Origin: Lachnospiraceae bacterium | GTDB taxonomy: Bacteria > Bacillota > Clostridia > Lachnospirales > Lachnospiraceae | Assembly (NCBI GenBank): GCA_024691425.1 | Contig: JAILNQ010000092.1 | Span: 1-64,000 of the forward strand | Length of the DNA stretch: 64,000 nt | Reading direction: 5' to 3' | Part shown: positions 1 through 64,000 of the stretch, one piece after another | Position numbering within the stretch: the first letter of the stretch is position 1 | Layout of the letters: each line of letters starts with the position of its first letter | Notes under the pieces: model-generated | What the model was told of the DNA's origin: nothing | The model's database searches: none | What the model saw: the letters and a program-made list of their open reading frames with translations, nothing else | Program-made: the position numbers and the translations under genes

Positions 1-1
1 A

Positions 2-112
2 ATAGCGTCAGTCATACTATTGATAGGCATCATCTCACCTGTAAGTATTATAGTATGCGGTATAATTGCCATTTTGATGTATATACTTGGTTTTATAGCG
101 CTGAGGGTATAA
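2..112 (+). CDS. C-terminal end of a membrane protein (partial)
   Basis: An open frame enters from the left edge and stops at 110-112. Its 36 residues are almost all hydrophobic (Ile, Val, Leu, Gly), like one long or two short membrane helices, and end in a basic-polar tail (ALRV). It is followed within 15 bases by a strong hairpin that could end its transcript. The start and the family lie outside the window, so no function can be given. Confidence 0.5.
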   Translation: MASVILLIGIISPVSIIVCGIIAILMYILGFIALRV

Positions 113-126
113 CAGTTAGTAGTAAA

Positions 127-166
127 GAGAAAGCCCCCGGAATGAAGTATATCCGAGGGCTTTCTC
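127..166. terminator. Bidirectional intrinsic terminator
   Basis: A 15-bp inverted repeat with one mismatch (127-141 against 152-166, GAGAAAGCCC type) lies between two convergent genes. On the minus strand it follows the stop of the small zinc-ribbon peptide and runs into a T-rich stretch. On the plus strand it follows the partial membrane protein. Confidence 0.7.
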
Positions 167-173
167 AATTAAT

Positions 174-353
174 CTACCATTCACATCCGCAGTCACGACA
201 ACGGAAACCTAACATACCTCCTCCTTCAGCAATTATTGCTACATTTGAGGAGCCGCAGTGCGGACATTTGGGACGTTGTATTTCTTCATCCGTGCCTTCA
301 CCGCCGTTGACATTATTAAGTTGATTTTCTGATAAATTCTTTTCGTAATCCAT
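174..353 (-). CDS. 59-aa double-glycine-leader peptide with a zinc-ribbon core
   Basis: The start ATG (353-351) has a strong SD (AAGGAGG, 7-base spacer). The frame is open further upstream, but only by reading through the tRNA gene, so that extension is not real. Residues 6-18 read LSENQLNNVNGGE, a bacteriocin-type double-glycine leader. The core has a four-cysteine zinc ribbon (CPHCGSS then CRDCGCEW). No peptidase or exporter for such leaders lies nearby. The gene starts 23 bases after the tRNA-Ala 3' end and is followed by a terminator, so tRNA and mRNA probably share a transcript. Whether the product is exported or is a cytoplasmic zinc protein with a leader-like N-terminus cannot be told from sequence. 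Confidence 0.75.
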   Translation of the reverse strand: MDYEKNLSENQLNNVNGGEGTDEEIQRPKCPHCGSSNVAIIAEGGGMLGFRCRDCGCEW

Positions 354-376
354 GATAAACCCTCCTTTCTGAAACC

Positions 377-449
377 TGGACCATATCGGACTTGAACCGA
401 CGACCTTCGCACTGCCAGTGCGACGCGCTCCCAACTGCGCTAATGGCCC
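377..449 (-). tRNA. tRNA-Ala(GGC)
   Basis: Seventy-three bases fold as a full cloverleaf. The 7-bp acceptor stem includes the G3-U70 wobble that identifies alanine tRNAs. The D arm is GCGC/GCGC, the anticodon stem TCGCA/TGCGA with loop CTGGCAG (anticodon GGC at 416-414), and the T arm carries TTCAAGT. The discriminator is A. CCA is not encoded (GGT follows), so it must be added after transcription. Confidence 0.93.
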
Positions 450-650
450 ATACCTATCCGCTGTCCCACAGGTCACCACACAGCCTACGCGATGAAAAAA
501 AGTGCCGTGGGCAATGTAGCCGGAGCCAAACTCATAATCATGAACGGATAGATGAGATTATTTTATCATAGAAAGTATTCACCGTAATCTTATTTTTGTA
601 GTGTCACCAGTATCAAAGGGATAATAAGAGGGCCACAGCACGATTATTGC
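450..650. other. Intergenic stretch upstream of the tRNA, no gene seen
   Basis: No supported gene. On the minus strand a weak promoter is possible (TTACGG at 587-582, 16 bases, TAAAAT at 565-560), which would start the tRNA-Ala and peptide transcript about 100 bases upstream of the tRNA. The -35 match is poor. Confidence 0.25.
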
Positions 651-690
651 AGGGCAAAGCGTGGGATTATGCGCTTTCCCCTCTTTTTAT
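651..690 (+). terminator. Intrinsic terminator or attenuator with no obvious upstream gene
   Basis: AGGGcAAAGCG (651-661) pairs with CGCTTTcCCCT (672-682) across one C-C mismatch, followed by CTTTTTAT. It points along the plus strand although no plus-strand gene is visible between 167 and 650. It may end an unrecognised short RNA or limit read-through into the next gene. Confidence 0.5.
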
Positions 691-712
691 TCGCACACGG
701 GGCGATTATAAT
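684..712 (+). promoter_or_regulatory. Probable promoter of the 373-aa ORF
   Basis: A perfect -10 (TATAAT, 707-712) lies 38 bases before the start codon at 750. The -35 region at 17-bp spacing is only T-rich (overlapping the terminator tail), so the match rests on the -10. Confidence 0.4.
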
Positions 713-749
713 GATGGAGAAGATAGTTAGATTATAGGAGGATAATCCG

Positions 750-1871
750 ATGGCAGATGCCAATGTATTGCTTTTCCCAATTTGCATAAAAAAGTTCAAA
801 GAAATCTATAAAATGTACATTCCCGCCATTGATACGGAGACCAGGGCGTCTGATTATACAGAGGCTCTTGGCAAGGCACGGAGATTGATCCAATCTTCCT
901 TCATTCTTGATGAAATTAATAAGACAATGATCTCTTCTGACGAAATACCAGACATCTTGAAAGAGAGAGAGTTGGAAGAGTATATGGATGCACAGGTTGT
1001 ATATATCGATTATTATGATTCAGATTGCTATGATCTGGGCGAACTTACGTTGCAAATTCCGCAATATCTTATCGATGACATAAAAAAGGAGAGCATAGAT
1101 TATACGAGGGTATTTGTGGACAGCCTTGATGAAATCCTCAGGAGGAAACGTATATTTAATGAGATTAGGTATTGGACAGGGAAAACTGTCAATATAAATA
1201 ACGGCGATTATTTTGGACAGATAAAATCAATCGATTACAAGAAGAATACACCATGGAATTTTACTGTAAGCCTGAAAACTGGCATCAGTGATTCGATTAA
1301 GCTTCATCCAGGCGTTATAGAAGAAATCGAAGAAATGCCTGTGGCTATGAATGAACTTGGGACATTCCGTACTGTGAACCAGGATGGATTGATATCTGTT
1401 TCGGGTAAACTGTGGTGGAAAAAGGGACATATCGATGTATACCTGGAATATGACTCATCAGTAGGAATCGAGGATCAGAAATCATATGAACTTCTTGCCG
1501 AATTCAACAAGAAGAAGTATGAGTGGGATGAAGTGATAAGGCAGAATATAGCCACTCAATTGATAAAAAAAGATATAATACTCCGGCTTTTTGAAGATTA
1601 TGAGGAGGATGATCTTAAGAAACGTATAAAGCACATCCTCGAGGAACTGATGAACAGGACTGAACTATGGTTCATAGATATTTCATCAAGTAAGAATGTA
1701 TATATGGATTACAATTGTAGCAACGGTATGGGGAAATATAATGTCGGGGTTACCAAGAATCTTGGTGATGACTCGTTCGTATTCGTTCTAAATGATGTCA
1801 CGATATTCTCCGACCTTGATGATGAAGAAGATGATGACGATGAAGAGCTGAATACGTATCACTTGGATTAG
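750..1871 (+). CDS. Hypothetical protein, 373 aa, acidic C-terminus
   Basis: The ATG is preceded by a good SD (AGGAGG, about 9 bases). I do not recognise the family. The protein is soluble, with no signal peptide or membrane segment. It is rich in charged residues and ends in a run of Asp/Glu (DDEEDDDDEEL) before YHLD. The middle (residues 150-230) looks like short beta strands. It is followed 30 bases later by another unrecognised ORF on the same strand, so the two probably form an operon. Placement beside a tRNA among small and broken ORFs fits accessory DNA, but no integrase or attachment repeat was found. Confidence 0.7.
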   Translation: MADANVLLFPICIKKFKEIYKMYIPAIDTETRASDYTEALGKARRLIQSSFILDEINKTMISSDEIPDILKERELEEYMDAQVVYIDYYDSDCYDLGELTLQIPQYLIDDIKKESIDYTRVFVDSLDEILRRKRIFNEIRYWTGKTVNINNGDYFGQIKSIDYKKNTPWNFTVSLKTGISDSIKLHPGVIEEIEEMPVAMNELGTFRTVNQDGLISVSGKLWWKKGHIDVYLEYDSSVGIEDQKSYELLAEFNKKKYEWDEVIRQNIATQLIKKDIILRLFEDYEEDDLKKRIKHILEELMNRTELWFIDISSSKNVYMDYNCSNGMGKYNVGVTKNLGDDSFVFVLNDVTIFSDLDDEEDDDDEELNTYHLD

Positions 1872-1901
1872 GGCATCGGTTTTATCGAGGGAGACGCAAA
1901 A

Positions 1902-2666
1902 ATGAATAAAATCACCAGGGAAGTCAAACTGTCACAGAAATATGCTCTTGAAAAAGATAAGCATGGACTTATTAAGCTAACGAAGGAGAACGTTGCCCAT
2001 GTTGAGGCTATGATCCGTTATAATTCATCATACCGCAAAGCCTTTGACAAAAATGCCGAAGATTCATCAGCGCATCATTTCGTTTCACTTAAAGCAGTCC
2101 TTATTGAGAAGAAAAAGGTGTCAGATACGGAGTACAGGGAAATCGTACATAATGTTGTCAGAGCGCTCGACAGGGAGAATTCCACTCATCTGAAGGCAGA
2201 TGGAGATGGAATAAACACTATTACAGATAGAATATGTGGGATAAAGAGACAAGCTGACCTCGTTCGATATCTAAAGGATCCGAAAGGGACAAATTACAAA
2301 TTACTTCGTATCCTTGAAACAAAAACAGAGCCGACGGGAGAAAGCCAGAAGGGAAACAAGAGAGTTGGACGTAGAAACCCATCATTTGCAAGTAAGTTCT
2401 GCCATTATGCCTGTTATTATCTCTTTGAGGGTGAGAAGGAACAGGACAACTATTCGATATACGATAGCGTAATTAAAAAGGCATTACCACGATATATGGA
2501 AGCGTATGGAGTGGCGAAGCAGGACTTGACTGACTATTATACATACCAAAAAGTTATAGATGAGATAATTTCAAAGTCAAAGTCTGGAATAAGCCGGAAC
2601 GGATTCGATCACTTAATATGGTATTGTTATAAGGGCGGGGTCACAGTTGAAGAAGACGATAAATAA
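1902..2666 (+). CDS. Hypothetical protein, 254 aa, possible OGG/HhH-glycosylase-like fold
   Basis: The ATG follows GGGAGACGCAAAA. The C-terminal half carries the string NPSFASKFCHYACYYLF and then YSIYDSVIKKALPRY. A pattern of this kind (SFASK-x-HF, IYDS) recurs in uncharacterised bacterial proteins that I associate from memory with an 8-oxoguanine-glycosylase-like fold; that link is tentative. The N-terminal 130 residues are charged and helical with no recognisable motif. It probably shares a transcript with the preceding 373-aa gene (30-base gap). Alternatives include any helical nucleic-acid-associated accessory protein. Confidence 0.65.
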   Translation: MNKITREVKLSQKYALEKDKHGLIKLTKENVAHVEAMIRYNSSYRKAFDKNAEDSSAHHFVSLKAVLIEKKKVSDTEYREIVHNVVRALDRENSTHLKADGDGINTITDRICGIKRQADLVRYLKDPKGTNYKLLRILETKTEPTGESQKGNKRVGRRNPSFASKFCHYACYYLFEGEKEQDNYSIYDSVIKKALPRYMEAYGVAKQDLTDYYTYQKVIDEIISKSKSGISRNGFDHLIWYCYKGGVTVEEDDK

Positions 2667-2681
2667 TGTATCATTAAAGTC

Positions 2682-2786
2682 ATGAAATGTAATTTCGGGG
2701 ATGACGTGAATTTCCTGGCAGACTGCGTGGATGTTCTGCAGGAGAAGGTCAAGACCCTGTTGGGTTCAGTAGGGGCGATGGTATAG
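2682..2786 (+). CDS. Possible 34-aa ORF (doubtful)
   Basis: An ATG frame of 34 codons (MKCNFGDDVNFL...) lies between two hypothetical genes. There is no clear SD and no recognisable motif. The peptide looks like a fragment of a globular protein, so it may be a gene remnant. Confidence 0.2.
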   Translation: MKCNFGDDVNFLADCVDVLQEKVKTLLGSVGAMV

Positions 2787-2861
2787 AACAGAGCAGGACG
2801 GATGATGTAGCAATTATCATAGGGGAGAATGCATTAAGACTTGTCGGATAGGAGACAATAA

Positions 2862-3158
2862 ATGATTCGAACTTTTGAATTTGGATTTATACTCCAACGC
2901 GATGAAACTTTGAGAAGCAGAGTATATGAATTGATGGATTCAGATCACGACGAGGAATTAGATATCAGAGGGTGGCATCTGTACTTTGATCATAGCCGTC
3001 GCTGGGTCGTTATTACAGACAATGGAATTGATGAAACTCTACATATCAAGTTTACTCCGGCGGAAATCGAATATGAAACATTGGTTTATTTAATGGATCT
3101 TGAGAGGCGCGACAAGGAGATCGAATGGCGGATTAAATACCGCGAGGATCTGTTATAA
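2862..3158 (+). CDS. Hypothetical protein, 98 aa
   Basis: The ATG is preceded by AGGAGACAATA (SD with usual spacing). The 98-residue product is soluble and acidic, with no cysteines and no membrane segment. Its middle holds an aromatic-rich strand pattern (GWHLYFDHSRRWVVIT) and the C-terminus is a charged helix. I do not recognise the family. It lies in the same accessory run of plus-strand ORFs as its upstream neighbours and is followed by a frameshifted short ORF. Confidence 0.6.
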   Translation: MIRTFEFGFILQRDETLRSRVYELMDSDHDEELDIRGWHLYFDHSRRWVVITDNGIDETLHIKFTPAEIEYETLVYLMDLERRDKEIEWRIKYREDLL

Positions 3159-3177
3159 AGGTAGAGAGGATTGCGAA

Positions 3178-3305
3178 ATGAGCGAAGAAAAAAAACTATT
3201 GATGACTTGAATCACATAATGTTGGAATATCCGTTTGCTCGAAGAGGCGTGCAATTGAATGATGTGTCGATAATTGGCGTCATTTTGACGACAAAAAGAT
3301 TCTGA
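3178..3305 (+). pseudogene. Short ORF split by an A8 run (frameshifted, or a -1 slippery site)
   Basis: From ATG 3178 (SD GAGAGGA) the frame reads MSEEKKLLMT and stops at 3208-3210. Shifting back one base in the A8 run (3188-3195) continues as TIDDLNHIMLEYPFARRGV and on to a stop at 3303-3305, about 43 residues in all. The run gives A_AAA_AAA in the zero frame, the pattern of a -1 slippery heptamer. A plain indel or sequencing error in the homopolymer is the simpler explanation. The rest of the gap to 3472 is AT-rich with no further gene. Confidence 0.35.
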
Positions 3306-3472
3306 AAAGGAGATAATACAAATAATATGTATATATTTTGTACCGAAATTATAATAGATACCACTATATATCGCAGAAGCCACAAGGCAACTATTGAGCT
3401 GGAATAAGACTGCATATCCCCGAAATCCGCTACATCGCAGTGCAGGAGGACTTGGCATATTTATAGTGAAGA

Positions 3473-4987
3473 TCAGGCGTTTTTTTCGGGCAGATCCATA
3501 TACCACAGGTATCCGTTCCGGCCCAGTTCTTTTACTTTGTAAAGAGCGGTATCTGCACGTTTTTTAAGGAGCGGCAGTTCATCGGCATCATACGGGAAAC
3601 GTGCGGCGCCCGAAGAGAAGCTGATCGAGAATTCCCGGTCTTTCTTATCGGCCCCGGGAAGCTTGAACGAGCTAAGATCCGAGTTTGTCTTTCTGATCAG
3701 GGCCGATACTTCTTCGACACTGTGCAGATCCGTAAGCACAACAAACTCATCACCTCCGAAACGTGAGATGATCCCGTTTTCCGAAAAGTTCTTCTTCAGC
3801 ACATCGGAAAAAGTAGTCAGGAAACTGTCCCCGATGTTGTGTCCGTATTTGTCATTTACCTGTTTGAAATAGTCCAGATCGAAGAATATAAGAGCACAGT
3901 CTTTGCCGCGGGCTATCCACTTGGCGGCAGCGGTATCAAAAGCACGGCGGTTAAGAACCTGAGTCAGCGGATCGTAGGTCGAAAGAGCCTCGAGGATCTC
4001 ATTATCTCGCTTGGCCAGTCTGTACATATTGGCAATAAGTACAATGACCACGACCAGCAGAACCGCAAGGAAGTACAGCACGTAATTTCTGAACGTGTGC
4101 ATCGTGGCGGAGAGGGCGTTTCCGGGAATACGCACGACCACATACCATCCGGGCATGCTCGATATCATGGAGCAGTGCTGGGAATAGAACGTGTCGCCGA
4201 CCGAATAGCTGATCCCGATATTGTCTTCGAGGTGCCTGATCCTTGTCAGCCAGTCGCTGTAGACGGGAACATCCTCTTTGTTGATATCCTGCATGGAAAG
4301 ATAAGCGTTTGCCCAGCTGCCGATCGAGTGCTCATCGGATCCCGCACACTGTATTATGTTTGCACTCTCCGCATTCATGAGCCATATCTCGACATCATTT
4401 CCAAGAGACCGCGTCACAGCGATCCTCTGCAGCTCACTGAGCTTGTAAGTTATGAACATATACCCGTGACGCGTATCGGCGTAATTTAACGAGGCAAACA
4501 GCGTTATGACGGGCTGGCCGTAAACGGACGAACGGTAAGGCGCCGATATTGATACGGGGTTTGCCAGAGCGGCGGTCTGAAGCAGATCCCATTTGGCAAA
4601 CTCAGAAGCTTCCTCATCCGAGGCAAACTTTTCTCCCGACTGGTCTATAAATCCGGCACTTAAATAGTCTGCATTTTTGTTGTTTTTGAGTATATCGTAT
4701 ATCTGCCCGGGGTTATCGTAATTACGTGAAGACAGAAGGATCGCGGTGCTGTTAATGGACTCGGTCATAAACTCTATCGACGAGTTCATCTTTTCAGCCA
4801 TTATCGTACTGATCTCGGCGGAAAGCTGCTGGTCGTGCCGGGAGATCAGACGGTTAAACGCCGTGATCAGTATACCGATCGCACCAAAGAAAACGACAAG
4901 ACAAATGATAAGTGTCAGATAAAAAAATCTGCCGCCTTTTAAAAGATTGATATCATCTTTGAAACGTTTGCCTTTGCTGTTATCCAT
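3473..4987 (-). CDS. Membrane-bound diguanylate cyclase (CACHE-like sensor plus GGDEF)
   Basis: A 504-residue protein with an N-terminal membrane helix (about 21-44), a ~255-residue extracytoplasmic sensor region resembling a double CACHE domain, a second helix (about 300-325) and a C-terminal GGDEF domain. The active-site motif RFGGDEF is at residues 409-415, preceded by the substrate and metal motif FFDLDYFKQVNDKYGH, so c-di-GMP synthesis from two GTP is expected at the inner face of the membrane. No RxxD inhibitory site is present five residues before GGDEF, so product inhibition through that site is not expected. The gene starts 9 bases after the stop of a binding-protein lipoprotein, implying co-transcription and perhaps a shared signal. 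Confidence 0.9.
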   Translation of the reverse strand: MDNSKGKRFKDDINLLKGGRFFYLTLIICLVVFFGAIGILITAFNRLISRHDQQLSAEISTIMAEKMNSSIEFMTESINSTAILLSSRNYDNPGQIYDILKNNKNADYLSAGFIDQSGEKFASDEEASEFAKWDLLQTAALANPVSISAPYRSSVYGQPVITLFASLNYADTRHGYMFITYKLSELQRIAVTRSLGNDVEIWLMNAESANIIQCAGSDEHSIGSWANAYLSMQDINKEDVPVYSDWLTRIRHLEDNIGISYSVGDTFYSQHCSMISSMPGWYVVVRIPGNALSATMHTFRNYVLYFLAVLLVVVIVLIANMYRLAKRDNEILEALSTYDPLTQVLNRRAFDTAAAKWIARGKDCALIFFDLDYFKQVNDKYGHNIGDSFLTTFSDVLKKNFSENGIISRFGGDEFVVLTDLHSVEEVSALIRKTNSDLSSFKLPGADKKDREFSISFSSGAARFPYDADELPLLKKRADTALYKVKELGRNGYLWYMDLPEKNA

Positions 4988-4996
4988 ACTCCGGTA

Positions 4997-6046
4997 TCAT
5001 TCCTGATTCATGTCCATTACTTCCATAACTTCCGGTTGTGACATGCTCTCTTTATTTACGGTGACAACGCCCGTATCTATGAATCTGACGGGCGGAGTGT
5101 TGCCGGCAAGTATGTCAAGGACAGAACCGACGGCCCTGTATCCCATATCATACTGCCTCTGCAGAACGGTCGATGCCCTGAAATCATCACTCTCTATCAG
5201 CTCCCTGATCTCATCAGAAAAATCAAACCCGACTACCGTGATATCCTGCCGGCCGTTGTCTTTGACGACACTTGCCAGTACCCTTGTCGGACCGTTGTTT
5301 GTGGCATAAAGTCCCACAACATCGGGGTGTGCGGCAAGAAAATCGTTGGCCATCCCGTCCCCTTGGTCGATGTTGCCGTTACAGTTCATAATATCGGAGA
5401 TTATGTTCCATTTACCGGGAGCATTGTTGGCCCAGTACAGGTAAAATCCGGCAAGCCGTTCGTTGATCGTCTGTGATTTGGCGGTTCCGACCATGATACC
5501 TACCGATATATCATCATAATCGGAGTATCCTGCCTCACGCAGGCACGCGATCATCTCTTTAGCAGCATTCTGGCCGGCATACAGGTTATCCGTCATATAG
5601 ACGATGTCAAAGCTTTCGGTATTGGCAGCCGTATCGATAAGCGCGATCGGAATACCGAGCTCGTGTATCTTATCTATATCGGAGGACAGTTCGATAGAAT
5701 CGTCGGGCGAGAGTATGATCGCATCAGGTTTTGCAGCCAGTGCTTCTTCTATAAGAACACGCTGTCCCTGCCAGTCGGTCTCGTTATTGGTGCCGCCGCA
5801 GTAAACATTGCAGCCGAGATCTTCCCCGGCAGCCTTACATCCGTTCATGATGACTTGCCAGTAACTCGAGTCCATGACCTTTAAGATCACGTATATATTC
5901 TTATTGTTTTCGGATATATTACCGAGGGGTTCAAAGTGTGTTACGGGAGAGGCCGCACTTTCCGAAGCAGAGCCGGAAGCGTCACAGCAAGCCGTAAATA
6001 ATACAGATGAAATGATGATCAGAAAAGTGAAACAGTACTTTTTCAT
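4997..6046 (-). CDS. Sugar-type periplasmic-binding lipoprotein (RbsB/LacI fold)
   Basis: The 349-residue product has a lipoprotein signal with lipobox LFTAC (Cys20). A type-1 binding-protein fold follows (YVILKVMDSSYWQVIMNG, then AKPDAIILSPDD and IALIDTAA), as in ribose/galactose-binding proteins. No ABC permease or ATPase accompanies it. The next gene, 9 bases downstream, is a membrane diguanylate cyclase, so it may act as a ligand-sensing partner rather than a transport component; that is inference. The ATG has only a weak SD (AAGAC). It is divergent from the TRAP operon, from which about 200 bases of regulatory DNA separate it. Confidence 0.85.
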   Translation of the reverse strand: MKKYCFTFLIIISSVLFTACCDASGSASESAASPVTHFEPLGNISENNKNIYVILKVMDSSYWQVIMNGCKAAGEDLGCNVYCGGTNNETDWQGQRVLIEEALAAKPDAIILSPDDSIELSSDIDKIHELGIPIALIDTAANTESFDIVYMTDNLYAGQNAAKEMIACLREAGYSDYDDISVGIMVGTAKSQTINERLAGFYLYWANNAPGKWNIISDIMNCNGNIDQGDGMANDFLAAHPDVVGLYATNNGPTRVLASVVKDNGRQDITVVGFDFSDEIRELIESDDFRASTVLQRQYDMGYRAVGSVLDILAGNTPPVRFIDTGVVTVNKESMSQPEVMEVMDMNQE

Positions 6047-6146
6047 GTCTTATATACTACTAACAACAATCCCAAAATACCATGCCCAAATCTCATATCG
6101 TCAATTTATACCAAATATGAATTGTCAATATGTGAAATTTACCAAC

Positions 6147-6176
6147 TTTACTACTAACATGCTAGCATGTTATAGT
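6147..6176 (+). promoter_or_regulatory. Promoter of the TRAP/uronate operon
   Basis: TTTACT (6147-6152), an 18-base spacer and an extended -10 (TG-T-TATAGT, box at 6171-6176). This would start transcription near 6183, giving a leader of about 64 bases before dctP. The spacer is filled by a perfect palindrome, which suggests repression. Confidence 0.55.
6155..6172. promoter_or_regulatory. 18-bp perfect palindromic operator
   Basis: TAACATGCTAGCATGTTA is a perfect 18-bp palindrome lying between the -35 and -10 of the transporter promoter. The core half-site AACATG recurs as AACATGTT at 6189-6196 just after the expected start. The GntR-family regulator encoded at 10166 is the natural candidate ligand-responsive repressor (inference from context). 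Confidence 0.55.
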
Positions 6177-6246
6177 GGCAATGTCAATAACATGTTTGCT
6201 CGATCAGGGCGAACTGATATACCAATTCAGAACAGGAGGAAAAGTT

Positions 6247-7386
6247 ATGAAGAAGAAAGTTTTATCGGTCATACTAGCTGCAACACTCGCCGCTTCAATG
6301 CTTAGCGCATGCGGGCTTCAGGCAGCAGATCAGAGCGCAGCAGCTCCCGCTGCAGAAGCACCCAAGGAGGAGGCTCCGGCAGAAGAGGCAGCTCCGGCAG
6401 AGGAAGCAGCTCCCGCAGAAGAAGCAGCTCCCGCAGAAGAAGCAGCTCCCGCAGCAGGTGACCCCAAGGTTACGCTTATCATGGCTGAAGTTAATCCCCT
6501 CGACACAATAGTAGGTGCGATGGATTCCAAGTTTAAAGAAGAATGCGAGAAGCTTTCAGGCGGTTCTATCGAGATCGACCTTCAGGCAGGCGGCGTTCTC
6601 GGATCAGAGAATGATGTTCTTGATACAATGCTCGGCGGCGGCGGAACGATCGATATCTCCCGTATTTCCGCTTTCTCACTTACAAGCTACGGCGGAGACA
6701 AATCACTCCTTCTGTCTCTTCCTTATACATTCGTAAGCAGAGATCATTTCTGGAACTTCGCAACAAGCGATCTTGCAGAAACATTCCTTACAGAGCCCCA
6801 GGAGAACGGTGCAGGCGTACGCGGCCTCTTCTACGGTGAGGAAGGCTTCCGTCACTTCTTCTCGATCAACCCTGTTGAAAAGATCGAAGACCTTAAGGGA
6901 ATGAAGATCCGTGTGTCAAATGACCCCGTTATGAACGGTCTTGTTGAAGGACTTGGTGCATCTCCCACAGTCGTAGCATTCGGTGAGCTCTACTCAGCTC
7001 TTCAGACGGGTGTTGTTGATGCGGCAGAGCAGCCTATCGCAAACTACAAGTCAAATGCTTTCCCCGAGGTTGCTAACAACATAATCCTCGACGGACATAC
7101 ACTCGGTGCAGTAGAAGTTGTTATCACGGACGAAGCATGGAACAAGCTCACACCCGCTCAGCAGGATGCCATGATGGAAGCAGGTAAGCTTGCCAGCCAG
7201 TACTGCCGTGAGGTTTCAGAGGACAAGGAAAAAGAAGTTCTCGAGCAGCTTAAGAGCGAAGGATGTAACGTAGTTGAAGTTTCCGATATCAAGCCCTGGC
7301 AGGATGCGGTTGCAAAGGTTATCGATGACAACGTAAACACAGACGAACTCAAGGAACTTTATCAGAAGCTTCTTGATCTGCAGTAA
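6247..7386 (+). CDS. dctP: TRAP transporter solute-binding lipoprotein DctP (uronate type)
   Basis: The start is ATG 6247, with SD AGGAGG and an ideal signal peptide, rather than an in-frame ATG 72 bases upstream. The 379-residue protein has lipobox LSAC (Cys22), then an Ala/Glu/Pro linker built from four 18-base repeats, then the DctP fold with the carboxylate-binding arginine region (KGMKIRVSNDPVMNGL) and ALQTGVVDAAEQP. It captures an organic acid outside the cell for the DctQM permease that follows. Because the downstream genes degrade uronates, a uronic acid or unsaturated oligouronate is the likely ligand. A hairpin after the gene should favour excess DctP over the membrane subunits. Confidence 0.93.
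   Translation: MKKKVLSVILAATLAASMLSACGLQAADQSAAAPAAEAPKEEAPAEEAAPAEEAAPAEEAAPAEEAAPAAGDPKVTLIMAEVNPLDTIVGAMDSKFKEECEKLSGGSIEIDLQAGGVLGSENDVLDTMLGGGGTIDISRISAFSLTSYGGDKSLLLSLPYTFVSRDHFWNFATSDLAETFLTEPQENGAGVRGLFYGEEGFRHFFSINPVEKIEDLKGMKIRVSNDPVMNGLVEGLGASPTVVAFGELYSALQTGVVDAAEQPIANYKSNAFPEVANNIILDGHTLGAVEVVITDEAWNKLTPAQQDAMMEAGKLASQYCREVSEDKEKEVLEQLKSEGCNVVEVSDIKPWQDAVAKVIDDNVNTDELKELYQKLLDLQ
6379..6450 (+). repeat. Four tandem 18-bp repeats coding an AEEAAP linker
   Basis: Four copies of GCAGAAGAAGCAGCTCCC (variants at two positions; the last two are identical) encode AEEAAP repeats between the lipobox and the folded domain of DctP. They form a flexible tether to the membrane. Copy number may vary between strains through slippage. 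Confidence 0.9.
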
Positions 7387-7415
7387 GATTACCAACTGAA
7401 GGTAACATAGTCAGA

Positions 7416-7444
7416 GGGGGCACTTACAAAGTGCCCCCGTTTTA
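7416..7444 (+). terminator. Partial terminator between dctP and dctQ
   Basis: A perfect 10-bp stem (GGGGGCACTT / AAGTGCCCCC) with a 3-base loop is followed by GTTTT. Within a TRAP operon this placement usually gives partial termination and 3' protection of the binding-protein message. Confidence 0.8.
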
Positions 7445-7460
7445 AAAGAAGGTAGGAGTC

Positions 7461-8066
7461 ATGTTTGAAAAAATAGACAAGATCAAGCCCGCATATGATG
7501 CGATATACAAGGTGCTGCTGGTCATCTGTAAAGTGTTTCTCATAGCAGATATAGCGATCACCACACTGTCCGTTATGGGACGGTACATAAGTTTTATTCC
7601 CGACCCGTCATGGTCGGAGGAAGTCGTTCTGACGCTCATGTCATATATGGCCGTCTTGTCTGCGGCTCTTGCCATAAGACGTGGCGCTCACATCAGAATG
7701 ACCGCTTTTGACCGGTATCTTCCGGAAAAATTCTTAAAAGTACTCGATATAATCGCTGATGTGTTCGTAATGGCATTTGCAGTCATTATGCTCGTTGTAG
7801 GCATCAAGTACGCATCAACGATCGGCAGCAAAGGTACATACGTATCGATGCCGTCCGTCTCGAGAATATGGATGTATCTTCCGGTTCCGGTAGCCGGAGC
7901 GGCAATGCTCGTATTCATACTTGAAACACTTTATTCAAATGTCAAATCACTCGTTCTCGGCACCGCGTATATGGCAGGTGCAGTCGAGAACGGCGACGAA
8001 GTTGCGGATGCGCTTAAAAAGGCTGAAGAAGAGGAAGCTTTATCAGGAAAGGAGGACGAACAATAA
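7461..8066 (+). CDS. dctQ: TRAP transporter small permease DctQ
   Basis: The 201-residue protein has four predicted membrane helices, the usual size and layout for DctQ. It carries the characteristic WSEEVVLTLMSYMAVLSAALAIRRGAHI... signature (residues about 52-75). The C-terminus is a charged tail rich in Glu and Lys. SD AAGGTAGGAG precedes the ATG. Its stop overlaps the dctM start (TAATG), so the two membrane subunits are translationally coupled. It forms the secondary transport complex with DctM, driven by an ion gradient. Confidence 0.93.
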   Translation: MFEKIDKIKPAYDAIYKVLLVICKVFLIADIAITTLSVMGRYISFIPDPSWSEEVVLTLMSYMAVLSAALAIRRGAHIRMTAFDRYLPEKFLKVLDIIADVFVMAFAVIMLVVGIKYASTIGSKGTYVSMPSVSRIWMYLPVPVAGAAMLVFILETLYSNVKSLVLGTAYMAGAVENGDEVADALKKAEEEEALSGKEDEQ

Positions 8067-9361
8067 TGGATACTCAGACATTTGCGATACTAGTGCTGCT
8101 CGGTAGTTTCTTTTTAATGGTTCTGCTCCGGTTCCCGATAGCGTATGCCGTAGGTATATCATCGGTTCTGTGCCTGATGGTACAGGGTCTTCCGGTTTCA
8201 ACAATGTGCCAGTATCTCGTAAAAGGTATCAGCTCGTTTTCGCTGATGGCAGTCCCGTTCTTTATAACAATGGGAGTGCTGATGGGAACCGGAGGTATTT
8301 CGGAAAGACTGATCGCTCTTGCCGACGCCTTTGTCGGATGGATGACAGGCGGAATGGCAATGGTTAATATAGTTGCATCATATTTCTTCGGAGGCATCTC
8401 CGGATCAGCTGCTGCCGACACGGCATCAATAGGTTCGATAATGATCCCGATGATGGTCGACCAAGGATATGATGATGATTTTTCAACAGCGGTTACGATC
8501 ACATCTTCATGTGAGGGACTTCTGGTACCGCCCAGTCACAACATGGTCATCTACGCGATGAGTGCGGGCGGAGTTTCGGTAGGTGCACTTTTCCTGGCGG
8601 GTTACATCCCGGGAGCACTCCTTGCGGCATCCCTCATGGTTGGGTCGTATATCATCTCGAAGAAGCGTAAATACCCCAAGGGAGAAAAGTTTTCGATAGC
8701 ACGCCTCGGCAAGCAGTTTGTCTCGTCATTCTGGGCACTTGCAGCTGTACTTATCGTAGTTGTCGGTGTTGTATGCGGAATGTTTACCGCAACCGAGTCG
8801 GCAGCTATCGCGGTAGTATACAGTCTTATCGTTTCGGTGTTCATATACAAGGGCCTTAACTGGAAGGGAGTATGGCATGCACTGGACAAGTGTATCGACA
8901 CTTTATCGATCGTGCTGATCCTGATCTCGACATCGGCGATCTTCGGCTTCTGCCTGACAAGACTTCACGTTCCGGACATGGCCAGCCGTGCCATCCTCGG
9001 ACTGTCAAGCAATCCGTATGTCATAGCACTGCTCATCGACCTGATACTGTTGATACTCGGGTGTATAATGGATATGGCTCCCATCATCCTTATAGCAACT
9101 CCGATACTGCTTCCGATAGCAACATCGATCGGTATCACACCGGTACAGTTCGGTATCATCATGGTTCTTAACTGTGGTATCGGCCTTCTGACACCTCCGG
9201 TAGGAGCCGTGCTCTTTATCGGATCCGCGGTAGGACACTGCAAGATGGAGAAGGTCGTCAAGGCGACATTGCCGTTCTACATCTGCATGATCGTTACGCT
9301 GCTTCTGGTAACGTTTGTTCCAGGCATCGCAATGTTCCTGCCCGAACTTCTGGGTAACTGA
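8066..9361 (+). CDS. dctM: TRAP transporter large permease DctM
   Basis: A 431-residue polytopic membrane protein with the length and hydrophobic profile (about 12 helices) of DctM. Family features include GGISGSAAADTASIGSIMIP and the C-terminal LNCGIGLLTPPVGAVLF. It forms the ion-coupled translocation channel and takes substrate from DctP. It overlaps dctQ by one base at its start, and at its end shares one base with the next ORF (TGATG), so the whole block is one tightly coupled operon. Confidence 0.95.
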   Translation: MDTQTFAILVLLGSFFLMVLLRFPIAYAVGISSVLCLMVQGLPVSTMCQYLVKGISSFSLMAVPFFITMGVLMGTGGISERLIALADAFVGWMTGGMAMVNIVASYFFGGISGSAAADTASIGSIMIPMMVDQGYDDDFSTAVTITSSCEGLLVPPSHNMVIYAMSAGGVSVGALFLAGYIPGALLAASLMVGSYIISKKRKYPKGEKFSIARLGKQFVSSFWALAAVLIVVVGVVCGMFTATESAAIAVVYSLIVSVFIYKGLNWKGVWHALDKCIDTLSIVLILISTSAIFGFCLTRLHVPDMASRAILGLSSNPYVIALLIDLILLILGCIMDMAPIILIATPILLPIATSIGITPVQFGIIMVLNCGIGLLTPPVGAVLFIGSAVGHCKMEKVVKATLPFYICMIVTLLLVTFVPGIAMFLPELLGN

Positions 9362-9858
9362 TGAATAAACACTTTGAGTACACTTACACAACCGGAACAT
9401 TTGAGCTTTGGCAGGCATCGATGTACTACGCATACTCCTCATTTATGGGAGTCGTTAACATAGTGTTTATCGTATCATCGGTCGCACTTATCATCAGCCG
9501 CTGGAGAAGTGCATCGGATCTGTTCCGTGCCATCATGGCCGTACTGCTCCTGCTGTTTACGGTGATACAGCCCGCGTCGATCTACCTTCGCTGCCGCGCT
9601 GCACTTGGCGGCAAAAAGCAGACGATAAACCTTATTGTCGAAGAAACAGGTATTGATGTTATGGCTGACGGAAAGAGCGGAAACATTTCCTGGGATAAGG
9701 TAAGAGGAGTGGTAAAAAAACCTACGCTTGTTATCATATACTCCGGGGACGGAGCCGGTTACATTTTAAGAAACAGTGTTCTGGGCGGGACCAAAAACGA
9801 ACTGTATGATTTTGTACAGAAGAAGATAAAGGAAAACAGTCATGTACGTACTGAATAA
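9361..9858 (+). CDS. YcxB-like membrane protein
   Basis: The 165-residue protein has two adjacent membrane helices (about 30-50 and 58-80) and then a C-terminal beta-rich domain. The strings VDVMADGKSGNISWDKV-type and YILRNSVLGG resemble the YcxB-like C-terminal family (PF14317), whose function is unknown. It starts in the dctM stop and its end overlaps the kdgF start by 17 bases. It is therefore part of the uronate operon, although no role in uronate use is known. Confidence 0.7.
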   Translation: MNKHFEYTYTTGTFELWQASMYYAYSSFMGVVNIVFIVSSVALIISRWRSASDLFRAIMAVLLLLFTVIQPASIYLRCRAALGGKKQTINLIVEETGIDVMADGKSGNISWDKVRGVVKKPTLVIIYSGDGAGYILRNSVLGGTKNELYDFVQKKIKENSHVRTE

Positions 9859-10165
9859 AGACAGAGAATACAAAAGTGCGGGAGAAGGAGCGGTAAGAAA
9901 GGTGCTCGCATACAGCAAAAACATCATGAATGTTGAGCTGCAGTTTGATGCGGGCGCGGTCGGCGCCATGCACTGCCATCCGCACGAGCAGATCGGGTAT
10001 GTCATAGAAGGAACACTGATCTACAAAGAAGAGGGACAGGAAGATGTCACGCTGACGGCGGGAGATTCCTATATCGTACCTCCGAATGTAAAGCACGGGA
10101 TAAAGTGCGTCACAGATGTCAGACTTCTCGATATATTTACACCGATGAGGGAGGAATTCATTTGA
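9842..10165 (+). CDS. kdgF: KdgF-type cupin, unsaturated uronate linearising enzyme
   Basis: A single-domain cupin of 107 residues. The metal motif is HCHPHEQ with a following GYVIEG (residues about 41-55), then the second cupin motif GDSYIVPPNVKHG. The C-terminal DIFTPMREEFI is the signature ending of KdgF proteins. KdgF converts 4,5-unsaturated uronates from pectin or alginate lyase products to the linear ketouronate (DKI), the substrate of KduI encoded further along this cluster. It overlaps the preceding ORF by 17 bases and abuts the GntR gene (TGA then ATG). Confidence 0.85.
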   Translation: MYVLNKDREYKSAGEGAVRKVLAYSKNIMNVELQFDAGAVGAMHCHPHEQIGYVIEGTLIYKEEGQEDVTLTAGDSYIVPPNVKHGIKCVTDVRLLDIFTPMREEFI

Positions 10166-10837
10166 ATGGCTAATTCTCTTAATGACCAGACTTATAACAG
10201 ACTAAGGAGAGATATAATGACTCTCGCACTCATGCCCGGTGAGCCTGTATCTGCGGCTAAGATAGCAGAACGGTACAATGTCTCAAGGACACCGGCAAGA
10301 GAAGCGATAGTAAGACTTGAAGCGGATGCACTTGTGGACATTTATCCGCAGATAGGAACAGAGATATCCAAGATAGATGTCAACCGGGCCAAGCAGGAAT
10401 GGTTCGTCAGAAGGACCCTCGAGATGGGAGTCATAGACGGAATGTTTGAAAACGTATCCGATGCGGACATCCCGAAGATGCGCGAATACTGCCACAAGAT
10501 GGAACTCGTTTCCGACAGGCTCAACGATCCGGATATGACTTTTGAGTATCTTCGGTGTGACAACGAGTTTCATGCGATCGCATATTATATGGCGGGCCAG
10601 GAACTTGCAGCCAGGATTGTGTCAACATCGATGACGCATTACAACCGTGTGAGGCTTCTCGTCGACATGGAAAACGCCAACAAGGACAGAACGCTTGCCA
10701 CACATGTGCAGCTTATCAGATGCATCGAGTCCAAGGATAAAGAGGCATACAGAAAGCTTTTGTGGCAGCATATGGGATATTTTGAAAAAGACATCGAGGT
10801 TCTTCGTGAGAAGAGACCCGAACTGTTTAACGAATAG
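10166..10837 (+). CDS. GntR-family regulator (FadR/FCD type), probable uronate regulator
   Basis: The 223-residue protein has an N-terminal winged HTH (residues 8-75; KIAERYNVSRTPAREAIVRLE is split by the recognition helix) and a helical FCD ligand-binding domain with the metal-ligand pattern D..H near FEYLRCDNEFHAIAY. Regulators of this class (UxuR/ExuR-like) respond to uronates or their keto intermediates and usually repress. It lies inside the operon, directly after kdgF and 11 bases before kdgK, so autoregulation is likely. The palindrome at 6155-6172 is its best candidate operator in this window. Confidence 0.85.
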   Translation: MANSLNDQTYNRLRRDIMTLALMPGEPVSAAKIAERYNVSRTPAREAIVRLEADALVDIYPQIGTEISKIDVNRAKQEWFVRRTLEMGVIDGMFENVSDADIPKMREYCHKMELVSDRLNDPDMTFEYLRCDNEFHAIAYYMAGQELAARIVSTSMTHYNRVRLLVDMENANKDRTLATHVQLIRCIESKDKEAYRKLLWQHMGYFEKDIEVLREKRPELFNE

Positions 10838-10848
10838 AGGAGGACAAT

Positions 10849-11871
10849 ATGGGCAGAATAGTTACATTTGGAGAGATAATGCTCCGGCTGGCACCTAACG
10901 GACATTACAGGTTTTTCCAGGATGACCAGCTCCAGGCGACTTTCGGCGGCGGTGAGGCAAATGTTTCCGTATCGCTCGCAAATTACGGCCTTGATACCGC
11001 ATTTGTAACAAAGCTTCCCGAACATGCGATCGGACAGGCCGCAGTAAACAGCCTGCGCTATTTCGGAGTGGATACGGACTACATCACAAGAGGCGGCAGC
11101 AGGATCGGAATATATTTTCTGGAAAAAGGAGCATCCCAGAGAGGAAGCCTTTGCATATACGACAGAAAGAACTCGGCGATCGCTGAGGCCACACAGGATG
11201 ATTTTGACTGGGATAAGATATTTGAAGGTGCCGACTGGTTCCACTTTACGGGAATAACCCCGGCACTCGGACCGAATGTGGCCGGGATATGTATGGATGC
11301 CTGCAAGGCTGCCAAGGCGCACGGTGTGAAGATCAGCTGCGATCTTAACTACCGCGGGAAGCTCTGGACAAGGGACCAGGCAAGGCATGCAATGACGAAG
11401 CTGTGCGAGTACGTTGATGTATGTATCTCAAACGAAGAGGATGCCAAGGATGTATTCGGAATAGAAGCCGAGGGAAGCGATATCACCGGCGGAAAGCTTA
11501 ACACCGAAGGATACAAGTCGGTCGCAAAACAGCTTACGGACAGGTTCAACTTCGAGAAGGTGGCCATAACGCTGCGTACATCGATATCCGCCAGCGAAAA
11601 CGACTGGCAGGGAATGCTGTATGACGGCAGCGATTGCTGCTTCTCCAAACAATATCATCTGCATATCGTGGACAGGGTAGGCGGAGGAGACAGTTTCGGT
11701 GCCGGCCTCATCTATTCACTGATAAGCGGATATTCCACTGCCGAGGCCATAGAGTTCGCGGTTGCGGCATCCGCACTCAAGCATTCGGTCGAAGGTGATT
11801 TTAACAGGGTAAGTGTTGACGAAGTAAAGAAGCTTGCCGGAGGAGACGGATCCGGAAGAGTACAAAGATAG
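10849..11871 (+). CDS. kdgK: 2-keto-3-deoxygluconate kinase
   Basis: A 340-residue PfkB-family sugar kinase. It begins with VTFGEIMLRLAP, has the FGGGEANVSVSLANYG substrate region, and carries the C-terminal catalytic signature GGGDSFGAG with the base Asp281. It phosphorylates 2-keto-3-deoxygluconate to KDPG using ATP in the cytoplasm. The product is cleaved by the aldolase encoded two genes later. SD GAGGAGG precedes the ATG. The gene is 11 bases after the regulator and 8 before uxaC. Confidence 0.9.
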   Translation: MGRIVTFGEIMLRLAPNGHYRFFQDDQLQATFGGGEANVSVSLANYGLDTAFVTKLPEHAIGQAAVNSLRYFGVDTDYITRGGSRIGIYFLEKGASQRGSLCIYDRKNSAIAEATQDDFDWDKIFEGADWFHFTGITPALGPNVAGICMDACKAAKAHGVKISCDLNYRGKLWTRDQARHAMTKLCEYVDVCISNEEDAKDVFGIEAEGSDITGGKLNTEGYKSVAKQLTDRFNFEKVAITLRTSISASENDWQGMLYDGSDCCFSKQYHLHIVDRVGGGDSFGAGLIYSLISGYSTAEAIEFAVAASALKHSVEGDFNRVSVDEVKKLAGGDGSGRVQR

Positions 11872-11879
11872 GAGATATT

Positions 11880-13313
11880 ATGAAGCAGTTTATGGATAAA
11901 GATTTTATTCTGGAAAGTGACATGGCAAAGCATCTGTTTCATGACTATGCCGAGTCTCTTCCCATAATAGATTACCACTGTCATCTGTCGGCCCGTGAGA
12001 TATATGAGGATGTCCGCTTCGACAGTCTCGGTGACGTGTGGTTTGGCGGAATGCAAAAAGACGGGAGCTGTTACGGCGATCATTATAAGTGGCGCCTGAT
12101 GCGCTCGAACGGAATGGATGAGAGTCTCGTTACCGGCAGGGAAGATGAAAAGGCCAGGTTTTGCGGATTTGCAAAGACATTAAGTCTTGCGATAGGAAAT
12201 CCCATGTACCACTGGTGCAATCTTGAGCTTCAGAGGTATTTCGGCATTAACGAGCCGCTGTCCCCTGATACCGCCGGCAGGATATGGGACAAATGCAATG
12301 ATGTCCTTAAGAACGATCCCGATATGAGCGCAAGGGGCCTTATCAGAAAGAGCAACGTTGCCTATGTCGGCACAACGGACGACCCGGTTGATACGCTCGA
12401 ATGGCATGAAAAGATAGCAGCCGATCCCGATGTGAAGTTTCTTGTCAGGCCGTCGTTTCGTCCGGACAAAGCGATCAACATCACGAAGGAAGGCTTTGCG
12501 GAATACATCGGAAAGCTTGCGGCATCTGTTGGAAAGAAAAGCCTTGATAACACACAGGATGTCATAGATGCGCTTGTAAACAGAGTGGAGTTTTTTGCAA
12601 AGCACGGCTGTGTTGCGACCGATCACGGTCTTGATTACATCCCGTTCAGAAAGGTTTCACGAAAGGTCTGTGATGACGCGTTTGCAAAAGCAATGAAGGG
12701 TGAGAGCATTACTCTCGAAGAGGCCGAAGGATATCAGACCGAAGTGCTCATCGTTCTCGGGAGGGCCTATCACAAGCATAATATGGCTATGGAACTTCAC
12801 TACTCTTGTCTTCGCAACATGAATAAGAGAATGTACGAAAAGCTCGGACCCGATACAGGATATGACATGATCGCCCAGAACACATGCGGCGGAAATATAG
12901 CCGGACTGCTCTCGGAACTTGACAGCACCGATGAGCTTCCCAAGACGATAATCTTTTCACTCAACCCCGCGGACAATGAGCAGATAGGAACGATACTCGG
13001 ATGTTTCCAGTCGAGCGAGGTTCCGGGCAAGATCCAGCAGGGTCCCGCGTGGTGGTTCAATGATTCAAAGAGCGGGATGGAACAGCAGATGAAGTCGCTT
13101 GCAAACCTCGGACTTCTCGGAAACTTTATCGGTATGCTGACGGATTCAAGGTCATTCCTGTCATATACGAGACACGAATACTTCAGAAGGATCATGTGCA
13201 ACCTGATCGGTGGATGGGTCGAAAACGGTGAGTATCCCGCGGATGAGGAGGCATTAAAGAATATAGTGACGGGTATCTCATATTACAATGCAAAGAGATA
13301 CTTCGGGTTATAG
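11880..13313 (+). CDS. uxaC: Uronate isomerase
   Basis: A 477-residue member of the amidohydrolase-fold uronate isomerases. It has the N-terminal metal motif HCH (residues 33-35) in IIDYHCHLSAREIYED, the downstream AMELHYS metal motif and the conserved GPAWWFNDSKSGM near the C-terminus. It interconverts glucuronate with fructuronate and galacturonate with tagaturonate, the entry step for both arms of this pathway. SD AGGAGATATT. It lies between kdgK and the KDPG aldolase with short gaps. Confidence 0.95.
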   Translation: MKQFMDKDFILESDMAKHLFHDYAESLPIIDYHCHLSAREIYEDVRFDSLGDVWFGGMQKDGSCYGDHYKWRLMRSNGMDESLVTGREDEKARFCGFAKTLSLAIGNPMYHWCNLELQRYFGINEPLSPDTAGRIWDKCNDVLKNDPDMSARGLIRKSNVAYVGTTDDPVDTLEWHEKIAADPDVKFLVRPSFRPDKAINITKEGFAEYIGKLAASVGKKSLDNTQDVIDALVNRVEFFAKHGCVATDHGLDYIPFRKVSRKVCDDAFAKAMKGESITLEEAEGYQTEVLIVLGRAYHKHNMAMELHYSCLRNMNKRMYEKLGPDTGYDMIAQNTCGGNIAGLLSELDSTDELPKTIIFSLNPADNEQIGTILGCFQSSEVPGKIQQGPAWWFNDSKSGMEQQMKSLANLGLLGNFIGMLTDSRSFLSYTRHEYFRRIMCNLIGGWVENGEYPADEEALKNIVTGISYYNAKRYFGL

Positions 13314-13332
13314 ACTGATCGGAGGATATGAA

Positions 13333-14292
13333 GTGAACGAGATATTAAAGACCATACATGACATAGGCATTGTACCCGTAATAGCGATCGATGATGCAAA
13401 AAAAGCGGTGCCGCTTGCCAGGGCATTGACGGAAGGCGGCCTTCCCGCCGCGGAGGTCACGTTTCGTACAGAGGCCGCCGAAGAGGCAATAAAGCTTATA
13501 TCAAAAGAAGTTCCCGAAATGCTCGTCGGAGCCGGTACGGTACTTACGCGCGACCAGGCCGACAGGGCGGTGGCATCAGGCGCACGCTTTATCGTAAGCC
13601 CGGGATTTAATCCGGATATAACAAAGTACGTTTTGGACAAAGGTGTCTGCATGATGCCCGGTACCGCAACGGCAGGTGAGATGGAGCAGGCGATGGCGAT
13701 GGGACTTGACGCGGTCAAGTTTTTCCCCGCGGAGCAAAACGGGGGTATCGCAAAGCTCAAGGCTCTTGCCGGCCCGTACAGAACGCTTAAATGGATGCCT
13801 ACCGGAGGGATCAATACCGCAAACCTTGCCGACTACATGTCGTTTCCACAGGTGCTTGCTTGCGGCGGAACATGGATGGTCAAAAAGGATCTCGTGGAAG
13901 GCGAAAAGTGGGATGAGATAACATCTATATGTAAGAGCGCTGTTAAGAACATGCTCGGATTTAAGATAAAGCATGTCGGAATAAACTGTGAAAACGAAGA
14001 TGAGGCGGCAAAGACGGCAAAGACTCTCTGCGCACTGTTCGGACTTTCTTACAAAGACGGCAACAGTTCGATATTTGCCGGGGATGATTTTGAACTGATG
14101 AAATCAAAGGGCCTCGGAAGATGCGGTCATATAGCGATCGCGGCAAATGATGTCGACAGGGCGGTCTATCATCTTAAGAGGGCCGGGGCATCATTTGATG
14201 AGAGCACAAGAAAATCGGATGACAAAGGCACGAAAGTCATCTACCTTGACGGCGATTTTTCAGGCTTTGCCATCCACCTTGCGAGAAAATAG
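13333..14292 (+). CDS. eda: KDPG aldolase with a C-terminal VOC (glyoxalase-like) domain
   Basis: The GTG at 13333 is chosen because GGAGG lies 7 bases upstream; a nearer ATG is followed at once by a stop. Of 319 residues, 1-210 form a class I KDPG/KHG aldolase with the expected Glu41 and Arg45 (AEVTFRT) and Schiff-base Lys129 (AVKFFPAE). It splits KDPG into pyruvate and glyceraldehyde-3-phosphate. Residues about 213-319 are an extra domain with a VOC-like pattern (KHVGINCEN, GHIAIAANDVDRAVYHLKR). E. coli Eda is about 213 residues and lacks it. The function of the tail is unknown. The gene ends one base from the stop of convergent kduD, with no terminator between. Confidence 0.9.
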   Translation: MNEILKTIHDIGIVPVIAIDDAKKAVPLARALTEGGLPAAEVTFRTEAAEEAIKLISKEVPEMLVGAGTVLTRDQADRAVASGARFIVSPGFNPDITKYVLDKGVCMMPGTATAGEMEQAMAMGLDAVKFFPAEQNGGIAKLKALAGPYRTLKWMPTGGINTANLADYMSFPQVLACGGTWMVKKDLVEGEKWDEITSICKSAVKNMLGFKIKHVGINCENEDEAAKTAKTLCALFGLSYKDGNSSIFAGDDFELMKSKGLGRCGHIAIAANDVDRAVYHLKRAGASFDESTRKSDDKGTKVIYLDGDFSGFAIHLARK

Positions 14293-14293
14293 A

Positions 14294-15112
14294 TCAGTCT
14301 TCGATATTTGACGGGTCCTGACCGATATATGCGGATATCCCACCGTCTATGTAGATAATCTGGCCGTTGACAAAATCGGAAGAATTCGATGCCAGAAATA
14401 CTGCAAGTCCTTTCAGATCATCGGTGTGACCCCACCTGCGGGCGGGAGTCTTGGACCGTATGAAGCGGTCAAAAGGATTCATTGAACCATCGGCGCCCCT
14501 TTGCCTTAACGGAGCCGTCTGGGGTGTATCGATATATCCGGGACCGATCCCGTTGCACTGGATGTTATATCTTCCGTATTCGGAGCAGATGTTCCTGGTC
14601 AGCATCTTAAGACCGCCCTTGGCAGATGCATAAGCGCTCACGGTCTCGCGGCCGAACTCACTCATCATCGAGCAGGCATTTATAATCTTGCCGCCGCCGG
14701 CTTTTATCATCGCCGGGATAACGGCTTTGCTGCAAATGAACGGGCCCGTAAGATCAACGTTTATGACATCTTCCCATTCGGCAAGGGTCATTTCGGTCAT
14801 CGGGATACGTTTGATGATACCGGCATTGTTTATGAGGATATTTATGGTGCCGAATCTTTTTTCGACATCGGCGACAAATGAAGCGACTTCGTCTTCTTTC
14901 GTGACATCGCACACAGCGCCGTAAATGTCAAATCCGGCAGCCTTGTATTCGGATATCGCCTTTTGTACACGCTCTGCGTTGGAGCTGTTAAATACAACGG
15001 TCGCACCGGCTTCGGCAAGTGCCATGGCATATGCCATTCCGAGCCCGTATGATGCGCCTGTAACCCAGGCCACTTTACCGTTGAGACTGAAGCTGTCAAG
15101 TATTCCTGCCAT
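14294..15112 (-). CDS. kduD: 2-deoxy-D-gluconate 3-dehydrogenase-type SDR, KduD
   Basis: The start is the ATG at 15112 (SD GGAGG, 7-base spacer); an ATG two codons earlier sits too close to the SD. The 272-residue short-chain dehydrogenase has the nucleotide motif TGASYGLG, NNAG and the catalytic YxxxK at Tyr161/Lys165. KduD reduces 2,5-diketo-3-deoxygluconate (DKII) to 2-keto-3-deoxygluconate with NAD(P)H. Assignment over the related gluconate 5-dehydrogenases rests on divergent pairing with kduI. It is the only minus-strand gene of the uronate block. Confidence 0.82.
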   Translation of the reverse strand: MAGILDSFSLNGKVAWVTGASYGLGMAYAMALAEAGATVVFNSSNAERVQKAISEYKAAGFDIYGAVCDVTKEDEVASFVADVEKRFGTINILINNAGIIKRIPMTEMTLAEWEDVINVDLTGPFICSKAVIPAMIKAGGGKIINACSMMSEFGRETVSAYASAKGGLKMLTRNICSEYGRYNIQCNGIGPGYIDTPQTAPLRQRGADGSMNPFDRFIRSKTPARRWGHTDDLKGLAVFLASNSSDFVNGQIIYIDGGISAYIGQDPSNIED

Positions 15113-15213
15113 GATCATTCCTCCGTATAAGTGAGATTGTTAAAACCGTTCACAATGATTCTATATTTATTCTGATAAAAATGAAAGACAAATGTTGAAA
15201 GGATGGTAAACAA

Positions 15214-16077
15214 ATGGAAATAAGGACCGCATGTTCACCCGCTGATGCAAAATACTATGATACCGAAAGGCTTCGCAGCGAATTTCTTATCGACGATCTG
15301 TTTGAAGCAGATGCGATAAAGCTCGTATACAGCCATATTGACAGGATAATTATGGGATCTGCTGCTCCAGTATCCCGAAGACTTACACTTACGGCAGGCG
15401 ATGAGCTTCGCGCACGGTATTTTCTCGAGAGGCGTGAGATGGGCGTTATCAATATAGGGTCGGAAGGCATTATCACCGTGGACGGCAAAGAATATACCGT
15501 GGGATACAAGGAAGGCATGTATATCGGAATGGGCAGCAAGGACATTTCGTTCGCATCAAAGGATGAAAAATCACCCGCCCTGTTTTACATCAACTCCGCT
15601 CCGGCGCATATGACATATCCGACGGTTCTTATAAAGCGTGAGGGAACGCCTTCCGAAGATGTTGTCATCATCAGCGAAGAAAACAAAAAGGAGCTTGGGA
15701 CTCTTGAAGAGTCAAACCACAGGGTCATCAACAAATACATACTTCCCGGGCAGGTAAAAAGCTGCCAGCTCGAGATGGGGATGACGGAACTTAAGGACGG
15801 AAGCGTATGGAACACGATGCCCGCACATACTCATGACAGAAGGATGGAAGTGTATCTGTACTTTGATCTTCCCGATGACGCATATGTATGTCATTTCATG
15901 GGCGAGGCAAAGCAGACACGCCATCTGATCGTCAGGAACCGCCAGGCGGTCATAAGCCCGAGCTGGTCGATCCATGCCGGCGCCGGAACAAGGGCATATA
16001 CGTTCATATGGGGAATGGTCGGAGAAAATCAGGACTTCGACGATATGGACAACATCGATAACAGAGAACTTATGTAA
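15214..16077 (+). CDS. kduI: 5-keto-4-deoxyuronate isomerase
   Basis: A 287-residue bicupin of the KduI family. It opens with the family hallmark MEIRTACSPADAKYYDT, and zinc ligands are visible at His205, His207 and Glu212 (PAHTHDRRMEVY), with a fourth His near 254 (SIHAGAGT). It isomerises the linear ketouronate DKI made by KdgF to DKII, which KduD reduces. SD AAAGGATGG. It diverges from kduD across 100 bases, in which no convincing operator was seen. Confidence 0.95.
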   Translation: MEIRTACSPADAKYYDTERLRSEFLIDDLFEADAIKLVYSHIDRIIMGSAAPVSRRLTLTAGDELRARYFLERREMGVINIGSEGIITVDGKEYTVGYKEGMYIGMGSKDISFASKDEKSPALFYINSAPAHMTYPTVLIKREGTPSEDVVIISEENKKELGTLEESNHRVINKYILPGQVKSCQLEMGMTELKDGSVWNTMPAHTHDRRMEVYLYFDLPDDAYVCHFMGEAKQTRHLIVRNRQAVISPSWSIHAGAGTRAYTFIWGMVGENQDFDDMDNIDNRELM

Positions 16078-16102
16078 TGACTTTTAACTTGCACTTATCA
16101 CC

Positions 16103-17608
16103 ATGGAAAAACTTTGCTATGAAACCATTCGAAAAACAGGATATGACGGTTACATCTTAAAGGACGCACCCGAGCGCGTGCTTCAGTTCGGAGAGGGAAA
16201 CTTCCTTCGTGCGTTTACCGATCATTTCATAGATGTTCTGAATGAGAAGACAGGCTTTAACGGAAAAGTCGTGATCTGCCAGCCGAGAGGCGGAGCAAAA
16301 AGCAAAGTCATAAACGGTCAGGACGGTCTGTATACGCTGATGCTCCGCGGCATCACCGGCGGGAAGATGCAGGAGCAGACGCGGATCATATCATGCATTT
16401 CAAGATGTATCAATCCGCTCGAAGAATTTGATGCGCTCCTTGAGTGCGCTCACAATCCCGACCTGAGTTTTATCACAAGCAATACGACGGAGGCGGGCAT
16501 AGTATATGACAGTACCTGCGCACTCTCCGACAGACCCGCGGCAAGCTTTCCGGCAAAGCTTACACAGTTTCTTTACGAACGTTATAAAGCAGGACTGCCC
16601 GGATTTATCATACTGTCATGCGAACTGACAGACAGAAACGGTGATGTGCTCCTTGACTGCGTCAGAAAATATATCAGACAGTGGGCCCTTCCGGATGAGT
16701 TTGATGCCTGGGTGAATAATGAGAATTCATTCTGCTCGACACTTGTTGACAGGATAGTTACCGGATACCCGAAGGATGAGGCAGAAGCGGTATTTGAAAA
16801 GCTCGGATATACTGACGAGCTGCTCGATGCCGGGGAAATCTATGCTTCGTGGGTCATTGAGGGTGATCAAAAGATTTTTGATGAACTGCCGTTTGATAAG
16901 GCAGGCCTTCCGGTGATCATCACGGATAACGTGGATCCTTTTAAGAAGAGAAAAGTCAGGATGCTTAACGGTGCACATACATCAATGTCTCCTGCGGCAT
17001 TTATGGCAGGTATCGATACGGTAGGAGACTGTATGAAGGATCCGGTCATAAGCGCATACGTAAAAAAGGCGTTATACGATGAGATAATCCCGGTGCTTGG
17101 CGAAGACGACCGGAAAGCTTCGGAGCAGTTCGCCGAAGCCGTGTATGACAGATTTTCCAATCCGTTCATCCGGCATGAACTGTTATCGATACTGCTCAAT
17201 ACGACCGCTAAGTGGAAGGCAAGAGTACTGCCGACGGTAACGGAGTACCACGCGGCATTCGGATCGCTCCCCGAGATACTTACATTTTCGTTTGCGGCAT
17301 ACATATATCTTTACCATTCGGCAGATGCGCTTTCATCCGAAGGACTTACCGGAGAGCGAAACGGTAAGAGCTTTACATTAAGCGATGACAGAGATGTTCT
17401 TGAACTGTTTTATTCGCAAAAGGGAGAGGATGTCATAAAAGCAGCCGTAACGATAATGAACAGCGATAAGCTCTGGGACGGGCAGCTTTTGGCCCTGAGC
17501 GGTTTTACCGGAGAAGTTATAAGGGACCTTAAGCTTATCGGGGAATTCGGAATGTATGAGGCAATAAAGCGTATAGCATGCACAGGAACGGAAGGAGGCA
17601 TATCTTGA
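16103..17608 (+). CDS. uxaB: Tagaturonate reductase
   Basis: A 501-residue long-chain mannitol-dehydrogenase-family enzyme. It has the N-terminal nucleotide-binding region with FGEGNFLRAFTDHFID and the catalytic stretch KVRMLNGAHTSMSPAAF (Lys, Asn, His). UxaB reduces tagaturonate to altronate with NADH. The subfamily call over UxuB follows its close fit to UxaB-type N-termini and its position directly before uxaA. The ATG lacks a good SD (CTTATCACC), so translation may be coupled to kduI, which ends 25 bases upstream. Its stop overlaps the TTG start of uxaA. Confidence 0.9.
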   Translation: MEKLCYETIRKTGYDGYILKDAPERVLQFGEGNFLRAFTDHFIDVLNEKTGFNGKVVICQPRGGAKSKVINGQDGLYTLMLRGITGGKMQEQTRIISCISRCINPLEEFDALLECAHNPDLSFITSNTTEAGIVYDSTCALSDRPAASFPAKLTQFLYERYKAGLPGFIILSCELTDRNGDVLLDCVRKYIRQWALPDEFDAWVNNENSFCSTLVDRIVTGYPKDEAEAVFEKLGYTDELLDAGEIYASWVIEGDQKIFDELPFDKAGLPVIITDNVDPFKKRKVRMLNGAHTSMSPAAFMAGIDTVGDCMKDPVISAYVKKALYDEIIPVLGEDDRKASEQFAEAVYDRFSNPFIRHELLSILLNTTAKWKARVLPTVTEYHAAFGSLPEILTFSFAAYIYLYHSADALSSEGLTGERNGKSFTLSDDRDVLELFYSQKGEDVIKAAVTIMNSDKLWDGQLLALSGFTGEVIRDLKLIGEFGMYEAIKRIACTGTEGGIS

Positions 17609-19086
17609 ACATACTCAGGATACATCCGGACGATAACGTGGCGGTTGCCCTTTCCGACATAAAAAAAGATACCGTCATCAATGAGAATGAAAGCGCGGTC
17701 ATGACGACAGAGGATATCACAAAAGGGCACAAGGTCGCACTTTTTGATATCGCAAAAGGGGATAAGGTCATCAAATACGGCAATGCGATAGGGACCGCAA
17801 CCGCCGATATCACAAAGGGAAGTCATGTTCATGTCCATAACATGAAAACGGCTCTTTCGGAGACTTCCGAATATGAGTATCAACCGGTAAGTATGCCCTT
17901 ACGGCCTTGTAAAAAACGTACTTTCAAGGGCTACAAAAGAGCGGACGGAAGCGTCGGGATCAGAAACGAGCTGTGGATAATACCTACCGTGGGGTGCGTA
18001 AATAACATCGCCGAAAAACTTGCCGCATCAGCTGCGTATCCGGCAGATGGCCGGGTGGATGGAGTATATGCATTTACCCATCCTTACGGATGTTCACAGA
18101 TGGGCGACGATCATGCGGTAACAAGAAAGATACTGGCAGGGCTCGCCAAGCACCCAAATGCCGGGGGAGTGCTGATCCTGTCCCTCGGATGTGAGAACCT
18201 GACAAAAGAACAGTTCATTGATGAGCTTGGAACATATGATGACAGAAGAGTAAAGTTTCTGACGTGCCAGGAAGAGACTGACGAGCTTGCAAAAGGCAAA
18301 AGTATACTTGAAGAGCTTGCGGCCTATGCAGGATCTTTTGAGCGGGAGGATATCGACGCCTCGGAACTGACAGTAGGCTTAAAATGCGGAGGCTCGGACG
18401 GACTTTCCGGAGTTACGGCCAATCCCGTTGTCGGAGGATTTTCGGACAGGCTTGTTGCCATGGGAGGCTCAACCATACTGACCGAAGTTCCCGAGATGTT
18501 CGGAGCCGAAAAGATACTGTTTAACCGCTGTATGGACAGGGATACTTTTGACAGGGCGGTTTTAATGGTGAACGACTTCAAGAAATACTACACGGACCAT
18601 GGACAGGTGGTATATGAAAATCCCAGCCCGGGGAACAAGGCCGGAGGGATAACGACACTTGAGGACAAATCATGCGGCTGTGTTCAAAAGGGCGGAACGG
18701 CACCCGTTGTCGACGTGCTCGAATACGGCGATCACGTAAAGCATAAAGGCCTGACGCTTTTATCGGGACCCGGAAACGATCTTGTATCGACCACGGCGCT
18801 TACCGTTGCGGGAGCACACCTGATACTGTTCACAACAGGCAGGGGGACACCTTTCGGTGCACCGGTACCGACGGTGAAGATCTCGTCCAATACCGGGCTT
18901 TACGACAGGAAATGCGGCTGGATCGATTTTAACGCAGGGGTTGTGGCCGACGGGACCGGATCGATAGATGAGACGGCAGACGCTCTTACGGAACTGGTGC
19001 TTGAGATCGCATCTGGCAAAAAGAGCCGTCAGGAGCTCAGCGGATATCGCGGCATCGCAATACTTAAAGACGGTGTGACGCTTTAG
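17605..19086 (+). CDS. uxaA: Altronate dehydratase
   Basis: The TTG at 17605 (SD GGAGG, 6-base spacer, TTGA overlap with the uxaB stop) gives 493 residues, the normal length. An upstream ATG in the same frame would lie inside uxaB and before the SD. The N-terminal ~95 residues are a SAF-type domain and the rest the catalytic UxaA domain, with conserved cysteines in LKCGGSDGLSG and KSCGCVQKGG that fit an iron-dependent dehydratase. It removes water from altronate to give 2-keto-3-deoxygluconate. Confidence 0.93.
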   Translation: MNILRIHPDDNVAVALSDIKKDTVINENESAVMTTEDITKGHKVALFDIAKGDKVIKYGNAIGTATADITKGSHVHVHNMKTALSETSEYEYQPVSMPLRPCKKRTFKGYKRADGSVGIRNELWIIPTVGCVNNIAEKLAASAAYPADGRVDGVYAFTHPYGCSQMGDDHAVTRKILAGLAKHPNAGGVLILSLGCENLTKEQFIDELGTYDDRRVKFLTCQEETDELAKGKSILEELAAYAGSFEREDIDASELTVGLKCGGSDGLSGVTANPVVGGFSDRLVAMGGSTILTEVPEMFGAEKILFNRCMDRDTFDRAVLMVNDFKKYYTDHGQVVYENPSPGNKAGGITTLEDKSCGCVQKGGTAPVVDVLEYGDHVKHKGLTLLSGPGNDLVSTTALTVAGAHLILFTTGRGTPFGAPVPTVKISSNTGLYDRKCGWIDFNAGVVADGTGSIDETADALTELVLEIASGKKSRQELSGYRGIAILKDGVTL

Positions 19087-19124
19087 GATATAAGACAAAG
19101 AGTAAAAATGGGAGGATTAATCAG

Positions 19125-20201
19125 ATGGAAATGACTATGAGGTGGTTCGGGACCGGATTTGATACGGTAACGCTCAAACAGATCAGACAGGTTCCGGGGG
19201 TAACCGGTGTTATCACTACGTTATATGATACGACACCCGGCGAGGTATGGACGCAGGAGCGTATCCACGCACTCAGGGAAGAGGTTGAGGCAGCAGGCCT
19301 TCATATATCGGGAATAGAATCGGTCAACATCCACGATTCCATCAAGATCGGCTCGCCCGACCGCGACAAATATATAGACAACTATATCGAGACTCTTGCA
19401 AACCTCGGCAAAGAGGACATACACATGGTCTGCTATAATTTCATGCCTGTTTTTGACTGGACAAGGTCCGAACTTGCAAGGCGCCGCCCCGACGGGTCCA
19501 CGGTACTTGCATATTCCCAGAAAGCCATCGATGAACTTGATCCCGAGTCAATGTTTGATTCGATAAAAGGTAAGTCAAATGGTGCGATCCTTCCCGGCTG
19601 GGAGCCCGAGCGTATGGCAAAGATCAAAGAGCTGTTTGAGGCATACAAGCCGGTCACCGAGGAGAAACTGTTCGAGAACCTCAAATATTTTCTGGAAAAG
19701 ATCATGCCCGTATGCGGAGAGTATGATATCAATATGGCGATACATCCGGACGATCCGGCCTGGAGCGTGTTCGGTCTTCCGAGGATAATCATCAATCTTG
19801 AAAACATACAGAGGATGATGAAGATGGTGGACGATCCGCATAACGGGGTTACCTTCTGCTCAGGCTCATACGGCACGAACAGGAAGAACGATCTGCCGGC
19901 AATGATAAGGGCACTTAAGGGAAGACTTCACTTTGCCCATGTCAGGAACTTAAAGTTTAATTCGGATGATGATTTTGAAGAAGCGGCACATCTGTCAAGC
20001 GACGGTGACTTTGATCTTTATGAGATCATGAGAGCGCTTTATGACATAGGCTTTGAAGGTCCCATCCGTCCGGACCACGGAAGGATGATATGGGATGAGG
20101 TTGCAATGCCCGGATACGGTCTTTACGACAGGGCGCTCGGTGCGACATATCTTAACGGACTGTGGGAAGCCATAGACAAGAACGCCAAGCGTTCAAAGTA
20201 A
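19125..20201 (+). CDS. uxuA: Mannonate dehydratase
   Basis: A 358-residue TIM-barrel enzyme of the UxuA family. It begins MRWFGTGFDTVTLKQIRQ and carries metal-site signatures NMAIHPDDPAW, TFCSGSYGT and HFAHVRN, ending with RPDHGRMIWDE. It dehydrates mannonate to 2-keto-3-deoxygluconate, the glucuronate-arm equivalent of UxaA. GGAGG lies 9 bases before the ATG. It lies 38 bases after uxaA and 20 before uxuB, so both arms are served by one transcript. Confidence 0.96.
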   Translation: MEMTMRWFGTGFDTVTLKQIRQVPGVTGVITTLYDTTPGEVWTQERIHALREEVEAAGLHISGIESVNIHDSIKIGSPDRDKYIDNYIETLANLGKEDIHMVCYNFMPVFDWTRSELARRRPDGSTVLAYSQKAIDELDPESMFDSIKGKSNGAILPGWEPERMAKIKELFEAYKPVTEEKLFENLKYFLEKIMPVCGEYDINMAIHPDDPAWSVFGLPRIIINLENIQRMMKMVDDPHNGVTFCSGSYGTNRKNDLPAMIRALKGRLHFAHVRNLKFNSDDDFEEAAHLSSDGDFDLYEIMRALYDIGFEGPIRPDHGRMIWDEVAMPGYGLYDRALGATYLNGLWEAIDKNAKRSK

Positions 20202-20221
20202 ACTTTGCGGGAGGATCCGGT

Positions 20222-21841
20222 ATGAAACTGATAGGGATAAAAGATGATGCCGTAAGGGCACAGTTTGAACAAAAGGGATATGTTATCCCTTCATATGACA
20301 GGGAAAAGATCAGGGAGGCGACCGCAAAAGCGCCTGCGTGGGTTCACTTCGGGACAGGGAACATCTTCAGGGCATTTCCCGCAGCGGTACTTGACAAGCT
20401 GCTTTCCGACGGATCATACGACAAAGGTGTCATTGCTGTTGAGGGATTTGACTATGACATCATAGAAAAGGCATACAAGCCTTTTGATGACTTAAGCCTT
20501 CTTGTTACGCTCAAAAGTGACGGAAACATCGAAAAGAGGATCATCGGCTCGGTAACTGAGTCGCTTACCTTTGATACATCAAGGCAGACCGATACCGCAA
20601 GATTAAAAGAGATATTTATCAATCCTTCCCTTCAGATGGTCAGCTTTACGATCACCGAGAAAGGATATTCCCTAAACGGTGCCGATGGCAATCTGTCGAA
20701 GGTCGTTGCAGATGATTTTGAAAATAAGTGTTTTCCTCCTAAGCATCTGATGGGAAGGATAGCATATCTGCTTTACGAGCGGTACAAGGCAGGCGCATAC
20801 CCCGTTGCCATGTCAAGCATGGACAACTGTTCGCATAACGGTGACAAGTTAAAGGCTGCCGTACTTGCATATGCCGACAAATGGGTACAGCAGCAGCTGG
20901 TTGACAAGGGATTTGGCGAATACCTTCGTGATGAGAGCAGGGTCACATTCCCGCTTTCGATGATCGACAAGATCACTCCGAGACCCGACAAGGAAGTTGT
21001 TGCAATGCTTGAGGCCGACGGCTTTGAGAATACCGGGATAATCATTACCGACAAGAACACATACACTGCCGCTTTTGTTAATGCCGAAGAGACACAGTAT
21101 CTTGTCATCGAGGACAAGTTCCCGAACGGACGTCCTCCGTTTGACAAAGGCGGTGTGTATTTTACGGACAGGGAAACGGTTGACAAGGTTGAAAAGATGA
21201 AAGTCTGCACATGCCTCAATCCGCTCCATACGGCGCTTGCCATATTCGGATGTCTCCTGTCATATGATTTTATATCCAAAGAGATGAAGGATGATGACCT
21301 GGCATCGTTTGTCCGCAACATGGGCTATACCGAAGGCATGCCCGTTGTAGTGGACCCGGGCATCATAAGACCCGAAACGTTTATCGGTGAAGTGCTTGAT
21401 AAGCGTCTGGTCAATCCTTTCATGCCCGATACCCCTCAGAGGATCGCATGCGATACCTCCCAGAAGATCCCGATCCGTTTCGGCGTGACCCTTTCATCCT
21501 ACCGCGAAAAGGGAGAAGATCTTACAAAACTCCGTTATATTCCGGTAGTGCTGGCAGGATATCTTCGTTACCTGACGGGAGTGGATGACGAGGGTAATGA
21601 TTTTGAACAAAGCCCTGATCCACTGCTTGAGGAGCTGTCAGGCGTCATGAAAAAGTACAGAGGATTTAAGAGCGCAACGGAGGAAGACCTTCGGCCGGTA
21701 CTGTCAAGGTCGGATGTATTCGGTATCGATCTGTACGCTGTAAATCTGGCGGAAAAGATAACCGGACTGTTTAACGAGATGAACGGATCAAAGGGAAGTG
21801 TAAGAAAGGTCCTTCATGCGATAAATGAACAACAGGCATAG
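20222..21841 (+). CDS. uxuB: Fructuronate reductase (mannitol dehydrogenase family)
   Basis: The ATG at 20222 follows GGGAGG; a longer in-frame start would lie inside uxuA. The 539-residue protein has WVHFGTGNIFRAF at the N-terminus (nucleotide site) and a catalytic domain with CTCLNPLHTALA, where Lys/Asn/His of the family are expected. It is longer than E. coli UxuB (about 486). It reduces fructuronate to mannonate with NADH. The neighbour UxuA supports this over a tagaturonate or mannitol role. Confidence 0.88.
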   Translation: MKLIGIKDDAVRAQFEQKGYVIPSYDREKIREATAKAPAWVHFGTGNIFRAFPAAVLDKLLSDGSYDKGVIAVEGFDYDIIEKAYKPFDDLSLLVTLKSDGNIEKRIIGSVTESLTFDTSRQTDTARLKEIFINPSLQMVSFTITEKGYSLNGADGNLSKVVADDFENKCFPPKHLMGRIAYLLYERYKAGAYPVAMSSMDNCSHNGDKLKAAVLAYADKWVQQQLVDKGFGEYLRDESRVTFPLSMIDKITPRPDKEVVAMLEADGFENTGIIITDKNTYTAAFVNAEETQYLVIEDKFPNGRPPFDKGGVYFTDRETVDKVEKMKVCTCLNPLHTALAIFGCLLSYDFISKEMKDDDLASFVRNMGYTEGMPVVVDPGIIRPETFIGEVLDKRLVNPFMPDTPQRIACDTSQKIPIRFGVTLSSYREKGEDLTKLRYIPVVLAGYLRYLTGVDDEGNDFEQSPDPLLEELSGVMKKYRGFKSATEEDLRPVLSRSDVFGIDLYAVNLAEKITGLFNEMNGSKGSVRKVLHAINEQQA

Positions 21842-21873
21842 TTCTGAAAATATTTTGAAAGCGAGGTAGCAGT

Positions 21874-22095
21874 ATGGAGAAGTTAGATCTTGATCAGTTA
21901 GGACAGGTTACAGGTGGTTTCGTTTTAAACAACGAAGAAAAGAATGAGATCTGGGTAATAAGGCAGGATGGCAGCAAGATCGTGCCGGCGGCGAATCTTG
22001 AGGAAGCCCAGAAGATCGCAAAGCAGTACAATATCAGTACTACGGTGCTAAACGAGAAGGATTACAAAAAGCACTACGGACGTGATTTTGTGTAA
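21874..22095 (+). CDS. 73-aa peptide with double-glycine leader
   Basis: SD GCGAGG precedes the ATG. Residues 4-16 (LDLDQLGQVTGGF) form a double-glycine leader that matches the first GG-leader peptide of this window at L, QL, V and GG. The remaining ~58 residues are charged (IWVIRQDGSKIVPAANLEEA) and have no cysteine, unlike lantibiotic cores. The gene lies 32 bases after uxuB and may ride on the uronate transcript. Its 3' end overlaps the remnant kinase on the other strand. No maturation or export gene is near. A Nif11-like or bacteriocin-type leader family is possible. Confidence 0.7.
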   Translation: MEKLDLDQLGQVTGGFVLNNEEKNEIWVIRQDGSKIVPAANLEEAQKIAKQYNISTTVLNEKDYKKHYGRDFV

Positions 22096-22678
22096 TATCC
22101 GCATATGATGTGAGGAGACACTTAGGACACTTGATTTTTTCTTTTGGCAGGAATCTTATAAGGGTCTGCTCGAGCTCCTCGCTTTTAACAGGCTTCGAGA
22201 GATAATCATCAAAACCTGCACCGATATATTTTTCCCTGGAACCTATTATCGCATCGGCCGTCATGCAGATAACGGGTGTATCCGGATTGGGCCCGTCCTG
22301 TTGAGCGCGGATATTCCTGAGTACTTCGATCTTGGAAAGGTCGAGGATGTCATTTATGATCGACAGAAGATTATTGCCTGCCCCCTCGATGTTTTCCGAA
22401 TACATGCTGATATTTTCGAAAGCCTCTGAAACACTGGGGCTTTTTTCTTCCTTAGCATCTCTGACCTTCTCACATTCCCTTGACACCATTTCATTAAAGC
22501 CGAGAACCGCGTTGATCGGCGTTCGTATCTCGTGGGACATGTTTGCGAGAAACTGTGATTTTGCCTCGTTCGCGTTATCCGCGATCTGTTTCTGCTCACG
22601 CAGCTGATCCATATATCGGTAGTGTTCGCTGTCATCGGAAAGGGAATAAAGCGTTCCTATCCGGGTATCGTCCTCCAT
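22040..22678 (-). pseudogene. Remnant of a hybrid histidine kinase (internal deletion)
   Basis: The 212-residue frame starts abruptly (no SD, stop just upstream) with a short linker, then an intact HisKA box ([21 protein letters not shown]) split by normal spacing, and runs to [12 protein letters not shown]. There it jumps straight to the end of a receiver domain (TPVICMTADAIIG, then [10 protein letters not shown]). The whole ATPase domain and the phospho-acceptor half of the receiver, some 300 residues, are missing; the junction is near 22322-22327. The sequence matches the intact kinases downstream, so recombination or decay of a family member is likely. A short C-terminal CPKC tail follows. 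It cannot act as a kinase. Confidence 0.75.
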
Positions 22679-22723
22679 GCCGGATCCGCTCAGGCATCCT
22701 TATGAAAACAGAATATATCGGAT

Positions 22724-23323
22724 TCATCTGTGATCTTTCCGTATGGACTTGACGATGAAGCGGTACTGTGTTTCGGAAGTGATCTTTCTCCTGTCTTCTT
22801 CTGAAAGTGCAGACCATGCATCAGCTTTATAGCCGGCATCGAGCATCAGAGAGCCGCATTCGGGGCAGAGATACTTATCGCCGTGTCTGACATGATAGGA
22901 GATGCAGTCGCATTTGCTGCATATGAATGCATATTTCTGCTTTGATTTCTTTTCGTTTATCACGGAGCGGATCAGTTTCTGCTGATCCGTTCTGATGTCT
23001 TTTTCGATCTTTCGCGACTCAAGTATCTCGTTTTCCGCATGTCTGACCTGTACATCTCTGTCATCAGCTTTTTTGACAAGCTTGCTTACTACTTCATCTT
23101 TCTGCTCGGGTTCAAGTTCAAATTCAGGAATCGTCATCGGACGGAGCTGAGGCTCGGTCAGCATCTGCATGACCAGCATCCTTTTTCCGGCCGGATTCAG
23201 ACGGTTCCAATGGACGGAATCGACATTAAGAGAGACAAGCTTGCCGCCGCATCTCGGACATCCGTCCGGGTTTCCCTCGACAAGATCAATGAATCTGCAG
23301 TTTTCACAACATCCTACGTGCAT
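22724..23323 (-). CDS. Zinc-ribbon protein, 199 aa, unknown function
   Basis: The protein has an N-terminal zinc ribbon (CCENC ... CPRCGG, residues 5-26) and a second one near residue 134 (ICSKCDC ... YLCPECGSLM). The central segment is charged and helical, and the C-terminal end reads ITSETQYRFIV. SD GAGGGGAAAC precedes the ATG. It has no membrane segment. It may bind nucleic acid or protein, or simply metal; nothing more can be said. It is divergent from the large transporter fusion and upstream of the kinase remnant on the same strand. Confidence 0.75.
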   Translation of the reverse strand: MHVGCCENCRFIDLVEGNPDGCPRCGGKLVSLNVDSVHWNRLNPAGKRMLVMQMLTEPQLRPMTIPEFELEPEQKDEVVSKLVKKADDRDVQVRHAENEILESRKIEKDIRTDQQKLIRSVINEKKSKQKYAFICSKCDCISYHVRHGDKYLCPECGSLMLDAGYKADAWSALSEEDRRKITSETQYRFIVKSIRKDHR

Positions 23324-23432
23324 TGTTTCCCCTCACTCAAGTAAGAGATTAACACATAAATCAGCTCTCTTCAAGGTTTACATAATAGAGTTCTTTCCGG
23401 GCTGTTTTCTGCCATACGCCCTGCATGTTCTG

Positions 23433-23462
23433 TTGACACCGTCCGATTGTAAGAAGTATGAT
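23433..23462 (+). promoter_or_regulatory. Near-consensus sigma-A promoter overlapping a start region
   Basis: TTGACA (23433-23438), 18 bases, TATGAT (23457-23462): eleven of twelve consensus positions. The expected start of transcription (about 23469) falls at the ATG at 23470, which would make the message of the MATE fusion leaderless. Confidence 0.55.
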
Positions 23463-23469
23463 AAATTCA

Positions 23470-26163
23470 ATGAAAAAGCGTGTTGCAGATAACAATATGA
23501 TCGGAAGACTGTTCTTCGGGATGCTTCCGGTGCAGATACTCATCTTTGCAATGGGAGGCGTCAACTCCATCGTTGACGGTGCAATGGCGGGGCGTTTCAT
23601 CGGTTCATCCGCCGTAGGTGTCGTCGGTCTTTATTATCCCATGGTCAACATCATAACTGCGGCCGGCTCTGTGCTTCTCGGCGGTTCAACTGTGATCTGC
23701 GGCAGATTCATGGGAAGGGGAGATGTTGAAAAAACCGAGAGGGTATTTTCGTTAGACCTTTCTCTTGCATTTATCATCGGTGCAGTGATCGCGATAGGAA
23801 GCCTTCTGTTTTCAGGCCCTCTAGCCGCGCTTCTAGGAGCGAATGCAGAGCTTAAGGATGATCTTGTCAGATATATTACAGGATATGCGATCGGTATAAT
23901 TCCTATGCTTCTCGCCCAGCAGATATCATCGTTCCTTCAGCTCGAGAGGCAGGACAGAAGAGGCTATATCGGCATCGGAGGCATGACGGTTGCAAACATA
24001 GTTCTTGATACAGTTCTTGTCGCATATCTCGGGATGGGACTGCTCGGACTAGCGCTTGCTACGGCTTTTTCGAACACCATTTATTTTCTGATAACTGTCC
24101 CGTATTATTTTACTGATAAAGCGCAGCTTCATTTCGGAATAAAGAAGATAAACTGGAGACAGACATCCGAGCTGGTCATGACCGGACTTCCCGGTGCGCT
24201 TCTTGTTTTCTGCATAGCTATCAACGGTATCGCGATAAATCATCTGCTTCTTAAGTATGCGGGAGACGACGGGCTTTCCGCCATGTCTGCATTTAATATG
24301 ATCCGCGCCATTCTGATCGCATACTGTTTAGGAAATGGCAATGCAGTGCGCATGCTTGTCAGCGTGTTCGCCGGAGAAGAGGACAGAGGCGCTATCTGCC
24401 GCCTTTTCCGGATACTTGCTACGAAGGCGCTGGCGCTTTCTGCAGCTGTGACCATTGTTGTTCTTCTGCTTTCATCGACACTTGCGGGTATTTTTTTCCC
24501 GGACAGGAGTTCTGATGTCTATGCTCTGGCTCATCAGCTTTTCGTCATATATGCTTTCTGCATCCCTCTGATCCTGATATGTCAGGTCAATACGAACTAT
24601 CTCCAGGCCATGGGACATTCTCTTTTTGTTGATTTTCAGTCTGTATTTGATGGATTATTTTCCAATCTGATCCCTTCCGCCATACTTGCGCCGGTTTTCG
24701 GGGCATTCGGTATATGGATAGCAAATCCTATCGGAATAATACTAACGATCCTCACTGTGCCGGTATACCGTATCATCTGGCTGCGGCGCTTTCCGAGAAC
24801 GCATGATGATTTTATGTTTTTCGCTCCGGATTTCGGTGCTGAACCTGAAAATACCCTGTTTATACACATCCATGATAATGATGAGCTGTCCCTTGCATCT
24901 TCGCGCATCCAGGAATTCTGTGAGGGGCATGAGATGGATAAAAGAGCATCTTACTATTCAGCGCTCTGCGTTGAAGAGCTTGCAGGGAACGTGATCAGAC
25001 ACGGATTCACAGCGGACAGGAAAACTCATTCCCTTAACGTTCTTGCCATCCGGAAAAAGAACGGCGTCACGATCAGGATAAAGGATGACTGCAAGCCGTT
25101 TGATATAAGAGAAATGGCCGATATGGTACGGAAACAGGAAGACAGATATGCCAATATCGGGATCCGCATGGTCTACAGCATTGCCGACGGCATTGATTAC
25201 ATGAATCTTCTCGGGCTTAATATCATAAGCATAAAAATACATGACAGGGATCTGATCAGGCTTACGAAAACCGATTATCTCCTTGAAAAATCACTGGCAG
25301 AACAGGATCCTGACCTTCACAGGAGATTTGCCGACACCGTGTTCATCGTACGGAAGATACTGTCAAGATACAGGCTTCTGTTCCCGGAATATACAGATCA
25401 TTCCGAGCTGCACAGCCTGACCGTGGTCGATTCATGCAACAGGCTTATCGGTTCCGAGAATATAAATCGGCTGAATGCCGATGAGATATATATACTTCTT
25501 GAGGCGGCATATCTGCATGATGCGGGTATGGGCATAAGCGAAAGGGATTACGCTGCTTTCAAAGACCGGTTCAATGAGTCTGAATATTTCCGGGCACATC
25601 CGGATGATACGGCTGCCGATTTTGTGAGGGAGTATCATAATGAGTTCAGCGGCGCGTTCATCGAAAAGTATGCCGGCCTGTTCGATTTTCCCACGAAAGA
25701 GCATACTTTTGCTATCCGTCAAGTTGCGAGGGGGCACCGCAGGACTGACCTTTTTGATGAGAAAGAATATCCTTCGGACTACCATCTTCCAAACGGGAAT
25801 ACTGTCTGTCTGCCTTATCTTTCCGCGATAATCAGGCTGGCTGATGAGATAGATGTCGTTGCATCCCGCAATCCGCTGGTACTGTATGATATCGGTATGC
25901 TCACTGACGAGCGTGAGATCGTTGAGAACAAAAAACTTGCGGCCGTAAAAGAAATGAAGATGACGTCTGATGAGTTCATCCTGACGGCCGAAACTGGTGA
26001 GAAGGATATCGCGGAAAGCCTCGAGAACATGGTCGTCAAAATGCAGAAGACGCTTGATCAATGCAGCAGAGTGATATCAGAAAGAACGAAATACACACTT
26101 TCTCAGAAGAGAGTTAAGCTTGACCTTTCTTTTGCGGTTGATAAAGAGCGTAAATCTATGTAA
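23470..26163 (+). CDS. MATE-family transporter fused to Hsp90-like ATPase and HD domain
   Basis: One frame encodes about 897 residues. Residues 10-450 form a 12-helix MATE exporter (LPVQILIFAMGGVNSIVDG; long hydrophobic helices). Residues about 460-595 form an HATPase domain of the RsbW/anti-sigma kind with an N box (EELAGNVIRHGF), G1 (IKDDCKPFD) and G2 (NIGIRMV). Residues 640-890 form an HD domain with His in HSLTVVD, the HD pair in YLHDAGMG, His in RGHRR and Asp in RLADEIDV. Transport, ATP-driven switching and a phosphohydrolase may thus be coupled; this is inference. The frame extends four codons upstream to ATG 23458, but that ATG overlaps the -10 box. Neither start has an SD. The FIST-type kinase follows 47 bases later. 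Confidence 0.85.
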   Translation: MKKRVADNNMIGRLFFGMLPVQILIFAMGGVNSIVDGAMAGRFIGSSAVGVVGLYYPMVNIITAAGSVLLGGSTVICGRFMGRGDVEKTERVFSLDLSLAFIIGAVIAIGSLLFSGPLAALLGANAELKDDLVRYITGYAIGIIPMLLAQQISSFLQLERQDRRGYIGIGGMTVANIVLDTVLVAYLGMGLLGLALATAFSNTIYFLITVPYYFTDKAQLHFGIKKINWRQTSELVMTGLPGALLVFCIAINGIAINHLLLKYAGDDGLSAMSAFNMIRAILIAYCLGNGNAVRMLVSVFAGEEDRGAICRLFRILATKALALSAAVTIVVLLLSSTLAGIFFPDRSSDVYALAHQLFVIYAFCIPLILICQVNTNYLQAMGHSLFVDFQSVFDGLFSNLIPSAILAPVFGAFGIWIANPIGIILTILTVPVYRIIWLRRFPRTHDDFMFFAPDFGAEPENTLFIHIHDNDELSLASSRIQEFCEGHEMDKRASYYSALCVEELAGNVIRHGFTADRKTHSLNVLAIRKKNGVTIRIKDDCKPFDIREMADMVRKQEDRYANIGIRMVYSIADGIDYMNLLGLNIISIKIHDRDLIRLTKTDYLLEKSLAEQDPDLHRRFADTVFIVRKILSRYRLLFPEYTDHSELHSLTVVDSCNRLIGSENINRLNADEIYILLEAAYLHDAGMGISERDYAAFKDRFNESEYFRAHPDDTAADFVREYHNEFSGAFIEKYAGLFDFPTKEHTFAIRQVARGHRRTDLFDEKEYPSDYHLPNGNTVCLPYLSAIIRLADEIDVVASRNPLVLYDIGMLTDEREIVENKKLAAVKEMKMTSDEFILTAETGEKDIAESLENMVVKMQKTLDQCSRVISERTKYTLSQKRVKLDLSFAVDKERKSM

Positions 26164-26210
26164 AATGACTTTATCTGCAGGCAGATTATTATGAGGAGTA
26201 TTTTATTCGG

Positions 26211-28778
26211 ATGATTCAGAAGAAGTTTCTATGCAAAGATATGGCAGCCGCCAAAGAGGCAGTTTCCGAGCTTTCAAAAATCATATCGGACAACAGTCAT
26301 AGATCAGCGCTCATCACTTTCTATGAAGCCGGTTTATCGAGGCAGGATGTCGTATGCCTTCTTGATGAGATCAAGGGCTATGGCCATACGGATCTGCAGA
26401 TTGCAGGCATAACCCTTCCGATCATCGCAGAGCTTCTGCCTGAGGGATCTGGCATACTTCTTAATCTGGTACTTACCGAGAAAGCCGATATCGAAGTTGT
26501 CGGAATTCCATGCCATCCGGGGGAGGAAGCAGAGGCCGCCGGAAAGCTCAGGGGCATTCTGGATACGCATGATGCTCTGAAAGCCGTAGAGCTGTTCGGA
26601 AGCCGCATGGCATTTGATACGACCGCTTTCATGGAACAGGCCATGGAAGGTCATGAAGATGCGGTACTGTTCGGCACGTCCACAATACGCGGCCTCGCGC
26701 AGAAAGTTTCCGTTGAGGAAAGCGAAAACTCCATAGAACTGGAAAAATCCGAATCCGATGCAGAATTTAACGAGATCATTGTCGGGGGCGATATAATAAA
26801 CGACGGGTTTGCGGCGGTTCTGTTTTCGGGCAACAGCCTTAACGTGTGTGCAGATTACGCGCTCGGCTGGAATCCTGTCGGACGCAGGCTTCCTCTCGTT
26901 CTCGGCAAGAACCCGGTCAAGGGCGAGACCGTGGTTGAAAAGATCAATGATCTTCCTGCGGTGGATATATACAGAGAATATCTCGGAGTTTATCCCGATT
27001 CATTTTTCATAAGCAATATATGCGAGTTCCCGTTCGTGGTTGAGCGTGACGGCATAAACATATGCATGGTTCCGATGGACTGCGGAAAAGACGGCGAGCT
27101 GTACTTCATGATGACTCTGAAAGAGGATGAAATGCTCCGATTTACTTTCGCTTCACATGATGAAGTGCTGTACGCGAGCCGCCGGACATTGGAAGATATG
27201 GAAGCTTTCGCTCCTGAAGCTCTGTTTCTGACGCTGTGCGGAAACCGTATCAACTTCCTGAAGGAAGATGCGCACATCGAGTGGGATGAATTCAGCTCAG
27301 TTGCACCCGATTTTGCCCTTATGCATGGCGCATGCGAGCTTTATTATCATAACGGAAAAGGCGGGATACTCAACAGCGCACACCTTGCAGTCGGTTTCCG
27401 TGAAGGAGACGCATCAAAGAACGATGGCGGATATTCGCATCCTTCTCTCGAGAGCCTGCGCCACGGACGTCCGCTTTCTCTTTCGGACAGAATGTCCACT
27501 TTCCTGGGCAAGATAACGAATGAGCTTCTTGACATTGCATCAGAGGCAAGAGAAGCCAATAATGCCAAATCGGCATTCCTGTCGCATATGTCCCATGAGA
27601 TACGCACACCGATAAATGCGATCCTCGGCATGGATGAGATGATCCTCCAGGAGAGTAAGGAAGAAGGGACGCTTGATTATGCGTCAAGCATCCGCTCGGC
27701 AGGCAACAACCTTCTCGGTATAGTGAATGATATTCTCGACTTCTCGAAGATAGAAGCCGGAAAGATGAGCATCGTTCCGGTTGAATACGGGCTCACCTCG
27801 ATCATAAACGATCTTTATAACGTGGTGCGGCTCCGTGCAGAGGATAAAGGTCTCAAGGTTAAGCTCGATATTGATCCGTCTCTGCCTTCCGTTCTTTTAG
27901 GAGATGTGACGCGCATAAGGCAGGTTATAACTAATCTGCTGTCTAATGCCGTCAAATATACGGAAAAAGGAGAGGTTACGCTCTCAATAGGAAGGGCGCC
28001 GATAAACGCCGAAGATCATAAGGAAGAAATCAGTAAAGCATGTCCGGGAACTGTCCCGGAGCATTTGATAAGGCTCAAGGTATCCGTAAAGGATACCGGA
28101 ATCGGAATAAAGCCCGAGGACATGGACAGGCTTTTTGAGGAATACGAGCGTTTTGACGAAAAACGCAATTTCTCTGTTGAAGGAACGGGACTCGGTATTT
28201 CGATAACGAGTGAGCTGCTGGACCTCATGGGGAGCAGGCTTTTGGTGGAAAGCACATACGGGGAGGGCTCTGATTTCGGATTCGAGCTGATGCAGGGTGT
28301 TGTGAATTCTGAAGAGGTCGGAGATAAGAGCAAGTGGTTCAAAAAACCCGCAGGCAGAAAGCAGAGAATAGCCTTTACCGCAGAGGATGCGCATATACTC
28401 GTGGTTGATGATTCCGCAACGAATCTGTCCGTAATGACGAGTCTTCTCAAGAACACAAAGATAAAAACCGATACGGCTTCATCGGGGAAAGAAGCCCTTG
28501 AGCTCGTCAAAAAGAATGCTTATGATGTCATATTCCTTGACCATCTCATGCCGGAGCTGGACGGTCCTGAGACGCTGAAGAAGATGAAGGAGCTTCCTGA
28601 CAACATGTCAGCAGATGCGCCTGTCATCTCGCTTACGGCCAATGTACTTTCGGGAGCAAGAGATGAGTATATCCTTGCAGGGTATAATGATTATCTGTCC
28701 AAGCCGATCAAACTGAAGGAACTGGAGGATATGCTGTTCTGCTATATTCCTCCGGAGAAGATAAGAACTGTGCAGTAA
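26211..28778 (+). CDS. Hybrid histidine kinase with FIST sensor domain
   Basis: An 855-residue soluble protein without membrane helices. Residues 1-395 resemble the FIST N and C sensory domains (ALFLTLCGNRINF and LMHGACELYYHNGKGGI fit the FIST_C pattern), which are thought to bind small ligands such as amino acids. A HisKA box follows ([13 protein letters not shown], His near 460), then HATPase (about 555-700) and a receiver (AHILVVDD near 727, acceptor Asp near 776 in FLDHLMPELDG). No Hpt is attached, so phosphate must pass to a separate Hpt or return to the kinase. The start is an ATG 47 bases after the MATE fusion, suggesting joint expression. Confidence 0.85.
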   Translation: MIQKKFLCKDMAAAKEAVSELSKIISDNSHRSALITFYEAGLSRQDVVCLLDEIKGYGHTDLQIAGITLPIIAELLPEGSGILLNLVLTEKADIEVVGIPCHPGEEAEAAGKLRGILDTHDALKAVELFGSRMAFDTTAFMEQAMEGHEDAVLFGTSTIRGLAQKVSVEESENSIELEKSESDAEFNEIIVGGDIINDGFAAVLFSGNSLNVCADYALGWNPVGRRLPLVLGKNPVKGETVVEKINDLPAVDIYREYLGVYPDSFFISNICEFPFVVERDGINICMVPMDCGKDGELYFMMTLKEDEMLRFTFASHDEVLYASRRTLEDMEAFAPEALFLTLCGNRINFLKEDAHIEWDEFSSVAPDFALMHGACELYYHNGKGGILNSAHLAVGFREGDASKNDGGYSHPSLESLRHGRPLSLSDRMSTFLGKITNELLDIASEAREANNAKSAFLSHMSHEIRTPINAILGMDEMILQESKEEGTLDYASSIRSAGNNLLGIVNDILDFSKIEAGKMSIVPVEYGLTSIINDLYNVVRLRAEDKGLKVKLDIDPSLPSVLLGDVTRIRQVITNLLSNAVKYTEKGEVTLSIGRAPINAEDHKEEISKACPGTVPEHLIRLKVSVKDTGIGIKPEDMDRLFEEYERFDEKRNFSVEGTGLGISITSELLDLMGSRLLVESTYGEGSDFGFELMQGVVNSEEVGDKSKWFKKPAGRKQRIAFTAEDAHILVVDDSATNLSVMTSLLKNTKIKTDTASSGKEALELVKKNAYDVIFLDHLMPELDGPETLKKMKELPDNMSADAPVISLTANVLSGARDEYILAGYNDYLSKPIKLKELEDMLFCYIPPEKIRTVQ

Positions 28779-28796
28779 CAGGAAGGAGTGAATGAT

Positions 28797-29264
28797 TTGG
28801 AAGAGAGAAAAACTATCAACGAAGAGGAAATCCGTGCCCATCAGGGTGCTCAGGACTGTTTTTTCTGGTTCGGGATATTCATGCTTGCTGTCGGAATTAT
28901 CGGTGCGCTCTTCGGAGTTCCAGGCGCGGGACCGATAGTTGCGCTGCTCCTCCTTGCGGTTATGATTTTCCTCCTCAGATACAGAAAGAAAAGGGGTGAG
29001 CTGAAGGCGTATTTCATAAGAAGACCGCTTACGAGAAAAGCTATCGATACAGATACAGATGATGACAATAATATTATATATGTCTATCACTTCTATTTCG
29101 GGGAAAAGAGATTCACTGTGAACGAGACTGAATACAATGAAGCCATCGAGGGAACCGAATACTACGTCATGTATGATTCATATGATGATAGCATTGTCGC
29201 GGTCTATGAGGCAGATAAGTACGACATCGATCCTACGCTCGACATAAGACCGATTCCTGAATGA
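28797..29264 (+). CDS. Small membrane protein, 155 aa, unknown
   Basis: TTG 28797 is favoured because GGAAGGAG lies 8 bases upstream; a GTG at 28788 in the same frame overlaps that SD. Two adjacent membrane helices (about 20-65) follow a charged N-terminus, and a ~90-residue soluble domain ends the protein. That domain has an acidic stretch (DTDTDDDNN) and strands such as IYVYHFYFGEKRFTV. I do not recognise the family; it resembles small cell-envelope proteins of unknown role. It lies 18 bases after the FIST kinase. Confidence 0.7.
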   Translation: MEERKTINEEEIRAHQGAQDCFFWFGIFMLAVGIIGALFGVPGAGPIVALLLLAVMIFLLRYRKKRGELKAYFIRRPLTRKAIDTDTDDDNNIIYVYHFYFGEKRFTVNETEYNEAIEGTEYYVMYDSYDDSIVAVYEADKYDIDPTLDIRPIPE

Positions 29265-29266
29265 AT

Positions 29267-29285
29267 TATACTTTTAGTATGTATT
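29267..29285 (+). repeat. Copy 1 of a 19-bp intergenic motif
   Basis: TATACTTTTAGTATGTATT lies directly after a stop codon and recurs with one mismatch at 31500-31518, again just after a stop codon and about 65-80 bases before the next start codon. It could be a promoter element or regulator site. Confidence 0.45.
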
Positions 29286-29296
29286 TATATGACACG

Positions 29297-29330
29297 GCCG
29301 CCGTTATAATCAATAATGGCGGCTCGTTTT
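29297..29330 (+). terminator. Intrinsic terminator
   Basis: An 11-bp stem (GCCGCCGTTAT / ATAATGGCGGC, one G-U) with a 5-base loop is followed by TCGTTTT. It ends 15 bases before the next start codon and directly precedes its SD, so it may also act as an attenuator for the following kinase. Confidence 0.75.
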
Positions 29331-29344
29331 ATGGAGGGTGAAAA

Positions 29345-31495
29345 ATGCTTCCCTATAAGGACAGAATGAAAAAAATCATAGATTTTCTTTTCCCGACAGG
29401 CGGTGATATCAGGGCAAAGGTTTTCGACATACTGGCTAAATGCGGAGTTATCGTCTGCATTATTTCGGCTGTAAACTGCCTGATAGTTGAGTCTGAAGGT
29501 TACCAGAGCTTCATGTGGAGCATAGTCGGAGCGATCATATCACTCATCCTTATGATAACTACACGTAAGACAGGGAAATACAGATCTGCGATGATACTTA
29601 CCATACTGCTTATCTTCTTCGGACTGTTTTCTTTTCTGTTCTTCACCGGCGGCGGATATCATAGCGGTATGCCGTTTTTCTTTGTTTTTGCGGTCGTTTT
29701 CACGGCCTTCATGCTCGACGGGATAATCATGCCTGTTTTCGTAGTGACAGAACTGTTATGGTATACGATACTTATGCTCTGGGCACGGCATGTACCGGGT
29801 TCTGTCAAATATGAGTATGATGAGTTTGGTTATTTTTTCGACATATGGTTTGACATGATCATCGTATCGCTCAGCGTTGCGATCACTATGTATCTGCAGA
29901 TAAGAGTATACAGGAAGAAGGAAAAAGAGCTCAGCGTTGCGATCCAGGAGGCGGAGGAAGCAAACAGGGCAAAGAGCGATTTCCTTGCTAAGATGAGCCA
30001 TGACATAAGGACGCCTCTTAACACGATCATGGCGATGAACGAGATGATCGTATCGAACACGTCATCCGCCAGGATCAGAGGATGGGTAAACGATAGCAAC
30101 GTTTCGGGGCGCATACTTCTTTCGCTTATTGATGACATGCTCGATCTTACGAAGATAGAGGCAGGAAAGATGGAGCTGCTTTCGGAACCGTGGAAAACAG
30201 ACGTGCTGTTCCCGGAAACCGCAAGGTTATGGAAGCCGCAGGCGCAGAAGGCAGGACTTGATTTCGGATTCGAGATGGACAAGGCTGTGCCTCCTGTACT
30301 GTACGGAGATGAGGGTGTTATAAGGAAGGTAACCAACAATCTGCTCAGCAACTCGGTGAAATACACTAAGCATGGCGGAGTAAATCTTTCTGTCAGCTGG
30401 GACGGCTGCCTCCAGATAACTGTTAAAGACACGGGTATCGGCATTGCGCCCGAGCACCTTGAAACGATATTCAACCCGTTTGACAGAGGCGTGCAGGACA
30501 TATACCGCGAAACGAGCGGGAGCGGCCTGGGGCTTGCGATAGTAAAAGAGCTGGTAGATGCAATGGACGGAACGATCAGCTGTCATAGCGTTCTTGACGA
30601 AGGAACAGAGTTTATAGTCAGACTTCCGCTTGAAATATATAAAGGTGAAAATCCTCTGGCAGAAACGCAAGTGGATGTTCAGGCTCAGACCGAGACGCAG
30701 AAGCGATTTGTTGCACCTAATGCGCGTATCTTAGTCGTAGATGATAATTCGTTCAATCGTAAGGTTATCGAGGAATTCCTCGAACCGGCTCTCGTGCAGC
30801 TTGATGAGGTAGAGAGCGGATACGAAGCTCTTGAGATGATAGATATAAAAGAATACGATCTCATCATCATGGATCTTCGCATGCCCAAGATGGACGGTGT
30901 CGAGACTCTCGAACGCATAAAGAAGGATTATCCTGATTTTAACACTCCTGTAGTTGTATTTACGGCGGATATCATTAACGGCGTGGAACAGTCTCTTCTC
31001 GAAAAAGGTTTTGCAGGCTTTCTTGCAAAGCCGGTCAGCTCGCAGAAGATACTTGATACGATAAAGAGATTCGTTCCGGATAAAGTCATTACGATCGAGA
31101 CTGAACGTGAGAACGACATAACGCTTTCCGATATCGAAAACTATCAGGACATGCTCATGCCTTACGGTATCGATCTTAAGCTCGCGCTTGAGAACAATGC
31201 CGCTAACACAGATGAGTTCATAACAAGAGCGAGAATGTTCGAACAGTATGCCGAAGAGGGAATCGGCAAACTTAAAGATCCAGGCTCGAGAGAGGAGTAT
31301 TATATCAACGTACATTCGCTCAAGTCCGTTGCCTGGGGCATAGGAGCATTTCTCTTGGCAAGGCTTTCGGAAACTGTTGAATACAGGAAAGATGAGAGAT
31401 TTTCAGAAGGCATCAATCCTTCAATAATAGAAGAATACGAGAGGGTACGCCAAGGCCTTCTCATTTTCAGAAAAGAAGTCGAGCGGGAAATTTAA
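29345..31495 (+). CDS. Membrane hybrid histidine kinase with receiver and Hpt
   Basis: A 716-residue protein. The N-terminal ~195 residues hold about six membrane helices with little outside the membrane. A HisKA box (MSHDIRTPLNTIM, His near 218), HATPase (about 325-435; DTGIGI and GSGLGL), a receiver (ARILVVDD near 460, Asp near 508 in IIMDLRMPKMDG) and an Hpt domain (VHSLKSVAWGIGA, His near 656) follow, so all relay parts are on one chain. The H box has Asp after His (HD) where paralogues here have HE. SD GGAGGG. It heads a group with an SH3 lipoprotein, a response regulator and another lipoprotein. Confidence 0.92.
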   Translation: MLPYKDRMKKIIDFLFPTGGDIRAKVFDILAKCGVIVCIISAVNCLIVESEGYQSFMWSIVGAIISLILMITTRKTGKYRSAMILTILLIFFGLFSFLFFTGGGYHSGMPFFFVFAVVFTAFMLDGIIMPVFVVTELLWYTILMLWARHVPGSVKYEYDEFGYFFDIWFDMIIVSLSVAITMYLQIRVYRKKEKELSVAIQEAEEANRAKSDFLAKMSHDIRTPLNTIMAMNEMIVSNTSSARIRGWVNDSNVSGRILLSLIDDMLDLTKIEAGKMELLSEPWKTDVLFPETARLWKPQAQKAGLDFGFEMDKAVPPVLYGDEGVIRKVTNNLLSNSVKYTKHGGVNLSVSWDGCLQITVKDTGIGIAPEHLETIFNPFDRGVQDIYRETSGSGLGLAIVKELVDAMDGTISCHSVLDEGTEFIVRLPLEIYKGENPLAETQVDVQAQTETQKRFVAPNARILVVDDNSFNRKVIEEFLEPALVQLDEVESGYEALEMIDIKEYDLIIMDLRMPKMDGVETLERIKKDYPDFNTPVVVFTADIINGVEQSLLEKGFAGFLAKPVSSQKILDTIKRFVPDKVITIETERENDITLSDIENYQDMLMPYGIDLKLALENNAANTDEFITRARMFEQYAEEGIGKLKDPGSREEYYINVHSLKSVAWGIGAFLLARLSETVEYRKDERFSEGINPSIIEEYERVRQGLLIFRKEVEREI

Positions 31496-31499
31496 AGAG

Positions 31500-31518
31500 T
31501 ATACTTTTAGGATGTATT
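31500..31518 (+). repeat. Copy 2 of a 19-bp intergenic motif
   Basis: TATACTTTTAGGATGTATT differs from the copy at 29267-29285 at one position. It starts three bases after the kinase stop codon and precedes the lipoprotein gene. Confidence 0.45.
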
Positions 31519-31580
31519 CAATAAATACAGCCGGTTGTAGAATCTGTTATAGCAACTGATTATTTTACAGGGAGGATGAA

Positions 31581-32798
31581 ATGATGATGATCAGCAAGAA
31601 AAGACTAATGTCAATTATCGCAGGGACTGCAGTTCTTGCAATGCTTGCGGGATGCGGAGCGGCACCTGAGGCGGCACCTGCTGAGCCGGAGAGTGCAGCA
31701 GTTGAAGAGACTGCTAAAGAGGCTCCGGAAGCTGAAACTGATGAGGATGCTATCGCAGCAGCCGAAGAAGAAGAGCTTGAATCCAAGAATGTCCTTGCCG
31801 TAAAGGCACCCGGATATTCCGGACTTGAGAACCTTAAGATGGAAAACAATGATGACGGTACATACTATTATGAGGATATGACCGAGGACGGAATCACTAT
31901 CATTACGAACATGTCCTACAGGAATTCTCAGAGAGACGGCCAGGCAATGGATGCGTATGCAGAGAACTTCGTTTGTGCCCTTGTTGACAATGATGCCAGG
32001 ATAACGGCTTCAGCTGAGGATACAGAGCTTTCTGAAAAGCTTACATACCCTGTATACAAGGTAGACTGGGAGAGCGGCGAAAACGAGGATACAAGACAGG
32101 CAGTGGGCGTTGTTATTCTTACTGATAACTTCACATTCTATTTCGGGTATGAATGCCCTATAGATTTTTACGAGGACAACGAGGAATTCTACGCAGAGGA
32201 GCTTAAGAATGTTGAACTCATTGATCTAGAAGCGCTTGAAGCTTCCGATGATTCTTCTGATGTTAAGAGAGGCCTCGACGATTTTTCCGATTATGAAGTG
32301 GATCCTGACAGCGTTCTGTTCTTCGTAAAGGTTGCCGCAAAGGACGGCGGTGTTAACTTAAGAAGCGGCCCTTCAACCGATGACGAGATTCTTATCAAGA
32401 TGATAAAGAATGACGTTGTTCTTCCGGTAACCGACGGCGTAACATATGAAGCAACAGGAAAAGACTGGTATGAGACATACTATGACGGAGAATGGGGCTT
32501 CGTAGCAGAATCTGAAGTCGACAGGATCGAAGAAGAGGATGTTGATCCCGAAGATATCATGTTCTTCCTTGAGATCGCTTCTAAGGACGGTAATGCGAAC
32601 ATCAGGGAAGAAGACGGCACTGAGTCTGATGTTCTCTTCTCAAAGGTCAAGAACGGAACAGTTCTTTACTGCATAGACGGTGCAACAAGAGAAGACAACG
32701 GAAAAGTATGGCTCAAGGTCATCTACCAGGGCGAGATGGGATGGATTTCTGAATCCCAGATCAAATACCTTGATTTTGACAGAAATGTATTTTATTGA
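31581..32798 (+). CDS. Lipoprotein with two C-terminal SH3b domains
   Basis: A 405-residue protein with a lipoprotein signal (lipobox LAGC, Cys25), then an Ala/Glu/Pro linker, a central ~140-residue domain of unknown type, and two tandem bacterial SH3 domains (VNLRSGPSTDDEIL and WYETYYDGEWGFV; then ANIREEDGTESDVLF and WLKVIYQGEMGWIS). SH3b domains usually bind peptidoglycan, so it probably sits on the outer face of the membrane and touches the wall. Three consecutive ATGs could start it, and the second or third best fits the GGAGG. It lies between a kinase and a response regulator. Confidence 0.8.
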   Translation: MMMISKKRLMSIIAGTAVLAMLAGCGAAPEAAPAEPESAAVEETAKEAPEAETDEDAIAAAEEEELESKNVLAVKAPGYSGLENLKMENNDDGTYYYEDMTEDGITIITNMSYRNSQRDGQAMDAYAENFVCALVDNDARITASAEDTELSEKLTYPVYKVDWESGENEDTRQAVGVVILTDNFTFYFGYECPIDFYEDNEEFYAEELKNVELIDLEALEASDDSSDVKRGLDDFSDYEVDPDSVLFFVKVAAKDGGVNLRSGPSTDDEILIKMIKNDVVLPVTDGVTYEATGKDWYETYYDGEWGFVAESEVDRIEEEDVDPEDIMFFLEIASKDGNANIREEDGTESDVLFSKVKNGTVLYCIDGATREDNGKVWLKVIYQGEMGWISESQIKYLDFDRNVFY

Positions 32799-32814
32799 TC
32801 ACAGTGGATGAAGC

Positions 32815-33436
32815 ATGGATCGTAAGAGAGTAATGATAATCGATGATGATCTTGAGATGCTGCGTCTGATGAAGAACCAGCTCGAGGTCCTATATGATGT
32901 GAGTGATTTCGCATCCGGTCAGACTGCCCTTGAAATGCTTGAAAATATGGGGGGGAGCGAACGATGACGCCCTCCCGCAGCTGATTCTGCTGGACATCGT
33001 GATGCCGCAGATGGACGGATATGAGGTTCTCGGACGGATCAAGACGAATGAAAGGCTCAAGAAGATCCCAGTCGTTTTCCTTACCGGTATGACTGATGAG
33101 CTCTCCGAATGCAAGGGCATCGAGATGGATGTCGTCGATTATCTCAAAAAACCTGTGGCGAGCAAAGTTCTGTTCGCCCGAGTGCAGCATTACATAGATC
33201 TTTATTCGGAAACCGCAAACAGCGGAAAGCTCGATGAAGAAAGGCTCGCCAAGCTTGCCGTTCCGCTTACGGGCAGGGAGCTTGAAGTAGCAAGGCTGAT
33301 GGGAGAATTCCGCTCCGACAAGGAAATATGTGATATACTTTACATATCAATGCCGTATACGAAGAAGCTGGTTGCGGCTGTAAAGGAAAAACTCGGACTT
33401 GAAAAACGCGGCGACATAAGAAGTTATTTCGTGTAA
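32815..33436 (+). pseudogene. LuxR-type response regulator disrupted by a G7 frameshift
   Basis: From ATG 32815 the frame reads a normal receiver N-terminus (VMIIDDDLEMLRLMKNQLE) up to GlyGly, then hits a stop at 32965. One frame over, from the same G run (32949-32955, seven G), the receiver continues with its acceptor Asp (ILLDIVMPQMDG), the T and K positions (FLTG, KKPVA) and a C-terminal LuxR-type HTH (LTGRELEVARLMG ... KEICDILYISMPYTKK). Six G in the run would restore a ~206-residue NarL-like regulator. It may be a true mutation, a phase-variable tract or a sequencing error. The position after a kinase and SH3 lipoprotein suggests it was their output. Confidence 0.8.
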
Positions 33437-33461
33437 ACGGCAAAAACAGGAGGAAAGAATT

Positions 33462-34286
33462 ATGCATAAAATTAAGACTGCTGCAATGGCACTTGCTTTA
33501 TCGCTCTTTGTTACAGGACTTTGTGCATGCGGTACCGTTAGCGTGGATGTGACGCTTCCGGACAAGAGTGCTGAAGCTGAGGTGCCTGAAGATGACGGAA
33601 AGGGCGACCTTATAGAGGAAGAAGCCGATGAGGACGACGGAAAAGGCGATCTCGTAGAAGATGAAGAGGCGGATGACAGCAAGGTAACAAGAGCCGCTGC
33701 AGCTGATTTTTCATGGATGGATCTGTATGTTGATGTTGTTCTTGATCTGTATGATGACGGTAAAGCCGATCAGTTCGCGCTCATGTACATCGATGATGAT
33801 GAAGTGCCTGAGCTCATAGCAGTTAGTTCCGAAGGCTCATGGGATAAGGACCAGGTTTTCGTTTATACGTTCTATAGCGACGGTGTAACCGAGCTCGTAA
33901 GCGATATAGCACCCGGAATGGAAGGCCATTACATCGGAATATTTGAAGAAGACAATATCATTGAAGTCAGCGGGGCCGTTGCCGGCGAAAGGCATCAGTA
34001 CTGCGGAATCGATAAGGGAAAGCTTGATCCGTTGCTCACACTTGAATGCATCGATGATACTGAAACTGATGATGTACTTTACATGATAGACGGTGATGAT
34101 GCGACCGAGAAAGAATACACCAGCGCACAGATCGATCTTGTCGAGAACCTTGGATACATGACAAAGCTTGAAGTGGATGAGATGGTTGTTTACTCGCTTG
34201 ATTATAAGAACGGAAGTATCCAGATGAACCAGGAATTCACCCTTCCTTACAGTGATGTCGAAGAAATAATCGACGAGATAGGATGA
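33462..34286 (+). CDS. Acidic lipoprotein, 274 aa, unknown function
   Basis: SD GGAGGAAAG precedes the ATG. A signal peptide with lipobox LCAC (Cys23) is followed by a very acidic linker with two near-identical 7-residue units (DDGKGDL) and a ~190-residue domain. The domain has D-x-D-rich turns (LYDDGKADQFALMYIDDDEVPEL), a pattern seen in uncharacterised Clostridial secreted proteins. Repeated calcium-like DxDxD turns (IDDDEVPEL) are suggestive only. A terminator follows, so it closes the kinase-SH3-regulator group. Confidence 0.75.
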   Translation: MHKIKTAAMALALSLFVTGLCACGTVSVDVTLPDKSAEAEVPEDDGKGDLIEEEADEDDGKGDLVEDEEADDSKVTRAAAADFSWMDLYVDVVLDLYDDGKADQFALMYIDDDEVPELIAVSSEGSWDKDQVFVYTFYSDGVTELVSDIAPGMEGHYIGIFEEDNIIEVSGAVAGERHQYCGIDKGKLDPLLTLECIDDTETDDVLYMIDGDDATEKEYTSAQIDLVENLGYMTKLEVDEMVVYSLDYKNGSIQMNQEFTLPYSDVEEIIDEIG

Positions 34287-34345
34287 CTCCTGTCTGATTG
34301 ACAGTAAGTCATAAAAAGTATAGGATAAATATGAAAATCAATATA

Positions 34346-34377
34346 CGGGCTACGTTCACGCGCAGCCCGTTATTATT
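34346..34377 (+). terminator. Intrinsic terminator
   Basis: CGGGCT (34346-34351) pairs with AGCCCG (34364-34369) around a GC-rich loop, followed by TTATTATT. It sits between the acidic lipoprotein and the MFS gene. Confidence 0.6.
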
Positions 34378-34406
34378 GCTATTTAGCATAGAAAAACTTA
34401 CGGGGT

Positions 34407-35744
34407 ATGTTACGCATGAAACTTGATAATAAACGTACTGTGCTTGTCGGCCTGGCTTTCCTTTCCATCTGTGCCTTCTGGCAGATGTATGACAGCGTTG
34501 TTCCGCTCATTCTTACTAAGACATTCCACATAAATGAAACGATATCAGGTGCCGTTATGGCAGCCGACAATGTTCTGGCGCTTTTTCTGCTTCCGATGTT
34601 CGGCGCGCTGTCGGACAGGACGGATACGCGTCTCGGGAAAAGAACCCCGTACATACTTGCAGGAACGTTTTTTGCGGTTATCATCCTGAATATACTTCCG
34701 TTCCTTGATAACGGATACTATGCCGAGCCATCGATCGCTAAGCTGATTGTTTTTGTTGTTCTGCTCGGCCTTCTTCTTATATCAATGGGAGTCTACAGAT
34801 CGCCGGCCGTTGCGCTGATGCCTGATGTGACTCCGAAACCGCTCCGATCGAAGGCGAATGCCATTATCAACCTCATGGGTGCGCTCGGCGGAATAATATA
34901 TCTGATTGCAGCCGCACTTCTTTATCCCAATTCTAAGACGGCAGGGGTCGCGCATGTGGATTATCAGCCGCTTTTTCTCGTTGTGTCCGGAATAATGACT
35001 TTATCTGTCATAATTCTTTTTGCTTCAGTCCGCGAGAAAGAGCTTGTCCGGAAAAATCAGGAGCTTGAGCTTAAGCATCCCGAATGGAATCTTTCCGAAC
35101 ACGACATGTCGGGAAACGAAGTTCTCCCGCGCGAAGTAAAGAAGAGCCTCGCATTTCTTCTTGCATCCATTGCATTATGGTTCATAGGCTACAACGGGAT
35201 CACAACATGGTTCACCACATATGTCGACCAGGTTATGGGACAGGGACTCGGAGGAGCTTCGACGTGTCTGCTCATAGCATCAGGCGGAGCTATAGTATCC
35301 TACATTCCGATAGGAAGCCTGGCATCGAAGATAGGCAGAAAACGCACGATCATGACAGGCATTATAATACTTGCATTATGCTTTCTTGCAGGATTTTTCC
35401 TTACTGCATTCACTGACAGGATCAATGCGCCGATGTTCATTGTCTTTGCGCTTACCGGTTTTGCCTGGGCTGCAATAAATGTCAATTCGCTTCCGATGGT
35501 AGTCGAAATGTGCAAAGGTTCTGATATCGGTAAATTTACGGGATATTATTATACCGCATCAATGGCCGCTCAGGTTGCTACTCCTATACTTGCAGGATTT
35601 CTGATGCGAAACGTTGACTACAGGATTCTTTTCCCTTACGCAACACTGTTCACTGCCGCAAGCTTTTTCACAATGATCAAAGTTAAGCACGGTGACTGCG
35701 CGGCAGAGGCGAGGAAAGGACTCGATGCCTTTGAGGACATGTAA
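34407..35744 (+). CDS. MFS transporter, SLC45/GPH-like
   Basis: A 445-residue protein with 12 predicted membrane helices. The loop between helices 2 and 3 reads GALSDRTDTRLGKRTPYI, the signature of sugar carriers of the SLC45/GPH kind, and a second conserved loop reads SLASKIGRKRTIM. It probably co-transports a small sugar or related solute with a cation; the substrate cannot be fixed. A glycerophosphodiesterase gene follows after 18 bases, so a glycerophosphodiester or glycoside is one possibility. The ATG at 34407 has a poor SD and ATG 34416 is an alternative. Confidence 0.85.
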   Translation: MLRMKLDNKRTVLVGLAFLSICAFWQMYDSVVPLILTKTFHINETISGAVMAADNVLALFLLPMFGALSDRTDTRLGKRTPYILAGTFFAVIILNILPFLDNGYYAEPSIAKLIVFVVLLGLLLISMGVYRSPAVALMPDVTPKPLRSKANAIINLMGALGGIIYLIAAALLYPNSKTAGVAHVDYQPLFLVVSGIMTLSVIILFASVREKELVRKNQELELKHPEWNLSEHDMSGNEVLPREVKKSLAFLLASIALWFIGYNGITTWFTTYVDQVMGQGLGGASTCLLIASGGAIVSYIPIGSLASKIGRKRTIMTGIIILALCFLAGFFLTAFTDRINAPMFIVFALTGFAWAAINVNSLPMVVEMCKGSDIGKFTGYYYTASMAAQVATPILAGFLMRNVDYRILFPYATLFTAASFFTMIKVKHGDCAAEARKGLDAFEDM

Positions 35745-35762
35745 CCGCTTTTAGGAGAAATA

Positions 35763-36500
35763 ATGAGTAAGCTTGCACATCATTATGCTCACAGAGGATT
35801 CCATAGCAAACCGTCCATTCCGGAAAACTCCATTCCGGCATTTGAACGGGCGATAGAGCACGGTTTCCCGGTGGAGTTCGATGTGCATCTTCTTTCTGAT
35901 GGGGGACTTTCCGTATTCCATGATGACGACCTTGAAAGACAGACCGGATTCAAGGGACGCATAGAGGATGAGACGCTCGAAAGCCTGAAAAGGTACCGCC
36001 TTGAAGGTACTGATGAGAGGATCCCGTCATTCAATGACGTGCTTGACCTTTTTGAGCATACGCAGCTTCCGCTCCTTATCGAACTCAAGGCATCGCACGG
36101 AAATCACGTCGCTCTTGCGGACGCTGTCTGTGAAAGGATGAAGAACTATACCGGTGAATACGTCATAGAGAGTTTCGATCCGCGCGTGCTCATCGAAGTG
36201 CGTAAGAAAGCCCCTGACATCGCTGTGGGGCAGCTCGCTCAGAATTTCCTTAAAAGAAGAGAGGGCCTTCCGTTTTATCAGGCCGTCATACTTACGAATA
36301 TGATGTTCAATGTGAAGATAAAGCCGGATTTTGTAGCTTACCGGTATGATGACATAGATGTTTTTGCGGCACGTTCGGCAATAAAGCGCGGGATCAGCGC
36401 TGCGGTATGGACAGTGGATAATATCAATGATTACCGTAAGGCAAAAGAGGCCGGACTTGTTCCGATATTTGAGCAGTTCGATCCGGAGGAGATAAACTGA
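35763..36500 (+). CDS. Glycerophosphodiester phosphodiesterase
   Basis: A 245-residue GDPD-family TIM barrel. The N-terminal catalytic HRG motif (YAHRGFHS), PENSIPAFERAIEHG, the metal-binding FDVHLLSDG and FHDDDLERQT, and IELKA are all present. It hydrolyses glycerophosphodiesters to glycerol-3-phosphate and an alcohol. There is no signal peptide, so it acts in the cytoplasm and probably on material brought in by a carrier. SD AGGAG. It shares one base with the next kinase gene (TGATG), so both are coupled. Confidence 0.92.
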   Translation: MSKLAHHYAHRGFHSKPSIPENSIPAFERAIEHGFPVEFDVHLLSDGGLSVFHDDDLERQTGFKGRIEDETLESLKRYRLEGTDERIPSFNDVLDLFEHTQLPLLIELKASHGNHVALADAVCERMKNYTGEYVIESFDPRVLIEVRKKAPDIAVGQLAQNFLKRREGLPFYQAVILTNMMFNVKIKPDFVAYRYDDIDVFAARSAIKRGISAAVWTVDNINDYRKAKEAGLVPIFEQFDPEEIN

Positions 36501-38884
36501 TGCTTTTTGGAAAAGACTCAGGAAGCAAAAGCAGTCTTTCGACGAAAATCATAATAATGGTGGAAATTATCCTGCTCATCACGAGCGTCATGTTCTGCAG
36601 CGTATCGGTATACATGGCAAGGGTCGGGATAAGGAAGGCGATCCAGCAGCGTATGCTGGATATCGCGAACTGCGCCTCGGGTTCGGTCAATGGTGATGAG
36701 CTTGCATCTCTTAAAGAAACAGATATAGGTGGTGATATATACAGCGACCTGTATAAAACTCTTGCGGTTTTCCGTGACAATGTTGAGCTTGAATACGTCT
36801 ACAGCATAAAAGAAGAGCAGGACGGTCAGTTCATATTCACGATAGATACGGACCCGGTAAACCCCGGCGGATACGGCGATGCCGTAAAATATACGGATGC
36901 GCTTGCAAAAGCAGCGAGCGGCCAGGCTTCCGTTGACGAGGTTCCATATTCGGATGCATGGGGCGAGTTCTACAGTGCATACAGTCCCGTCTTTGATTCA
37001 AAAGGGAACGTTGCCGGGATCATTGCCGTGGACTTTTCTGCCGACTGGTTTGATTCGCAGCTTACATCTCAGATGCGGTCCACGGTGCTGAGCTATGCAG
37101 TTATACTTCTTCTGTCGCTTCTTGTTGCCGCACTGCTTTCCATAAGCACTGTCAGGCCTTTCGTTAAAATGCAGGGACAGCTTCTCGAGGAGAAAGTCCG
37201 CGCAGAGAGCGCCAATATGGCGAAAAGTGATTTTCTCGCAAACATGTCCCATGAGATCAGAACTCCGATCAACGCAATGCTCGGAATGAATGAGATGATA
37301 CTCCGCGAAGGGCGAAAGACCCAGGATTCGCTCGGCTGTGATACGGACTCTATGCGAAAATCGCTGAAGGACATCATTTCCTATTCGGTTGATGTGGATA
37401 ATGCAGGCCACAGTCTTCTTTCGCTTGTCAACGACATACTTGATTTTTCCAAAATTGAATCCGGCAGGATGGAGCTTGTTGAAGCACCTTACCGCTTAAG
37501 TTCGATGCTTAACGAAGTTTTCAACATGATCATGTTCCGTGCTAGGGACAAAGGACTTGAGTTTATCATCGACGCGGACAGAACGCTTCCTGACGGGCTG
37601 TGCGGCGATGAGATACGCATCCGTCAGATACTCACGAATATTCTCAGCAATGCCGTAAAATACACGGAACAAGGCTTCGTCAGGATGACTCTTCGGGGCG
37701 AAAGGCATGATGACGGATCAATTCTTCTGACGGCCCGTGTAGAGGACTCCGGCATAGGGATAAAGGATGAAGATATAGAGAAGCTTTTCACAAGATTCGG
37801 GCGCCTCGAGCTGGAAAAAAACAGCACAGTTGAGGGTACGGGACTCGGGCTTGTCATAACGAAGCGGCTTCTTAGCGATATGGGCGGCGGCATATCTGTC
37901 GACAGCGAATACGGAAAGGGCTCTGTATTCACTGTTACGATCCCGCAGAAGATCGTTAATGATGCGCCTATGGGAGATTACAGTTCCGGAACAGATAAGG
38001 AAGCTGAACAGTCCACCGGAAGCCGTGAGTCTTTCCGCGCACCGTCTGCACGCATACTTGCAGTTGATGACACTAAAGTCAATCTGACTGTGGTCGTCAG
38101 CCTTCTGAAGAACACTCTGATGCAGATAGATACTGCCATGAGCGGCGCAGAAGCCGTTGCCATGGCAAAAGAGACGGAATACGATGTCATACTGATGGAT
38201 CAGCGTATGCCGGAAATGGACGGTACTGAAGCACTTGATCGGATCCGAAGCACGCCGGACGGCAAGAGCAGAAAATCCCCTGTAATATGCCTCACAGCCG
38301 ATGCAGTCGCAGGAGCAAGGGAAAGGTATATTTCAGAGGGGTTTTCTGAATACCTGACAAAACCTGTCAACAGCTACGGCCTTGAAAAAATGATCATAAG
38401 ATTTCTTCCGGAAGAGAAGACCGAACGCACAGCTTCAAAGGAAGGCGGCCCCGTGTCTGAATGGGAAGGCTTCGATGCACTTTCTGATGCGGGAATAGAA
38501 CCGCGTACAGGCATGAGGTACTCCGAGAATGATGAGGAGCTTTATCGGTCTGTGCTTGTGGATTATGCCCGTGCATTTGCGGAAAAATCAGAATGCCTGA
38601 AACGGTCTTTAGCCGATAGCAACTGGAATGATTATATGATACATGCTCATTCAGTAAAGAGCACATCCAAGCTTATAGGAGCCATGACGCTTTCATTGCA
38701 GGCGGCTGAACTTGAAGCTGCGGCTAAGGCAGGAGATAAAGATAAGATCGCGCGGGAACATGATCCCATGATGAAGATGTACGAAAAAGTGTGCCGGGCA
38801 ATACGCTTGGTACTGCCTGAATGCGAAATGGAAGAAGACGACAGTGAGATACTTGAATTTATTCCGAAAGAGGGCGGAACATGA
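36500..38884 (+). CDS. Hybrid histidine kinase with CACHE-like sensor, receiver and Hpt
   Basis: A 794-residue membrane protein: helix 1 (about 17-37), a ~160-residue extracytoplasmic sensor of single-CACHE kind (VPYSDAWGEFYSAYSPV ... GIIAVDFSADW), helix 2 (about 195-217), HisKA ([13 protein letters not shown], His near 251), HATPase (about 370-490; DSGIGI, GTGLGL), receiver (ARILAVDD near 515, Asp near 566 in ILMDQRMPEMDG) and C-terminal Hpt (HAHSVKSTSKLIGA, His near 716). All relay domains are on one chain. It overlaps the GDPD gene and, by four bases (ATGA), the next kinase. Confidence 0.92.
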   Translation: MLFGKDSGSKSSLSTKIIIMVEIILLITSVMFCSVSVYMARVGIRKAIQQRMLDIANCASGSVNGDELASLKETDIGGDIYSDLYKTLAVFRDNVELEYVYSIKEEQDGQFIFTIDTDPVNPGGYGDAVKYTDALAKAASGQASVDEVPYSDAWGEFYSAYSPVFDSKGNVAGIIAVDFSADWFDSQLTSQMRSTVLSYAVILLLSLLVAALLSISTVRPFVKMQGQLLEEKVRAESANMAKSDFLANMSHEIRTPINAMLGMNEMILREGRKTQDSLGCDTDSMRKSLKDIISYSVDVDNAGHSLLSLVNDILDFSKIESGRMELVEAPYRLSSMLNEVFNMIMFRARDKGLEFIIDADRTLPDGLCGDEIRIRQILTNILSNAVKYTEQGFVRMTLRGERHDDGSILLTARVEDSGIGIKDEDIEKLFTRFGRLELEKNSTVEGTGLGLVITKRLLSDMGGGISVDSEYGKGSVFTVTIPQKIVNDAPMGDYSSGTDKEAEQSTGSRESFRAPSARILAVDDTKVNLTVVVSLLKNTLMQIDTAMSGAEAVAMAKETEYDVILMDQRMPEMDGTEALDRIRSTPDGKSRKSPVICLTADAVAGARERYISEGFSEYLTKPVNSYGLEKMIIRFLPEEKTERTASKEGGPVSEWEGFDALSDAGIEPRTGMRYSENDEELYRSVLVDYARAFAEKSECLKRSLADSNWNDYMIHAHSVKSTSKLIGAMTLSLQAAELEAAAKAGDKDKIAREHDPMMKMYEKVCRAIRLVLPECEMEEDDSEILEFIPKEGGT

Positions 38885-41373
38885 AGTATGTTAAGATCGC
38901 CTTAACTGTAATAGTCCTCAGTGTTTTCGGATACATTGTATTCGGAGAGATTTTTTTTCCTGCGAATGTTCCGCAAGGAGGATACATATGTAAGATGCTC
39001 CCCTGTGATAACTGGTATGAGGTAAAACCTGACGGTGAGCGTGTGCCGATAGAGATACCGGGCAGGACACAGGGAGATACTGTTGTAGAAACTAAGCTTC
39101 CGGACGATCTCGGTAAAGATGTGTCCGCCCTGTGGTTCCGGGGCATGGATATGAAGATATATGTCGACGGAGAGCTCAGGGAAGAGTATTCTGTTGATGA
39201 TTATCCGCTTCTCGGAGACAGGTCCGCCGAATGCTTTGTCATGGCGTCTCTCTATCCTGAAGATGCGGGGAAAGTGCTCCGCGTTGAATACTGTTATAAT
39301 TCCGGAATGCTCTATGAGGTTTATTATGGAACAAGGCTCGGGATACTTGCGTTTCTTTTCAGGGATTACGGCGCAGAACTGTTCGTCGGACTCGCAATTC
39401 TCATTCTCGGACTCATCAGCTTTATCGCATCTGTTGTATACCGCATCATACACAGGCAGTATCTTGAGATGCAGCATCTGTCGCTCGGAGTTATCATAGG
39501 GGCGGTCTGGGTGCTCTCGAACTCGATCTTTCGGCAGCTGTATACAAGAAATATTTCAATAATGTCGGATATGCCTTTCCTGATGGTCATGATCATGCCG
39601 CTTCCGTTTCTCGTTTTCATAGATTCGATGCAGAACGGGAGATACAGCAAGGTCACAACTGCTTCGGCCGTTCTGGAGATCGCAGGTTTTGCAGTCTGCA
39701 TATCTTATTTCATCTCAGGGAAAATGACACTGGTTGAAAGCTTTCCGATAGCAGCCGGATGCGCCGCCATAAGCATTGCTGCGATCGCAGCCACGATAAT
39801 CATCGATATAAGAAAACATCTTGTTTATTCTTACAGATACATCGCGCTGGCTTTCGGATTCCTGGCAGCTGCTGCGATTGTTCAGATATTCATGTACCAG
39901 TTTGCACATAACGGTGTTTTCTCCGGACTGTTCATGGCGCTCGGTCTTTTCGCTTTTCTCATCTTCGCAATAATCCATACGATAAAGCAGCTCATAGGTT
40001 TCAGACTGGATGCAAATGAGGCGGTTCATGCGAGCAAGGCAAAAGATGATTTCCTCGCTAACATGTCACATGAGATCAGAACTCCGCTCAACGGAATACT
40101 CGGAATGGATGAGATGATCATAAGAGATGCGAAGGACAGCCGGATACGGAAGTATGCGTTCAACATAAAAAGTGCGGGCAATACTCTGCTTTCACTCATC
40201 AATGACATACTCGACTTAAGCAAGATCGAATCGGGCAGCTTTGAGATCATTCCGACAGAATACGGCATCGCATCTGTCCTGAATGATGTGATGAACATAA
40301 CAAGGCCGAGAGCACTTAACAAGAACCTTTCGTACAATTTCAATGTTTCGCCCGACATTCCGTGCAGGCTGCGGGGCGATGAGATACGTATACGTCAGGT
40401 CATGCTCAACATCATAAACAATGCAATTAAATACACAGCTGAAGGAAGCGTTGATGTAAATGTTAATGTAATGCCGGCCGATGCCGGGTATTGCACGCTG
40501 TCCGTCTCAGTAAAAGACACCGGGATAGGAATACGTGATGAAGATAAGGACAAGCTTTTCAAAAGCTTCCAGAGGCTGGACGAAAAGAAGAACCGCAATA
40601 TAGAGGGAACAGGTCTGGGACTTCATATCACATACCGTCTTGCGGATATGATGGGAGGCCATATCGAGTTTGAGAGCGAGTACGGGAAAGGCTCCCTTTT
40701 CGCTGTCATGATACCTCAGGAGATCGTTGACAATACACCAGTCGGTGATTTTTCGCAGGCCGTGAAGAAATACTTGAAAATGATCGGAACGGATGAGACG
40801 ACATTATACGCTCCGGATGCAAGGTTGCTGATAGTTGATGATAACGAGATGAACCTAGAAGTACTTGAAGGTCTTCTGCGAGACACGGAGATAAAACTGG
40901 ATTTTGCATCTTCAGGCAGGGAATGCATATCAAAAGCCTCAGAGAATGTATATGACTGCATACTTCTTGATCAGATGATGCCGGAGATGAACGGCGAGGA
41001 GACGCTGAAAGAGCTTCTTAGGCTTGAACTTCTGAAAGGAACACCGGTAGTGGCGCTTACCGCAGATGCCATAGTCGGAGCAAAGGAAAATTATATGGCG
41101 ATGGGATTTTCAGATTATCTCAGCAAGCCTGTCAAATATGATGCGCTCGAGCAGCTTCTGAAGACATATATTCCGGAGGAGAAGCAGACGGACGGAACTG
41201 ATCAGAAAGAGCAGCTTCCCGTGCTTCTTATCTGGGGTGATGATCCTTCCCGTGTCAGGGAAGAAAAGGAGCGCCTTGAAGGCATATATAAATGCGTCTG
41301 CGTAACCGGAGAGGCCGCTATGAAGAAATATATTGAAAAGCATGGAGACTGCGGGGTTTTCCATGTTTCATGA
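38881..41373 (+). CDS. 7TM hybrid histidine kinase with a truncated second receiver
   Basis: An 830-residue protein. An N-terminal anchor and a ~130-residue extracytoplasmic jelly-roll-like domain (IYVDGELREEYSV) precede seven membrane helices, a 7TMR-DISM-like plan. HisKA ([13 protein letters not shown], His near 396), HATPase, and a receiver ([12 protein letters not shown] near 646, Asp near 696 in [12 protein letters not shown]) follow. The last ~52 residues (LPVLLIWGDD ... GDCGVFHVS) look like the first half of another receiver that ends before an acceptor Asp. No Hpt is attached. Its start overlaps the upstream kinase by four bases. Confidence 0.9.
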   Translation: MKYVKIALTVIVLSVFGYIVFGEIFFPANVPQGGYICKMLPCDNWYEVKPDGERVPIEIPGRTQGDTVVETKLPDDLGKDVSALWFRGMDMKIYVDGELREEYSVDDYPLLGDRSAECFVMASLYPEDAGKVLRVEYCYNSGMLYEVYYGTRLGILAFLFRDYGAELFVGLAILILGLISFIASVVYRIIHRQYLEMQHLSLGVIIGAVWVLSNSIFRQLYTRNISIMSDMPFLMVMIMPLPFLVFIDSMQNGRYSKVTTASAVLEIAGFAVCISYFISGKMTLVESFPIAAGCAAISIAAIAATIIIDIRKHLVYSYRYIALAFGFLAAAAIVQIFMYQFAHNGVFSGLFMALGLFAFLIFAIIHTIKQLIGFRLDANEAVHASKAKDDFLANMSHEIRTPLNGILGMDEMIIRDAKDSRIRKYAFNIKSAGNTLLSLINDILDLSKIESGSFEIIPTEYGIASVLNDVMNITRPRALNKNLSYNFNVSPDIPCRLRGDEIRIRQVMLNIINNAIKYTAEGSVDVNVNVMPADAGYCTLSVSVKDTGIGIRDEDKDKLFKSFQRLDEKKNRNIEGTGLGLHITYRLADMMGGHIEFESEYGKGSLFAVMIPQEIVDNTPVGDFSQAVKKYLKMIGTDETTLYAPDARLLIVDDNEMNLEVLEGLLRDTEIKLDFASSGRECISKASENVYDCILLDQMMPEMNGEETLKELLRLELLKGTPVVALTADAIVGAKENYMAMGFSDYLSKPVKYDALEQLLKTYIPEEKQTDGTDQKEQLPVLLIWGDDPSRVREEKERLEGIYKCVCVTGEAAMKKYIEKHGDCGVFHVS

Positions 41374-41433
41374 ATCGGATCGCGGCTCATATGAACAGAG
41401 GAAAACCGAAACAAAATCACAGGGAGGAAGATG

Positions 41434-43485
41434 ATGAAAAAAGAACTTGAACCATTACTTACACCATGGAAGATCGGAAACTGCGAGATCAAGAACAGAT
41501 TCGTGCTCACATCGATGGGCGGGACCGACCTTTTCGGATGGATGGAGAAAAACCATTTCGATAAGGACGGCGCGAGATTCATCATGGAAGTTGCGAAGAA
41601 CAACTGCGGACTTGTTCTCCCGGGATGCCAGCCGGTGTACAATCCTATGTTCGGACAGTGGCTTCACAAGAACAAGAAGATGTACCGCGACCTTGCCGAG
41701 TGGATGCCAAAGTTTCATAAGACTGGTGCGAAGCTTTTCATACAGCTGACTGCCGGCTTCGGAAGATCCTTCACTGTTTCGAAAATGATGGAAACGCTTT
41801 ATACGAATCCGGTGCTCCGCGTTCTTTCAAAGCCCGTTATGGACCTTGACAAGATAACTGCATCCGCGTCTCCATCGCCTAACAGATGGTCAGACAAAAT
41901 ACCGTCAAGGGCACTTACAGTTGAAGAGATAAAAGAATTCGTTGATGCTTTCGCAGAATGCGCAAAACTGTGCAAAGAGGCAGGTGTTGACGGTGTCGAG
42001 ATCCATGCCGTTCACGAGGGATACCTCCTCGATCAGTTCACGCTTCCTTATGTCAATAAGAGGACGGATAAATACGGCGGCTCGTTCGAGAACAGGTACC
42101 GCTTCGCCGTAGACATCGTAAAGGCGATAAAGAAGGAGTGCGGAAATGATTTTCCGGTATCGCTCCGCTACAGCGTAGTTTCAAAGACGAAGGATTTCAG
42201 GAAGGGTGCGCTTCCGGGTGAAGACTTTATCGAGGCAGGAAGGGATATGGAAGAGTCCGAGAAGGCAGCAAAATACCTTCAGGATGCCGGATATGACATG
42301 CTCAACTGCGATAACGGGACGTATGATGCATGGTACTGGGCTCATCCGCCTATCTACATGCCTGAGAACTGCAATCTTGAGGACGTAGAGCATATAAGGA
42401 AGTTCGTGGATATTCCGGTAGTCTGCGCAGGACGCATGACACCTGAGGCGGCTGCGGAATCGATCAGAGACGGCAGGATAGACGGTGCGGGTTTCGCCCG
42501 TAATTTCCTTGCAGACCAGGAATGGGTAACGAAGCTTATTGAGGACCGAGAGGACGACATAAGGCCATGCATACTCTGTCACAATGGCTGTTTCAACATG
42601 TGTCATTACAAGGGTGTGCCGAACGATCAGGAGCTCTCTGACAGCTTAGGGCTTGCCAGATGCGCGGTAAATGCTGAGACGATGCAGTGGAGACGTCATT
42701 ATATCAAGAAGGCAGTAAAGCCGAAGAAGGTCGGGATCATCGGCGGCGGCATAGGCGGAATGGAAGCGGCAAGAGTGCTGAAACTGCGAGGTCACATACC
42801 TGTGCTCTTCGAGAAAACCGACAGGCTCGGAGGAACGTTCATCGCTGCGAGCGCAGAAAGCTACAAGGGCAGGCTGCGCGACCTTCTCGAATGGTACAGA
42901 AGGGAAATGAAAAAGCTTGAGATCGATGTTCATCTCAATACTACGATAAGGTCGATGGACGAGATGAGATATGACGCCGTCATAATCGCAACGGGCGCAG
43001 TTCCACGGCGGTTCGACAAAGTGCCGGGGTTCGACAGGACCATTGAAGCGTGTGAATACCTTAACGGCTGCGAGGTGGGTGATAAGGTCGCAGTGATCGG
43101 AGGAGGCCTTACCGGGTGTGAGATAGCCTATGAGCTGGCGCTTGCCGGTAAGCACCCTATCATAGTCGAGATGAAGGATGACCTTGTTCCGCAGACCGGC
43201 GTATGCCTTGCTAACAGTTCATATCTGCGCGAGTGGTTCGAGCTTCATAAGACACCCGTGTATTTAGAAACAGCACTCAAGGAAGTGCGTGAAGGTGAGA
43301 TAGTGTGCGGTACGAAGAACGGGGACATAACGATCGAATGCGATTCAGTCATCAGTTCGGTAGGTTATGTACCGGCACCGCTCGCTCCTGCCGGAAAGAA
43401 CGTATATCTCGTCGGAGACTGCAATAAAACAGGTAACTTGAGAAGCGTTATATGGAGCGCTTATGAGGCGGCAATGAAGATATAA
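41434..43485 (+). CDS. Old-yellow-enzyme-type NADH:flavin oxidoreductase with FAD/NAD domain
   Basis: ATG 41434 is preferred to ATG 41431 on SD spacing. The 683-residue protein has an OYE-type FMN barrel (residues 1-380), a 4Fe-4S site (CILCHNGCFNMCH with a later Cys in ARCAVN) and a C-terminal FAD/NAD(P) module (GIIGGGIGGMEAAR; VAVIGGGLTGCEIAYEL). This is the plan of 2,4-dienoyl-CoA and enoate reductases such as BaiCD, which reduce activated C=C bonds. The conserved Tyr/His at the active-site loop appear within YLLDQF and VEIHAVHEGY. The genes after it encode aconitase X, which makes such double bonds by dehydration. Confidence 0.88.
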   Translation: MKKELEPLLTPWKIGNCEIKNRFVLTSMGGTDLFGWMEKNHFDKDGARFIMEVAKNNCGLVLPGCQPVYNPMFGQWLHKNKKMYRDLAEWMPKFHKTGAKLFIQLTAGFGRSFTVSKMMETLYTNPVLRVLSKPVMDLDKITASASPSPNRWSDKIPSRALTVEEIKEFVDAFAECAKLCKEAGVDGVEIHAVHEGYLLDQFTLPYVNKRTDKYGGSFENRYRFAVDIVKAIKKECGNDFPVSLRYSVVSKTKDFRKGALPGEDFIEAGRDMEESEKAAKYLQDAGYDMLNCDNGTYDAWYWAHPPIYMPENCNLEDVEHIRKFVDIPVVCAGRMTPEAAAESIRDGRIDGAGFARNFLADQEWVTKLIEDREDDIRPCILCHNGCFNMCHYKGVPNDQELSDSLGLARCAVNAETMQWRRHYIKKAVKPKKVGIIGGGIGGMEAARVLKLRGHIPVLFEKTDRLGGTFIAASAESYKGRLRDLLEWYRREMKKLEIDVHLNTTIRSMDEMRYDAVIIATGAVPRRFDKVPGFDRTIEACEYLNGCEVGDKVAVIGGGLTGCEIAYELALAGKHPIIVEMKDDLVPQTGVCLANSSYLREWFELHKTPVYLETALKEVREGEIVCGTKNGDITIECDSVISSVGYVPAPLAPAGKNVYLVGDCNKTGNLRSVIWSAYEAAMKI

Positions 43486-43506
43486 ATCAGATGATCGGAG
43501 GCATAT

Positions 43507-44778
43507 ATGAGACTTACAGAAGAACAGCAGGAAATTTATGACGGAAAAAAAGGAGAAACCTATGCGAAGGTCATGCAGACTCTCGTAAGGTACGGCGAAC
43601 TCTTCGGCGCCGAGGAGATGACCGAGGTGACCGGCGAGTACGGACATCTTGTAACGAGCTTCGGGCTGAAGGTTATTCATCCTGTATATAAACTTATGGA
43701 TGAGCTTATCGATTCAGGAGTCGCATCGAAGCAGAAGTTCACGATGGACCCGAGACCGCTTGATGCGAATGTACCTTCAGGTCCTATAAAGGACCTCGTA
43801 TTCAAGAAGTTCATGTATTCCATGCAGGATGAGTACGAGCAGCAGCTTAAGAAGCTCGGGCTTCTTTCAGAGGACGGTTTTTCATGTGCATGCTATTTTG
43901 ATGAGCAGGGAAACAGACCGAAGAAAGGCGACGTGCTCAGCTGGGCGGAATCATCCGCGGTAGTATATGCCAATTCGGTTTTGGGTGCGAGATGCAACAG
44001 AAATTCCGGGATCATCGAACTTTTCGGCTCCATTCTCGGGTATGTTCCGAAATTCGGGCTTCTTACCGATGAGGGAAGGCGTGCGACATGGAAGATCGAA
44101 CTTAAGACTTCGAAACTTCCTTCCGCTCAGGTGCTCGGGTCGGCAATCGGCATGAAAGTAATGGAGGATGTACCTTACGTATTCGGACTTTCAGAATATC
44201 TCGGAGAAGAGCTTACGCCTGAGGTCTGTGCATACCTTAAGAACTTCGGAGCAGCTACGGCATCTAACGGTGCGGTCGGGCTTTATCATATAGATAAGCT
44301 CACGCCTGAAGCGAAAGAGCTCGGCGAAAGCCTCATAAATGATGATGCGAAGACATATGTAATAGATGACGCGGAACTTAAGCGCGTCGTAGACAGCTAT
44401 CCGGTCATCTGGAAAAATCCCGATGCGAAGCCGAAGATGTGCTTCATAGGCTGTCCACACCTTTCAAAAGCCGAGCTTACGGACTGGATCAATAAGATAT
44501 GTGACGGCCTTAAGGCTTCTGGCCGTACAAAGCCTGTCATACCTACCGTGCTCACAAGTGCACCGGGGGTAATAAAGAGCTTAAAGGGAAGCGAAGAACT
44601 CAAGGCAGCAGAGGCAGCGGGACTTGTCATAAGCTATATATGTCCGCTCATGTACTGTGACAATCCCCTTGTTCACAGCACACCTATAATAACGAACTCG
44701 AATAAGCTTCGGACATACACGTCATGCAGGTTCTATGAAGATGAAACTGTTCTTGCGATGATAACGGGAGGTAAGTGA
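43507..44778 (+). CDS. Aconitase X large (catalytic) subunit
   Basis: A 423-residue protein of the AcnX catalytic family (former DUF521). Candidate cluster or metal ligands lie in CACYFDEQG, GARCNRNSG and CPLMYCDNPL, with GCPHLS nearby. Known family members are cis-3-hydroxyproline dehydratase and mevalonate-5-phosphate dehydratase; the true substrate here is unknown. SD CGGAGG. It lies 21 bases after the flavoenzyme and overlaps the small subunit by one base, so the three form an operon. The small subunit is separate rather than fused, the two-gene form of the family. Confidence 0.85.
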   Translation: MRLTEEQQEIYDGKKGETYAKVMQTLVRYGELFGAEEMTEVTGEYGHLVTSFGLKVIHPVYKLMDELIDSGVASKQKFTMDPRPLDANVPSGPIKDLVFKKFMYSMQDEYEQQLKKLGLLSEDGFSCACYFDEQGNRPKKGDVLSWAESSAVVYANSVLGARCNRNSGIIELFGSILGYVPKFGLLTDEGRRATWKIELKTSKLPSAQVLGSAIGMKVMEDVPYVFGLSEYLGEELTPEVCAYLKNFGAATASNGAVGLYHIDKLTPEAKELGESLINDDAKTYVIDDAELKRVVDSYPVIWKNPDAKPKMCFIGCPHLSKAELTDWINKICDGLKASGRTKPVIPTVLTSAPGVIKSLKGSEELKAAEAAGLVISYICPLMYCDNPLVHSTPIITNSNKLRTYTSCRFYEDETVLAMITGGK

Positions 44779-45218
44779 TGAAAGAATTCAGAGGAAGAGT
44801 GATTGTAAAAGGAACGTGCACGGCAACGGCACTTGTGTCACATGAAGGATTCAATACGCTTGCAAGCTACCAGACCAGTTTCCTGACGGGGGATAAGAAG
44901 GCTACATGCAGCGATCAGAATAATCCGGACATTTATAAGAAACCTATGGCAGGTGCGGCGCTCTGCCTTCCGCAGACGATAGGCTCCACGACCGGAGGAA
45001 TGATACTTTATACGGCGAGTGATTACGGCAGGCAGCCTGCCTGTATGCTTTTTTCGAAGCCGATCGATTCGATAGGCGCCGCCGGAGTTCTTCTGTCCGA
45101 CATATGGACAGATGCGAAGATGCCTACGATCGACAGTCTCGGTGATGATTTTCTGTCATATGTAAAGACCGGAATGACCATCACCGTCAAGGAGGACGGC
45201 ACTGTTCTTGTCGGCTGA
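44778..45218 (+). CDS. Aconitase X small (swivelling) subunit
   Basis: ATG 44778 (SD GGGAGG, 6-base spacer) shares one base with the large-subunit stop; a GTG three bases earlier is less likely. The 146-residue protein is the DUF126-type swivelling domain, with the conserved PQTIGSTTGGMIL loop carrying the active-site Ser and a run ending ACMLFSKPIDSIGAAGVLL. It closes over the catalytic subunit to form the active site of a dehydratase. A weak hairpin follows. Confidence 0.85.
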   Translation: MKEFRGRVIVKGTCTATALVSHEGFNTLASYQTSFLTGDKKATCSDQNNPDIYKKPMAGAALCLPQTIGSTTGGMILYTASDYGRQPACMLFSKPIDSIGAAGVLLSDIWTDAKMPTIDSLGDDFLSYVKTGMTITVKEDGTVLVG

Positions 45219-45224
45219 GAATGG

Positions 45225-45244
45225 TGAGAGGTTGACTCTCATTT
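45225..45244 (+). terminator. Weak terminator after the aconitase X operon
   Basis: TGAGAG (45225-45230) pairs with CTCTCA (45236-45241) around a 5-base loop and is followed by only three T. It is short and may not be efficient. Confidence 0.35.
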
Positions 45245-45305
45245 ACCGAATAGACATCAAAAACGACAGAATATACAAAAAGCCGCAAGCCCTGAGTGTT
45301 TTTCA

Positions 45306-45329
45306 TATAATGTAAAAATGTATTTTTAC
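45306..45329 (+). promoter_or_regulatory. -10 box and inverted repeat before the LytTR gene
   Basis: A perfect TATAAT (45306-45311) is followed at once by an inverted repeat GTAAAAA-TGTA-TTTTTAC (45312-45329). The repeat would sit at the transcription start, where a repressor could act. The next bases (TACGTTCAA) resemble one half of a LytTR site, so autoregulation is possible. The -35 is not recognisable. Confidence 0.4.
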
Positions 45330-45361
45330 GTTCAAAAGAAAAAAGCGAAAGAGTACCGCCG

Positions 45362-45823
45362 ATGAACAACATGGTCGATATTGAGGTCGTGATAGACGAA
45401 AACTTCGATGAGCCCAAAGTCACGATCCTGACAAAAGAAAAGACCAAGCAGGTCGAGAATATCGTATATGCAATTGAGAATGTCACGGAAAATGATTTTC
45501 CGATCATTCCGGCGACAGGCGATGAAGGCATTGAATTCATTTCCCAGAGGGATATCGTAAGGGTGTTCACCGAGGGAAGGAAGGTTCAGCTTCAGACCGC
45601 CGAAGGCATTTATACGGTAAGAAAGACTCTTACAGGGATAGAAGATGACCTGAACCCTTCAAGATTCATAAGAATATCTCAGTCGGAGATCATTAACATA
45701 TATAAGGTCAAGAGATTCGACATAAACATTGCCGGAACGATCGGTGTTGAGTTCGAGGACGGGACGAAATCATGGGCCTCGAGAAGCTGCGTGAAGGCTA
45801 TTAAACAGAAACTTCAGAAATGA
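45362..45823 (+). CDS. LytTR-domain transcription regulator
   Basis: A 153-residue protein with a C-terminal LytTR DNA-binding domain (IEFISQRDIVRVFTEGRKV..., SRFIRISQSEIINIYKVKRFD) and a short N-terminal region in place of a receiver. Small LytTR proteins of this sort are paired with a DUF3021 membrane protein, found here 32 bases downstream, which is thought to inhibit the regulator and form a one-gene-pair switch. The ATG has no clear SD, and ATG 45371 is an alternative start. Confidence 0.88.
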   Translation: MNNMVDIEVVIDENFDEPKVTILTKEKTKQVENIVYAIENVTENDFPIIPATGDEGIEFISQRDIVRVFTEGRKVQLQTAEGIYTVRKTLTGIEDDLNPSRFIRISQSEIINIYKVKRFDINIAGTIGVEFEDGTKSWASRSCVKAIKQKLQK

Positions 45824-45855
45824 TGGCAAATTGTGTGATAAAGAAGGGGTAGGAA

Positions 45856-46365
45856 ATGAAATTCATTCACAGGGTAGTAATAATGTCATCAATAGGCTTC
45901 GGGATCGGAGTTATAACCGGTGTGCTGATCTGTGCATTTTCGGCTACGCTCTCGACTGCCGACGGTACACTTCATCTTTGCTCGGATGCACTTATTGCCT
46001 CTTGCGGCAACCCGCTCACCGCATTCACGATACAGGCGTTCGCTTCGGGGATATACGGTATCATAGCGTTCGGAGGTTCGACGGTATACGAGATCGAAAG
46101 CTGGGGTCTTGTAAAATGTACGCTCATTCATTATCTGTGTACGATGGTCTTTTATTATGTTCTCGGTTTTTCAATGAGATGGTTTTCGATTTCTCATCTT
46201 GGCGAACCGTTTATCATGTTCATAATAATGACGGCGATCTACGTTGCTATCTGGCTTGCAAATTTTATTTCCTACAAAATAGAGCTTGAAAAGCTCAACA
46301 GGGATCTTGAGGAACTCAAAGCGGCACCTGACATAGGCCTGGCCGCAGCCAATGCGCACAAATGA
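45856..46365 (+). CDS. DUF3021 membrane protein, partner of the LytTR regulator
   Basis: A 169-residue protein with four membrane helices and a cytoplasmic helical tail (ELEKLNRDLEELK), the plan of DUF3021 proteins. These are encoded after LytTR regulators and are believed to hold them inactive at the membrane until an unknown envelope signal arrives. SD GGGGTAGGA precedes the ATG. The pairing with the LytTR gene is the main evidence for function. Confidence 0.85.
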   Translation: MKFIHRVVIMSSIGFGIGVITGVLICAFSATLSTADGTLHLCSDALIASCGNPLTAFTIQAFASGIYGIIAFGGSTVYEIESWGLVKCTLIHYLCTMVFYYVLGFSMRWFSISHLGEPFIMFIIMTAIYVAIWLANFISYKIELEKLNRDLEELKAAPDIGLAAANAHK

Positions 46366-46425
46366 TTCTGATGTTATACAGCGGATCGGATTTACGTCTC
46401 TTGAATAAATGAGAGGAATATGAAT

Positions 46426-47232
46426 ATGAAACTTCGCGTTTTGATAACGGGGAAAAACAGAAAGATAGCTTCTGATGTGTATGATCATCTTTTCACTGAC
46501 AGGGACTACAGACTCATAAAAGCACCGAGCTCAAAGAACGCTCTTTTTGAGATGATGATGGAGGAGATGCCTCATGTCGTTATGATCTGCCTCGGCAATG
46601 AGACCAAGGAATCGATCAAGATTTTCGATATTCTGACGGAATGCACAAGAACGGGGAATGTCGAGATCATCGTTGTGGCAAATGAAGATGATAAGAGTTT
46701 GTTCATTGCAAATACGAGGCTTGAGAGAATGTTCTTCCTGTCAAGGCCTGTTTCGCTTTCCGCTCTGTACAGAAAACTGGAGGAATTCGAGGATGCGATC
46801 GATGAATCGGATTTCGGTGACGGTTCGATCGAAGAGTACATTAACACAAATGTGCAGCGCGAATTCGAAAGGAAGCATATACTCGTTGTTGACGACGATC
46901 CTGAGCAGCTTATGGCTATAAAAGAACATCTGCGCGAATTCTATGAGGTTTCCCTGCTGAACGGCGGGAAGAGTGTCATAAAGTTTCTTCAGAAATTCAA
47001 AGTCGACCTTATTCTGCTCGACTATATGATGCCGGAAATGGACGGCCCGGGCGTTCTTGTCTCCCTGAAGGCATATCCGGAATTCAGGGACATTCCTGTC
47101 GTGTTCCTTACAGGAGTTTCGGATAAAAAGGTTGTCATGAAAACGATCAAGGAGCTCAAGCCTGCCGGATATGTGCTCAAGCCGACTAAGAAGTCTGAAA
47201 TAGTAGCGAAGATCATAGATGTGCTCGGATAG
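46426..47232 (+). CDS. Response regulator with a degenerate and an intact receiver
   Basis: ATG 46426 is preferred to ATG 46420 on SD spacing (AGAGG, 9 bases). The 268-residue protein has two receiver-like domains and no output domain. The first (residues 1-130, LRVLITGKNRKIA) lacks the acidic pair and has VVMICLGNE where the acceptor Asp should be. The second is complete (ILVVDDDPEQ, LILLDYMMPEMDG, FLTG, KPTKK). It could be a phosphate shuttle for the hybrid kinases here. An Hpt protein follows 30 bases later. Confidence 0.85.
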   Translation: MKLRVLITGKNRKIASDVYDHLFTDRDYRLIKAPSSKNALFEMMMEEMPHVVMICLGNETKESIKIFDILTECTRTGNVEIIVVANEDDKSLFIANTRLERMFFLSRPVSLSALYRKLEEFEDAIDESDFGDGSIEEYINTNVQREFERKHILVVDDDPEQLMAIKEHLREFYEVSLLNGGKSVIKFLQKFKVDLILLDYMMPEMDGPGVLVSLKAYPEFRDIPVVFLTGVSDKKVVMKTIKELKPAGYVLKPTKKSEIVAKIIDVLG

Positions 47233-47262
47233 CGATCAGCAGTACATTCATAGGAGAAAATC

Positions 47263-47862
47263 ATGGACATCGCCTATCTTGATGATAAAGGTTTATCGAC
47301 ATCTGACGGTATAGGGTATACCGGCGGAAAGGAAAAATACATATCTGCGCTCCAGAGGTATTTCAAGGGATACGAACAGAATGTGAATGCCGTAAGGGAT
47401 ATGCTTTTTGCAGGCGATACTGAAGGATACGCCATAAAGGTTCATTCACTCAAGAGCAATTCGAAAATGATCGGAGCGAAAGCTCTTGCAGATCTTTTCG
47501 AGGAGCTCGAGCTTGCCGCGAAAAACAATGATACGGCACTCATCAGCGAGAAGACTGAGGGGGCGCTTACTGCCTATGGCGAAGTGATCGATATAATAAG
47601 GCCGATCGGCGAGGCAGAATCGGTTTTTGTTCCGGGTGAGCTCTCAGGGGATGAGGCAAAGAAGACCGTTGATGAGCTTTTATCGGCACTTGATGATTTT
47701 GATGATGAGCTGTCACTCGAGCTTGTAAACAGGCTTAAGGGATATCCGTTCCGGATCACGCAGAAGGAAAAACTCAGGGAAGCCGCAGACTTCATCGAGA
47801 ATTTTATGTATGACCGGGCTGCTGAGATCATAAACGAGATCATTCCGTCCATTGAGGGATGA
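47263..47862 (+). CDS. Stand-alone Hpt phosphotransfer protein
   Basis: A 199-residue protein. Residues 15-115 form an Hpt domain with the phospho-His in KVHSLKSNSKMIGA (His near 67). A second acidic helical region (LLSALDDFDDELSLELVNRL ... YDRAAEIINEII) follows, of a kind seen after Hpt domains in Clostridial kinases. The hybrid kinases at 38881, 47864 and 50518 lack their own Hpt, so this protein and the preceding regulator may serve them. SD AGGAGAAA. The next kinase starts one base after its stop. Confidence 0.85.
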   Translation: MDIAYLDDKGLSTSDGIGYTGGKEKYISALQRYFKGYEQNVNAVRDMLFAGDTEGYAIKVHSLKSNSKMIGAKALADLFEELELAAKNNDTALISEKTEGALTAYGEVIDIIRPIGEAESVFVPGELSGDEAKKTVDELLSALDDFDDELSLELVNRLKGYPFRITQKEKLREAADFIENFMYDRAAEIINEIIPSIEG

Positions 47863-47863
47863 G

Positions 47864-50521
47864 ATGAACAGCAATTCTATGAAACCGTCTAACGAGAACA
47901 CTGCAAAATCTGATAATTCTGCGATAAAACTGCTGATGGTCATTATCATCGCGGTTTTTCTCGGAATTCTCGTTTTTGCGGTTTCTTTTTTTCTTTATGG
48001 TCTGTCTCATGCAAAGACTGCCGAGCAGATTACATACAGCTGTGAGGAACTTGCGCGGCTTGCAAAGGCGGGAGATGTATACGAATGCGAGACCGTACTG
48101 CCTGGTGATATAGGCGGAGATACATGGATATACTATGCCGCGAGCAAGCATACGGATATATATATCGACGGGATGCTACGGCAGAGTTTTGAAAACGGAA
48201 ATGATACGATAAGCGGCGGAGCAGTCAAGAATTTTCATATGTTCGTAAAGCTCTTCCCGGATGACGCGCAAAAAACGCTGCGGGTCATAAGTGATGCGAG
48301 CTCTTACGATCCAGCTGAAATGGATTCGGTCTATATCGGTACAAGTCTCGGACTCGTTGAACGCATAATAAGACTGAACATAGTCAATTTCATACTTGCT
48401 GTAGCACTTCTTCTGATAGCGCTGATGGCTATCGGCATCGGACTGCTTCTGCGGTTTTATAAGAAGATTGTCTCGCCGATCACATCAATGGGCATCGGTG
48501 TTCTGTTTGTAGCCATCTGGCTGATCTTTGATTCAGAGCTTTATCAGCTTGTGTTCCGAAACTATTTCATCGACGGAACGATGTCATACATAATGATGAT
48601 GCTGATCCCTTATCCGTTCGTATGCTATATGGACCAGCTTCAGGAAAAAAGATATAGGACAGGCTATGCGTTTGTACTGATGTTTTTCGAGGTTGTCTCG
48701 ATCTGTGCATTTCTTCTGCATTTTGCCGGCATAGCCAGTTTCCTTACACTGCTTCCGCTGATGTCTGCCGCCGAGGTTGTTGTTATAGGCGCCATCATTG
48801 CAACGATGATCATCGATTTTACCAAAGGGTATCACAGGCTTTATTTCACGAGTTTCATCGGTGTTTCCGGATTTGTTATTTCCTGTATTTTAGAGATCGT
48901 ATTCATTTTTACGATAAAGGGAAGAAAAGACGGCTCATGCCTGATCGCAGGTCTTTTCTTCACGATAACTCTCGCGATAGTGCATCAGCTGTATGCCGTC
49001 AGGGAAGCTCAGAAGGAAGCCGCCGTTGCGGTAAGGGCCAGCGAGACGAAGACGAACTTCCTCGCGAACATGTCGCATGAGATAAGAACGCCCATGAACG
49101 CGATACTCGGAATGGATGAGATGATACTGCGTGAAGCAAAGAACAATGAGAAGATCACGAGATACGCTTCTGATATCAAATCAGCCGGAAACATGCTTCT
49201 TTCTATAATCAACGATATTCTTGACTTAAGCAAGATTGAGTCCGGAAAGATGGAACTCATACCTTCGGAATTCGAGATATGCTCGGTGATCAACGATCTG
49301 ATAAACATCGTAAAGCGCAGGGCTGATGACAAGGGGCTTGAGTTCATTTTTGATGCTGACGAGAACATTCCGATCCGGTTTTTCGGTGATGAGCTGAGGG
49401 CAAGACAGATAATGCTCAATATCGTGAACAATGCAGTCAAGTACACTGATGCAGGATCAGTCAGAGTGAATCTTGATATGAGCACGGAAGGGATAGCCCC
49501 GGATGATCTGAAAAAAGGCGATAAGATCACAATAATTGTTACAGTTATCGATACAGGCATAGGAATAAAGGAAGAGGACCTTGCGAAGCTTTTCCAGCCG
49601 TTTGACAGGCTTGAGGAGACGAAGAACAGGAATATCGAGGGAACCGGTCTCGGACTGAGCATCGCGAATAACTATGCGAAGCTCATGGGCGGACGTATAG
49701 ATGTTGAAAGCAGATACAAAGAAGGCTCGGTGTTTACTGCCTATATTCCGATGGAAGTTGTCGATCCGGTTCCGATAGGCGATTTCGCAGAAAGGATACG
49801 CACGATACAGAGCAAGGACAGCACTGAGAAAGCTACCATCATAGCGCCCGGAGCGTCTGCACTCATAGTAGATGATAATGAGATGAATCTTGAAGTGATA
49901 TCAGGTCTGATGGAGAGAACGAGGATAAAGGTTGATGTGGCTCTTTCCGGACCTGAAGGCATCGAGAAGATGGAGCGCAGGCGTTATGACATCATCTTCC
50001 TTGATCAGATGATGCCGGGCATGGACGGAATCACAACGCTAAAAGAGATGCATTCAAGATACGATATGCGAGGAGTCTCTGTCATAGCGCTCACTGCGGA
50101 TGCAGTCGCAGGGGCAAGGGAATACTATCTTAATAACGGGTTTGATGATTATGTTTCAAAGCCTGTTAAAGCGGAGGATTTAGAGTCGGCGCTCAAAAAC
50201 CATCTCCCGAAGAACTTTATACTCTCGAAGGAAGACATAGACAGGATAAGTGCTGCAGAGGACAAAAGAAAATCAGAAGCCGAGCCGCAAAAATCGATGG
50301 TCGTGATAGATCCTGATACCGAGGCGCTGAAGGAGATCAAAGAAAAGACCGGCAGCATGATAAAGGGGACATTTGTAACGGACATGGAAAAAGCCGGAAA
50401 ATTCCTGAAGATCCACAATGCCGACTATGTACTAGTTAAAAAGGATCTATTCGTGCAGACGATGAATGATAAAAACAATCCGAAGGAAGATGCGGATGAC
50501 GGAGGATATGACGGAAAATGA
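47864..50521 (+). CDS. 7TM hybrid histidine kinase with a truncated second receiver
   Basis: The ATG at 47864 follows GAGGGATGAG; a TTG four codons earlier overlaps the Hpt gene. The 885-residue protein has an N-terminal helix, a ~110-residue extracytoplasmic jelly-roll-like domain ([14 protein letters not shown]), seven helices, HisKA ([13 protein letters not shown], His near 404), HATPase, and a receiver ([10 protein letters not shown] near 666, Asp near 715 in [12 protein letters not shown]). The tail ([15 protein letters not shown] ... [13 protein letters not shown]) resembles half of a second receiver without an acceptor Asp. It overlaps the next kinase by four bases (ATGA). Confidence 0.9.
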
Positions 50522-52932
50522 GTGAAACGGACAGCAAGGGAAAGCTCGACGCTCTTACGAAAAAAGGCAGAAAAAAGAACAGCATGATCATTCCGCTCAT
50601 GCTTATTTTCGTGTTCGTTGCCGTCATGGTCATGTATACTTCAAGGCTTATTTACAGCGTGGCTGTTTCAAATGCCAGGGAAGTAATAAGCGATAAGATG
50701 TTGAACGTCTCTTCGCTCATCGAAAACCATCTGAACACTGCGGAAAACGTTCTTCATATAACCGCCGACTCAGTGCATCACATGATCATAAGCGGAAGCA
50801 CTCCCGCAAGAATAAATGAATTCCTTGTTGAAGAGACGAATAACGTATCAGAACAGTTCGATGAGAACTTCGCCGGAATTTACGGATATATAATGAGCAA
50901 ATACATGGACGGTCTGAAATGGGAACCGCCCGAAGATTATGATCCGAAAACACGTGACTGGTACATAATTGCAGAACAGAGCGACGGCGAGGTCGCACTT
51001 GTCCCGCCTTATGTCGATGCGCAGACAGGTAACATGATCATCTCTGTGTGCAGAATGCTGCCGGACAGGCAGAACATAATCTCTCTCGACGTACAGCTGA
51101 ACCGTCTTCAGGAGATGATGAACGAGCTTACGCTGAAGGACAGGGGTTACGGATTCCTTATTGACGATTCGGGACTTTTCATCGCGCACAAGGATGCCGG
51201 CATGAAGGGCATGAATCTGTGCGATTCCGAAGGCGGTAAGGATTTTCTGAAAGCGATAAAGGAAGCGGATTCCGGGAGCTTTTCATACACATACGGGGGT
51301 GAGAAGAACACTGTATTCGTCAACAGAGTAGTTGACAGCTGGTATCTTGTCATGGTCATAAGCAACAGGGAACTATTCTCGGAAGTCTGGAGCCAGCTCA
51401 TCGTCAACGTTCTTATATGCACGCTTGTTTTCGCCATGATCGCTCTGTTCTACTATGCGGGATATAATAACGAGAAGAACTATACTAAACGCATGGAAGA
51501 GATGAAGATGGAAGAGCAGAGGAAGGAATTCGAGACGAAAGCCCTCATGCTCGAAAAAGAAGCCGCCGATCAGGCGAACAGGGCCAAGAGCAATTTCCTT
51601 GCCAATATGTCCCACGAGATCAGGACCCCGATGAATGCGATAATCGGAATGGATGAGATGATACTCCGTGAGTCAAAGGACAACAGGATTTCCAAATACG
51701 CAACAGACATACAGAGCGCCGGCAGGACTCTGCTTTCGATAATCAACGACATACTTGATCTCAGCAAGATAGAATCAGGAAAGATGGAGCTCATAGAAGT
51801 CGACTACGAGTTTGCGTCAGTCCTCAATGATATCGTCAACATGACGATGAACAAGGCAAAAGAAAAAGGGCTGTCATATGACCTTGCTGTTGATCCGGAT
51901 ATACCTTCGACGCTCCGGGGTGATGAGATCAGGATCAGGCAGGTCATATTGAACATCACGAACAATGCGATCAAATACACGGAAAGCGGCGGCGTGAAGA
52001 TCGGTATCAGCTATGACAGATCGCAGAGCATGCTTTCGGTGAGAGTTGAAGATACAGGAATAGGTATACGCGAGGAGGATCTCGGCAAGCTCTTCTCGTC
52101 ATTCCAGAGGCTTGACGAAACGAAGAACAGGAATATAGAAGGCACAGGTCTCGGACTCAACATCACCAAACAGCTCGCCGAGATGATGGGCGGGACTATA
52201 CAGGTCAAGAGCGAGTACGGGAAAGGCTCTGTTTTTGAGGCGACGATGGTACAGGAAACTGTCGATGATACTCCGATAGGCGATTACACGAAGAGGCTTG
52301 AAGAATCGAGGCGCAGCACTGCCAAATTCAGCAGCACGCTTATCGCACCAGACGCAAAAGTTCTGATCGTGGATGACAATGAGATGAATCTTGAAGTCAT
52401 TTCATCCCTTATGGGCGAGACCCGCATAAAGATCACGACGGCGCTTTCAGGCCGCGAGTGCCTTGAAATACTGAAGGAGCGTTCATTCGATGTTATCCTG
52501 CTCGATCAGATGATGCCCGGAATGTCAGGAACGCAGACTCTTGAAAATATCAAGAAAGAGCATCTGGCCAAAGGTACACCGGTTGTTGCGCTTACCGCCG
52601 ATGCGATAATCGGCGCAAGAGATTCATATATCAAGGAAGGTTTTGACGATTATCTGTCTAAGCCTGTAATGTATTCAGAACTTGAGGCAGTTCTCCTTAA
52701 ATACATCGATAAGCGACTTCTTCTTACACCTGAACAGCTTGGAAAGGAAGAGGAAGCAAAGCTTTCAAAACCTGTAGTTCTCGTTATCGATGAGCCATCG
52801 GATAAGCTTACGGCATTGCGGGAAGCGCTAACAGAAAAATTCAAAGCCGTATTCGTCAGGGATGAAGAGAGCGCCGGAAAGTTCTTATCAAAGCATGAGG
52901 CAGATTTCATAATACGGGACGGTAAATCATAA
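50518..52932 (+). CDS. Hybrid histidine kinase with double-CACHE sensor and truncated second receiver
   Basis: An 804-residue protein: helix (about 23-43), a ~250-residue double CACHE sensor with the classic WY pattern ([14 protein letters not shown], then [14 protein letters not shown]), helix (about 298-318), a coiled-coil linker, HisKA ([13 protein letters not shown], His near 365), HATPase (DTGIGI, GTGLGL) and a receiver ([10 protein letters not shown] near 615, Asp near 662 in [12 protein letters not shown]). The last 55 residues ([13 protein letters not shown] ... [13 protein letters not shown]) are a shortened receiver ending before the acceptor Asp. CACHE sensors usually bind small metabolites outside the cell. 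The kinase array ends here. Confidence 0.92.
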
Positions 52933-52951
52933 ATTTTCAGATAACTTTTTC

Positions 52952-52980
52952 TTGACAATGATTTTCGCGCATGTTATAAA
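52952..52980 (+). promoter_or_regulatory. Strong sigma-A promoter of the T-box operon
   Basis: TTGACA (52952-52957), 17 bases, TATAAA (52975-52980). Transcription would start near 52987, at the beginning of the T-box leader. Confidence 0.85.
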
Positions 52981-52986
52981 GAGACC

Positions 52987-53255
52987 AAACCGATGAGAAA
53001 GAGTAGTAGGTACTGTCCCTTCCTTATCAGAGAGCCGCAGGCGGTGGAATTGCGGCAGGGAATACGGCACTGAATGGACTTTCGAGGGCGAACACAAAGC
53101 CGTAAGGCGAGTATGGGAGACGGAGAAGACACTCCGTGAACAAGGTCAGCATATGTTGGTATGCGTTGAGTGGATGCGAAAGCATCAAGCCGGGTGGCAC
53201 CGCAGGATACGAATCCTGTCCCAGCACACAAAGTGATATGGGACGGGTTTTTTTT
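52987..53255 (+). promoter_or_regulatory. T-box riboswitch, probably tryptophan-specific
   Basis: The leader has the parts of a T-box element: AG-bulge sequence AGAGAG (near 53031), an apical GGTGGAA, a specifier region reading GAATGGA (TGG at 53075-53077), the T-box core GGGTGGCACCGC (53192-53203) and a competing terminator (53215-53255). Uncharged tRNA pairs with the specifier and the T-box and prevents termination. TGG is the Trp codon and the genes downstream match the TrpXYZ transporter, which is commonly under a Trp T-box. The specifier call is by eye. Confidence 0.92.
53215..53255 (+). terminator. Regulated terminator of the T-box
   Basis: CCTGTCCC (53215-53222) pairs with GGGACGGG (53240-53247), followed by eight T. 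Its 5' arm lies within the antiterminator region, as expected for a T-box switch. Confidence 0.9.
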
Positions 53256-53333
53256 ATCCTCAAAATACCGGAAAATCCCAACCATGTCTTCACCGCATAA
53301 CTTAAGTTTTTTTTAAGAAAAGGAGATGGGACT

Positions 53334-54467
53334 ATGAAAAAGATCATGAAGAGAACAGCAGCTTTATTAATGGCATCAGCGTTTCTTGCATTTCTTGCAG
53401 GATGCTCTATGGCAGATGCGGCAAACGTACTGGATTCCGTTGATCCTAACGCAGTAGCCGAGGCAGTTGAGTCAGTAGATACTGAAGCAGTTGCCGATGC
53501 GGTTAACGCGGCGGCATCTGACGCAGTTACAACTTTCAAGGTTGGAATCTGCAACTATGTTGATGATGCTTCACTCAATCAGATAGTTGATAACATCGAA
53601 AGCCAGCTTGAAGCTTTAGGCAAAGAGCACAACGTTAAGTTCGAGATCGAATATGATAACTGCAATGCGGATCCTAACGTGCTCAACCAGATAGTTGCAA
53701 ACTTCATCGCAGATGATGTTGACCTTATGATCGGTGTTGCAACACCGGTAGCAATGACAATGCAGACGCTTACCGAAGGAAAGAACATCCCGGTAGTTTT
53801 CGCAGCTGTATCTGATCCTGAAGGTGCAGGTCTTGTTGCATCAAATGATGCACCTGGATCGAACATCACAGGTACATCTGATTACCTCGACACGAACGCT
53901 ATTATGAATCTCATATTCGCGAACAATCCGGATGCAAAGAAGATCGGCCTTCTCTATGACATAGGTCAGGATGCGAGCGCAGCACCTGTTAAGGCCGCCA
54001 AGGAATATCTTGAAGGCAAGGGCGTTGAGATCGTTGAGCATACAGGAACTAACGTTGACGAGATAATGCTTGCTGCACAGGCAATGGTTGCAGACGGAGT
54101 TGATGCAGTGTTCACACCTACCGACAATACGGTAATGACTGCAGAGCTCAGCATATATGAAATACTTGCAGAAGCCGGAATCCCTCATTACACCGGTGCT
54201 GATTCATTCGCACTGAACGGAGCTTTCCTCGGCTACGGCGTTGACTATGCTAACCTCGGAATTGAAACGGCTAACATGGTAAAGGGAATACTCGTTGACG
54301 GTAATGACCCTGCAACTACACCCGTAATGACGTTTGATAACGGAACGGCTACGATAAACACAGATATCTGCAAACAGCTCGGACTTGACTATGATGAGCT
54401 CAACAAGATATTTGAGCCTTACTGTTTAAGAATCCAGGAGATCACAACTGCGGAGAGCTTTGAATAA
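53334..54467 (+). CDS. trpX: ABC transporter substrate-binding lipoprotein, TrpX-like
   Basis: A 377-residue protein. A signal peptide with lipobox LAGC (Cys24) is followed by an Ala/Val/Asp helical linker (residues 28-65) and a type-1 binding fold of the ABC_sub_bind family (former DUF534; VGICNYVDDASLNQIVDNI, VATPVAMTMQ, NITGTSDYLD). The specificity for tryptophan is inferred from the T-box with a TGG specifier. SD AGGAGATGGG lies before the ATG. It heads a three-gene ABC system with short or overlapping junctions. Confidence 0.85.
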   Translation: MKKIMKRTAALLMASAFLAFLAGCSMADAANVLDSVDPNAVAEAVESVDTEAVADAVNAAASDAVTTFKVGICNYVDDASLNQIVDNIESQLEALGKEHNVKFEIEYDNCNADPNVLNQIVANFIADDVDLMIGVATPVAMTMQTLTEGKNIPVVFAAVSDPEGAGLVASNDAPGSNITGTSDYLDTNAIMNLIFANNPDAKKIGLLYDIGQDASAAPVKAAKEYLEGKGVEIVEHTGTNVDEIMLAAQAMVADGVDAVFTPTDNTVMTAELSIYEILAEAGIPHYTGADSFALNGAFLGYGVDYANLGIETANMVKGILVDGNDPATTPVMTFDNGTATINTDICKQLGLDYDELNKIFEPYCLRIQEITTAESFE

Positions 54468-55379
54468 ATGATGAATGTACTTCCCTTGATCCAGACGGCG
54501 CTTGAACTCGGGCTTATCGGTTCATTGACAGTTCTCGCGCTGTTCCTCAGCTATTCAATGCTGAACGTATGTGACCTTTCAACTGACGGATGCTTCACTC
54601 TCGGAGCATCCGTCGGTGCAGTGGTGGCAATTTCGGGACACCCTTATCTGTCGATAATAGCGGCCATGCTCGCAGGAGTCATGTCGGGATTCATAACTGC
54701 ATTTCTCCAGACGAAGATGGGCGTTGATAGCCTGCTTGCCGGTATAATCATGAACACCGCGCTCTATTCGGTGAATATCGCCATAATGGGTGGAAGCTCG
54801 CTTCTCAACATGAACAAAGTCGAGACCGTATTCACGAAGATGCAGGCGCTTCTCGGCAAAGGTGCGCCTGAAATATATAAGCTGATCATCGCTGTTATAG
54901 CGGTTGCGGCAGTTGCGGCATTTCTGTACATATTCCTAAAGACCAGGATAGGTCTTGCGATAAGAGCGACAGGAAACAATCCGGACATGGTCAGGTCTTC
55001 GTCGATCAATCCGGCTATGACGACCATTGTCGGTCTGTGTGTGGCGAACGCGTTCACGGGCCTTTCCGGATGTCTTCTCGCACAGTCACAGAAATCGGTC
55101 AATATCGATATAGGATCCGGCATGGTGACTATTGCCCTTGCTTCGCTTCTTATAGGAGGTACTTTCATAAGAAGCAGAAGGATGGGACTAAGGATCGCAG
55201 GCACTGTGATCGGAGCGTTTCTTTTCAGACTTGTATATACAATAGCCCTCCGCTTCAATATGCCTGCTTACATGCTGAAGCTCGTATCTTCGGTTATCGT
55301 CATAATCGCTATATCAGGACCGTACCTAAAGAGCAGGGCGCCTGAGCTTGCTAAAAGACTGGAGAAGAGAAGATGCTGA
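54468..55379 (+). CDS. trpY: ABC transporter permease, TrpY-like
   Basis: A 303-residue polytopic protein (about eight helices) of the branched-chain-type permease family, with SMLNVCDLSTDGCFTLGA near the N-terminus and the conserved GLAIRATGNNPDMVRSSSI loop that contacts the ATPase. It starts at the codon next to the trpX stop and its end overlaps the ATPase start by seven bases. It forms the membrane channel of the predicted tryptophan importer. Confidence 0.87.
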   Translation: MMNVLPLIQTALELGLIGSLTVLALFLSYSMLNVCDLSTDGCFTLGASVGAVVAISGHPYLSIIAAMLAGVMSGFITAFLQTKMGVDSLLAGIIMNTALYSVNIAIMGGSSLLNMNKVETVFTKMQALLGKGAPEIYKLIIAVIAVAAVAAFLYIFLKTRIGLAIRATGNNPDMVRSSSINPAMTTIVGLCVANAFTGLSGCLLAQSQKSVNIDIGSGMVTIALASLLIGGTFIRSRRMGLRIAGTVIGAFLFRLVYTIALRFNMPAYMLKLVSSVIVIIAISGPYLKSRAPELAKRLEKRRC

Positions 55380-56164
55380 AGATAAACGATATTTCAAAAA
55401 CATTCAATCCCGGTACTGTGAACGAAAAAACTGCTCTTTCGCATCTTTCGCTCACGGTGAACGATGGTGACTTCATATCGATAATAGGCTCGAACGGCGC
55501 AGGAAAATCAACGCTGTTCAATGCGATTGCGGGGACATTTCTTGTCGATGAGGGATCAATAGAGCTTGCGGGAGAGGATATAACCTTTGTTGCCGAGCAT
55601 GTCCGTGCAAGAACTATAGGACGTCTTTTTCAGGATCCGCAGAAAGGGACTGCGCCTGACATGAGCATAGAGGAGAATCTTGCTCTTGCGGCAGGCTCAG
55701 GAGGCTGGCTTTCCCGGATTTCAAAAAAAGAAAAGGCAGCACTGCGTGAGAGAGTCGCACTTCTTAACATGGGACTTGAAGACAGGATGGAAAGCCCGGT
55801 AGGGCTTCTATCAGGCGGACAGCGTCAGGCGCTGACGCTGCTCATGGCGACGATAAACCCGCCGAAACTTCTGCTTCTCGATGAGCACACCGCAGCGCTA
55901 GATCCCGCGACAAGCGCGAAAGTCACCGAGCTCACGGAAAAGATCGTATCGGAGAATTCCCTTACTTGCCTTGTCATCACGCATAACATGCAGGCGGCGC
56001 TGACGCAGGGAAACCGTACGCTCATGATGGAGGGCGGGAATATCATATTCGATATTTCCGGAAGCGAGCGGGAAAACATGACGGTTGATGATCTTCTTGA
56101 TAAGTTCAGAACGAGATCAGGTCATGTGCTTGATAATGACAGGATGCTGCTTTCGGATAGTTGA
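55373..56164 (+). CDS. trpZ: ABC transporter ATPase, TrpZ-like
   Basis: A 263-residue ATP-binding subunit with Walker A GSNGAGKSTL, the Q loop (FQDPQKG), signature LSGGQRQAL and Walker B LLLLDEHTAAL, followed by the switch His in VITHNM. It powers import through the permease encoded just before it, with which it overlaps by seven bases. No terminator is obvious after it, and the DUF362 gene starts 37 bases downstream. Confidence 0.9.
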   Translation: MLKINDISKTFNPGTVNEKTALSHLSLTVNDGDFISIIGSNGAGKSTLFNAIAGTFLVDEGSIELAGEDITFVAEHVRARTIGRLFQDPQKGTAPDMSIEENLALAAGSGGWLSRISKKEKAALRERVALLNMGLEDRMESPVGLLSGGQRQALTLLMATINPPKLLLLDEHTAALDPATSAKVTELTEKIVSENSLTCLVITHNMQAALTQGNRTLMMEGGNIIFDISGSERENMTVDDLLDKFRTRSGHVLDNDRMLLSDS

Positions 56165-56201
56165 TACTTGTATTGCTCTGATTTCATAGAAAGGCGGTAA
56201 G

Positions 56202-57326
56202 ATGGAAAAATCTAAAGTTTATTTCACCGATTTCCGTACAGTCCTCGGCGTAAGCCTTACGGTAAAGCTTCAGAAGCTTATAAGGAAGGCCGGGATTGCG
56301 AACATAGATATGGACGGTAAGTTCGTTGCCGTGAAGATGCACTTCGGAGAGCTCGGAAACCTTGCGTACCTCCGTCCTAATTATGCGAAAGCGGTAGCAG
56401 ACGTCATTAAGGAAAACGGAGGTCTTCCTTTTCTTACGGACTGCAACACGCTCTATCCGGGAAGCCGCAAGCATGCCCTTGAGCATCTGGACTGTGCGAA
56501 CATAAACGGCTTCAACACAGTAACGACAGGGTGTCAGATAATCATAGCCGATGGACTGCGAGGCACGGATGACATCGAAGTGCCCGTACCGAACGGAGAG
56601 TACTGCAAGAGTGCATATATCGGCCGTGCTATCATGGACGCAGATATCGTGATAAGCCTTAACCATTTCAAAGGACATGAGCAGGCAGGATTCGGCGGCG
56701 CGATAAAGAACATCGGGATGGGGTGCGGCAGCCGTGCGGGCAAGATGCAGCAGCATAACAGCGGACATCCTCATGTGATCGAAAAACTCTGCAGAGGCTG
56801 CAGGAGATGTGCAAGTGAATGCGGCAGCGATGCTATAGAGTATAAAGACGGCAAAGCCTTTATCGATACCGAAAAGTGCAAGGGCTGCGGGCGATGCATC
56901 GGCGCATGCGCATTCGATGCGATAGAGAATGACAACTGGAACGCTCCGCAGATGCTCGGAAGAAAAATGGCGGAGTATACATCAGCAGTCATTTCCGGAC
57001 GCCCCAATTTCCATATAAGCCTCATCACGGATGTTTCGCCTAACTGTGACTGTCATGGAGAAAACGATGCGCCGATACTTCCTGATATCGGAATGCTCGC
57101 AAGCTTTGATCCGGTAGCTCTCGACCAGGCATGCGTTGATCTGTGCGCAAAGGCAGAACCGATAAGGAACAGCCAGCTCGGAGATAATATGGCGAGCGGT
57201 CATTTTCATGATCACGGTAACGTATGGCAGAACAGCAATCCTAACGTATCATGGGCTGAGACGCTTGAACATGCTGAACATATAGGCATCGGCTCGAGAC
57301 AGTTTGAACTCATAACAATGAAATGA
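56202..57326 (+). CDS. DUF362 protein with two 4Fe-4S ferredoxin clusters
   Basis: A 374-residue protein. The N-terminal DUF362 domain carries VAVKMHFGELGN and SLNHFKGHEQAGFGGAIKN. Residues about 196-248 hold two ferredoxin motifs (CRGCRRCASEC and CKGCGRCIGAC). The C-terminus returns to the DUF362 fold (SFDPVALDQACVDLC). The molecular role of DUF362 proteins is not settled; the clusters imply electron transfer or redox sensing in the cytoplasm. SD AAAGGCGG. It lies 37 bases after the trpZ-like gene and 34 before the Crp/Fnr regulator. Confidence 0.85.
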   Translation: MEKSKVYFTDFRTVLGVSLTVKLQKLIRKAGIANIDMDGKFVAVKMHFGELGNLAYLRPNYAKAVADVIKENGGLPFLTDCNTLYPGSRKHALEHLDCANINGFNTVTTGCQIIIADGLRGTDDIEVPVPNGEYCKSAYIGRAIMDADIVISLNHFKGHEQAGFGGAIKNIGMGCGSRAGKMQQHNSGHPHVIEKLCRGCRRCASECGSDAIEYKDGKAFIDTEKCKGCGRCIGACAFDAIENDNWNAPQMLGRKMAEYTSAVISGRPNFHISLITDVSPNCDCHGENDAPILPDIGMLASFDPVALDQACVDLCAKAEPIRNSQLGDNMASGHFHDHGNVWQNSNPNVSWAETLEHAEHIGIGSRQFELITMK

Positions 57327-57360
57327 CGTTTCTTTGAGTGCTCATTCAGGAGGATGATCG

Positions 57361-58029
57361 ATGAATCCGAAAGACTATGTTTCCAAGATCGTATTCTATG
57401 ATAAGCTCAGCGATGAAGAAAAAACTCATGTTTCGGAAAACGTGACGATAAGGAATTATTCGAAGGGTGAAGTCATTCACTCCTGCACGGGGGCATGTAT
57501 CGGGCTTATCTATGTGATAACGGGCAGCATAAGGGTGAGCATCATTTCCGAAGAGGGAAGGGAACTCACGTTATACAGGTTGAAGGATAAGGACACTTGC
57601 GTCATATCGGCTGCATGCGTTCTGCATGAGATCAGGTTCGAAAGCGCAATGACCGCAACTGAGGACACAACGGTTCTTGTGCTCAATTCCAAGGCACTCG
57701 GAAAGCTCGTTGATCAGAATATTGAAGTCAGATGCTACAGCTATGAGATAGCCACAAAGCGTTTCTCATCTGCACTTTTTGTTCTGCAGGAAATAATACT
57801 GACATCATTTGACAGAAGGCTTGCGAGGTTTCTTCTCGAAAACGCTGAGAAGGACGGAAATGAGCTTCATATGACGCAGGAGATGATAGCTACTGAGATA
57901 AGCTCTGCAAGGGAAGTCGTAGCACGTATGCTGCGTCAGTTCGTGCTCGACGATCTCGTTGAGCTGAAAAGAGGCACGATAGTCCTGAAAGATCCCGAAG
58001 GGCTCAGAAAGATAACAGGAGAAAACTGA
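57361..58029 (+). CDS. Crp/Fnr-family transcription regulator with clustered cysteines
   Basis: A 222-residue protein with an N-terminal cyclic-nucleotide-like fold and a C-terminal winged HTH (MTQEMIATEISSAREVVARML, split across helices near residues 165-190). Four cysteines lie in the sensor half (Cys42, Cys46, Cys80, Cys86), plus one near 124, so an iron-sulfur or thiol redox sensor is plausible; no cAMP-binding RSAQ-type signature is seen. SD CAGGAGG. Odd-spaced palindromes in front of the next two genes (58035-58049 and 58463-58477) suit this regulator at activator positions. Confidence 0.88.
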   Translation: MNPKDYVSKIVFYDKLSDEEKTHVSENVTIRNYSKGEVIHSCTGACIGLIYVITGSIRVSIISEEGRELTLYRLKDKDTCVISAACVLHEIRFESAMTATEDTTVLVLNSKALGKLVDQNIEVRCYSYEIATKRFSSALFVLQEIILTSFDRRLARFLLENAEKDGNELHMTQEMIATEISSAREVVARMLRQFVLDDLVELKRGTIVLKDPEGLRKITGEN

Positions 58030-58034
58030 CGGAA

Positions 58035-58049
58035 TGTAACCGGGTTACA
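58035..58049. promoter_or_regulatory. Crp/Fnr-type operator 1 (trx promoter)
   Basis: TGTAAC-CGG-GTTACA is a perfect 15-base inverted repeat centred at 58042. The -10 TATAAT at 58071-58076 would put it at about -41, the class II activator position, and no -35 hexamer is visible at normal spacing. It starts six bases after the regulator gene stop. Confidence 0.75.
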
Positions 58050-58070
58050 GATTATTGACATAGCAGGCTC

Positions 58071-58076
58071 TATAAT
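58071..58076 (+). promoter_or_regulatory. -10 box of the thioredoxin promoter
   Basis: Perfect TATAAT. A TTGACA at 58055-58060 is only 10 bases upstream, too close to be its -35, which fits an activator-dependent promoter using operator 1. Confidence 0.6.
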
Positions 58077-58118
58077 GGGCATGTAACAAGCAGAAACGTT
58101 TCATGGAAGGAGATAGAT

Positions 58119-58433
58119 ATGGCTGAACTTACGATTACGAATGCGAATTTCGAACAGGAAGTGCTTAAGGCTGACAAGCCGGTTGTGATAGATTTCTGGG
58201 CACCTTGGTGCGGACCCTGCAGAATGATGGGGCCGGTCATTGAGAAGTTCGCCGAGGAATTCGAAGGCAAGTATGTTGTCGGCAAAGTCAATGTTGACGA
58301 TGAGGATGAGCTTTCGAGCAGATTCAACATCATGAGCATCCCGACGATCAAAGTATTCAAGAACGGCGAAGAGACGGCCTCCGCGCTCGGAGTCCAGACA
58401 AGGGAGAAGCTTCTTGAAATGATCGGACAGTGA
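58119..58433 (+). CDS. trxA: Thioredoxin
   Basis: A 104-residue classic thioredoxin with the redox site WCGPC (Cys31 and Cys34), the buried Asp in VVIDFWA and the cis-Pro in SIPTIKVF. It reduces protein disulfides in the cytoplasm with electrons from a thioredoxin reductase (not in the window). SD GGAAGGAG precedes the ATG. It has its own promoter with a Crp/Fnr operator and a ~36-base leader. Confidence 0.95.
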   Translation: MAELTITNANFEQEVLKADKPVVIDFWAPWCGPCRMMGPVIEKFAEEFEGKYVVGKVNVDDEDELSSRFNIMSIPTIKVFKNGEETASALGVQTREKLLEMIGQ

Positions 58434-58462
58434 TATATTGTTCGCGAAAAAATACACCATTG

Positions 58463-58477
58463 TGTGACCACGTCACA
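58463..58477. promoter_or_regulatory. Crp/Fnr-type operator 2 (grcA-like promoter)
   Basis: TGTGAC-CAC-GTCACA shares the exact layout of operator 1 (6-base arms, 3-base spacer). It is centred at 58470. A -10-like TATCCT at 58500-58505 stands 30 bases from the centre, against 29 in operator 1. Confidence 0.72.
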
Positions 58478-58574
58478 GATTATGGCAGTGATAAGATGGT
58501 ATCCTGATATCGTAAAGAAAATGATTCTGCATCAGGCAGATGGTATTTCAAGATCATACGAAGGAGGGATCGAT

Positions 58575-58817
58575 ATGAGCGAAAACAGGCAGCAGGTGGA
58601 AAATCTCGTAAATCTTCTTGACGGATATGCAACAAAGGGCGGACATCATCTTAATGTCAATGTTCTCAACAGGGATACGCTCCTTGATGCGCAGAAGAAT
58701 CCTGAGAAGTATCCTCAGCTTACAATAAGGGTTTCAGGATATGCCGTTAACTTCATCAAGCTGACGCCCGAACAGCAGGCCGATGTCATTTCGAGGACAT
58801 TCCACGAGGCAATCTGA
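58575..58817 (+). CDS. grcA: Autonomous glycyl-radical protein, GrcA/YfiD-like
   Basis: The ATG at 58575 (SD GAAGGAGGG) gives 80 residues; the longer frame upstream would begin inside operator 2. The whole protein matches the C-terminal end of pyruvate formate-lyase: [49 protein letters not shown]. Gly55 in RVSGYAV is the glycyl-radical site. E. coli GrcA (127 residues) replaces the oxygen-damaged C-terminus of pyruvate formate-lyase after air exposure, and its gene is Fnr-controlled. The same repair role and regulation are inferred here, with a shorter N-terminus. Confidence 0.88.
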
Positions 58818-58841
58818 TAAGAGCATGAGCCTATAAAATTA

Positions 58842-58870
58842 TAGACAATGCAGAGATTGCGTAATATAAT
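58842..58870 (+). promoter_or_regulatory. Promoter of the small membrane-protein pair
   Basis: TAGACA (58842-58847), 17 bases, TATAAT (58865-58870). Transcription would start near 58877, just before a long hairpin. Confidence 0.7.
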
Positions 58871-58885
58871 TACATAGTGTACGCA

Positions 58886-58931
58886 GGAAGGTATACATTT
58901 CTTTATATATGAGAGAAAATGTATGCCTTCT
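58886..58931 (+). other. Long hairpin in the 5' leader
   Basis: GGAAGGTATACATTT (58886-58900) pairs with AAATGTATGCCTTCT-like bases (58917-58931) with one G-U. It begins about 10 bases after the predicted start of transcription and ends about 30 before the start codon. No T run follows, so it is not a standard terminator; it may protect the message or bind a factor. Confidence 0.5.
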
Positions 58932-58961
58932 GTTATAGTAGGAAACGGAAGGAGATAGATT

Positions 58962-59354
58962 ATGGCTTGTTTTTTAGTCCCCGCATCTGAAGCGGTGATC
59001 ACAACTGTTGCTGAAAAGATCATCAAGTCAAAAGAACATGATGAAAGCAGTCAGAAAACGGAAGTTCCTAAGGTGCATTTTTCCGAGAAACTCAGCTGGC
59101 TCAACAGAATGCTATGGGGAGGAAGCGCGCTTCTTGCTTTCGAGCATCTGTGGCATGGGGAGGTCATACCGACATTTCCTTTCTTAACTGCGGTTCAGAA
59201 CGGTGAGACGGAAGACATGCTCGCCGAAATGGGCACTGCGGGAGTCGGCATGGCCGTGGCGGTAACGCTTATATGGGCTGGAATGCTCGTGGCCTCCCGT
59301 GTTATAGAAAACAGAAAGAATACTGCTGTCGAAGCAACAAAAGAGGAGATCTGA
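58962..59354 (+). CDS. Membrane protein, 130 aa, unknown
   Basis: The ATG is preceded by GGAAGGAGATAG. The N-terminus is charged, then a helix contains RMLWGGSALLAFEHLWHGEV, with a second helix near residues 92-113 (GVGMAVAVTLIWAGMLVAS). The His-rich membrane motif EHLWHGEV could bind a metal or heme, but this is only suggestive. The next gene starts two bases after its stop, so they form a pair. I recognise no family of known function. The strong promoter and long leader hairpin suggest a regulated, abundant message. Confidence 0.75.
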   Translation: MACFLVPASEAVITTVAEKIIKSKEHDESSQKTEVPKVHFSEKLSWLNRMLWGGSALLAFEHLWHGEVIPTFPFLTAVQNGETEDMLAEMGTAGVGMAVAVTLIWAGMLVASRVIENRKNTAVEATKEEI

Positions 59355-59355
59355 T

Positions 59356-59673
59356 ATGACATTACTTGTAACTGTTTTTGCTGCAATAACATGCACTCTT
59401 ATCTGGTACAGGAGCGCCCCGGATTCTTCAATGCATTTCGGAACGCTCTGCCTCATGTTCTGGGGAGCTTCGATCATGTGGTTCGTTGATGCGGTAGTAG
59501 AGTACGGGGAACTCGGAGCCGATTTTTTCATGCAGGATCCGGCTGATATGCTTAACGATCTGTATCTTGGATTGTCAGTGATCGCACTCGGCCTCATCAT
59601 ATGGCTCATTGTACTGATCGTCAAAGATCCGCGGGGAATTGTCAGAGCATCTATCACACGGAACAGGGATTAA
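59356..59673 (+). CDS. Membrane protein, 105 aa, unknown
   Basis: A 105-residue protein with three predicted helices (residues 1-16, 27-48 and 70-90). Charged and aromatic residues sit in the second helix (FWGASIMWFVDAVVEYGEL). SD AGGAGATCTG. It starts two bases after the preceding membrane-protein gene and is followed by a stable hairpin. I do not recognise a family of known function. Confidence 0.72.
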   Translation: MTLLVTVFAAITCTLIWYRSAPDSSMHFGTLCLMFWGASIMWFVDAVVEYGELGADFFMQDPADMLNDLYLGLSVIALGLIIWLIVLIVKDPRGIVRASITRNRD

Positions 59674-59679
59674 AGACGG

Positions 59680-59713
59680 AAGGCGGTTTTGGAAATCCGA
59701 AACCGCCTTTAAT
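59680..59713 (+). terminator. Intrinsic terminator directly before larB
   Basis: A 13-bp stem (AAGGCGGTTTTGG / CCGAAACCGCCTT, one G-U) with loop AAAT is followed by TAAT, a weak U tract. It ends at the larB ATG, so read-through or attenuation could control larB and larC. Confidence 0.65.
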
Positions 59714-60481
59714 ATGGATTCGGCAATGAAAAGTGATATAAGAAAAATATTGGAATCTGTACGCAACGGTTCGTTAGGAGTCGATGAGGCGGTGCTTTCT
59801 CTCAAGGAAAAGCCGTTCGAGGATATAGATTTTGCAAAGATAGATCTGCACAGAAAGCTCCGCCAGGGTACGGCAGAGGTCATATACGGGGCGGGCAAGA
59901 GCGCGCAGCAGATAAGAGGCATCGTCCGGGCCATGAAAGATAACGGCCAGAATAGGATAATGATCACTAGGCTCTCGCCCGAGAAGTTTTCCGAACTGTC
60001 GGATATGGAAGGCATTATTTATCATGAACTGGCAGGGATTGCGACTTTCGGTGATTTTCCAAAGCCTGACGGTATAGGAAACGTTGTTGTAGCTACAGGC
60101 GGGACGAGCGACATGAATGTTGCCGAGGAGGCCGCGGTTACTCTTAAGTTTCTCGGGAACAGCGTAACAACGATATATGATGTCGGAGTTTCCGGCCTGC
60201 ATAGACTCTTGGCGCATCTGGATGTTATAATGTCTGCAACGGTTATAATAGCTGTCGCGGGCATGGAGGGCGCGCTTGCAAGCGTTATCGGAGGTCTTGC
60301 GGACTGTCCGGTCATCGCCGTTCCGACAAGCGTCGGTTATGGAGCGTCCTTTGAAGGACTCTCGGCGCTTCTGTCGATGCTCAATTCGTGCGCGAGCGGC
60401 GTTACCGTTGTAAACATAGATAACGGATTCGGTGCAGGATATGCGGCCGATATGATAAACCATACAGGACATAGATCATGA
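59714..60481 (+). CDS. larB: Nickel-pincer cofactor biosynthesis protein LarB
   Basis: The product (255 residues from ATG 59714; ATG 59726 is equally possible) matches LarB: an N-terminal helical region (LESVRNGSLGVDEAVLSLKEK), REGTAEVIYGAGKS-type motif (here RQGTAEVIYGAGKS) and the AIR-carboxylase-like core (VVVATGGTSDMNVAEEAAVT, GMEGALASVIGGL). LarB carboxylates and hydrolyses nicotinic acid adenine dinucleotide in the first step to the nickel-pincer cofactor of lactate racemase-type enzymes. The start has no SD and lies just after a hairpin. The end overlaps larC by four bases. Confidence 0.9.
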   Translation: MDSAMKSDIRKILESVRNGSLGVDEAVLSLKEKPFEDIDFAKIDLHRKLRQGTAEVIYGAGKSAQQIRGIVRAMKDNGQNRIMITRLSPEKFSELSDMEGIIYHELAGIATFGDFPKPDGIGNVVVATGGTSDMNVAEEAAVTLKFLGNSVTTIYDVGVSGLHRLLAHLDVIMSATVIIAVAGMEGALASVIGGLADCPVIAVPTSVGYGASFEGLSALLSMLNSCASGVTVVNIDNGFGAGYAADMINHTGHRS

Positions 60482-61782
60482 ACAGCAGCATTCTCTATCT
60501 TGAGCTCGGAATGGGGGCTGCCGGGGATATGCTCACGGCGGCGCTGTATGAGCTTTTAGATGATGAAAAGAAAATAGAATTCCTTGATACGATGAACAAT
60601 GCCGGGATCCCCGGCGTAAAGTTTACCCCGAAGGCGAGCAGTAAGTGCGGGATCAGCGGAACATACATGGAAGTTACCGTTGATGGCGTTTCGGAAGGTG
60701 ATGAAACATATCATGAGCATGAGCACCATCATGATATGCATCGTCATGAACACGAGCATCACCATGAACATGAGCATCATATGCACGAGGATCATCATGA
60801 GCACGAACATCATCATGAACATGAACACCACATACACCGCAGCCTCGAGGATATCAACAGCATCATTTCTTCTCTGAAGGTTCCGGAAAAAGTCAGAAAA
60901 AACGCATCTTCGGTATATAATATAATAGCGGAAGCAGAGAGCAGAGCGCATTCGCGTCCGGTTTTTGAGGTTCATTTCCATGAGGTAGGCTCAATGGATG
61001 CGATAGCCGATGTGACTTCTGTATCCCTTCTGTTCGAAATGATCGGGGCTAAAACGATCGTTTCCACCCCGGTAACCGTAGGTTTCGGTAAAGTCAGATG
61101 CGCTCACGGTATCATGCCTGTACCTGCGCCCGCAACGGCGGATATCCTTAAAGGAATCCCCATATGTCCGGGATCTATCGAGGGCGAGCTCTGTACGCCT
61201 ACAGGAGCTGCGCTGATAAAGCATTTTGTCAGGAACTTTGACGGTATGCCATCGTTTGCTGCCGATCGTATCGGCTACGGAATGGGGAAAAAGGATTTTG
61301 AGGCGCCGAACTGTGTAAGAGCTATGCTAGGGAAGAAATGCGGTGCGGATGAGCGCGTTGCAGAGATTTCATGCAACATAGATGACATGACTGCAGAGGC
61401 CATTGCATTTGCGACGGAAATGCTTCTTGAAAATGGAGCGCTTGATGTGTGCACTGTTACTGCAGGGATGAAGAAATCCCGTCAGGGGACGATCCTTAAA
61501 GTGATGTGCGCTCCCGAAGAAAAGGAAAAGTTCGTACGTCTTATTTTTGCTCATACGTCCACGATCGGAGTAAGAGCGGCTGTGCTCGAAAGATATGTGA
61601 TGACTCGCAGCAGCAGATCCGTTGAGGGACCGTTCGGAAAAGCAAGGGTCAAGACTTCTGAAGGGTACGGAGCAAAAAGGGTAAAACCTGAGTATGATGA
61701 TGTATGTGCTATAGCAAGGGATAAGCGCTTGTCATATGACGAAGCGGCCAGGTTGATAAACAGGGAATATGATGAAAGTTAG
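60478..61782 (+). CDS. larC: Nickel insertion protein LarC, single frame, His-rich
   Basis: A 434-residue LarC (former DUF111). N-terminal LYLELGMGAAGDMLTAALYE, a His/Glu run of about 44 residues (78-121) in which nearly every second residue is His, then FEVHFHEVGSMDAIADV, and a C-terminal domain with ISCNIDDMTAEAI. LarC inserts nickel into the pincer cofactor. In Lactobacillus plantarum it is made by a frameshift; here it is one frame. The His run should bind nickel. LarE and a lactate racemase homologue are not in the window. Its 3' end overlaps the GH9 start by 11 bases. Confidence 0.93.
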   Translation: MNSSILYLELGMGAAGDMLTAALYELLDDEKKIEFLDTMNNAGIPGVKFTPKASSKCGISGTYMEVTVDGVSEGDETYHEHEHHHDMHRHEHEHHHEHEHHMHEDHHEHEHHHEHEHHIHRSLEDINSIISSLKVPEKVRKNASSVYNIIAEAESRAHSRPVFEVHFHEVGSMDAIADVTSVSLLFEMIGAKTIVSTPVTVGFGKVRCAHGIMPVPAPATADILKGIPICPGSIEGELCTPTGAALIKHFVRNFDGMPSFAADRIGYGMGKKDFEAPNCVRAMLGKKCGADERVAEISCNIDDMTAEAIAFATEMLLENGALDVCTVTAGMKKSRQGTILKVMCAPEEKEKFVRLIFAHTSTIGVRAAVLERYVMTRSSRSVEGPFGKARVKTSEGYGAKRVKPEYDDVCAIARDKRLSYDEAARLINREYDES

Positions 61783-64000
61783 GGGAATCGCCGGAACAAT
61801 TTCTATAATGATCTTACCGCTTCTTACATTAACGGGATGTGCCTCTTTTCGCGCACCTTCAGTATCGGTTAATGTAGCGCCCAAAGAGCCGGTCATAGAG
61901 AAGCCGGCCGAGGCTGATGAAAAACCGGCCGAAGACGAGACTGATACTCAGATCATCCCGGAAGCGGAGGCAATGATGACGGCAGGGGATAACCTGATAC
62001 CGGGCGGTGATTTTTCGTATTCTGACAGCTCATGGGGTGTATATACCGAATCCGGTGGAAGTGCATCATTTTCTGTATCTTCCGGAACCGGCACTCTGAA
62101 AATATCTGATCCGGGAAAGGTAGCTCATGCTGTACAGCTCTATGTCGGCGGCTTTGAGCTTCTGCAGGGCGGAAAATATGTATTTTCCGCACAGATAGAG
62201 TCGGATGCCGAAAGGACCTTTGAATGGAGGATACAGCTGAACGGCGGTGATTATCATCCGTATATCGACTTGGAGGATGTTAAGATCGGCCCTGAAAAGA
62301 TAAAGCTTTCCGCGGAATTTACCATGGAGGAAGCATCGGATCCTTCACCGAGAATGTGCTTCAATCTCGGAGATGCCGACAGGGAGCAGGGCTTAGAAAG
62401 CCACACGATCGTTCTTGACAATGTTACTCTTGTAATGATAGATGATTCAAATGCAAAAAAGGTAGAAAATATGGGAGAGCTTAACGCCATAAACTTAAAC
62501 CAGATAGGGTACCGCCCGGATGATGAGAAACGTGCAGTTTTCAGGAGCCTTGAAGGAGACAGGTTTTTTTCGGTAGTCGATGCAAAAAGCGGGAAGACGG
62601 TGTTTGAAGGAACCGCAGAAGATGGTATAACTTTCGGGACATCGGGCGATAAAGTCGGATACGGTGATTTTTCCGAGGTTAAGGCCCCCGGCATATATAA
62701 AGTAAAATATGCAGGTAACGAGTCGTACGAGTTCGAAATAGGTAACGGAGTATATGATGATGCGCTGACGGATACTGTTCGTATGCTTTATCTGCAAAGG
62801 TGCGGGATAGCGCTTCCTGAACAGCTCGCAGGTGATTTTACTCATGAAGCATGCCATACGGAAGAAGCGAAAATATACGGCACCGAAGAGATGATCGAGG
62901 TTTCAGGCGGGTGGCATGATGCAGGAGATTACGGCAGATATACGGGGCCGGGTGCAAAAGCGGCGGCCGACCTGATGCTGGCTTTCGAGCTTTTTACTGA
63001 TTCGTTTACTGAAAGCCTCAATATTCCTGAAAGCGGAAACGGTATTCCCGACGTGCTCAATGAAGCAAAATACGAGCTTGACTGGCTTCTTAAGATGCAA
63101 TCAGATGACGGCGGCATCTATCATAAGGTCACGGGGCTTAACTTCGACGGTTTCGTAAAGGCCGACGAATGCACCGAAGAACTGTATGTTCTTCCGATAT
63201 CTAAAACTTCCACGGCTGATTTTGCAGGGGTCATGTACATGGCTGCCAGAGTGTTCGGAAAGTATGATGCTGACTTTGCGGCAAAGTGCGAGAAGGCCGC
63301 GGACCGTGCAGTTGATGCATATCTTGCCCGTATAGACGAAAAGAATTACACGAACCCTAAGGATGTGCTGACCGGCGAATATGCCGACGGATGTTCTGCG
63401 GATGAATTCCTCTGGGCAATATGTGAAGGATACAAGACAACCGGAGATGCAAGATTCGAAAAACTGCTTGATAAAGTTGATTTTTCAAGGATAACAAATG
63501 ACGGATTCGGATGGGCCGATATGAGCGGATATGCTTACTATGCTTATCTGTCCTCACCGGGGAAGATGAACTGTGAGTTCGATATTGAGAACAGATTCTA
63601 TAAGATGTGCGATGAGCTTAAGTCCAATGCGCTTTCAGGAGAAGCATACGGATGCACGATAGTAGACGAATATGTATGGGGATCGAACATGATCGTTGCA
63701 AATAACGGAATGGCATTGCTGATGGCACATTCACTTACGGGGAATGAAGAGTACAGGCAGGCCGCGAAGCGTCAGCTCGATTACCTTTTCGGAACGAACA
63801 CGAATTCCTACTGTTTCCTTACGGGATACGGAACACAGTCGCCGGTAAATCCGCACCATCGTCCGAGCCAGGCTATTGGAAAGTGCATGAAGGGAATGCT
63901 CATAGGCGGGCCGGATTCTCGTCTTGAGGACCCGTACGCCCAGGCAGTGCTCGCAGGACTTCCGAAGGCAAGGTGCTATACCGACAATGCTCAGAGCTAT
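61772..64000 (+). CDS. GH9 cellulase lipoprotein with CBM4-like module (3' end outside)
   Basis: The frame from ATG 61772 (inside the larC end) stays open for 743 codons to the window edge. It has a lipobox (LTGC, Cys23), a Pro/Glu linker, a carbohydrate-binding region like CBM4_9 (about 73-230, NLIPGGDFSYSDSSWGVY), an Ig-like domain (about 240-325, INLNQIGYRPDD) and a GH9 catalytic domain. Catalytic Asp residues lie in GGWHDAGDYGRY near 381 and the conserved His in NPHHRPS near 693. The acid Glu and the stop lie beyond 64000. It likely cleaves beta-glucan or cellulose at the cell surface. The start shares 11 bases with larC. Confidence 0.88.
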   Translation, partial: MKVRGIAGTISIMILPLLTLTGCASFRAPSVSVNVAPKEPVIEKPAEADEKPAEDETDTQIIPEAEAMMTAGDNLIPGGDFSYSDSSWGVYTESGGSASFSVSSGTGTLKISDPGKVAHAVQLYVGGFELLQGGKYVFSAQIESDAERTFEWRIQLNGGDYHPYIDLEDVKIGPEKIKLSAEFTMEEASDPSPRMCFNLGDADREQGLESHTIVLDNVTLVMIDDSNAKKVENMGELNAINLNQIGYRPDDEKRAVFRSLEGDRFFSVVDAKSGKTVFEGTAEDGITFGTSGDKVGYGDFSEVKAPGIYKVKYAGNESYEFEIGNGVYDDALTDTVRMLYLQRCGIALPEQLAGDFTHEACHTEEAKIYGTEEMIEVSGGWHDAGDYGRYTGPGAKAAADLMLAFELFTDSFTESLNIPESGNGIPDVLNEAKYELDWLLKMQSDDGGIYHKVTGLNFDGFVKADECTEELYVLPISKTSTADFAGVMYMAARVFGKYDADFAAKCEKAADRAVDAYLARIDEKNYTNPKDVLTGEYADGCSADEFLWAICEGYKTTGDARFEKLLDKVDFSRITNDGFGWADMSGYAYYAYLSSPGKMNCEFDIENRFYKMCDELKSNALSGEAYGCTIVDEYVWGSNMIVANNGMALLMAHSLTGNEEYRQAAKRQLDYLFGTNTNSYCFLTGYGTQSPVNPHHRPSQAIGKCMKGMLIGGPDSRLEDPYAQAVLAGLPKARCYTDNAQSY

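Follow-up and report, generated by a model that had tools for sequence, protein, structure and literature searches.

Architecture of the fusion gene

The window, a 64,000-nucleotide stretch of Lachnospiraceae DNA, carries a single open frame in which a MATE transporter domain, an HATPase domain and an HD-CE domain are joined in one chain (Table 1). The alternative start, at the second ATG in frame, yields the 897 aa assumed in the preliminary description of this DNA, which named all three domains correctly, as Pfam matches passing the curated cut-offs confirm. It had also named no characterised protein with this plan as known to it, and literature searches, made in part on titles and the opening lines of abstracts, likewise returned no description of MATE-HATPase-HD; the part of PMC8195603 covered by these searches contains none. 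The window's HD-CE domain is the sole HD-CE match in the source genome (2.56 Mb, 127 contigs, 83.8% complete). Another contig of that genome carries a second MATE-HATPase, this one with no HD domain; a FecR-domain gene precedes it, and it has a 4-bp overlap with a CHASE2-nucleotide cyclase gene.

Table 1. Coordinates of the fusion gene, its domains and its motifs within the window
Feature	Position	Strand	Basis
MATE-HATPase-HD fusion gene, 901 aa	23458..26163	+	single open frame; alternative start 23470
MATE transporter domain, residues ~10-450	23485..24807	+	Pfam MatE, TIGR00797, phmmer
Putative N-lobe cation site D40, N180, D184, T202	23575..24063	+	phmmer alignment to PfMATE
RsbW/SpoIIAB-type HATPase domain, residues ~455-596	24820..25245	+	Pfam HATPase_c_2; Foldseek
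N box E506-E507-x3-N511	24973..24990	+	E506, E507, N511 invariant in 28/28 fused rows
Modified G1 box D543-D-C-K-P-F548	25084..25101	+	D543, D544, C545, F548 invariant in 28/28
HD-CE phosphohydrolase-type domain, residues ~606-890	25273..26127	+	Pfam PF24391; AlphaFold2 model
Likely metal-site residues H648, H652, H687-D688, H760, D796	25399..25845	+	invariant in 74/74; metal role from the HD superfamily, putative

The MATE half passes the Pfam MatE cut-off (97.9 bits over two stretches; cut-off 24.9) and scores 112.9 bits against NCBIfam TIGR00797 matE, under the cut-off of 147.4. Its phmmer matches include BH2163 (E 5.5e-18) and the PF0708/PfMATE structures (E ~1.5e-9). In the phmmer alignment, D40, N180, D184 and T202 fall opposite D41, N180, D184 and T202 of the PfMATE chain, which we take to be its cation site, and these positions are kept in nearly all fused proteins (D40 in 25/27, N180 in 28/28, D184 in 27/28 and T202 in 26/28). 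Because these residues are kept, the MATE half may, judging from sequence, still bind ions and move. The fusion protein thus has its fold family and cation-site residues in common with the MATE antiporters BH2163 and PfMATE, which lack the two cytoplasmic domains added here.

The HATPase domain matches Pfam HATPase_c_2 at residues 474-581 (36.9 bits; cut-off 27.4). A structure was predicted for residues 455-901 from an alignment of 28 sequences (pLDDT 81.5), and Foldseek ranks SpoIIAB (1l0o, 1til) and RsbW (6m37) as its best matches (1l0o, E 1.8e-5; 6m37, E 1.5e-4). The matches include complexes of SpoIIAB with sigma-F or SpoIIAA, UsfX-RsfB and RsbW-RsbV, together with histidine kinases; SiaB-SiaC appears lower (E 0.04). 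The domain had been called RsbW/Hsp90-like, a label that stands at the superfamily level and in its RsbW part, but not for Hsp90, as the domain groups with SpoIIAB/RsbW and none of the best 50 of 708 Foldseek matches is named Hsp90. The N, G1 and G2 boxes read from the sequence are present as regards the N box and the G2 glycine (G568, invariant in 28/28 fused rows), but the G1 box runs D543-D544-C545, with Cys where glycine is usual (DxG), in all 28 rows. Given this substitution and a short G2 lid, phosphotransfer may have been lost; ATP binding is likely, and phosphotransfer is uncertain. Relative to the SpoIIAB/RsbW anti-sigma kinases, the fusion protein shares the fold and the N box, and the wider module is likewise linked with RsbV-like STAS genes; it differs in being tied to a membrane transporter, in its G1 Cys, and in having an output that is apparently an HD enzyme.

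The C-terminal domain matches Pfam HD-CE (PF24391) at residues 642-869 with 130.6 bits (E 1.1e-37; cut-off 27), and its AlphaFold2 model has pLDDT 89 and pTM 0.89. The full H...HD...H...D set recognised earlier is complete: H648, H652, H687, D688, H727, H760, R761, D796 and E797 are invariant in all 74 rows of an alignment comprising 73 of the 81 related HD-CE domains described below and the window's own, with eight close fused rows excluded. The HD domain therefore looks intact. Foldseek matches to its model are weak, the best being the HD part of PPX (E 3.9e-4, TM to query 0.39; 0.28-0.39 over the PPX matches), with PPX/GppA and PDE4 also found, and a sequence profile gave a weak match to PDE10A/PDEB1 (best E 0.016, to PDE10A). 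PDB sequence searches returned no match for the window's HD part alone and nothing useful for profile A3, and the name HD-CE was not found in use in the literature searched. These likenesses suggest phosphate-messenger chemistry without choosing a substrate. By these domain tests the fusion protein belongs to the MATE and HD-CE families; it resembles RsbW/SpoIIAB by fold, has an altered G1 box, and is not an Hsp90.

Recurrence and history of the fusion

To survey relatives, an HD-CE alignment (profile A2) was scanned against one genome per species for 84,980 species, which yielded 216 relatives. The loci read are the 79 of these most similar to the query, which biases the counts that follow towards close relatives. 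For the most part their titles name Lachnospiraceae, Butyrivibrio, Clostridiales and other Bacillota, frequently of ruminant origin, and in two cases Spirochaetes. They hold 81 short HD-CE domains, of which 27 are fused to a MATE-HATPase; a further 13 have a MATE-HATPase within 400 bp on the same strand (11 as separate genes, two as tandem copies beside a fused gene), one lies beside a MATE frame cut by a contig end, and 24 have no fusion and no MATE-HATPase or STAS partner nearby. An assembly join between the domains was rejected on this recurrence, three of the records being titled as Butyrivibrio strains (CB08, AC2005 and XPD2002) rather than MAGs. MATE-HATPase-HD is a real, recurrent architecture built from known parts.

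Within the genus, a match running from MATE through HATPase is found in at least 27 of 37 genomes, whereas HD-CE exceeds its cut-off in only 7 of 37. Three same-genus genomes (G009, G030 and G033) carry the fusion at 61-66% identity, the copy in G033 being cut by a contig end, and one genome of a different genus (G154) carries it at 55%. Across the family, HD-CE is matched in 76 of 397 genomes, 37 of them over the cut-off, and 29 fetched loci were read. Eight of the 29 belong to other genera and have an HD-CE close to the window's: one is fused (G154), three adjoin a MATE-HATPase gene (G153, G380 and G209), one is a STAS-HATPase-HD-CE row (G349), and three are neither (G155, G130 and G306). 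Several of these genomes appear to be the same as loci of the species-wide scan (G009=L119, G030=L112, G033=L124, G015=L136, G153=L143, G154=L134, G380=L148), and counts out of 81 refer to the L loci only, with the G genomes left out. Among other genomes phylum-wide, profile A2 matched 7 of 397, the best at 72 bits over part of the profile. The soluble part had no match in 50,697 phage records, a plasmid search gave two distant matches, and a first scan of genome contigs with the single protein as query gave none.

The preliminary description had reasoned that orthologues encoded as separate genes would tell against the fusion. The outcome is mixed: relatives with separate genes do exist (G015/L136, G153/L143, G380/L148, G209/L100, L137, L146 and L173-L175), but there the MATE-HATPase and HD-CE genes are neighbours, overlapping or a few to ~20 bases apart. 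This adjacency strengthens the functional link between the two parts.

A tree of 86 HD-CE domains (all 81, the window's and four family members; midpoint root only) gathers all 28 fused rows, the window's among them, into a single clade (33 rows, support 100/99), which also holds three detached and two tandem copies. The adjacent-gene state is scattered across the tree (14 changes against a shuffled mean of 14.1). An HD-CE gene beside a separate MATE-HATPase gene is likely the pre-fusion state, and the simplest history on this midpoint-rooted tree is probably one fusion of a neighbouring gene pair followed by detachments (L107, L111 and L116). The copy nearest the window's, L107, is one of the detached ones, and follows a hybrid histidine kinase and a receiver gene. 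Fission as the origin of the split genes of G015 is disfavoured because the HD-CE of that genome (L136) does not fall within the fused clade.

Genomic neighbourhoods

Hybrid kinases lie in the window at 26211, 29345, 36500 and 38881, and the earlier observation that the fusion sits beside a FIST kinase at the head of a kinase array holds there, but the FIST kinase is not conserved beside the fusion elsewhere: in the other 27 fused loci, of which some are truncated at a contig end, a homologue covering more than 60% of the kinase was not found. A partnership with this kinase is therefore unsupported, and the link looks incidental. Among those of the window's neighbours that were compared, just two, the kinase ORFs at 22040-22678 and 29345-31495, have homologues in a further fused locus (L108), and no neighbour of the fused gene is conserved beyond groups of four close loci. 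In Butyrivibrio L109 the genes flanking the fusion, as identified with Pfam, are def and fmt, preceded by priA and followed by rsmB, and L123, L131 and L132 have ORFs homologous to these neighbours in the same order. The fusion precedes lepA in L122, with homologous ORFs in L118, L127 and L129, and follows queA in L121.

These surroundings bear on the suggestion that the protein is a working exporter regulated by its two other domains: the ATPase would gate transport, and the HD enzyme would produce or break down either the compound exported or a nucleotide that acts allosterically. Conservation of the cation-site residues as in PfMATE is consistent with this, as is a nucleobase permease gene (Xan_ur_permease) that precedes HD-CE and STAS in L149 and L184, since HD-CE may then serve transporters in general. 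An exporter is nonetheless unlikely, as outside close species the fusion has no conserved set of neighbours, and some of its copies are found in the housekeeping surroundings just described (def-fmt, before lepA and after queA). L153 and L164 have ORFs similar in size and place to the permease of L149 and L184.

In L130, there is a 4-bp overlap between the start of the fusion and a sigma-70 r2/r4 (ECF-like) gene. This arrangement, together with the SpoIIAB-sigmaF and other sigF-anti-sigma complexes among the Foldseek matches, would fit a true membrane-tethered anti-sigma factor that holds an ECF-type sigma factor, with the HD domain merely tuning it. However, a sigma gene was found in this one locus only when neighbours were scanned with Pfam, and the invariance of the HD-CE catalytic residues argues that the enzyme matters; we regard an anti-sigma factor as improbable.

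The pairing of ATPase and HD domain had been said to recall signalling and conflict proteins, and in part it does. Long PF24391 proteins (frames mostly ~1040-1170 aa) combine HD-CE with a GHKL ATPase in one chain, as the fusion does; in the two that were scanned the order is reversed, the ATPase is an Hsp90-like HATPase_c_3 (one over and one under the Pfam cut-off), and a transporter domain was not found. A conflict or defence protein, in which infection would cause the GHKL ATPase to release or activate HD-CE as an effector, would be in keeping with these two proteins, with a distant HD-CE that adjoins an ORC-CDC6-like ATPase, and with a weak, partial PADLOC match to RT_UG24 (E 1.4e-5 for the whole protein, 3.6e-7 for the HD part); the HD-CE of L104 also matches RT_UG24 (5e-9) and Cas3-HD (1.3e-6). 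Against this, the ATPase is predicted by fold to be of SpoIIAB/RsbW type, some fused copies lie among housekeeping genes, and the phage records contain no match to the soluble part. PADLOC gave no match for eight of nine window neighbours and a weak one for the ninth, the hybrid kinase at 29345. With a weak partial RT_UG24 match and neighbours lacking a clear PADLOC match, the fusion was not assigned to an anti-phage defence system. Since the ATPase is of RsbW/SpoIIAB type and the nearest HD-CE genes are STAS-linked, partner-switching signalling is favoured over defence, which we consider very unlikely.

HD-CE genes are linked to STAS genes

A STAS (RsbV-like) gene lies within 400 bp of 18 of the 81 HD-CE domains, on the same strand in 11 and convergent in seven. 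STAS genes make up 18 against 162 ORFs within 400 bp and 7 against ~698 other ORFs (odds ratio 12, Fisher p 6e-9), on a crude background in which the denominators are called ORFs and the STAS counts are stop-to-stop frames, and with a p value inflated by kinship among loci. Sixteen of the 18 have no MATE-HATPase beside them, one is fused and one also has a MATE-HATPase; for those 16, which have neither a fusion nor a MATE-HATPase neighbour, the tree requires the STAS label to change at least four times. An SSAG or SSSG motif is retained in every one of the 18 nearby STAS proteins, and we take its Ser-Ser pair, from RsbV/SpoIIAA, to be the phosphosite.

Gene order varies among the STAS-linked loci, and includes HD-CE then STAS on one strand as well as convergent pairs. 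MATE-HATPase, HD-CE and STAS follow in a row in L146; STAS, a soluble HATPase_c_2 and HD-CE do so in L104; L098/L143 have SpoIIE-HATPase, STAS, GH3, MATE-HATPase and HD-CE; and in L134/L097 a convergent STAS-APH gene lies beside the fusion. No STAS gene was found within the window, and none lies within 400 bp in 26 of the 27 other fused loci; the source genome has two STAS and SpoIIE genes, all on contigs other than the window's. Around 13 MATE-HATPase frames without HD-CE, the flanks read contained STAS, SpoIIE or HD-CE in none. The STAS link thus goes with HD-CE and not with the transporter-ATPase.

HD-CE might instead act in cyclic-nucleotide, (p)ppGpp or polyphosphate turnover without STAS, its neighbourhoods being shared signalling islands. 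The weak PDE10A/PDEB1 profile match and the Foldseek likenesses to the HD part of PPX, PPX/GppA and PDE4 would agree with such a role, as would a PPK2 gene upstream of HD-CE in L140, a weak linkage to GGDEF genes (within 400 bp in five loci against five farther away, p 0.025), and the overlap of the source genome's MATE-HATPase paralogue with a nucleotide cyclase gene. Every one of these links is weak or single, however, and the STAS linkage is stronger, so that turnover without STAS seems to us rather unlikely. It overlaps with the partner-switch explanation set out below on enzyme chemistry; the alternatives considered here are not mutually exclusive, and their probabilities sum to more than one.

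A proposed partner-switching receptor

We propose that the fusion protein is a membrane-bound partner-switching receptor in one chain, in which a transporter-like half would act as receptor for a STAS partner switch and an HD phosphohydrolase would be the output. We give this proposal an even chance of being correct, and in it we infer sensing, kinase action, STAS binding and substrate. In its favour are the recurrent fusion and its probable single origin from a gene pair, the repeated STAS linkage of HD-CE, the conserved HD, STAS phosphosite and MATE cation-site residues, the SpoIIAB/RsbW fold of the model, the STAS and SpoIIE genes of the source genome and the sigma gene of L130. Against it count the scarcity of STAS genes beside fused copies, the lack of STAS and SpoIIE matches in the flanks read of MATE-HATPase frames without HD-CE, the 16 STAS-linked HD-CE genes with no MATE-HATPase neighbour, the 24 HD-CE domains with no such partner nearby, the detached state of L107, the altered G1 box with its short lid, and the weak Foldseek matches of HD-CE. 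The MATE half would be a transporter-like sensor ("transceptor"): ions or a substrate would drive its conformations, and these would determine the state of the RsbW/SpoIIAB-type domain. That domain would bind, and probably phosphorylate, a free STAS (RsbV-like) protein encoded elsewhere, and a SpoIIE/PP2C phosphatase would reverse the phosphorylation. The STAS protein would in turn control HD-CE, a putative metal-dependent phosphohydrolase whose substrate would be a nucleotide-like phosphate messenger. We prefer the transporter as sensor to an exporter of, or one gated by, the enzyme's product, as the preliminary description had suggested.

This control of HD-CE is modelled on the phospho-regulated STAS or STAS-like control of Pseudomonas diguanylate cyclases (HsbA-HsbD and SiaC-SiaD). 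As described in the parts of the two reports covered here, a STAS or STAS-like switch protein controls a diguanylate cyclase in HsbR-HsbA-HsbD (PMC6482189) and in SiaB-SiaC-SiaD (PMC8457831). Because the STAS link tracks HD-CE, we would have the STAS protein relay the state of the kinase domain to the HD enzyme, an intermediate position like that in these two systems. So far as those sources describe them, HsbR-HsbA-HsbD and SiaABCD share with our proposal a partner switch over a second-messenger enzyme; their outputs are diguanylate cyclases, whereas the fusion has a hydrolase fold and carries kinase domain and output in one chain. A precedent for the receptor half is CbrA, presented in the portion of PMC13022988 covered here as a transceptor with transporter domain and cytoplasmic GHKL kinase in one chain. 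On the same partial accounts, CbrA and the SLC5-STAC histidine kinases resemble the fusion in joining a transporter to a GHKL kinase; the fusion differs in having MATE in place of SLC5, an RsbW/SpoIIAB-type ATPase without HisKA, and an added HD hydrolase.

Should the proposal hold, the fusion may represent a new class of transceptor, in which MATE reads a gradient of an ion or small molecule and the RsbW-type domain and STAS protein switch a built-in messenger-degrading HD enzyme, all but the STAS protein in one polypeptide; we advance this only tentatively. The best-known cases of partner switching concern the sigma factors of sporulation and stress, and those of transporter-fused kinases are CbrA-type proteins. 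One group of ruminant-gut bacteria seems to combine the two and to add an HD enzyme. HD-CE thereby gains a candidate partner in STAS proteins, and MATE proteins gain a possible role in sensing.

Genes flanking the fusion gene

The fusion gene, which encodes the MATE, HATPase and HD domains in one chain, is separated from the downstream hybrid kinase gene, which carries a FIST_C sensor domain, by 47 bp. In the truncated hybrid kinase gene at window 22040-22678, Pfam places HisKA directly against a receiver domain of which only the latter half is present, and the same scan finds no HATPase in the ORF; this kinase looks like a deletion remnant. The MATE part of the fusion (window 23557-24783) matches phrog_6241, a family of phage proteins with no known function (E 1.8e-40).

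Features of the window and of other contigs of its assembly
Feature	Location	Strand	Basis
Truncated hybrid kinase	window 22040-22678	-	Pfam
FIST_C-HisKA-HATPase-receiver hybrid kinase	window 26211-28778	+	Pfam
FecR-domain gene, MATE-HATPase, CHASE2-nucleotide cyclase and HD_5 (HD-GYP-like) gene, consecutive	L060 6768-14392 (contig C22)
STAS fused to APH-like kinase	L187 3455-6260 (contig C116)

In four Butyrivibrio loci, peptide deformylase and Met-tRNA formyltransferase genes flank the fusion gene, as identified by Pfam for L109 and by homologous ORFs for L123, L131 and L132.

Separate HD-CE, MATE-HATPase and STAS genes

Where the HD-CE hydrolase domain is encoded separately, its neighbors vary. 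The top fold matches of HD-CE are exopolyphosphatases, and in locus L140 (5781-8192) a PPK2 polyphosphate kinase gene lies immediately upstream of the HD-CE gene. Nucleobase permease (Xan_ur_permease), HD-CE and STAS genes are consecutive in L149 and L184. In L052 (9380-13255) HD-CE is followed by an ORC-CDC6-like ATPase gene, a pair that possibly constitutes a conflict locus. A GH3 family gene stands between the STAS and MATE-HATPase genes of L098/L143.

The MATE-HATPase paralogue on C22 overlaps the CHASE2-nucleotide cyclase gene by 4 bp. STAS-APH genes also occur in L188, L189, L192 and L097, and a SpoIIE phosphatase gene adjoins the STAS-APH gene both in the window's own genome and in genome G015 (L188). 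The STAS-APH protein is a possible partner of the fusion.
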